Source of the DNA: Bacillota bacterium
GTDB taxonomy: Bacteria; Bacillota; Sulfobacillia; Sulfobacillales; Sulfobacillaceae
Assembly (NCBI GenBank): GCA_021846365.1
Contig: JAJZXC010000006.1
Coordinates: forward strand, 1 to 33,295
DNA length: 33,295 nucleotides
Direction of reading: 5' to 3'
Below are positions 1-33,295 of this stretch, piece after piece. The first letter of the stretch is position 1. Every line of letters begins with the position of its first letter. The position numbers and the translations under genes were made by a program. The notes beneath the pieces were generated by a model. The model ran no database searches. It was given only the letters and a program-made list of their open reading frames with translations, and was not told the origin of the DNA.

Positions 1-987
1 GAACATCAAGCTGAGATCAAAATCTGCCCCCGGGTCACACGACCAGAGCCCCGTTTTTATATGCATGCCTATCAGTTGCTTCCCGTGGACCGGATCCGCG
101 AATGGTTTCGCGATAAATGGCATCTCCCGCTAAGCCCGGGGCCAGTGATGCGCAGTCTGCGGGATGTCGCCAACCGCTTGGCACCAGTCATGGAACGCGT
201 GCACATCGCCGTGCAACAGAACCCTAATACGGTCTGTTGCGATGAAACGGGCATGCGGGTGATGGGAGGGCAGTGGTGGTTTCACGTTGCCGCCACTGCG
301 CGCTTAACTTGGTTGTTCGCCCATCAGCACCGGGGCCATGAGGCGATGGACGCCGCGGGGATTCTGCCCAATCGTCCCGAGCACAGCAACACCATGCACG
401 ACGGCCTAAATGCCTACAAGAAATATCCCGGCCAAGCCTCACTGTGCAACGCGCATCACGAGCGCGAACCAGAAGATGCTGTGCAACCCACGGACCAGCA
501 ATGGGCTCGGCAGTTGGGTGAATTGCTCTACGAAATGAACGACGCGGCCCATGCGGCCCATGCCGCCCGCGCCGCGGGCGCCTCGGAGGTTGCTCCGGAT
601 CTCCGAGCGGCCTTGCACGAACGGTATGACACCTTGATTGGTGAGGGATTGCAGCAAAATCCCGAGAAATTGCCCGCCTGAACCCGACGGCGGCCGGCCC
701 AAACCAAGACGCGGAACTTGGTAGAACGCCTTGACCGGGATCGAGACGCCACGCTGCAATTTCTCGACGATCTCACCGTCCCCTTCACCAATAATTTGGC
801 GGAACTCCCCTTGCGCATGTTGAAGGTTCGCCAGCACATCTCCGGGGCGTTTCGGAGTTCCCAAGGGACCGAGCGCTTCGCGACGATCCGAGGTTACCTC
901 CAAACGGCCCGGCAGCCGGGCCAATCCCTTTGGGAGGTGCTGCGCTCGGTAGTGCAAGGACAGCCGTGGGAGCCTGACTCTGGATAA
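1..987 (+). pseudogene. IS66-family transposase (TnpC-like), 5'-truncated by the window edge and interrupted by an in-frame TGA
   Basis: 61..681 (YQLLPVDRIREWF...VCCDETGMRV...GLNAYKKYPG...CNAHHERE) and 718..987 (FTNNLAELPLRMLKVRQHISGAFRS..GTERFATIRGYLQTARQPGQ) are consecutive parts of an IS66 transposase in the same frame, separated by TGA at 679-681. Confidence 0.88.
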
Positions 988-1430
988 CCAACCGCCTGGT
1001 CCAGGTTCCCGCACTGTACTGCGTGGCGCGTATTTGGCGTTGTGGGGTAGATCCCATCGACCGGGATGGCCACGACCATCCCTACTCGGTGTTGCGCCAC
1101 TCAACGAAACTCTGCTCCAAGAGAGTCTCAGGCGACCTAACCGTTAATTGCTGCCATTGAGTTTGGGTGGTATACCTAAACAGTTACAATTCACATTACC
1201 GCGCAGAGGGGAAAGTGGGCTGCTCCCTCGCTGGAGCCGGCCAGCCATCCGGTTCGGCAATCGGCGTATTCAGCCAGTTTTCGCTCACCCGAAGGAGCCG
1301 GGGTCCCCGACTTATTCCCGCCACAACTCATGCCGCAGGTGGTCGAAGGCGGTGGCTTATCGCCTCAGCGACATCCGGTATAGAGGGCCGAAGCTCTGAG
1401 CGAGCACCTCAGCAGTGATGGGAACCGAAA

Positions 1431-1450
1431 GCCCCCCCTCGTGGGGGGGC
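1431..1450 (-). terminator. Candidate intrinsic terminator downstream of gltD
   Basis: Perfect hairpin GCCCCCCC-TCGT-GGGGGGGC; read on the minus strand it is followed by TTTCGGTT; lies ~145 bp after the gltD stop. Confidence 0.5.
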
Positions 1451-1594
1451 GGCAGACCACCGCCAACGAATGCGGCACAAGGGCCACGGTGGTACACGTT
1501 GCCCCTTTTGCTGCCGGGAGTGCAGCGTTCCGCCATCCTGCCTGGTTTCCTCTTTTCGCGCTCAGCTTCCGCATCCCGGATTTCCCGCTCCTGG

Positions 1595-3079
1595 CTACGG
1601 CAGTTCGGTTTCCCCCATCAGGTAGCGGTCGCACTCTCGGGCCGCCCCCCGACCTTCGTTGATCGCCCAGACCACCAAGCTTTGTCCTCGGCGCCCGTCG
1701 CCAGCAGCAAATACGCCCTCAACATTGGTCGCAAAGGAACCATACGCCGCCTTAATATTGGAGCGTTGGTCGCGCTCGACGGCCATCTGCTCGAGCAACT
1801 GGGCCTGCGGGCCCAGATATCCCATAGCCAATAAAACGAGTTGGGCGCTGATCTGCTTTTCGCTGCCGGGAACCTCAACCGGACGCATCCTTCCCTGGTC
1901 GTCCGTTTGCCAATTGAGATCGATGGTGTCCATGCCGACGACGTCGCCACGGGCATTCCCCAAGAACCGCTTGGCGGTAACCGCATACTGTCGCGGGTCG
2001 CCAGAATAGAGCACCTCGGCCTCTTCATGCCCGTAATCCAGCTTGTATACCCGGGGATACTCCGGCCATGGGTTGTTCGGCCCTCGCTCTATCGGGTTCC
2101 GCTCCAAAATTTCTAACTGCGTTATGCTGCGGCAACCCTGGCGAATCGCGGTGCCCACGCAGTCCGTCCCCGTATCGCCTCCCCCGATAACGACGACATC
2201 CTTGCCCTCGGCCGAGATCGCCGGCGTATGTCCGTCCAAAAGGCGTTTCGTGTTTTGCTTGAGAAAGTCCAGGGCGAAATGAATGCCCTGGAGGTTGCGC
2301 CCCGGGGTATCCAGATCACGCGGCCGAGTTGAGCCGAGGCACAATACCACCGCGTCGAAGATCTCCCTCAGCCGTTTTGCCGGGAAATCCAGGCCAACCT
2401 CGGTGCCGAGCACAAACTCAATACCCTCCGCGCGCATAATCTGAATGCGGCGGTCTACCACCGCCTTATCCAGTTTCATGTTGGGGATACCATAGATCAG
2501 CAGGCCTCCCGGCCGATCCTGACGTTCAAACACCGTCACCTGATGCCCCGCACTGTTGAGCTGGGCAGCAGCGGCCAGTCCCGACGGGCCCGCTCCGATC
2601 ACCGCCACCGTTTTGCCGGTGCGGATGCGCGGTGGTTTGGGAACCACCCAGCCTTCTTGGAATCCGCGGTCAATAATCGCGCGCTCTATCTGTTTGATGG
2701 TGACCGGGGTTGCATGCAATCCAACCGTGCACGAGCCTTCACAGGGAGCCGGACAGACCCGGGAGGTAAATTCCGGGAAATTGGTCGTATGCAGCAGCCG
2801 GTCGAGGGCGTCGCGCCAGGCATCGCGATAGACCAGGTCATTCCACTCGGGAATCAGGTTGTGGGTCGGACAGCCCGATGTCATCCCGTTCAACATCGCG
2901 CCGCTGTGACAATATGGCACTCCGCAGTCCATACACCGCCCCGCCTGCTCCTCAAGTGCCTCCGGCGTCATCGTGCTTAATGGCTCGACGAACTCGTTGA
3001 AATCATCGATGCGTTCACCTGGTGACCGATCAAGCGCGGTTCGGCGGGGATATTCGATAAATCCGGTGACCTTGCCCAT
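1595..3079 (-). CDS. gltD: Glutamate synthase (NADPH) small subunit
   Basis: MGKVTGFIEYPR..., CMDCGVPYCHSG...GCPTHNLIPEWNDLVYRDAW, GAGPSGLAAAAQLNSAGHQVTVFER, GGGDTGTDCVGTAIRQG, AAGDGRRGQSLVVWAINEGRGAA; adjacent to gltB. Confidence 0.96.
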   Translation of the reverse strand: MGKVTGFIEYPRRTALDRSPGERIDDFNEFVEPLSTMTPEALEEQAGRCMDCGVPYCHSGAMLNGMTSGCPTHNLIPEWNDLVYRDAWRDALDRLLHTTNFPEFTSRVCPAPCEGSCTVGLHATPVTIKQIERAIIDRGFQEGWVVPKPPRIRTGKTVAVIGAGPSGLAAAAQLNSAGHQVTVFERQDRPGGLLIYGIPNMKLDKAVVDRRIQIMRAEGIEFVLGTEVGLDFPAKRLREIFDAVVLCLGSTRPRDLDTPGRNLQGIHFALDFLKQNTKRLLDGHTPAISAEGKDVVVIGGGDTGTDCVGTAIRQGCRSITQLEILERNPIERGPNNPWPEYPRVYKLDYGHEEAEVLYSGDPRQYAVTAKRFLGNARGDVVGMDTIDLNWQTDDQGRMRPVEVPGSEKQISAQLVLLAMGYLGPQAQLLEQMAVERDQRSNIKAAYGSFATNVEGVFAAGDGRRGQSLVVWAINEGRGAARECDRYLMGETELP

Positions 3080-3117
3080 GCGACGCCTCCTCTCAGTTTA
3101 GTGTGGGCTACCGCCGT

Positions 3118-6100
3118 TCAGTTTCCGCTGACGCGGGCCAAGTCTTGCCGGTTTTCCTCAAACGCCTGCATTCTGGCGTCGTCGGCGGTCAGCCCGGCCG
3201 CAGTGGCCCGTTGCATCGCGGCGCGCACCCGCTCATAGTCCTGGGGGATGATGCGGACCATCTGCGCCAAAAAGTCGCTCCAACGGTCCAGCACGGTGCG
3301 TCCCCAAACACTCCCCGTGTAAGCGACGTGCTGGCGAATCATGGCATAGACTTGGGCAATCTCGTCGGGGTCGGTAAGTGGCCCCACGTTCGCGGTCTGG
3401 CGATTGCATCGTTGCAGAAAGGTGCCGTCCATGTTCAACACGTAGGCGATGCCTCCTGACATTCCCGCCGCAAAGTTACGGCCCGTCTTGCCCAAGACAA
3501 CCACCTGCCCGCCGGTCATATACTCCAGTCCATGATCGCCCACTCCTTCGACGACGGCATTGACGCCGCTGTTGCGCACGCAAAACCGCTCACCGGCCAT
3601 ACCGCGAATATACACGGTTCCCGCCGTCGCCCCGTAAAGCGCCACATTGCCCACAATGATGTTTTCTTCGGCGGCGAAGGTGGCCTCGGCCTCGGGATGA
3701 ACAATCAGTTTGCCGCCCGAGAGCCCCTTGCCCAAATAATCATTGGCATCCCCTTCCAGCCAAAGCGTCATCCCGCGAGGAACAAACGCACCAAAACTCT
3801 GTCCCGCGGACCCTTTGAAGCGGAGTTGAATCGTGTCCTCGGGCAGCCCCTCACGCCCGTAACGCCGACTGATTACACTGCCTAACAAGGTCCCCACGGC
3901 CCGATCGGTGTTGTGGACGGCAAAGGCCGCGTTGACCGGGTGGCGATCGGTCAGGGCCGGCTCGGCTACCGCCAGCAGTTCCTGGGCGGTCAGCGATTCG
4001 TCGAGGCGATGATCCTGGCGGTCGGCGGATTCGGGTTCGCTGACCTCGGGTCGGTATAAGATCGGCGACAGGTCGACGTGTTTGGCTTTCCAGTGCCCGT
4101 CCAAGCGGTTTGCTTGCAGGCGGTCGGAACGTCCAACCATTTCGTCGATGGTGCGAAAGCCCAGCTTCGCCATGTATTCGCGCAATTCTCGGGCCACCAG
4201 GGTCATGAAATTCACCACATGCTGCGGGTCGCCGATGAAATCCTGGCGCAAGGCGGGGTCTTGGGTGGCGATGCCGGTCGGACACGTGTTCAAATGACAC
4301 ACCCGCATCATGACACAGCCCAAGCTCACCAAGGGACCGGTAGCGAACCCGAATTCATCGGCCCCTAGCAGGGCGGCGACTGCGACGTCGCGCCCGCTCA
4401 ACAACTTGCCGTCGGTTTCTACTCGAATTCGGTCCCGCAGTTGGTTCAAGACCAGGGTTTGATGCGTTTCGGCCAATCCCAGCTCCCACGGCAACCCGGC
4501 GTGCTGAATGCTCGTCTCCGGCGATGCGCCGGTTCCGCCGTCGTATCCCGAAATCAATACCACGTCGGCCTTGCCCTTGGCTACGCCGGCGGCAATGGTG
4601 CCCACGCCCACCTCGGAGGTTAATTTGACCGTTATGCGCGCCATCGGGTTGGCGTTTTTCAGGTCATAGATTAGTTGGGCCAGGTCTTCGATGGAATAAA
4701 TATCGTGGTGGGGAGGCGGTGAGATTAGTCCCACCCCTGGCGTCGAGTGACGAACCTCGGCAATCCAGGGATACACCTTCTTACCCGGCAACTGGCCCCC
4801 CTCGCCGGGTTTCGCTCCCTGCGCAATCTTAATCTGAATTTCGTCGGCGTTCACCAGGTAGTGGCTGGTGACGCCAAAACGACCAGACGCCACCTGCTTG
4901 ATGGCACTGCGGCGGGAGTCACCGTTTTCATCGGGCGTAAAGCGGTCAGGATGCTCGCCGCCTTCGCCCGTATTGCTTTTCCCACCCAGGCGGTTCATCG
5001 CAATGGCTAGCGCTTCGTGGGTCTCTTTACTGATGGAACCGTAGGACATGGCGCCGGTCTTAAAGCGTTTAACAATAGACTCGACCGGCTCGACTTCCTG
5101 CAAGGACAGTGGCTGGTCGGCCCATTTAAAGCTCAACAAGCTGCGCAAGTGGTAGTGCTTGGACGCTTCGGCGGAAATTTTGGCGGTAAACTCCTTATAG
5201 ATCGCGTAATCATCGCGGCGGCACGCCTGTTGCAGGAGGTATACGGTCTCGGCGGTGTAGATGTGGTCTTCGCCGCGATCTCGCCAAGCGATGTGGCCGC
5301 CCGAGGGCAGCGTCAGCGTGGACGCGTTGCGCTGCGGATACGCGCGGCGATGGCGCAGGCGGACTTCTTGCGCAATCTCGGCCAAGCCAATGCCTTCGAT
5401 ACGTGACGGCGTGCGGGCAAAGTAGCGGTCGACCACCTCGCGTGACAGACCGATGGCCTCAAAGATCTGCGCCCCGTGATAGCTTTGAATGGTGGAAATG
5501 CCCATCTTGGATAGCACCTTGACCACCCCTTTGGTGGCCGCCTTTACGTAATTGCGGGCCGCCGCTTTGGCTTGCACCCCTGTCCACCGCCCTTGGCGAA
5601 CCATGGCGTCAACCGATTCCAGGGCGAGATAGGGGTTGATGGCACTTGCGCCGTACCCGATCAAGAGGGCGAAGTGATGAACTTCCCGCGGTTCCCCGGA
5701 CTCAATCACAATGGCGGCCTTGGTCCGCGTGCCCTGGCGAATCAGGTGGTGATGCAGGGCGGAGACCGCCAGCAGCGCCGGCAACGGCGCATGCTGCCGG
5801 CTGTGGCCGCGATCGGACAAGACCAAAATATTGACGCCGCGCAAAATCGCCTCATCGGCCCGTCGCAAGAGGCGATCGAGGCTTTTCTCCATCCCCTCGC
5901 CGCCCTGTTCAACCGAGTACAATATCGGCAGCGTGCGGGCCTGAAAGCCCTCCGCTTGCACGTGGACCAGCTTGTAGAATTCGGCGTTGGTGAGAATCGG
6001 CGTGTCGAGCTCGATTTGCCGGCAGGCCTTCGGTCCGGGGTGCAGCAGGTTGTCCTCGGATCCCAACGAGGTACCCAGCCCCATCACGATCTCTTCGCGA

Positions 6101-7704
6101 ATCGCATCAATGGGCGGGTTGGTCACCTGCGCAAACAATTGCTTGAAATAACGGTACAAAAGCTGGGAACGTTCCGACAAGACCGCCAGCGGGGCGTCAA
6201 CACCCATGGCCCCCGTGCGTTCAACCCCTTGCACGGCCATCGGCTGGATGACTTTGTCGAGTTCCTCATACGTGTAGCCAAACTCGATTTGACGGCGAAG
6301 CAGGGTGTCATGGTCCGGCCCGGGGACATAAGGCGGCTCAGGCAGCGAGTCGAGGTGAACCAGGTTGTCCTGCAACCACTCACCATACGGGTGCTCGTCA
6401 GCGTAGCGGCGCTTGATCTCCTCGTCATCGACCATGCGTCGTTCTTCCAGGTCGACCAAGAGAATCCGCCCCGGGCGCAATCGCTCCTTAACCACCACAT
6501 CCTCGGCAGGGATGTCAAGGACGCCCGCTTCTGACGCCAAAACCAATAGATCATCTTTGGTCACATAGTAGCGGGCCGGGCGCAGCCCATTGCGGTCCAA
6601 CACCGCGGCGATCTGTTTGCCATCGGTCATCACCATCGCCGCCGGACCATCCCACGGCTCCATCAGGCAACTGTGATATTGATAAAAGGCGCGCTTTTTC
6701 GCGTCCATCGACTCATGGTTGGCCCACGGTTCCGGAATCATCATCATGGCGGCGTGGGCAAGCGGCCGTCCGGCCATCACCAAGAATTCCAATGTGTTGT
6801 CGAAGATGGCGGTGTCGCTGCCGTTTTCGTCCACCACCGGCACGACCTTGGCCAAGTCGTTCCCCAAGGCTTCCGACTGCAGCAATGGTTCCCGGGCCAT
6901 CATCCAATTCACGTTGCCGCGCAGCGTATTGATTTCCCCGTTATGGATGACAAAGCGATACGGATGCGCTCTCTCCCAACTGGGAAAGGTATTGGTACTG
7001 AATCGGGCATGCACCAAGGCGAACGCGGTGACGAAGGCGGAGTCCGCCAAGTCGGGATAATATGCCCGAAGCTGCATCGAGGTGAACATGCCCTTGTACA
7101 CCACCGTGCGACTGGATAGACTGGCACAGTAGAAGACGACGCCTGCCGCCGCCTCCGGGCGCAGCAACCGCTCGGCTTGGCGGCGGATGACATAGAGCTT
7201 TCGTTCAAAGCCGTCTCCCGATGCCACTCCATCTCCCCGGCCAATAAAAATCTGACGCACCACTGGCTCCGAGGACTTGGCCGCGCTGCCTAAGGTCGTG
7301 TTGTCGGTGGGCACGTCGCGCCATCCTAACACCGACTGGCCCTCTTCTCCCACGATCACTTCAATACGCTGCTCAATAGCTCCACGCTCGACGGGATCAG
7401 TTGGCAAAAACAGCATGCCCACCCCATAATCCCCCGCCGCCGGAAGTACCATTGCCTGCCGCAGAGCCTCGCGCTCAAAAAACGGATGGGGAATCTGAGT
7501 CAAAATTCCCGCTCCGTCCCCATTGTTGGGTTCGCTTCCCTGGGCACCGCGATGGTCAAGATTTTCCAACACGCTTAGGGCCTGTTGCACAATGGTATGC
7601 GATTGCTGCGCGCGAATATTGGCGACTAGGCCGATACCACACGCGTCGTGTTCAAATTTTGGATCGTAAAGTCCCTGTCGGGGAGGAAGTCCCTGCAAAC
7701 CCAT
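3118..7704 (-). CDS. gltB: Glutamate synthase large subunit (ORF extends to 7785; likely start [25 protein letters not shown])
   Basis: ~1500 aa with N-terminal Ntn-type CGIGLVANI glutaminase start, central FMN/Fe-S synthase motifs ([54 protein letters not shown]) and C-terminal GXGXG beta-helix domain. Confidence 0.96.
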
Positions 7705-7954
7705 GCCCTTTTCGCCAACCTTTCCGGTACCATTTTCAGGCGCTCGGGGGAACCCGTCTCGGCCGTTTGCATCCCCGGTCACCATACCGCCAAAAACCCT
7801 TTAGCCCGAATTGTAACCCGTGAACCCCAATCGCACTTGGCTCGCCCCTTCCCAGTGCCTTGGGGCAAATATCAAAGCTGCCTGGCTTCAAGCTTCGCCC
7901 GGGTATCAGGCTCGATGGAGTGGAGAACGAAGCGAAGGACCGTATTCTCCATTG

Positions 7955-7983
7955 ATTATGCCAGAAAATCGCTCGCGTGCCAA
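7955..7983 (-). promoter_or_regulatory. Candidate sigma-A-type promoter for gltBD
   Basis: Minus strand TTGGCA - 17 nt - CATAAT, ~250 nt upstream of the proposed gltB start. Confidence 0.5.
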
Positions 7984-8301
7984 TACATTGCGCATAATTA
8001 TTCAACGCCTGAATCGGTTGCCACCCGCTCCGGTGGTCTAGACGACCGGTACTCTGCGGCACAAAACTCGAATCCTGTCTGCCAGTCCCTTAAGCTGAAT
8101 AATCCGCCCGCCGCATTTCCCAAGATTCAGCGACTATGCCTCAAACTGAATAATCATCCATTCTATGCCATAAGACTCATGTGGTCAGACAGCTTGAGGC
8201 TGATGTCTCCATTTCGCTGGCGGCTTATTTGTCCGTCGCGGACCGATCCCCGCATCATCAGGGTTTGCCCAGCGACCTTCTTCGTACTACGCGACTCGGG
8301 C

Positions 8302-8307
8302 TATAAT
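8302..8307 (+). promoter_or_regulatory. Candidate -10 element (TATAAT) for the lipoate ligase gene
   Basis: Exact TATAAT in cgggctataatagacg, ~270 nt upstream of the CDS; no clear -35. Confidence 0.3.
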
Positions 8308-8578
8308 AGACGCGTGTGCGAAGACCGTGATCGTCCACCCGAGCCCGAAGGTCGCCTCCCCTCCGCCATGAGATGATGGAATCAATGCGCCGCCCACGGC
8401 TGGCCATGCCTCGGTGGCGTCTGTGTCGGCTGCATGCGTGATATGGGTGGCGGCGGCCCCGCCTCTCGGCGAGGAGAAATCCAATTTGAAAGGAGCGAAA
8501 TCCTGGTGGACACTCGACTAACAACCGGGCCCCTCTCGGTCTGGGCGCTGGGGTCAAGTCGGTTGAACCAGGACTCCA

Positions 8579-9400
8579 ATGCATACAACCTATCGCCTGG
8601 TCGACGTGCGGCCGACGGACCCGGCCGATCTTCGACGTCTGTCTCCCGTGGTTGAAGAGGCTGTTGCCCAAACGGTCGTGCGCAGCGGGATTCCCGCCTT
8701 GGTCGTGCGCCGTCAGGACCCCTATATGCTGCTCGGCCCCCAGGACCGCCGTCTGCCTATGCTAGCTCAAGCGATCGGGTGGCTGGCCGATCAGGGGCTG
8801 CCCGTATTTTTTCGGGTGGGCGGTGGTTCAGCGGTGTTGCTCGACGAGGGATGCCTCAGCTTCGCCGTAATCCGTCCCTGCCGGGACTTGACCCAGTGGC
8901 GGCAAAATTTTCACGACCTGACCGCCGGTGTACTCCGGGGGCTCAGCGCACTGGGGGTCGCCGCCCACTTTGGTCAGGCCGACGGCGCCTACTGCCCCGG
9001 TCCCTTCGACCTGGTAACCGACGCCGGCAGAAAGATCGCCGGGGTGGCCCAGGCCATCCGGGGTGGATTTGCCATGGTCGGCGGCATGCTCTTGGTGCAT
9101 CAGGATGCGGAGCATGCGACAGGCTTGGTACAAGATTTCTATCGCCGGGCGGGTCGCCAAGTTGCCTACCGGGCGGACGCGGTGGCCCGCCTCGACGCAA
9201 TCGTGCCGGTGGACATCGACCGCGTGCAAGACGCCATCATTACCGGCTTCGGCCAAATCTCCCGGCTGCAGGCGAGCACCGTTACTCCGACAGAGCAGAC
9301 GCTGGCCCGTGACCTCTACACCCTGCGAGCGGCGGTCCGGGCCCTTTCGGCCGGATCGCCGCCCCCACGCGGCGTTGTCCATCCCTCGAGTTTTAGCTGA
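8579..9400 (+). CDS. Lipoate-protein ligase A / octanoyltransferase family protein
   Basis: Motifs FFRVGGGSAVLLDEGCLSFAVI and DLVTDAGRKIAGVAQAI typical of the LplA/LipM fold, including the GRKIAG lysine. Confidence 0.85.
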   Translation: MHTTYRLVDVRPTDPADLRRLSPVVEEAVAQTVVRSGIPALVVRRQDPYMLLGPQDRRLPMLAQAIGWLADQGLPVFFRVGGGSAVLLDEGCLSFAVIRPCRDLTQWRQNFHDLTAGVLRGLSALGVAAHFGQADGAYCPGPFDLVTDAGRKIAGVAQAIRGGFAMVGGMLLVHQDAEHATGLVQDFYRRAGRQVAYRADAVARLDAIVPVDIDRVQDAIITGFGQISRLQASTVTPTEQTLARDLYTLRAAVRALSAGSPPPRGVVHPSSFS

Positions 9401-9743
9401 TGTGCCCTATGCTCGACTGTCGGCGTCTGGCCTTCAGCCGCAGATGCAATTCACCGCGGCGCGCGTTGGTAAGATAGCGCACGTTGGGGGGATATAGTTT
9501 CACCAAAACCATTTGCGGAATCATGACTTCAAGGTGGCCGCACAACGTACATTGTTTGCCATCCGCGACCGTCACCAACAACCGGCTGCCTTCCAGCGTA
9601 ATCGGGCCCGCGTTTACCACGTCCAACGAACCACAGGTTGGACATCGCTCCTCCTTCAATTGGTAGCCCTCCCCATAGTATGCTGCTTCCACTTCTATAG
9701 TTCTCAATTCGCCTTCAGGTGCGTGATCCCTTCGTCTGTTCAC
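9393..9743 (-). CDS. Small zinc-ribbon protein (two CPTC / CTLC knuckles), function unknown
   Basis: ERCPTCGSLDVVNAGPITLEGSRLLVTVADGKQCTLCGHLEVMIP; overlaps the 3' end of the convergent lipoate ligase by 8 bp; exact start uncertain. Confidence 0.65.
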   Translation of the reverse strand: MNRRRDHAPEGELRTIEVEAAYYGEGYQLKEERCPTCGSLDVVNAGPITLEGSRLLVTVADGKQCTLCGHLEVMIPQMVLVKLYPPNVRYLTNARRGELHLRLKARRRQSSIGHIS

Positions 9744-9965
9744 ATCTCATCCACAGTTTTTTCACAACGTTATCCCCAACATATACACATATTTCGACAC
9801 CGCGAGTGAACACTGTGCCGATTCGCGCTAGTCTCATAGTTGCCAGGAGCGCGCCGATCCAGAGAGCTGGTAAAACTCGGAACTCGGTCTGGCAAGGATC
9901 GTAACATGCGGGGTTCAGGGCCCTTGATTTCTCCTTGCGGACTTAGGCACCCATTCTCGCCGGAA

Positions 9966-10517
9966 CTAGGGCGCCGGCGGTGTCTCGGGCTCGAAGTACC
10001 AGGTGGCCACGGAGTCCTCCTTTCTGGCCCGGTTGGCCAGGAGAATTAGGCCGCGCTGGTTGGGTGGAAGGCTTTCCGGCAGGTGGTCGATGGCATGCCA
10101 GCTGCCTCGCTCGATCTCCCCATCCAACGAAGGTCCCAGCCCCTGCCGCAAGTCAAGGTCGCAGCGGACGCGATAGACGGCTTCCAAGTGGCGCCGCCCG
10201 ACGAAGCGCAGATCGACCAGCCCTAAGGTCGATGCGGCCAATCGGTATCCGGTCTCCTCGTGGAACTCGCGGATCCCCGCTTCCTCAAGCGTTTCACCGT
10301 AACCTACGTAGCCCGTAACCAATCCCCAGGGATGGAGGGTTCGATAGCTGTGGCGCAACAAGAGAACTTCATTTTGGCGGAAGGCCACCACCGCCACGGC
10401 AATAAGAAATTTAGCCTGGGTCCACCACATCAAACGCGCCATACAAGGATTGGGCAGGTATGGGAGCAGCCCCACCATGCGCCGCCTGCATCCGCGCCGC
10501 CACACCGTCTTCATCAT
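9966..10517 (-). CDS. Nudix hydrolase (start may be internal, MARLMWWTQAKF... at ~10442)
   Basis: Nudix box GYGETLEEAGIREFHEETGY. Confidence 0.9.
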   Translation of the reverse strand: MMKTVWRRGCRRRMVGLLPYLPNPCMARLMWWTQAKFLIAVAVVAFRQNEVLLLRHSYRTLHPWGLVTGYVGYGETLEEAGIREFHEETGYRLAASTLGLVDLRFVGRRHLEAVYRVRCDLDLRQGLGPSLDGEIERGSWHAIDHLPESLPPNQRGLILLANRARKEDSVATWYFEPETPPAP

Positions 10518-10718
10518 TCACGTCCCCGGACCCGGTTGGGATGGGTTGCCGCCGGAATTCTCCCCCTTAACCTCAGCACTCTGTGCATTGACGGCGCGTC
10601 TTGCTTGAATCTCCGGCCGCGCCTGCCGAAATCTATCTCATGATCGCTACACCCTATAATTATGAAACGTTGGCCGCAACATTCCCCTCGGCCGCCTACC
10701 CCCGGGGCGAGCCCTCGC

Positions 10719-11783
10719 TCAGCGGTAGATTCGGCGGATCTGGTTAAGCAGCGCCAGGCGTTCTTCGACTATGCGCATGGCAACCTCTAGCGTCGACGAG
10801 TCTTCCTCGTCGGCCGTCTTAAAGATCGCGGCCAGCGTATCGTAAATCGCCTCAATTTGATGATGGGCCCGGTCGATTCGATAGCCCTTCAATTCGTCGG
10901 CGACTTGAATCAGCCCGCCGGAATTGGCAATGAAGTCTGGGGCATAAAGGATCTTTCGTCGGCGCAAGGCACCCGCATACGAAGGATCGGCCAGTTGGTT
11001 ACTGGCCGAGCCGGCGATAATCGCACATCGCAATCGTGGCAACGTCTCCTGGTTGACGACGTTGCCCAGCGCGCACGGCGAAAGAATATCGCATTCCGCC
11101 TCTAAAATGGCCCAGGGGTCCATCGGCTCGACGTCCCACTCAGCCACGGCATTGCCCACCGCGTGCGGATTTACATCAGCCACCATCACCGACGCCCCCT
11201 CCGCCACGGCTTGCCGCACCACCCGCAGTCCAACTTTACCCAGACCCTGCACGGCGATGCGCCGCTCCCGCAGATCGGGGGAACCATAGCGGTGGGCCAG
11301 AGCAGCCCGCATCGCGGTGATCACGCCCAAAGCGGTCAAATCCCGGGCGTCGCCCGAGCCCCCGTACGCTTTCGGCAAACCCACCACGTATGGTGTCTCT
11401 TTCGACAGATAGACAAAATCCTCGGCGTTGGTACCCACGTCCTCGGTTAAGGTCACGCGACCGTTCAGCGTCTGCACAAACCTGCCTAGGGCTCTAAACA
11501 GCCCCTCCGTTTTTTGACTGGCAGGGTCGCCGATGATCACCGTTTTCCCGCCGCCGTAATCCAGTCCCGCCGCGGCCGCCTTATAGGTCATGCTTTCCGA
11601 CAACCTGAGCGCATCCTCGAGCGCCGCCTCATCGGTTTCGTACTGCCACATTCGACAACCCGCAATCGCGGGTCCCAAGGTCGTGTCGTGAATCGCTATG
11701 ATCGCCTTCAAGCCGGTGGCTTTATCGTAATTGAATATCACTTGCTCATGGCCACGCTTGGCCATCTCTCGAAAAATGTCCAT
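10719..11783 (-). CDS. Glu/Leu/Phe/Val dehydrogenase, leucine dehydrogenase type
   Basis: GPAIAGCRMWQYETDEAALEDALRLSESMTYKAAAAGLDYGGGKTVIIGDP; VQGLGKVGLRVVRQAVAEGASVMVADVN; CDILSPCALGNVVN. Confidence 0.93.
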   Translation of the reverse strand: MDIFREMAKRGHEQVIFNYDKATGLKAIIAIHDTTLGPAIAGCRMWQYETDEAALEDALRLSESMTYKAAAAGLDYGGGKTVIIGDPASQKTEGLFRALGRFVQTLNGRVTLTEDVGTNAEDFVYLSKETPYVVGLPKAYGGSGDARDLTALGVITAMRAALAHRYGSPDLRERRIAVQGLGKVGLRVVRQAVAEGASVMVADVNPHAVGNAVAEWDVEPMDPWAILEAECDILSPCALGNVVNQETLPRLRCAIIAGSASNQLADPSYAGALRRRKILYAPDFIANSGGLIQVADELKGYRIDRAHHQIEAIYDTLAAIFKTADEEDSSTLEVAMRIVEERLALLNQIRRIYR

Positions 11784-11912
11784 CCGCGGTCCCCTGTCAA
11801 GAGAGAACGCTTCACCACCTTTGGCTTTGACCTTTCAGCCGGGCACGCCCCACCAATGCCCTCGTGTGTCTCTCATTATAATCTACCCGTCCCGCTCCCC
11901 CAAGTTCGCGGT

Positions 11913-12743
11913 TCAGGGCAGAGCTGTAGAAATGGGACCGACCCCCGGCCACACCGCGCTCCCCGCACTTTGGTCGACCATCGCTTCGTCCTCGGTGGCC
12001 CACAATGGAGGCCGGACGCCCTTACCCGCGGGCCGCAGAATTACCACCGGGGTGCTCTGGCTACCTTGTCCCATCGGATTATCATCCATAAGGCGGCTCA
12101 CCTGACGGCGGTCGGTGCCCTCGCTCGCCGCCAACACTTCACTGCCCACATCGTTGACGTCGACCACCACCACCCTGACTCCTCGAAGCCTCCGGCCCAG
12201 CTGGTGCACCAACGCGCCGGCTTGAGCGGGGGCGAGAACAATATATCCGTCGTAGGGCGCAATCGTGGTCGGTCCCGGCCCGTCGATGGCGGCCACCCGG
12301 CGGCCAGCCACTCGATAGAAGTCTCCCGACCGCCCGCCGATTCGATCGACCGCGCCCACCGACGCCGCTAGCAGAATTCGCCACAGTCCAGCCTCGCGGA
12401 TGGCCATTTCCATCGTCTCGGCTCGGCCGAGCCCCAGACCAAAACCCAGTTGGCCAACCTGGTGTGCCAAAAACCGGGCCACCGGACGGGGATGAACCGA
12501 TCCCAGAGGGACAGCCCGCCCTTCACCGATGGCCACAATCTTTTCACTCAGCACCACAATATCGCCGGGATGCACTTTGCCTTGCAAGTATGGTATGAGC
12601 GACTCGCAGATCGTCTCATGGAGCGATATGGTGTGCGTTTTTACCACAAAACGGTGAAAACGCCGCCGACCCACCGTCCGAGCCGGCTTTTCGGTCCAGC
12701 TGCCGGTCGTGGGGACCGCCTGGGTGGTTTCCCGGTCGTCCAT
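11913..12743 (-). CDS. CofE-like (F420-0:gamma-glutamyl ligase family) protein of uncertain substrate
   Basis: VHPGDIVVLSEKIVAIGEGRAVPL...AIREAGLWRILLAASVGAVDRIGGRSGDFYRVAGRRVAAIDGPGP...YIVLAP; Shine-Dalgarno GGGGAGG before ATGGACGACC. Confidence 0.65.
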   Translation of the reverse strand: MDDRETTQAVPTTGSWTEKPARTVGRRRFHRFVVKTHTISLHETICESLIPYLQGKVHPGDIVVLSEKIVAIGEGRAVPLGSVHPRPVARFLAHQVGQLGFGLGLGRAETMEMAIREAGLWRILLAASVGAVDRIGGRSGDFYRVAGRRVAAIDGPGPTTIAPYDGYIVLAPAQAGALVHQLGRRLRGVRVVVVDVNDVGSEVLAASEGTDRRQVSRLMDDNPMGQGSQSTPVVILRPAGKGVRPPLWATEDEAMVDQSAGSAVWPGVGPISTALP

Positions 12744-12818
12744 CGCCTGCCCTCCCCTTCGCAAGATGCGTACGCTCTTACGGTATTCACAGGCGGTGGC
12801 AATGGTCCCCGATCCGAC

Positions 12819-13721
12819 CTACCCGCCGTAATCCTGCAACACCCGGTGGGCGGCCTGGCTAACCTCCAGCGCGTCTTCGTACTTCCGCTGCCACACGCTG
12901 CGCCCGAAAATAAGGCCACTCGCTCCCGCCTCCATGCATAGCCGGGCCTTGGCAATCGTGTTCTCGATGCTGCCGCGTTCGCCGCCGGCGAAAATCACCA
13001 GGGATTTGCCGGCTGAACCGATGACTTGCTCAAGCGCGCCCAACTCGGTCCAGGCGCGATGATAGCCGGCGGGAGCTTTTTCCAGTTGATCGGCATCCGT
13101 CTTCGGAATGTTGAGTTTAATTACGTCGGCCCCCAGCTCTTGAGCCGTGCGGGCCGCGTAATCCACCGCCCACAGGCTATCCTTACCGCCCTTGTTTTCG
13201 ACCCCGGATCCGCGGGGATAGGCCCAGACGATCACCGGCATGCCGTAGCGCTCGGCGTCCCGGCGCACCCCCGCAAACTGTCGGAAGTCCTCGTCCTGGC
13301 GCGCGGACCCCACGTACAAGGTATACCCCACAGCGTCTGCGCCGAGGCGCACGGCGTCCTCAACCGTTGCGTTCAACGGGGAAAACGGAGCGTCATCAGC
13401 GGGAATTTCCGTCTTTCCGTTTAATTTCACCACCAACGGCACCTGGTCGGCAAACTCCGGATAATACTTTTCGGCCAAGCCGATTTGCAGCGCTATCGCG
13501 GAATATCGGCCGTTAACCGCCACCCGAAATTGAAAAGCCGGATCGTGCGCCTCGACGGCGTCAAGAAAATCGCGGGGGCCATGCTCCAGCCCTTGGTCGA
13601 TAGGCAAAATCATCAACGTGCCGTTGGCCGGACCGCTATAATACAGCAATCGGCTCAGGCGGCGTTTTTTTCCTGCGCTCAGGTTCAGATCGGATAACTG
13701 GGGGCGCCTTGCGTTGCTCAT
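12819..13721 (-). CDS. fbaB: Class I fructose-bisphosphate aldolase (DhnA/FbaB type)
   Basis: MILPIDQGLEHGPRDFL...AYPRGSGVENKGGKDSLWAVDYAARTAQELGADVIKLNIP...IFAGGERGS...GLIFGRSVWQR. Confidence 0.92.
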   Translation of the reverse strand: MSNARRPQLSDLNLSAGKKRRLSRLLYYSGPANGTLMILPIDQGLEHGPRDFLDAVEAHDPAFQFRVAVNGRYSAIALQIGLAEKYYPEFADQVPLVVKLNGKTEIPADDAPFSPLNATVEDAVRLGADAVGYTLYVGSARQDEDFRQFAGVRRDAERYGMPVIVWAYPRGSGVENKGGKDSLWAVDYAARTAQELGADVIKLNIPKTDADQLEKAPAGYHRAWTELGALEQVIGSAGKSLVIFAGGERGSIENTIAKARLCMEAGASGLIFGRSVWQRKYEDALEVSQAAHRVLQDYGG

Positions 13722-14114
13722 GTGCTATCTCCCTCACAATGATGTTAGGTGTGCGATGGCGGTCGTCAGCCCTTTCGGCAACCGCCGCCGCGGACAAGTA
13801 CCGTCGTCCGGCCACAGGGAATCCTAACCAACCGTTCCTGAGCTAATGTTACCACGGTTCTCGCCGCGAGAAGGTTTCGACGCTAATCCCGACCGCCCTC
13901 GCCAAATCCAGAGATGCTCTTGACTGTGCCGCCAAAAGTCGCCTCTCGGCGGCTTGGTAACAAGCAAACTGACTGCGTCTGGCCAAAGGCCAAATCAGCC
14001 TGGCAACTCCCCAAGAGCCCCATATCAACTCTCGCCGGATTCCGGCGAGGGCACATTCGGCACCAGCTATGGCATCCAGCGCAACCGGGTCGTCAGCCGC
14101 CGGGTGCCACCAGA

Positions 14115-14549
14115 TTATGACGTAGGCGAGGCGGGATCCGAAGACTGCGGCAAGGGCCGCCGCCCGGTGTAACCTTCATCCAACCCGTGAAAAAAGGCAA
14201 TCTCACCTTCATCCATCTGCCAACAGAGATAGACGTCTTGTCCATCAACCTTGGCCGGGAAATCGACCAGCCCCATCTCCACATCGGTTACCCGGCACCC
14301 TACTTGGTTGATTTCGCCAAGCAGTTGGTTGGCCTCACCGACCACCTCGTCGAATTCTCTTTTCGCCAGTTGGTAGTCGGTCAACATGATTAGATTGCCG
14401 TCCTTGCGATAGCCGACCTCCCGAATGTCCCGCATTTCCTCATATCGCGTCCGGGCTTGGGTTTGCATGTCACGCAACTTTTCCAGCATGAGCCGAAGTT
14501 TCGGAACAAGCCGGTTGGCTTCTTCCACGGTGAACCATCGCGTGGCCAC
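14115..14549 (-). CDS. DUF2203 family protein
   Basis: WFTVEEANRLVPKLRLMLEKL...GCRVTDVEMGLVDFPAKVDGQDVYLCWQMDEGEIAFFHGLDEGYTGRRPL; GTG start with strong SD AAAGGAGGGGG. Confidence 0.87.
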   Translation of the reverse strand: MATRWFTVEEANRLVPKLRLMLEKLRDMQTQARTRYEEMRDIREVGYRKDGNLIMLTDYQLAKREFDEVVGEANQLLGEINQVGCRVTDVEMGLVDFPAKVDGQDVYLCWQMDEGEIAFFHGLDEGYTGRRPLPQSSDPASPTS

Positions 14550-14659
14550 TATCCCCCTCCTTTCGGCTGCCCCTTGGTCGCTAGGTGCTCCATTTTTATG
14601 TTGTCGGCGCTCGAAATGCTAGCGCTCCTTCTCCCGCGGGGAACTTGCCGCAAAAGGCT

Positions 14660-15487
14660 CTAACCGCCGCCGACAGTCCAGTGTCCAAGCAACAGCAACA
14701 CCGCCCCCGTGCTCATCAGCCATGACGCCATTATTTTACGCCAGCCCGGCGCCTCCAGCAACCAGAAACTCCCTAGCAGGGTCGCGATCAGGGCGGCTAC
14801 GCTGCCCAGGCTTTCGATAACCCACAACGGCAGATGAGGCATGAGTAGAATCAGACTCAAATAGGCGGCGGCATTGGTCAAGGCGGCCGATAACGCCCAC
14901 TGCGGGCGCCGTTGCAACAACCGCATGACCCCACGCCCCTGCCCCAGCGCCAGCGTCAGCCCGGCAATCCACACCGTCACCCAGCCGTACAAATTGGCCG
15001 CATACATCAACGCAGACTGCGGAGGGTGGCCGGAGTCGAGGACCCTGGCCACCACTACCAAGACGTCGGCGCCAATCATCAGCCAGATGGGAGCGACCTC
15101 GGTTTTGGTTCCGGTCGTCAGCATTCCGGTCCCGATTCCCATTACAGCCAGTCCCAACCACGCCATCCAACCGTAATCGGGGGCGATCACAAACAAAAAG
15201 AGGACGCTGAGATTGCTCCAGGGACTGACCGTGCTGACCGCGCCAGCACTCAAAGCCGCGGTATAAAGGGCAAACGCCCCGGCATAGACGATGGAGGGCA
15301 AGAGCGCCCTCAGAGTCAGCCCAGCCTGATCGCTGGCGCAGGCGAGCGCCCATAGCAAGACCGCCGCCCCGCCGAAGGCGACCGTTGTCGTAACCAGTCC
15401 GGACTCGTCTTCACCCAAAAAGTGCAGGAAAATGCGCTCACCGCTCAGGGCCACCACACGTACCAGCACGATGATCAGCACGTCCAT
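14660..15487 (-). CDS. EamA/DMT-type membrane permease
   Basis: About ten hydrophobic segments, EamA-like repeats; SD GGGGAGG before ATG. Confidence 0.7.
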   Translation of the reverse strand: MDVLIIVLVRVVALSGERIFLHFLGEDESGLVTTTVAFGGAAVLLWALACASDQAGLTLRALLPSIVYAGAFALYTAALSAGAVSTVSPWSNLSVLFLFVIAPDYGWMAWLGLAVMGIGTGMLTTGTKTEVAPIWLMIGADVLVVVARVLDSGHPPQSALMYAANLYGWVTVWIAGLTLALGQGRGVMRLLQRRPQWALSAALTNAAAYLSLILLMPHLPLWVIESLGSVAALIATLLGSFWLLEAPGWRKIMASWLMSTGAVLLLLGHWTVGGG

Positions 15488-15571
15488 GGTTTCGCCTCCC
15501 CCGACCAGCGAGTCGATGGAGGATTCTATGCGCGTCCTGACCCGTCATGCCATGCCCCGAACGGCCCCTGA

Positions 15572-16408
15572 CTAAGACAGGGATGAGCGCTGCACAATGC
15601 GGGGACTTGGCCGATAGCGGTCGTTGCCCAAGTCTCGGCGCTCGATTCCTTGGGGCGTAACCACCTCCAACCAGGTGTGGACAAGCACCCCCTCCTGCCC
15701 TGGGGTCAATACCTTTTCCTCGCCCGACTTAAGGTTCGGATTAACCTGGATCAGGGTGCGGAATGGGTAGCGTTCCAAAATTCGGTGATGCACGGTGATG
15801 CTGGGGCCGGGGCTTGCTCCCCAAATCGATATCGTGAAGAGTCGCTGGTCGGCCTGGGCAGTTATCATAATCGGCGTGGTTCGGGTGTTTTGAAATTGGA
15901 AATTCAGATAGTCTCCCGCCACCGTGGCATCTTCGCCGGGCGGCAAATAGGGAACCGTCAAGCCATGCTGATGCCGTTCGATCACCTTGAGTCCAGTGCG
16001 CAAAATAGCCGCGTATAGTGTCGAGGCCCCTTGGCACACACCGCCGCCCACCGAGGGCACGATCCGGTCGCCGACAAATCCCCGCCCCCACCCGTAACCG
16101 TTTTCCTGGGTATATGGTCCGACCACCCGGTAATAGTTGAACACTCGTCCGGGGAGTACCTCTACCCCGTTCAATCGCTTGGCTACCAACTCGATGTTAA
16201 GGACCTGGCTCGCGCTGGCGTGCCAATAATTGGTGGTCTTGGTACCAAGCTCAAACCGCAGTTGCTGCGGAGATTTGGGTTCAGCCGGTCCGGCGGCCAA
16301 CCAAGGCGCCGCCATCGATGTCGGGCGCGGCCTTCCGCTCAAGACCGCTGGTGGCGCGGTGTTGGGCAGGAGAGCCAGCCACAGGGTCAACAGCCACATC
16401 TTTGCCAA
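15572..16408 (-). CDS. VanW-family protein, probably secreted
   Basis: Signal-like N-terminus; NIELVAKRLNGVEVLPGRVFNYYRVVGPYTQENGYGWGRGFVGDRIVPSVGGGVCQGASTLYAAILRTGLKVIERHQHG; TTG start preceded by AAGGAGG. Confidence 0.88.
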   Translation of the reverse strand: MAKMWLLTLWLALLPNTAPPAVLSGRPRPTSMAAPWLAAGPAEPKSPQQLRFELGTKTTNYWHASASQVLNIELVAKRLNGVEVLPGRVFNYYRVVGPYTQENGYGWGRGFVGDRIVPSVGGGVCQGASTLYAAILRTGLKVIERHQHGLTVPYLPPGEDATVAGDYLNFQFQNTRTTPIMITAQADQRLFTISIWGASPGPSITVHHRILERYPFRTLIQVNPNLKSGEEKVLTPGQEGVLVHTWLEVVTPQGIERRDLGNDRYRPSPRIVQRSSLS

Positions 16409-16420
16409 AGGTGTTCCTCC

Positions 16421-16453
16421 TTACTTCTTACTTCTTACTTCTTACTTCTTACT
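16421..16453. repeat. 4.7-copy tandem 7-mer repeat (TTACTTC)n
   Basis: ttacttc x4 + ttact read directly; spans the stop of the glycosyltransferase to next to the SD of the VanW gene. Confidence 0.97.
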
Positions 16454-17899
16454 CCCGGCTCCCCGGCTCACTCGAGCGCTTATGGATGATCGCCAGTCCA
16501 GGGGCCATGCCAGGGAAGCCAACAGCGTCATCCAAATCCACGCCACCTGGACTATTTCACGATTGGTCATCGTCAGCGGAACCGCCCACGCCCAACCGCG
16601 CGCGAGTTCGCACCAGGCAAGCCAAAGCACCATGCGGCGGGCCCTATGGCCTGGACTGATGAGATAAAAAGGCAGCGCCCAAATCAGATACCAGTATTGG
16701 AACCAGGAGAGCCCGATCAGCGCCAAGGCCAGGAACGTATCCCCCAGCCAGCGAGGATCTGCCGTGCGCAGCCACATTCTGGCACGATGCCAACCGATAG
16801 CCAAAAACCCGAGCGTGCCCAGGTCGACCGACCAGCTGCGGTTTTCGGCCCGACGGTGTATCCAAAAATGGCTGAATACGCCCTGGATCACGAAATCCAG
16901 CGAACGCAGGAAGAGACCCTGATTGGCCAGCGGCACGGCCAGAACTTCGGCCCCGCGCCAAAACGGAGCATACGCCGCCGCCAACACCAGGATCCCCACG
17001 CCCAGGGTGGTGGCGGCCGCCTCCGTCCGCAGGGCCATGATGAGAATGGGCAACAAGACCAGGGGGACAAACTTGATGCCCACCGCCAACGACCAAGCCA
17101 TCCCGAACCGGGCGTAGCGCTTGCGCAAATATTGGTCGTAGCCCACCACCATCAGCGCCACCATCCAGGCGTCGTTCTGCCCGTTGGCAAGCAATTCAAT
17201 GCCCACCAAAGGATGGCAGCCAAAACTGATGGCGGCCGCCCGACCCCATCTCCGGGCCAAGAATCGGGCCGTTACCGCCACCGCCAACAGGTTCGCGGCC
17301 TTCATCACCAAAAACTGCGGCCAGAAGGGCGGGGCGATTGTACCCACCAGCGCCATCCACCAAAACCAGCAGGGACCATAGGGATTCGGTTGGTGAACCC
17401 AACCCGCTTGACGCAGCCACGGATCGTGCCGCCAGCCGGGTACGCGGTCGATCGGGGTCAACATGGGATTGAGCTGGTAGTGGTCGACCAGGCGGGCCTC
17501 GGCCATAAAGCTGAGCATGTCATGGGACAACAACGGCAACGAGACGACGGCCAAACCGGCGTAGAGCCCGTAAAAAGCCAAACGCTGATGGGGGCTGAGG
17601 CGGGGAAGCGCTCGTGGCAAGCCCGGATAGGCGGTCGCGATGGGAATCAGGCCCGCCACAAACCAGGCCAATTTTGCATGCGGGCCACCCCCATCGGCCG
17701 ACCCGGAGGCCAAGATGGCCTCTACGGGATGGATGCCGTTAAGGAGGGCCCAGCCGGTGGGAAGGACCCAAAACGTCCATCCGGCCAGAAACCCCACCGG
17801 TGCCAGCCAGTCGCCCACGGTCGCTTGCGATTGGGTTTGTGCTCCCTTGGGCACGATGGTCACCTCACCCCTAGGGTGATCCAGGCCGGGAGTCCTCAT
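16442..17899 (-). CDS. Polytopic membrane glycosyltransferase (GT-C, GT87/mannosyltransferase-like)
   Basis: Many hydrophobic helices, LSHDMLSFMAEARLVDHYQLNPMLTPID...NPYGPCWFWWMALVG...LLANGQNDAWMVALMVVGYDQYLRKRY; stop inside the 7-mer repeat. Confidence 0.72.
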   Translation of the reverse strand: MRTPGLDHPRGEVTIVPKGAQTQSQATVGDWLAPVGFLAGWTFWVLPTGWALLNGIHPVEAILASGSADGGGPHAKLAWFVAGLIPIATAYPGLPRALPRLSPHQRLAFYGLYAGLAVVSLPLLSHDMLSFMAEARLVDHYQLNPMLTPIDRVPGWRHDPWLRQAGWVHQPNPYGPCWFWWMALVGTIAPPFWPQFLVMKAANLLAVAVTARFLARRWGRAAAISFGCHPLVGIELLANGQNDAWMVALMVVGYDQYLRKRYARFGMAWSLAVGIKFVPLVLLPILIMALRTEAAATTLGVGILVLAAAYAPFWRGAEVLAVPLANQGLFLRSLDFVIQGVFSHFWIHRRAENRSWSVDLGTLGFLAIGWHRARMWLRTADPRWLGDTFLALALIGLSWFQYWYLIWALPFYLISPGHRARRMVLWLAWCELARGWAWAVPLTMTNREIVQVAWIWMTLLASLAWPLDWRSSISARVSRGAGSKK

Positions 17900-18386
17900 G
17901 CGTCACCGCTAGACGTGGGCGGATAGCTCGTGTTCTAAGCTCAGGTGAGGGCCGAGCCCACGAATGCCCTCAATTCTACCGTCGATGGAGCCGATGGAGC
18001 GATTTTTCTTGCCCGAACTCGGTTCGATCCTGTAGATTAATGTCGTATGCATCGTTACCGAGGTCACCGACGGTCTGGGCGGCTTGGCGCAAGGCGATCG
18101 CCGAAGGCGCTCAGCCAGGCCAAGAACCGCCCTGGTCGCGCTCGGGCGCAAAAGAAACCAATTTGCAATAGTGCCCAGGCGCCTTGCCCTCAACGCCCCC
18201 GGGTCCACGGCTCAGTCGCGTCCGTAGACCCAAGTCCAAGCCTAGGCTTGGCTGGAGGGAGCAAGGTGCCAGGAGCACCCGCGGTTTCCCGCCGGCAAGT
18301 TGGAGGCAAAGCTTTCGCCGGCAATGACCGGTCCGCATGCCCACCCAGCGGACTACCGCGGAAGCAGGATCAGAAACGAGGAACTT

Positions 18387-19550
18387 ATGGTACGGATTGG
18401 ACTCCTGGGCTACGGCACCGTAGGGCAGGCATTTGCGGCCCTGGTAGCGAATCAGACACGTATTCCGGCGGAAATTGTGGTGGCCTTGGTGCGCAACCCA
18501 GACCGGCGCCGTGACGGCCCCCCGCTCACCCTCACCCAAGATCCTTCCCAAGTGGTGGACCGGCCCGACGTCGATCTGGTGGTGGACGTGATGGGCGGCA
18601 AGGAGCCCGCCCTGCCGTTGATGGTTCGGGCACTCAGCCACCGCAAGCCGGTAATTTCGGCCAACAAGGAGGTCATGGCCGAGCACGGATCGGAATTGGC
18701 CGAGTTGGCGCGGCGCTATGACGTCACTCTCGCCTACGAAGCAGCGGTCGGGGGTGGGATTCCGCTCTTGGAACCCCTGCTTACCCATTTCGCGGCCGCG
18801 CCGGTGACTGAAGTGGTCGGCATCCTTAACGGCACCACCAACTATATCCTGTCCCGGATGGAGTCCGGCGAAACGGTAAGTCGGGCCCTGTCTCACGCAC
18901 AGGCGTTAGGTTATGCCGAGTCGGATCCCGCGGCCGATTTGGACGGCACGGACGTCTTGCGCAAGTTAAGTTTGGTCATCGGGGCGCTGTTTGCTCCGGT
19001 CAAGAATTTAGACCAGATTCCCCGCTTGGGCCTGGACGACTATTTGCCGATGGTGATTCGCCGCGTGCGGGCGTGGGGATACCGCATCAAATTGCTGGCC
19101 CGGGCGACCCGGGATGGAGGGGCCCAAGTCTGGCCGACACTGGTTCCCGAAGGTCATCGTTTGGCGGCAATAAACGGGGTGCACAACGTGGTCGGAGTAG
19201 AGGTTTTCGGGCAATGGTTCTGGATGGAGGGGGCCGGAGCCGGTGGCCAGGCGACGGCCTTAAGTCTGTTGGCCGACCTCTACCGGGGTTACCGGTTCGG
19301 ATTTCGGGCCGGGCGGCTAGATTGGCCGACACCCCTTGAGACCCGCCCGCTGATCACTCCCTGGCTCGCCTTCGGCATCGATCCCGACCGTCCGCCGAGC
19401 CGATTTCACGGTCTTCCGGGAAGCATTGTCGAATCGGACTACATCGTCACCCCGCCTGCTGACCAACCGCAAATAGCTCGCTGGTTGTCCGACAACCCAG
19501 GCCTTATCGCCTATCCCCTGTTCAACGACAATCAGCAGGGTGGGCCTTAG
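18387..19550 (+). CDS. hom: Homoserine dehydrogenase
   Basis: MVRIGLLGYGTVGQAF...VDVMGGKEPALPLMVRALSHRKPVISANKEVMAEHG...YEAAVGGGIPLLEPLL...GILNGTTNYILSRM...GYAESDPAADLDGTDVLRKLSLV. Confidence 0.96.
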   Translation: MVRIGLLGYGTVGQAFAALVANQTRIPAEIVVALVRNPDRRRDGPPLTLTQDPSQVVDRPDVDLVVDVMGGKEPALPLMVRALSHRKPVISANKEVMAEHGSELAELARRYDVTLAYEAAVGGGIPLLEPLLTHFAAAPVTEVVGILNGTTNYILSRMESGETVSRALSHAQALGYAESDPAADLDGTDVLRKLSLVIGALFAPVKNLDQIPRLGLDDYLPMVIRRVRAWGYRIKLLARATRDGGAQVWPTLVPEGHRLAAINGVHNVVGVEVFGQWFWMEGAGAGGQATALSLLADLYRGYRFGFRAGRLDWPTPLETRPLITPWLAFGIDPDRPPSRFHGLPGSIVESDYIVTPPADQPQIARWLSDNPGLIAYPLFNDNQQGGP

Positions 19551-19558
19551 GCCCACCC
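19538..19558. terminator. Candidate bidirectional terminator hairpin shared by hom and the SASP gene
   Basis: Perfect GGGTGGGCC-TTA-GGCCCACCC; hom stop TAG at 19548-19550 spans loop and stem; U-tract weak on both strands. Confidence 0.45.
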
Positions 19559-19567
19559 GAGGGGTTG

Positions 19568-19735
19568 CTACTGTTTCAGTTGCTCCTCAGCCATTCGGAT
19601 CGCTTCTCGAACCAGGTTGCCGCACTCACGGGCAGGAACACCGCCCCACCCCTGTCGACGGACAATTTCCGAAACCCCCAACCGCTCGCCAAGCTTCCGC
19701 TTCATGGCGTCTGACATCAACTTGGCCAGTGCCAT
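19568..19735 (-). CDS. Small acid-soluble spore protein, alpha/beta type, SspF-like (55 aa; not in the supplied ORF track)
   Basis: Manual translation: MALAKLMSDAMKRKLGERLGVSEIVRRQGWGGVPARECGNLVREAIRMAEEQLKQ*; matches the SspF pattern (...LGFYDTV..GWG.I.A.DAGN.V..AI..AEQQ). Confidence 0.85.
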   Translation of the reverse strand: MALAKLMSDAMKRKLGERLGVSEIVRRQGWGGVPARECGNLVREAIRMAEEQLKQ

Positions 19736-20334
19736 CACCCCCCACGCCCATTATGCGTCGTCCGGGGGATTCCATACGTCAGCCGATACCAGCGGCGGTA
19801 ACGCAACACGCGAGCGACAAAGTAGCGTGTCTCCGGATAGGGAATGGAGTTGCCGTTCCGACTGTGAAACGTTAACCGTCGCTGCGTAATCCACCCGTCG
19901 GTCACGGCGGGACCGCTGTTGTACGCGGCCAGCGCCAGGACCGGGTTGTTGGCATAGCGCCCTAACAGGTAGGCCAGAAACCACGATCCCAATGCAATAT
20001 TTTGCTCCGGATTGGCTAGATTGAGCTGAGCCGTGGGCAGTCCTCCTCCGTGCTGACGAATCCAGCGTGCGGTTGTCGGCATGATCTGCATGAGTCCGAC
20101 CGCTCCCCGGTCGCTGACGGCGTCGGTGCGATAGCCGCTTTCCACCCGAATGACCGCGGCGACCAGCGCCGGATCGAGCGCGTATTTACGAGCTTGAGAC
20201 TGTATGATGTTGGCGTAGGGAAACGGCAACAGGATATGCAAACCAACCCAGGCCAACCACGCAACCAGGGCCAGAACCAGGGCCAGCTCGATTAGCCGCC
20301 GTCGGCTTGCGCGGAGTCTAAACCGTCCAGCCAT
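19735..20334 (-). CDS. Soluble lytic murein transglycosylase (SLT domain), membrane-anchored
   Basis: N-terminal hydrophobic anchor; ALVAAVIRVESGYRTDAVSDRGAVGLMQIMPTTARWI...NPEQNIALGSWFLAYLLGRY..NPVLALAAYNSGP. Confidence 0.94.
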   Translation of the reverse strand: MAGRFRLRASRRRLIELALVLALVAWLAWVGLHILLPFPYANIIQSQARKYALDPALVAAVIRVESGYRTDAVSDRGAVGLMQIMPTTARWIRQHGGGLPTAQLNLANPEQNIALGSWFLAYLLGRYANNPVLALAAYNSGPAVTDGWITQRRLTFHSRNGNSIPYPETRYFVARVLRYRRWYRLTYGIPRTTHNGRGG

Positions 20335-20915
20335 ACCGCCTCCACCTCACGTTTCAGTTGACCATAAGACCCCGTATTGTTGATCACCCGATGCGCCCGC
20401 GTCAGTTTGGCCGCCAGGGGCAACTGGGCGGCGATGCGCCGCTCCGCGTCGTCGCGGCTAAGACCGTCGCGGGCCATGATGCGGCGGCGTTGTTGTTCAC
20501 GAGTGACATAAACCACCCACATCTCATTTACTTCCACGTCCCACCCGTTTTCGACCAACAACGGAATGTCGATGACCGCCAAGCGGCCACCTGCCCCTTC
20601 CCATTGCTCGAGCATGTCATACAACTGACCGCGAACTAGGGGATGAATGAGGTCGTCTACTCGGCGACGCACACCCGGATCCAAGAAGATACGGCGGCCG
20701 AGCTTGCGGCGCATCAGATCTCCCGAGGTCGTGAGTACGGGCCAGCCAAATTCTTCCCGTAGCGCCCTCCATCCCGGTCTGCCCCGTGCTTCGAGTTGGT
20801 GAACGATGGCGTCAGCGTCGATCACAAAAGCCCCTCGCTCGCGTAAGATGCTGGCCACCGACGACTTTCCGCTGCCAATGCCCCCCGTCAAACCAACCCG
20901 CCATAATCCGGCCAT
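20292..20915 (-). CDS. coaE: Dephospho-CoA kinase
   Basis: MAGLWRVGLTGGIGSGKSSVASILRERGAFVIDADAIVHQL...LAVIDIPLLVENGWD...VYVTREQQRRRIMARDGLSRDDAERRIAAQLPL. Confidence 0.95.
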   Translation of the reverse strand: MAGLWRVGLTGGIGSGKSSVASILRERGAFVIDADAIVHQLEARGRPGWRALREEFGWPVLTTSGDLMRRKLGRRIFLDPGVRRRVDDLIHPLVRGQLYDMLEQWEGAGGRLAVIDIPLLVENGWDVEVNEMWVVYVTREQQRRRIMARDGLSRDDAERRIAAQLPLAAKLTRAHRVINNTGSYGQLKREVEAVWLDGLDSAQADGG

Positions 20916-20917
20916 CT

Positions 20918-22219
20918 CTACCCCTTCAGTCGGACCGAAGACCACTTTAACTGCCCGTCGGGAAATAACGCTGAAGTCTTGACCCTGGGCGACTCGAGCC
21001 AAAACACCGACGGGCGCACCAAGGTCACCGCCAGTGAGCGGGAAAAGCGGGAATTATCCCCGATGTAGGCGTCAATCCTCCCCCCGCCCGCCAGCTTGGT
21101 CAGCTGGCGGGCGGTAGTCAGCCGAACCGACACCAACGGCTGGCGCGCGCTCAACGCCCGGGCCAAAGCGACCGCCATCGGGTTGCTCGTATTCACCCAA
21201 ATCGTCATCGGCCGATTATTGGGCATTCCTCGCGGCCAGGCCCGGGCCATGGCTCTTGCCTTGGTGCTGAAGGCATCGGCCACCCAACTAGCGATGGACA
21301 GTCGACGGTAGGCGGAAATTCTCGTAGCGCTGCGCCGATAATAAAGACTCACCGTCCCCGGCTGGTTAAATACACGCAGGTCGACAAGCCAGCGGGCTTT
21401 CAACTCGTGCACCGCCAGCGGAGAGACGGGGGCGGCGTCGAGCAGGCCGTTCACCACGCTAAGCCATGCCTCTCGGGGCTTGGGATATTCCACCAACTCA
21501 ATTTCGCTAGGGGTCCCCGCCCCCAGCTGACGACTACCCACGCGGGTGAATACAAGATGGTCACCCGGTGTCCACTGTGCGAGCTTCCACCCTCCGGTGC
21601 CGATCAGATTGGTTAACTGCCAGTTCTGCCCTCCCTGAATCTGATCTCGGACGGGCACGATGGATAAGGCGGGATTGGCCAATCCGTGCAGGAACGCCGT
21701 GAAATTGCCGCCCGTCAGTTGGATGGTCAGCCGACGGCGGCCAGCGGTCGCAACACCGCTGAGCACCCGGGTCCGACCCGCAATGACGGCGCTTGCCCCG
21801 CCAACCGGACTCAAAAGCTGGCGCGCGAGCGCAGAGCCAACCACCGGCCACAGCGGTCTGGCGAGCGCCTGGGCCACCATGGCGGCTGTGAGCGGCTGCC
21901 CATTGACGGTGGCAGCCCGGGTCAAGGTAATCGCCACCGTGTTTTTGTTCACTGTGACCGTACGCGCCAGGCCGGGAATCACTTGCCCGACAGAACTGAC
22001 GTTAAGCAGGGCCTGAAAAACGTTGTCGGTAACCGCCCGCTCGGCGGGATGATTGGCCAGGGCGGGGTCTAAGCTTGCGGGATTGCCGTAAATCGCCAAA
22101 CTGAACGACCTCGTCGTCCCTGCCGGTGCCGTTCCGGAAGGAAGCGCGTGAGGTCGGACCAAGGCCGAAATCATCAGCGCCATCGTTGCCAGGATCCACG
22201 GCCACAACCGTTTGTGCAT
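20918..22219 (-). CDS. Extracellular solute-binding protein family 5-like (peptide/nickel type)
   Basis: Signal-like N-terminus, SLAIYGNPASLDPALANHPAERAVTDNVFQALLNVSSVGQVIPGLARTVTV..., IGTGGWKLAQWTPGDHLVFTR. Confidence 0.78.
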   Translation of the reverse strand: MHKRLWPWILATMALMISALVRPHALPSGTAPAGTTRSFSLAIYGNPASLDPALANHPAERAVTDNVFQALLNVSSVGQVIPGLARTVTVNKNTVAITLTRAATVNGQPLTAAMVAQALARPLWPVVGSALARQLLSPVGGASAVIAGRTRVLSGVATAGRRRLTIQLTGGNFTAFLHGLANPALSIVPVRDQIQGGQNWQLTNLIGTGGWKLAQWTPGDHLVFTRVGSRQLGAGTPSEIELVEYPKPREAWLSVVNGLLDAAPVSPLAVHELKARWLVDLRVFNQPGTVSLYYRRSATRISAYRRLSIASWVADAFSTKARAMARAWPRGMPNNRPMTIWVNTSNPMAVALARALSARQPLVSVRLTTARQLTKLAGGGRIDAYIGDNSRFSRSLAVTLVRPSVFWLESPRVKTSALFPDGQLKWSSVRLKG

Positions 22220-22411
22220 CTAGATCGCTTGCCCGGGAACTTTTTGGACTTGGGCCGGAGTCAACTCCTGCTCACTAATCAAGTCGATCTTGATCTTGCC
22301 GTCAAGTGGCACCACAGACAGCTCCCCACGCACCCGAAATTGATTCCAGATCAGATCAACGACCTCATCGGCCGCATTTTGATTGTCCACCATCCAGCTT
22401 ATCTTCTGCAT
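22220..22411 (-). CDS. Small uncharacterised protein (63 aa)
   Basis: MQKISWMVDNQNAADEVVDLIWNQFRVRGELSVVPLDGKIKIDLISEQELTPAQVQKVPGQAI; SD GGGGGAGG upstream; abuts the SBP5 start. Confidence 0.6.
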   Translation of the reverse strand: MQKISWMVDNQNAADEVVDLIWNQFRVRGELSVVPLDGKIKIDLISEQELTPAQVQKVPGQAI

Positions 22412-22442
22412 GTTCTGTCGCCTCCCCCTGGTCCATCGCGTC

Positions 22443-23279
22443 TTAGACCGGATCTCTCGTGCTCCCTGGCTGACAGCGCGGGCAAAAGTGACTCGTTCTC
22501 CCCTGCACCACTTCGCTAGCAACCATCGCTCCGCACCGTCGGCAAGGTTTGCCCGCCTGGCCATAGACGTTGAGATAGGCCTGATTTTCTCCCGGGCGGC
22601 CAAGGCCGTCTACGTAATCGGAAAATGACGTGCCCCGATGCTGGATGCCGTTCCTGAGCACCCGCCGTATACTGCGGACCAACCGCACCATATCCTCCCG
22701 CTTAAGGGTCCCGGCGGCGGTGCGGGGATGTATCCGGCTCAAGAACAGAGCCTCATCGGCATAAATGTTGCCTAAGCCCGCCACCACCGCCTGGTCCAAC
22801 AACAGCGCCTTGATGGGCGCTCGCCGATCACTCAGCCGGCTATATAGATAGGCACCGGTAAAGCGGCGGTCCATCGGCTCTTGGCCTAGGCGGTGGTCCA
22901 GGCTCGCTCGCTCATCTAGCCATCCAACCCGGCCAAACCGACGCGGGTCGCAAAGACGGAGATCCACGTCGCCGAAGGCGACTTCCAGATGGGTGTGCGG
23001 ACGCAACACCTCTCCGGGTCGATTCAAAGTGAGCCGTCCGCTCATTCCCAAATGAATGACCAGCCATCCGCCCTCCTGCCACCCCAGCAACAAATACTTG
23101 CCCCGCCGATCCGTCCGCACTAAACGTTGACCGCTCAATCGACCTTGCAAGGCCGATGCATCCATTTCCCCCAATTTTACCATGCGGGGATCAAGATGCC
23201 GAACCTCGGTGACACGACGACCCAACACCCCCGCCTCCAGGTGGCGACGGATGGTTTCCACTTCCGGCAATTCAGGCAT
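22443..23279 (-). CDS. mutM: Formamidopyrimidine-DNA glycosylase
   Basis: MPELPEVETIRRHLEAGVLGRRV...; GLGNIYADEALFLSRIHPRT; C-terminal zinc finger CRRCGAMVASEVVQGRTSHFCPRCQ. Confidence 0.97.
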   Translation of the reverse strand: MPELPEVETIRRHLEAGVLGRRVTEVRHLDPRMVKLGEMDASALQGRLSGQRLVRTDRRGKYLLLGWQEGGWLVIHLGMSGRLTLNRPGEVLRPHTHLEVAFGDVDLRLCDPRRFGRVGWLDERASLDHRLGQEPMDRRFTGAYLYSRLSDRRAPIKALLLDQAVVAGLGNIYADEALFLSRIHPRTAAGTLKREDMVRLVRSIRRVLRNGIQHRGTSFSDYVDGLGRPGENQAYLNVYGQAGKPCRRCGAMVASEVVQGRTSHFCPRCQPGSTRDPV

Positions 23280-25830
23280 GGGGAGCCTCCTCCACGACGG
23301 GAGACATGTGTTCCCAATCGAGTCCGTGTTTGCCTTCCACCACTAGGGGCACGCTGAGGGAAAGCACGGAGACCATGTGCAAGCGGGCCATGGCCATTAA
23401 GTCGGGCTCCTCGCTGGGCACCGCATCCCAGATCAACTCGTCGTGAACCTGCAGCGTCAGCTTAGATTGCCATCGGCGGTCGTTATGCATTTCGCGCCAG
23501 ATGGCTACCATGGCCGTCTTAATCAGGTCGGCCGCACTCCCCTGAATTACCGTGTTGATCGCCATCCGCTCGGCAACCTGCCGGCGGACACGATTCTGGT
23601 GAGAAATGTCGGGCAGCATTCGCCTCCGGCCTAAGATGGTGGTCACGAACCCTTGGGCCCGAGCGTCGGCCAACACGGCGTCAAAGTACGCCTTCAAACT
23701 CGGGTAGCGCGCATAGTAACGACGAATGTAATCTTCCGCTTCGTGTTGGGCGACCCCCGTGTCGCGAGCCAGTCCGTACCCTGAAATCCCGTAAATAATG
23801 CCAAAGTTGATGGCTTTGGCCCGATTGCGCCAGGTGCTGTCCACCTCCGCCAAGGGGATGTTGAACATTTCGGACGCGGTGCGCCGATGGATGTCTTCCC
23901 CTTCCCGAAAGGCTTGAATCAACCGTTCGTCTTCCGACAAGTGGGCGAGCATGCGCAATTCGATTTGCGAATAGTCCGCTGCCACCAGGATGTTGCCGGG
24001 CGAGGGCTTAAACACGCCCCGCACCCGACGGCCCATCGGCTCGCGGACAGGGATATTCTGCAAGTTGGGATTGCTAGACGACAAACGCCCGGTTGCGGTT
24101 CCGGTCTGGTGGAAGGTCGTGTGCAGTTTCTCGTCCTCGTCCACCAGGTCGATAATTCCGTCCACATAGGTGCCCTTAATCTTGCTAAGCTGCCGAAACT
24201 CCAGGATCTTCTCCACGATAGGGTGCTCGTTGCGCAACTTTTCCAAGGTATCCGCGTCCGTCGAGTAGCCGGTCTTGGTTCGCTTCCCTGACGGCAACTG
24301 CAAGCGCCCAAATAGCACGTCGGCGAGTTGTCGAGGCGACTGAATGTTGAATGGTTCTTTGGCCAGTGCATGGATCTCGGCTTCGAGAGTACGCAGTTGG
24401 TCTTCGCATTCCTGCCCCAGGGTGCGCAATTGCTCCACGTCGACATGAATACCAGTGGCTTCCATGGCCGCCAAGATGGGAATCAATGGCATCTCCACTT
24501 CCCGATACAGACGCGACAAGCCCAGAGCTTGCACGTCGCGGGCTTGTCGCGATAAGAGCTCTGCGATCGCCAAGATACGCCGCACGGGGTCCTGACCAAC
24601 CTCCAGCCCAAAGCGGTCGGCAACCTGATCCAAGGAATAGGCCTTGGCTTCCGAGTTCAGCAAATACGCCTGAATCTCGCCGTCCTCGACAAAACGGACT
24701 TCTTTGGCCTGATCGCCCAGAGCGCGCAGCATTTCCTTGCTTCCCCACCCGGCAAATCGGGCGCGGGGCCACGCTCCCTGCCAGCGCGTCACTCGGTCCC
24801 CGCTCAACATCAGCCACTGGTTGGCCTTCACCGCGTCCACCACGACCAAGTCCCCATCGTTAACCCGGAATTGGTCGGCAGGCGTCTCGCCAACCGCGGG
24901 CGGAGACCACGCGGCGGCGCCTTCTGGGCGAGTGGGTTCCGTCACCGCCGCTACCGTCGCCTCGCTGAACTGCCGGATACGGCGTTGGATGGATTGCATG
25001 CCCATGGCGACCAAAAATTCCTCAAGGGCAGGGTTGGGCTCGAGCTGATACGGTTCGTCGGCTTCAGGCCAGTCCATCGGAACACTAGACACGATGGTGG
25101 CCAACAGGCGCGACTGTAACGCTGCGTCGCGCTGGTTAGCGAGCGCCTTGACCCATCTCGGGTTGTCAATCTCGTCCAGGTGGGCATAGATCTCGTCGAG
25201 ACTGCCATATTGCCCGAGAAGCGCACAGGCCGATTTTTCCCCGATTCCAACCACACCCCGAATGTTGTCGGAGGAATCGCCCATCAATCCCTTCAGATCC
25301 GGAACTTGAGCTGGCCTAACCCCAAGTTTGGCCACCGTCTTTTCGGCATCCATCGCCTCCCAAGCGCTGATGCCCGCTCGGGTGGTCAAGTAAACGGTAA
25401 TCGACGGCCCAACCGTTTGCAGCAAGTCACGGTCACCAGTGACGATTTCGGTGTCGTAGCCCCGCTCGACGCCCATTTGAGCCAACGTGCCCAGCACGTC
25501 ATCCGCTTCGTAGCCGGGTACGGCCACCCTCGGCACATGCAGGAAATCTAACAGTTGCTCCACCAGCGGAACCTGGCGACGAAATTCGTCGGGGGTTTGC
25601 GAACGCGTTCCCTTGTATTGTTCGTAGATTTGATGGCGAAATGTGGGCCGCGGAGCATCAAACACCACCACCACACGCTGCGGACGCCGCTCCGCCAGCA
25701 TCTTGAGCAACATCCCGGCGAAGCCGAAGAGTGCGCCGGTGGGGGTGCCTTCGCGGTTGGTAAGGGGGGGCAAGGCATGATAAGCTCGAAATAATAAACT
25801 GTGACCATCCACTAATAATTGCCGCGACAT
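23272..25830 (-). CDS. polA: DNA polymerase I
   Basis: MSRQLLVDGHSLLFRAYHALPPLTNREGTPTGALFGFAGML...; GLMGDSSDNIRGVVGIGEKSA; DYSQIELRMLAHLSEDERL; INFGIIYGISGYGLA; QVHDELIWD. Confidence 0.97.
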   Translation of the reverse strand: MSRQLLVDGHSLLFRAYHALPPLTNREGTPTGALFGFAGMLLKMLAERRPQRVVVVFDAPRPTFRHQIYEQYKGTRSQTPDEFRRQVPLVEQLLDFLHVPRVAVPGYEADDVLGTLAQMGVERGYDTEIVTGDRDLLQTVGPSITVYLTTRAGISAWEAMDAEKTVAKLGVRPAQVPDLKGLMGDSSDNIRGVVGIGEKSACALLGQYGSLDEIYAHLDEIDNPRWVKALANQRDAALQSRLLATIVSSVPMDWPEADEPYQLEPNPALEEFLVAMGMQSIQRRIRQFSEATVAAVTEPTRPEGAAAWSPPAVGETPADQFRVNDGDLVVVDAVKANQWLMLSGDRVTRWQGAWPRARFAGWGSKEMLRALGDQAKEVRFVEDGEIQAYLLNSEAKAYSLDQVADRFGLEVGQDPVRRILAIAELLSRQARDVQALGLSRLYREVEMPLIPILAAMEATGIHVDVEQLRTLGQECEDQLRTLEAEIHALAKEPFNIQSPRQLADVLFGRLQLPSGKRTKTGYSTDADTLEKLRNEHPIVEKILEFRQLSKIKGTYVDGIIDLVDEDEKLHTTFHQTGTATGRLSSSNPNLQNIPVREPMGRRVRGVFKPSPGNILVAADYSQIELRMLAHLSEDERLIQAFREGEDIHRRTASEMFNIPLAEVDSTWRNRAKAINFGIIYGISGYGLARDTGVAQHEAEDYIRRYYARYPSLKAYFDAVLADARAQGFVTTILGRRRMLPDISHQNRVRRQVAERMAINTVIQGSAADLIKTAMVAIWREMHNDRRWQSKLTLQVHDELIWDAVPSEEPDLMAMARLHMVSVLSLSVPLVVEGKHGLDWEHMSPVVEEAPHA

Positions 25831-26406
25831 CAATCGTCCGCCTCCACCCCAGTGATTTTGGCTGCCCACCTAGTTTGCATCCCTATTTTAAATGGTAGCA
25901 AATCAAAAAGCTCCACGGTAGAGTGTTCCTCGATTTAACTCTCAGCCGAATCCAACCGTGGCTTGACCCCGGTAATGCTTTCCAGCAACTCGCGCCCTGC
26001 TATAGGAGGCGGCTGATCGGGGAAAGCCGACCAGGCGGCTAAGGTGAACTGACGGCGCCAGTGGTACCGAACCTTCCGCTATCGGTCGACTCCGGCGGTG
26101 AGGCTGCCATTGCTTGCCGGCGGCGCGCAATCACTGCCGACGGACTGTCCCAACTGATGCGTGATAATGCCCCGCCGTTCAGAACGGAGACACCAGGCGA
26201 AAGTTTTCCGCGCATCTTTCGGCTGGCCGAATTTCGCGGTATGATTAATGAGTGTTTGCCATTTGAAAATTGGATATCCTGGCGGTTGTCTCCCGCCAGC
26301 GGGGGAGACGTAAAATGTATCTCATCGTCACCAAAAGACGTTCAAACCCGCGAACATCTGCCGACCACCTCTAAATACGGTGGGGCCATAGGCAAAACGG
26401 TCCGCT

Positions 26407-26950
26407 GCTAACACCCCTGAATAGTCTCCTCAGCGGGGGTCGGAAGACCCTAGCCAGCGATTACGATCACCGTCATCATGAAGACCAGGAGGATTTTGCT
26501 TCCTAATCCGTACCCGGTTGCCAAAGGCTGGGACACCGGAGTCAATTGGCGCGACCGGCTCCCCCGGGGGGCACCTGGGTCATAAACCCATGCCTAGGCG
26601 GGAAACTCAACAGGTCCACGCTTTTCGGCCAGGAAGCGCTTGCGTTGCCTTTTAGCACAACCATATCGCGCCATGACCGGCTTTGGGATGTGCATGATCA
26701 CAGGTAACCCCTCAGCGGGAAGCCGATGGAATAGGCGCTCGCACCACGCTTAAGTTAACCAGGTCATCATACCAGCCGGTCCTTCTCTAAGTTGATCACC
26801 CTGTATGGTGCGGCGTTAAAGGTGGGGGGGCTGAAAGCAGTGTCCTCGGCGTAACGGGCTTTTTAGAGACACTGGCTCGGAGATAATGTTCGGGTAGGTT
26901 TGAGCCGAACGCGAAACAGAGCTGCGTAAGGGGTCTCCGAAAGGAGATGG
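26407..26950 (+). ncRNA. Candidate omega-RNA (HEARO-like) upstream of an IscB remnant; 5' boundary uncertain
   Basis: No good ORF; serial hairpins: GGGTC-GGAA-GACCC (26437-26450), GTTCGG...CCGAAC (26888-26910), TCTCC-GAAA-GGAGA (26934-26947); ends directly before an IscB-like start codon, the canonical omega-RNA position. Confidence 0.55.
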
Positions 26951-26954
26951 ATTG

Positions 26955-27257
26955 ATGGTCTACGTTCTCGACAAGCATGAAATACCGCTGACTCCGTGTT
27001 CCCAGAAACTGGCAGCCCGCCTTTTGCTGGAACGCGGCTGGGCAGTGGTTGACAAAATGGCACCGTTCACGATCCGGTGGAAAGATAGACGGGGGCAAGA
27101 CAGTGTGCTTCAACTCATCGATCTCAAACTGGACCCTGCTTCCAACACGACGGCCCGTTTGCTTCAGCGTGCCAACGGTTGGCACTATGGAAAGGGGGTG
27201 TGCCGCGCTCCCTCCCCACCAGTGAACACAGGGGCTTGCGCGCGGCAATTTAGGTGA
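26955..27257 (+). pseudogene. Internally deleted IscB (PLMP domain + start of RuvC-I fused in frame to the C-terminal LLQRA-G-YG motif)
   Basis: MVYVLDKHEIPLTPCSQKLAARLLLERGWAVVDKMAPFTIRWKDRRGQDSVLQLIDLKLDPASNT matches IscB N-termini (VLDK...PL.PCS...AR.LL..G.A.V....PFTI...DR...DS..Q...LK.DPGS.TTG); the following TARLLQRANGWHYGKG resembles IscB C-termini (..RLLQRADGYGYG..). Confidence 0.75.
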
Positions 27258-27271
27258 ACATCCTAGACAAA

Positions 27272-28540
27272 ATGCATGAAGCGATCCAGCCGCCGTTCGA
27301 TCCAGCGCGGGCCCTGTACGAGGCCGAACGATGCTTGGAATGCGGACAAACCGGATCGCCTGCCCCTTGCACCGTGGCGTGCCCGGCGGGAATCGACGTG
27401 CCGGGATTTATCAAGAATATTCGCCTGGGCCACTTGCCCCAGGCCCAGGATATCGTGTTTGCGGAAAACCCGCTGGCGGGCACATGCGCTCGGGTTTGTC
27501 CGACGCCCGTCCTGTGTGAAGGAGCCTGCGTGCTGAACCACATCGGTCTCCGGCCGGTGGCTGTGGGTCGTTTGCAACGCGTAGCCGCCGACTACTCTTT
27601 CCCGTCGCCAGGAACCCCGGCACAGCGACCCTTCCTCCGTCTCGCCGAGGTCGCCGTCATTGGCGCGGGACCCAGTGGTCTTGCCTGTGCTCGCGCCCTG
27701 AGCGAACAGGGCATCGCGGTAACCGTGTACGACGGCGCACAATCCGCTGGTGGACTCGTGCGCACGGCGATTGCCCCCTACCGCCAGCCGGAGGGATCGT
27801 TGGAGTCGGAGGTTCGGCGACTCGAGGCAATGGGCGTGCGGTTTGAATTCAACCGGCAGTTGACCGCCCGTGAAGACTTTCGCCGCTTGGAAGACCGCTA
27901 TACGGCAATTTTTTTGGGCGTTGGCCTGGGTCCGGATAAGGCAGTCACCATCCCTGGGCACCACTTGGCTGGCGTTTGGGCAGCCCTGCCCTTTATCGAA
28001 CGGGCGAAATCCGGGGGATGGATGCCGCGAGCAGAACACTTGGTGGTAATCGGGGCCGGTAATACGGCGATCGACGTGGCCCGCGAGGGAATCCGCCTGG
28101 ACATACCCGAGGTCACCATCTTGTACCGGCGCACTCCGGACAAGATGCGCGCTTATCCGTTTGAGGTGCGGGAGGCAGTTCATGAGGGCGTGCGCTTTCA
28201 GTGGCAAGTGGAGGTGCAAGAGATCATCGGAACCTGGCGCGTTACGGGTGTGCGTTGCCGACGTGCCGGGATCGAGGGGGATGCTCGCCTCGAACTGCCA
28301 GCCGACTTAGTGGTGAGCGCAATCGGCCAACAGGCGCGCTCGGAATTGTCGCAACTGGTCGACGGCCTGACCTGGGACGGCAACCAATTGATCGTCGACC
28401 CTGCCAGTGGGCAAACCGGAAACCGGCAGTATTATGCCGCCGGTGACCTCATCGGCGGCACCACCGTGGTGGAGGCCGTACGCGGAGCCAAGTTGGCCGC
28501 GCAGGCAATGGCCCAGTCCGTGAGGAGGAATGCGGGATGA
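27272..28540 (+). CDS. FAD/Fe-S NAD(P) oxidoreductase subunit, GltD/NfnB/PreT-like (ORF open from GTG 27254)
   Basis: CLECGQTGSPAPCTVACPAGIDVPGFIKNIRLGHLPQAQDIVFAENPLAGTCARVCPTPVLCEGACVLN; VIGAGPSGLACARALSEQGIAVTVYDGA; VIGAGNTAIDVAREGIRL; YYAAGDLIGGTTVVEAVRGAKLAA. Confidence 0.9.
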   Translation: MHEAIQPPFDPARALYEAERCLECGQTGSPAPCTVACPAGIDVPGFIKNIRLGHLPQAQDIVFAENPLAGTCARVCPTPVLCEGACVLNHIGLRPVAVGRLQRVAADYSFPSPGTPAQRPFLRLAEVAVIGAGPSGLACARALSEQGIAVTVYDGAQSAGGLVRTAIAPYRQPEGSLESEVRRLEAMGVRFEFNRQLTAREDFRRLEDRYTAIFLGVGLGPDKAVTIPGHHLAGVWAALPFIERAKSGGWMPRAEHLVVIGAGNTAIDVAREGIRLDIPEVTILYRRTPDKMRAYPFEVREAVHEGVRFQWQVEVQEIIGTWRVTGVRCRRAGIEGDARLELPADLVVSAIGQQARSELSQLVDGLTWDGNQLIVDPASGQTGNRQYYAAGDLIGGTTVVEAVRGAKLAAQAMAQSVRRNAG

Positions 28541-29100
28541 TATCGATTCGGTGGCATGGCAGGGGCGGACAAGGAGCCAAGACCGCTGCCCACCTCATGG
28601 CGGTGGCATTTTTAAAGAATGGGCGCTACCCTCTGGCCTTTCCCGAATACGGCCCAGAGCGCACCGGTGCACCCATTACCGCCTACACTCGGGCGGACAG
28701 CCACCCGATTCGCTTGCGCTCGGCGATTCAGGTTCCTGACCTGGTCGTGGTGCTGGATCCTTCCTTGCTTGGCGAAGTTCCGGTGGCAGACGGGATTCCC
28801 GCAGGAGGATGGCTAATAGTGAACCGGCCCGCGGGCACCGCTCCCGCCGGTTTCGACGGCACGTTGTGGAATCTTGCCGGTGACCAGATAGCCCGTGAGG
28901 CCGGCGCCCGGTTTGCCAACACAGTGTTCATTGGAGCCCTCGCCGGACTTATCGGCGAACCCGACCTGACTCATCTGCGTGAGGCCGTGGATGAGGTTAT
29001 GGGGCGCTTGGCACGCGAGGTATTCGCCGCCTCGTGGAGAGCGCTGGAGGTAGGGTTTGGCCTCGGCGCGGAAAGGGGGGTCCATCGTGTCATTTCCTGA
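28537..29100 (+). CDS. 2-oxoacid:acceptor oxidoreductase gamma subunit
   Basis: ISIRWHGRGGQGAKTAAHLMAVAFLKNGRYPLAFPEYGPERTGAPITAYTR; overlaps the previous gene by 4 nt. Confidence 0.92.
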   Translation: MISIRWHGRGGQGAKTAAHLMAVAFLKNGRYPLAFPEYGPERTGAPITAYTRADSHPIRLRSAIQVPDLVVVLDPSLLGEVPVADGIPAGGWLIVNRPAGTAPAGFDGTLWNLAGDQIAREAGARFANTVFIGALAGLIGEPDLTHLREAVDEVMGRLAREVFAASWRALEVGFGLGAERGVHRVIS

Positions 29101-29401
29101 TACCATCCGCCCGGGCGCGCTTATCCGTTCCGGCGACCAACCGAGCCCGGACATGAGCGGATGGCGGGTTGACCGCAAACCTGCCGTCCAGTGGTCTTTG
29201 TGTGTCGACTGCCTGCTGTGCTGGGCGTTTTGCCCAGATTCGGCGGTGGTCGTGGAGTCGGGACATTTTGCCGGATTTCATTATCCCGCCTGCAAGGGTT
29301 GCGAGATATGTGTGGCTACCTGCCCCACGGGAGCGGTCGCCATGGTCCCGGAGACTAGCCCGGTAGGTCCCCGAGGCGAGATGGGAGGAGAGGCGCGATG
29401 A
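29087..29401 (+). CDS. 2-oxoacid:acceptor oxidoreductase delta (2x[4Fe-4S] ferredoxin) subunit
   Basis: CVDCLLCWAFCPDSAVVV and CKGCEICVATCPTGAVAMV; GTG start overlapping the gamma stop. Confidence 0.92.
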   Translation: MSFPDTIRPGALIRSGDQPSPDMSGWRVDRKPAVQWSLCVDCLLCWAFCPDSAVVVESGHFAGFHYPACKGCEICVATCPTGAVAMVPETSPVGPRGEMGGEAR

Positions 29402-30600
29402 CGTCGTGGTTCACTGACAAACCCCAAGACTTGCGCCGGTTTCGAGTCCTCACCGGCGGTCAAGCGGTGGCGGAGGCGCTTCGACAAATCGACCCTGACG
29501 TGTTTCCGGTCTACCCGATTACGCCCCAGACCCCCATCATCGAGGCCTTCGCGCAATGCGTGGCCGATGGCCGCAGTCACGCCCGGATTCTCACCGCCGA
29601 GTCCGAGCATTCGGCCATGAGTGCAGCCGTGGGCGCCGCTTTGGCCGGAGCTCGGGCAATGACGGCGACCGCCTCGCAGGGACTCGCCTACATGATCGAG
29701 ATCGTCTATTTGGCTGCCTCCCTGCGCGCACCGGTGGTCATTGCCGTCGGCAACCGCGCGCTGTCGGGACCCATTAACATTCACGGCGACCACTCCGACG
29801 GCATGCTGGCGCGCGATTCGGGCGTGGTCCAAGTCTATGTCACCACCGCCCAGGAAGCCTACGACTGGATGGTGATGGGAGTCAGGCTGGCCGAACACGG
29901 CGAAGTTTTACTGCCGGTGATGGTCGGACTGGACGGATTCACCCTCACCCATTCCGCCGAGCCGGTCGAGATCTTGGCAGATGCTGCGGTTCAGGAGTTT
30001 GTTGGTCCTTACGCCTATCCGTACCCGCTCTTATCCGAGGTTGCGGGTACCTATGGTGCCTTTGCCATGCCCGAACATTACTTCGAGATTAAACGCCAAC
30101 AGATTGCGGCCCTAGAGCGCGCCGAAGCGGTCTTGCCAGCCATCACCCGTTCCTTTGCCAAGCTTTGCGGAAGGCAATACGCTCCGCTAGAAGGGTATTG
30201 CATGGAAGACGCCGAGCGAGCCATGGTGATTATGGGCTCGCAGCGAGGGACGGCACAAGAAGCGGTGGACAAGCTGCGGGAGCGCGGTCAAAAAGTCGGT
30301 GTGGTAACCGTGCGCCTCTTTCGACCATTCCCGCGTCGTGACCTGGCCGAACAACTCCGAGCGGTGCAAGCCATCGCGGTGTTCGACCGGGCCAGCACCC
30401 CGGGCAGCTTTCCTCCCCTGTATTTGGATACCCGGGCGGCGGTCCGCACGCCCCGGGTGGACAGTGTGATCTATGGCCTGGGAGGACGGGACCTAACCCC
30501 GGACGACATCGTCGCGGTTTTCGACCGCCTTAAGAGGCCGGCGGTCGATGCTGACCCGATATTTTACGCCGGGTCGGACGAGATAGAACAGGAGCGATAG
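29398..30600 (+). CDS. 2-oxoacid:acceptor oxidoreductase alpha subunit (PorA-like)
   Basis: TGGQAVAEALRQIDPDVFPVYPITPQTPIIEAFAQ...TAESEHSAMSAAVGAALAGARAMTATASQGLAYMIEIVYLAASLRAPVVIAVGNRALSGPINIHGDHSD. Confidence 0.95.
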   Translation: MTSWFTDKPQDLRRFRVLTGGQAVAEALRQIDPDVFPVYPITPQTPIIEAFAQCVADGRSHARILTAESEHSAMSAAVGAALAGARAMTATASQGLAYMIEIVYLAASLRAPVVIAVGNRALSGPINIHGDHSDGMLARDSGVVQVYVTTAQEAYDWMVMGVRLAEHGEVLLPVMVGLDGFTLTHSAEPVEILADAAVQEFVGPYAYPYPLLSEVAGTYGAFAMPEHYFEIKRQQIAALERAEAVLPAITRSFAKLCGRQYAPLEGYCMEDAERAMVIMGSQRGTAQEAVDKLRERGQKVGVVTVRLFRPFPRRDLAEQLRAVQAIAVFDRASTPGSFPPLYLDTRAAVRTPRVDSVIYGLGGRDLTPDDIVAVFDRLKRPAVDADPIFYAGSDEIEQER

Positions 30601-30601
30601 T

Positions 30602-31582
30602 ATGCCCAATCTGAGAACATTAGCCGAACGGCAGGCAGCCCGCCCCGCCTTGGGCAGCGGCCATTCGTTGTGTCGTGGATGCGGCATTCCGCTGGTGGTA
30701 CGCACCGTGTTGGCCAGCATCCGCACCCCGGTGGCGGTGGTCAACGCCACCGGTTGCCTGGAAGTGGCTTCCACTCGCTACCCATTTACCGCCTGGTCGG
30801 TGCCCTGGCTACACGTGGCCTTCGAAAACGCCGCCGCCGTGGCCAGCGGAGTCGAAAGCGCCTATCTCGCGCTGCGCCGGCGCGGAGCCCTCCGGCAGAA
30901 CTTCACCTTCGTCGTCTTCGCCGGCGACGGGGGAACGTATGATATCGGTCTGCAGGCCCTCTCCGGCGCCCTGGAGCGCGGTCACCGCTTTCTATACGTT
31001 TGCTATGACAACGAAGGGTACATGAACACAGGAGTTCAGCGTTCCGGCGCCACTCCCCGCGCGGCGAACACCACCACCACGCCCAGCGGAGCGACATCCA
31101 CCGGCAAGGCCGAGGCCAGAAAAAATCTTACCGAAATCGTCCTTGCCCATCGGATCCCCTATGTCGCCCAAGCCGCCATTTCCCACCTTCAGGATCTGAG
31201 CGACAAGGTGGAACGAGCGACGCACAGCGAGGGACCGTCCTTCCTCAACGTGCTCTCGGCCTGTCCCCCGGGCTGGGGGTACGAGCCCCGAGACACCATC
31301 GCAGTGGTCCAACACGCGGTCAACAGCGGTTACTGGCCGCTTCTCGAGGTCATCGAAGGACATTGGCGATTGACCGTCCATCCCGAGCCGAGAGAATCGG
31401 TGGGCGATTGGTTTGGTTCCCAAAAACGCTTCCGGCACCTCTTTGACGGCGTCGATGTCGATCTCCTGGCCAGCCTGGAGCAAACCGCTGAGGCCGAGTG
31501 GCAACGGCTGGCGGAGATGGAAGCCCGTGACCGTGACTGGTTTGCTTCACCAGACGGCGCAAGGTGGGGGCTCAGCGACTGA
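30602..31582 (+). CDS. 2-oxoacid:acceptor oxidoreductase beta subunit (PorB-like, TPP-binding)
   Basis: GHSLCRGCGIPLVVRTVLASI...NATGCLEVASTRYPFTAWSVPWLHVAFENAAAVASGVE...FAGDGGTYDIGLQALSGALERGHRFLYVCYDNEGYMNTGVQRSGATP. Confidence 0.95.
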   Translation: MPNLRTLAERQAARPALGSGHSLCRGCGIPLVVRTVLASIRTPVAVVNATGCLEVASTRYPFTAWSVPWLHVAFENAAAVASGVESAYLALRRRGALRQNFTFVVFAGDGGTYDIGLQALSGALERGHRFLYVCYDNEGYMNTGVQRSGATPRAANTTTTPSGATSTGKAEARKNLTEIVLAHRIPYVAQAAISHLQDLSDKVERATHSEGPSFLNVLSACPPGWGYEPRDTIAVVQHAVNSGYWPLLEVIEGHWRLTVHPEPRESVGDWFGSQKRFRHLFDGVDVDLLASLEQTAEAEWQRLAEMEARDRDWFASPDGARWGLSD

Positions 31583-32899
31583 GCAGTGTTGATCAGCAGC
31601 CGCAGGGTTGACAAGCTGCGGCTCGGCCGGTAGGCCACGGTCTCGCGATGGGACCGGCCGTTCTGGATCGGCTTTTGACGCAGACTGATCCATAGTCGAT
31701 CCGCTGGCCGTGATGATCCTTGCTCGGGCCTGAGTCGGAGGGAGCTGGCTTGCACCCTCTGCGAGAACCTGGCTGGGATAGTACCGAACGAACAGGCGCG
31801 TGTACGAGTGCCTGCGGCTGCTGGAGCAGTTGGCTGAGGTGCGAGGTTGGTCACACGGGCAGAGACCTCGCCACGGCCGTCCCGGCTGCAGGCGGCACCC
31901 CTGCCGGGGTTGAACATGCAGACTGGGCTAGGTAGAGCCGGTGACGAGGGGCGGGTCGTTTGGGATGCGACCATGGCCCGGCATCACGCTCAGAGCTCTC
32001 AGCGTGCCTTTTGGGTGCCCGCGAGCGATACTGGATCTGCAGGGAAGCGCGTTTTCCCGGGCTCCCTGCGGTTTGCGGCAGCGAGCGGAACCTAGAGATC
32101 CCCGACCTGACCCGGCTGAGGCCGCTGCACATGCCTACCGGAGGGGAACATTTTCATCTCCTTCGAAGGCGGAGGATGAACCAAAGCCTGCCCAGGGTGG
32201 CGGCTTATAGTACCGCGCAGGTCTGTCCTGTCGTCAGTGACGACAGGATGGTGCGTCGGTGGTGAGGGATGTTTCTGAGCTTGATCATGAGTGATCATGA
32301 GTGTACTGCTTGCCAGTTGACCGTCTTTGGGGTATGCATGGTCACACGTGAGGGGATTAACCACGCGTCGATAAGATGACACCAAACTTCTCTCCCCTCT
32401 GCGAAGGGAGAGAAAGGTCAGGCGAGCAGTCGTTGTGTACATTTGTCTACGTTCTACAGACACCACTGATAGGCAGGGTGGCATGCCCTGATCCGGGCTG
32501 CGGCTTCATGCTAGGAAGCCAAGGTCCGCCGTATAGCAAGCCAATAACGACGCCTCGAATGGCGGACACATGGAAAAGTCCAAAGCGGCGACTATCCGAA
32601 GCTCGATCACGCTCAACCCAATAATACTCCTCGGGACTACCAGAGGTCGGTCATCCTCCTGAATCCGTGACAGACCGATTCAGAATTAACCGAGAAAGGT
32701 AGGATAACCCTTATACGGCAAATAATGGGGGAGATCAAGCGTGACCAGGGAACGGGTATCGTCATATTTAGCCGGAACGACTTGCAAAGCGCGGTAGATG
32801 GGGGTTCGACGCGCACCAAGGACCCGTTCCATTGGAACGGGAAAACTGGGGGGTGATGATGAAGTTTGCGGAGACTGCGATAAAGACAGACTGCCCTAA

Positions 32900-33295
32900 G
32901 AAAGGACAACTCAGGGCGCTGCAAAGTCGGCGTACAGTTGCCGCAGTACCCTTCCCCAAGGATTGGTGTCGGCATAGCGCAGGTAGATCGTCCGCCCATG
33001 GCGGACGACGTAGGTATAAGACGAGCCTTCTTTTTTGGTCCGACTGTTATCCATTGGCGACACGTCGACATCCAGGACAATATACTGCCGCTGTCCAATG
33101 GCCACTGGCTCGAAGTGGGCATACTGCTCCAACAGCGCGTCGGAACTCTCCCGCATCGCCGCTTGCCACCGCCGGCAAGGATCGCCGGCCACCCGGTCCA
33201 ACCGCTGTCGCAAGGTTGCCGACGAGGGCACCTGATCGATGCCCAAGGCTTGCTGAAAAAATGGATCTTGGCGCAATGGCTCAATGTGGTCATAG
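32900..33295 (-). pseudogene. IS1380-like transposase N-terminal fragment, frameshifted and truncated by the window edge
   Basis: DPFFQQALGIDQVPSSATLRQRLDRVAGDPCRRW...YIVLDVDVSPMDNSRTKKEGSSYTYV in one frame; ILGEGYCGNC continues in another frame. Confidence 0.72.

Follow-up and report, generated by a model that had tools for sequence, protein, structure and literature searches.

The window analysed here, a stretch of 33,295 nucleotides, corresponds to contig C262 in a draft genome of 3.0 Mb, and the following features lie in and around the omega-RNA and iscB remnants that are the subject of this analysis:

26417–26564, no strand assigned: left flank, a single-copy non-coding block with GGGTC-GGAA-GACCC, outside the omega-RNA scaffold
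26563–26578, plus strand: putative 16-nt guide place (CCCGGGGGGCACCTGG), the scaffold start being set by alignment
26578–26950, plus strand: decayed omega-RNA (HEARO-type) scaffold starting at GGTCATAAACCC, recognised by alignment to the relative L138, a profile match and 9.6 bits with the family covariance model
26750–26880, plus strand: conserved omega-RNA core, eroded, with 2 of the 8 pairs of the core hairpin kept
26934–26947, plus strand: terminal hairpin TCTCC-GAAA-GGAGA with the Shine-Dalgarno sequence of iscB, placed by alignments; in position equivalent to SL7 in the IsrB omega-RNA
26955–27152, plus strand: IscB residues 1–66 (PLMP domain and start of RuvC-I), from Pfam RRXRR, NCBIfam guided_IscB and comparison with the relative
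27153–27257, plus strand: C-terminal stub of IscB (RLLQRANGW...), fused in frame, from comparison with L138
27201–27253, plus strand: right end CCGCGCTCCCTCCCC...GGGG...GCGCGCGGCAATTT-GGTGA, common to other copies in this genome and in the sister species
27254–31582: operon immediately after the element, encoding a 4Fe-4S oxidoreductase (NAD(P)-type) and subunits of a 2-oxoacid:ferredoxin oxidoreductase

An ORF check bore out the initial annotation in that 26407–26950 holds no convincing ORF, and the small frames 26061–26408 and 26484–26582 had no Pfam match in the coding-potential check. Further upstream, a dispersed repeat (26156–26384; core 26253–26355) recurs across the genome as 13 or more further partial copies, which are ~73–81% identical over the core, and it matched no protein family. 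The end of the window (32637–33293) carries a DDE transposase fragment that is broken across two frames and matches PF13701 weakly.

The iscB remnant reported downstream of the RNA is real, with matches to Pfam RRXRR (50.5 bits) and, partially, to NCBIfam guided_IscB (53.8 bits), and searches with the remnant protein named Firmicutes bacterium UBA5766 and a Sulfobacillus MAG as relatives. The frame 26955–27257 is open over 101 codons. Compared with the 482-amino-acid IscB of L138 (Firmicutes bacterium UBA5766, DIEU01000035.1), to which it is 67% identical over the N-terminus and with which it shares RLLQRANGW (residue 461 in L138), ~394 residues are missing in frame. What is left of the nuclease with its PLMP, RuvC, bridge helix and HNH parts is residues 1–66 and roughly the last 20. 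Copies of the right end occur on contigs C120, C191, C237 and C253, and the sister species has two on its contig C64; similarity among the copies stops at GGTGA(A). Other iscB copies in the genome are also broken, and Y1 transposases are encoded elsewhere in it.

Several lines of sequence comparison connect 26578–26950 with omega-RNAs of related IscB loci. Aligned end to end with the omega-RNA of L138, from GGTCATA (26578) to the iscB start, the region scored 101.9, against −35.6 ± 12.4 for shuffled sequences (z = 11), and GCACAACCATATCGCGCCATGACC is nearly identical between the two; free gaps raise the raw identity of this alignment (74%), which should not be cited by itself. A DNA profile built from 43 neighbouring or related omega-RNAs matches 26750–27013 with 75 bits, iscB start included, and without the coding part still matches 26750–26947 (15.9 bits, E 1.3e-4), the best score in the reversed window being 8.1 bits. 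The RNA region sits immediately upstream of iscB and in the same orientation, as expected of an omega-RNA, whose end should lie ~50–60 nt before the start codon; the core match in the window ends at 26880, 75 nt before the ATG (62 nt at C199), and the distance from the end of the HEARO RNA to the iscB start is mostly 44–60 nt in relatives. The profile match and the L138 alignment therefore indicate that 26578–26950 was derived from an omega-RNA and, as judged from these comparisons, is homologous to the IscB omega-RNA (Rfam HEARO), so that the identification proposed initially is upheld by homology, position and orientation.

The four hairpins by which the region had been recognised are all present as sequence, i.e., two of GNRA type, starting at 26437 (GGGTC-GGAA-GACCC) and 26934 (TCTCC-GAAA-GGAGA), together with GTTCGG/CCGAAC (26888/26905) and AGTGTC/GACACT (26839/26868). 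As parts of the omega-RNA, only TCTCC-GAAA-GGAGA holds, which is perfect in the window and conserved in relatives; GGGTC-GGAA-GACCC belongs to the flank, and the other two match no family helix, since GTTCGG/CCGAAC falls inside an insertion relative to L138 in the pairwise alignment and the AGTGT of AGTGTC/GACACT sits in an arm that pairs upstream in the family model alignment. By its position, the terminal hairpin is the equivalent of SL7 in the IsrB omega-RNA, where SL7 includes the Shine-Dalgarno sequence and the PLMP domain makes contact with it (PMC9581776). Over the 544 nt, GNRA loops closed by 5-bp stems occur twice, against 0.018 expected per dinucleotide shuffle, and none of 1000 shuffles reached two, an excess that was counted after the fact; short hairpins overall were not enriched over shuffles (3 seen, 3.5 expected). 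Folding was no better than in shuffles (z = −0.44 for the whole stretch, 0.48 for 26578–26950 and 0.17 for 26417–26577), a measure that is uninformative here, as true HEARO RNAs themselves gave only −0.77 and −1.82.

Between the left flank, 26417–26564, and its orthologous place in the sister species (G001, contig C229), identity is 80%, with the first 41 nt identical; elsewhere in the searched genomes the flank had only short, chance-level matches. Because it lies outside the element and is shared with the sister species, the interval of 26407–26950 first assigned to the omega-RNA starts ~170 nt too early: 26578–26950 stands as an omega-RNA relic, whereas 26407–26577 is left-flank DNA. The IscB element now stands between this flank and the oxidoreductase operon further downstream. 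That the flank might encode a regulatory RNA was considered and rejected, given its shuffle-like folding, the lack of an Rfam match and its occurrence in the sister species only. As for the guide expected at the 5' end of the RNA, comparing the ~16 nt before the scaffold (CCCGGGGGGCACCTGG) with the chromosome by pattern search yielded no other site in the genome at 0–1 mismatch; eight sites matched at 2 mismatches and three matched the reversed pattern, none being closer, and the sequence at this place is not conserved in the sister species.

The suggestion that the RNA gene may be intact did not survive closer analysis. Rfam HEARO (RF02033) found no match in the window at the gathering threshold or at E ≤ 5, and hence nothing at the ≥83 bits of HEARO membership, while the same model gives L138 114 bits and reaches up to 147 bits within the family. 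We also used a family covariance model that covers the core and was derived from 22 related omega-RNAs, with compensatory change in 20 of its 34 pairs. It gave the window 9.6 bits at 26750–26880, which does not rise above the window's own background peaks (10.6 bits), compared with ~92–141 bits in the best-preserved copies: 141 bits for L139, a close copy of a model-building sequence, 99 bits for L138, which is absent from the model, and 101, 93 and 92 bits for C89, C199 and C148 in the same genome, where the partly broken copies C63 and C259 scored 65 and 64 bits. Of the conserved helices, the core hairpin (2/8 pairs kept) and one other (0/4) have been lost; the outer 5' stem keeps 5/8. By sequence-only global alignment, a noisy way of counting pairs in diverged omega-RNAs, the window retains 34 of the 67 pairs in the relative's structure, vs 28 ± 3.2 in neutral simulation (P = 0.04), and by this crude count the window does as well as some relatives that have iscB. 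The window omega-RNA may thus have decayed recently or still be under weak residual constraint.

At G001:C229 the same flank is followed, at the same spacing, by the same insertion (GGTCATAGG...), the right end and the same gene, and therefore the element inserted before the two species diverged. The omega-RNA there is eroded as well (7.6 bits with the family model), and the insertion retains only the C-terminus of iscB, the PLMP part and the terminal hairpin being lost; the two copies thus decayed by different deletions. The sister genome as a whole contains more than 20 HEARO RNAs (L098–L117), several of them lacking iscB or accompanied by nothing more than fragments of it; among the 20 places read, several had no detectable iscB, or pieces only, within the next 1.3–1.5 kb, and others were cut by contig ends.

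Based on these observations, we consider the window copy to be a dead pseudo-element, that is, the decayed relic of an IscB transposon in which iscB was internally deleted and the omega-RNA drifted without selection (probability about 0.88). An element consisting of omega-RNA, iscB and right end would have inserted, before the sister-species split, with the conserved non-coding block on one side and the leading gene of the 2-oxoacid:ferredoxin oxidoreductase operon on the other, presumably mobilised in trans by a Y1 transposase. An in-frame internal deletion would afterwards have removed most of iscB, and the omega-RNA would then have drifted free of selection, probably leaving no function behind. 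What counts against a dead element is that neither the terminal hairpin nor the PLMP frame has been damaged, together with the number of kept pairs slightly above the neutral simulation, and it is conceivable, if improbable, that the relic was exapted and still acts on the locus, either through a transcript and the PLMP mini-protein or through an omega-RNA working with an IscB in trans.

The second of these routes resembles the initial proposal of an orphan omega-RNA serving as partner to an IscB from another locus. Long IscB ORFs that could serve as partners do exist (474 amino acids at C164, 506 at C148), and the terminal hairpin and part of the outer 5' stem are kept, but the silence of HEARO, the score far below those of well-preserved copies, the ruined core helices and the erosion of the orthologous sister-species copy make a working guide very unlikely. 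A trans role of the window copy is unlikely for a further reason: our survey of the genome found, alongside the long ORFs, far better preserved omega-RNAs, among which the window copy is the poorest candidate. Still less probable is a small autoregulatory or exapted unit, composed of the PLMP mini-protein and the terminal hairpin and acting on the downstream operon. It would agree with the open frame, the retained Shine-Dalgarno hairpin and the contact of the IsrB PLMP domain with the corresponding hairpin (PMC9581776), yet the sister species lost both parts at the same insertion, and, once a deletion has preserved the frame, 101 codons can by chance contain no stop. Least credible to us is that no omega-RNA was ever involved and the hairpins arose by chance in intergenic DNA; the lack of a HEARO match and the shuffle-like fold energy would fit, but not the end-to-end alignment to the omega-RNA of a complete relative or the collinear profile match at the expected distance from iscB.

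The orphan-guide idea fits another locus of the genome much better than the window copy. On contig C89 (G000:C89, L171:1–640, minus strand), an omega-RNA core of 101 bits is followed, 18 nt on, by an IscB C-terminal stub (~38 residues) and the right end with no nuclease, forming a mini-element of ~0.45 kb, which we regard as the best orphan-RNA candidate of this genome and at which orphan guide RNAs acting in trans can be tested. Stand-alone omega-RNAs have been described in other bacteria, so the C89 type is not a new kind; among the papers covered by our literature search, none dealt with orphan or stand-alone omega-RNAs. The window relic is mainly of value in leading to such better candidates in the same genome. 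It also illustrates that visual inspection can pick out a guide-RNA region in which the curated model finds nothing, and that proximity to an iscB remnant does not make the RNA gene intact.

With the omega-RNAs of IS200/IS605-type IscB elements (RF02033), the window copy shares place, orientation, the start motif GGTCATA..ACCC, the terminal Shine-Dalgarno hairpin, the distance to iscB and the right end; unlike them, it has lost the core hairpin and one further helix, has acquired insertions and deletions, falls below any HEARO threshold and has its nuclease deleted. Internally deleted, non-autonomous derivatives of IS200/IS605-type elements keep both ends while the coding part is deleted. The window element resembles them in this respect, but it is a single decayed copy with no sign of spread in such form. 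The closest complete relative found, L138, has a related omega-RNA and right end and, in contrast to the window copy, combines its 482-amino-acid IscB with an omega-RNA of 114 bits (HEARO) and 99 bits (family model).
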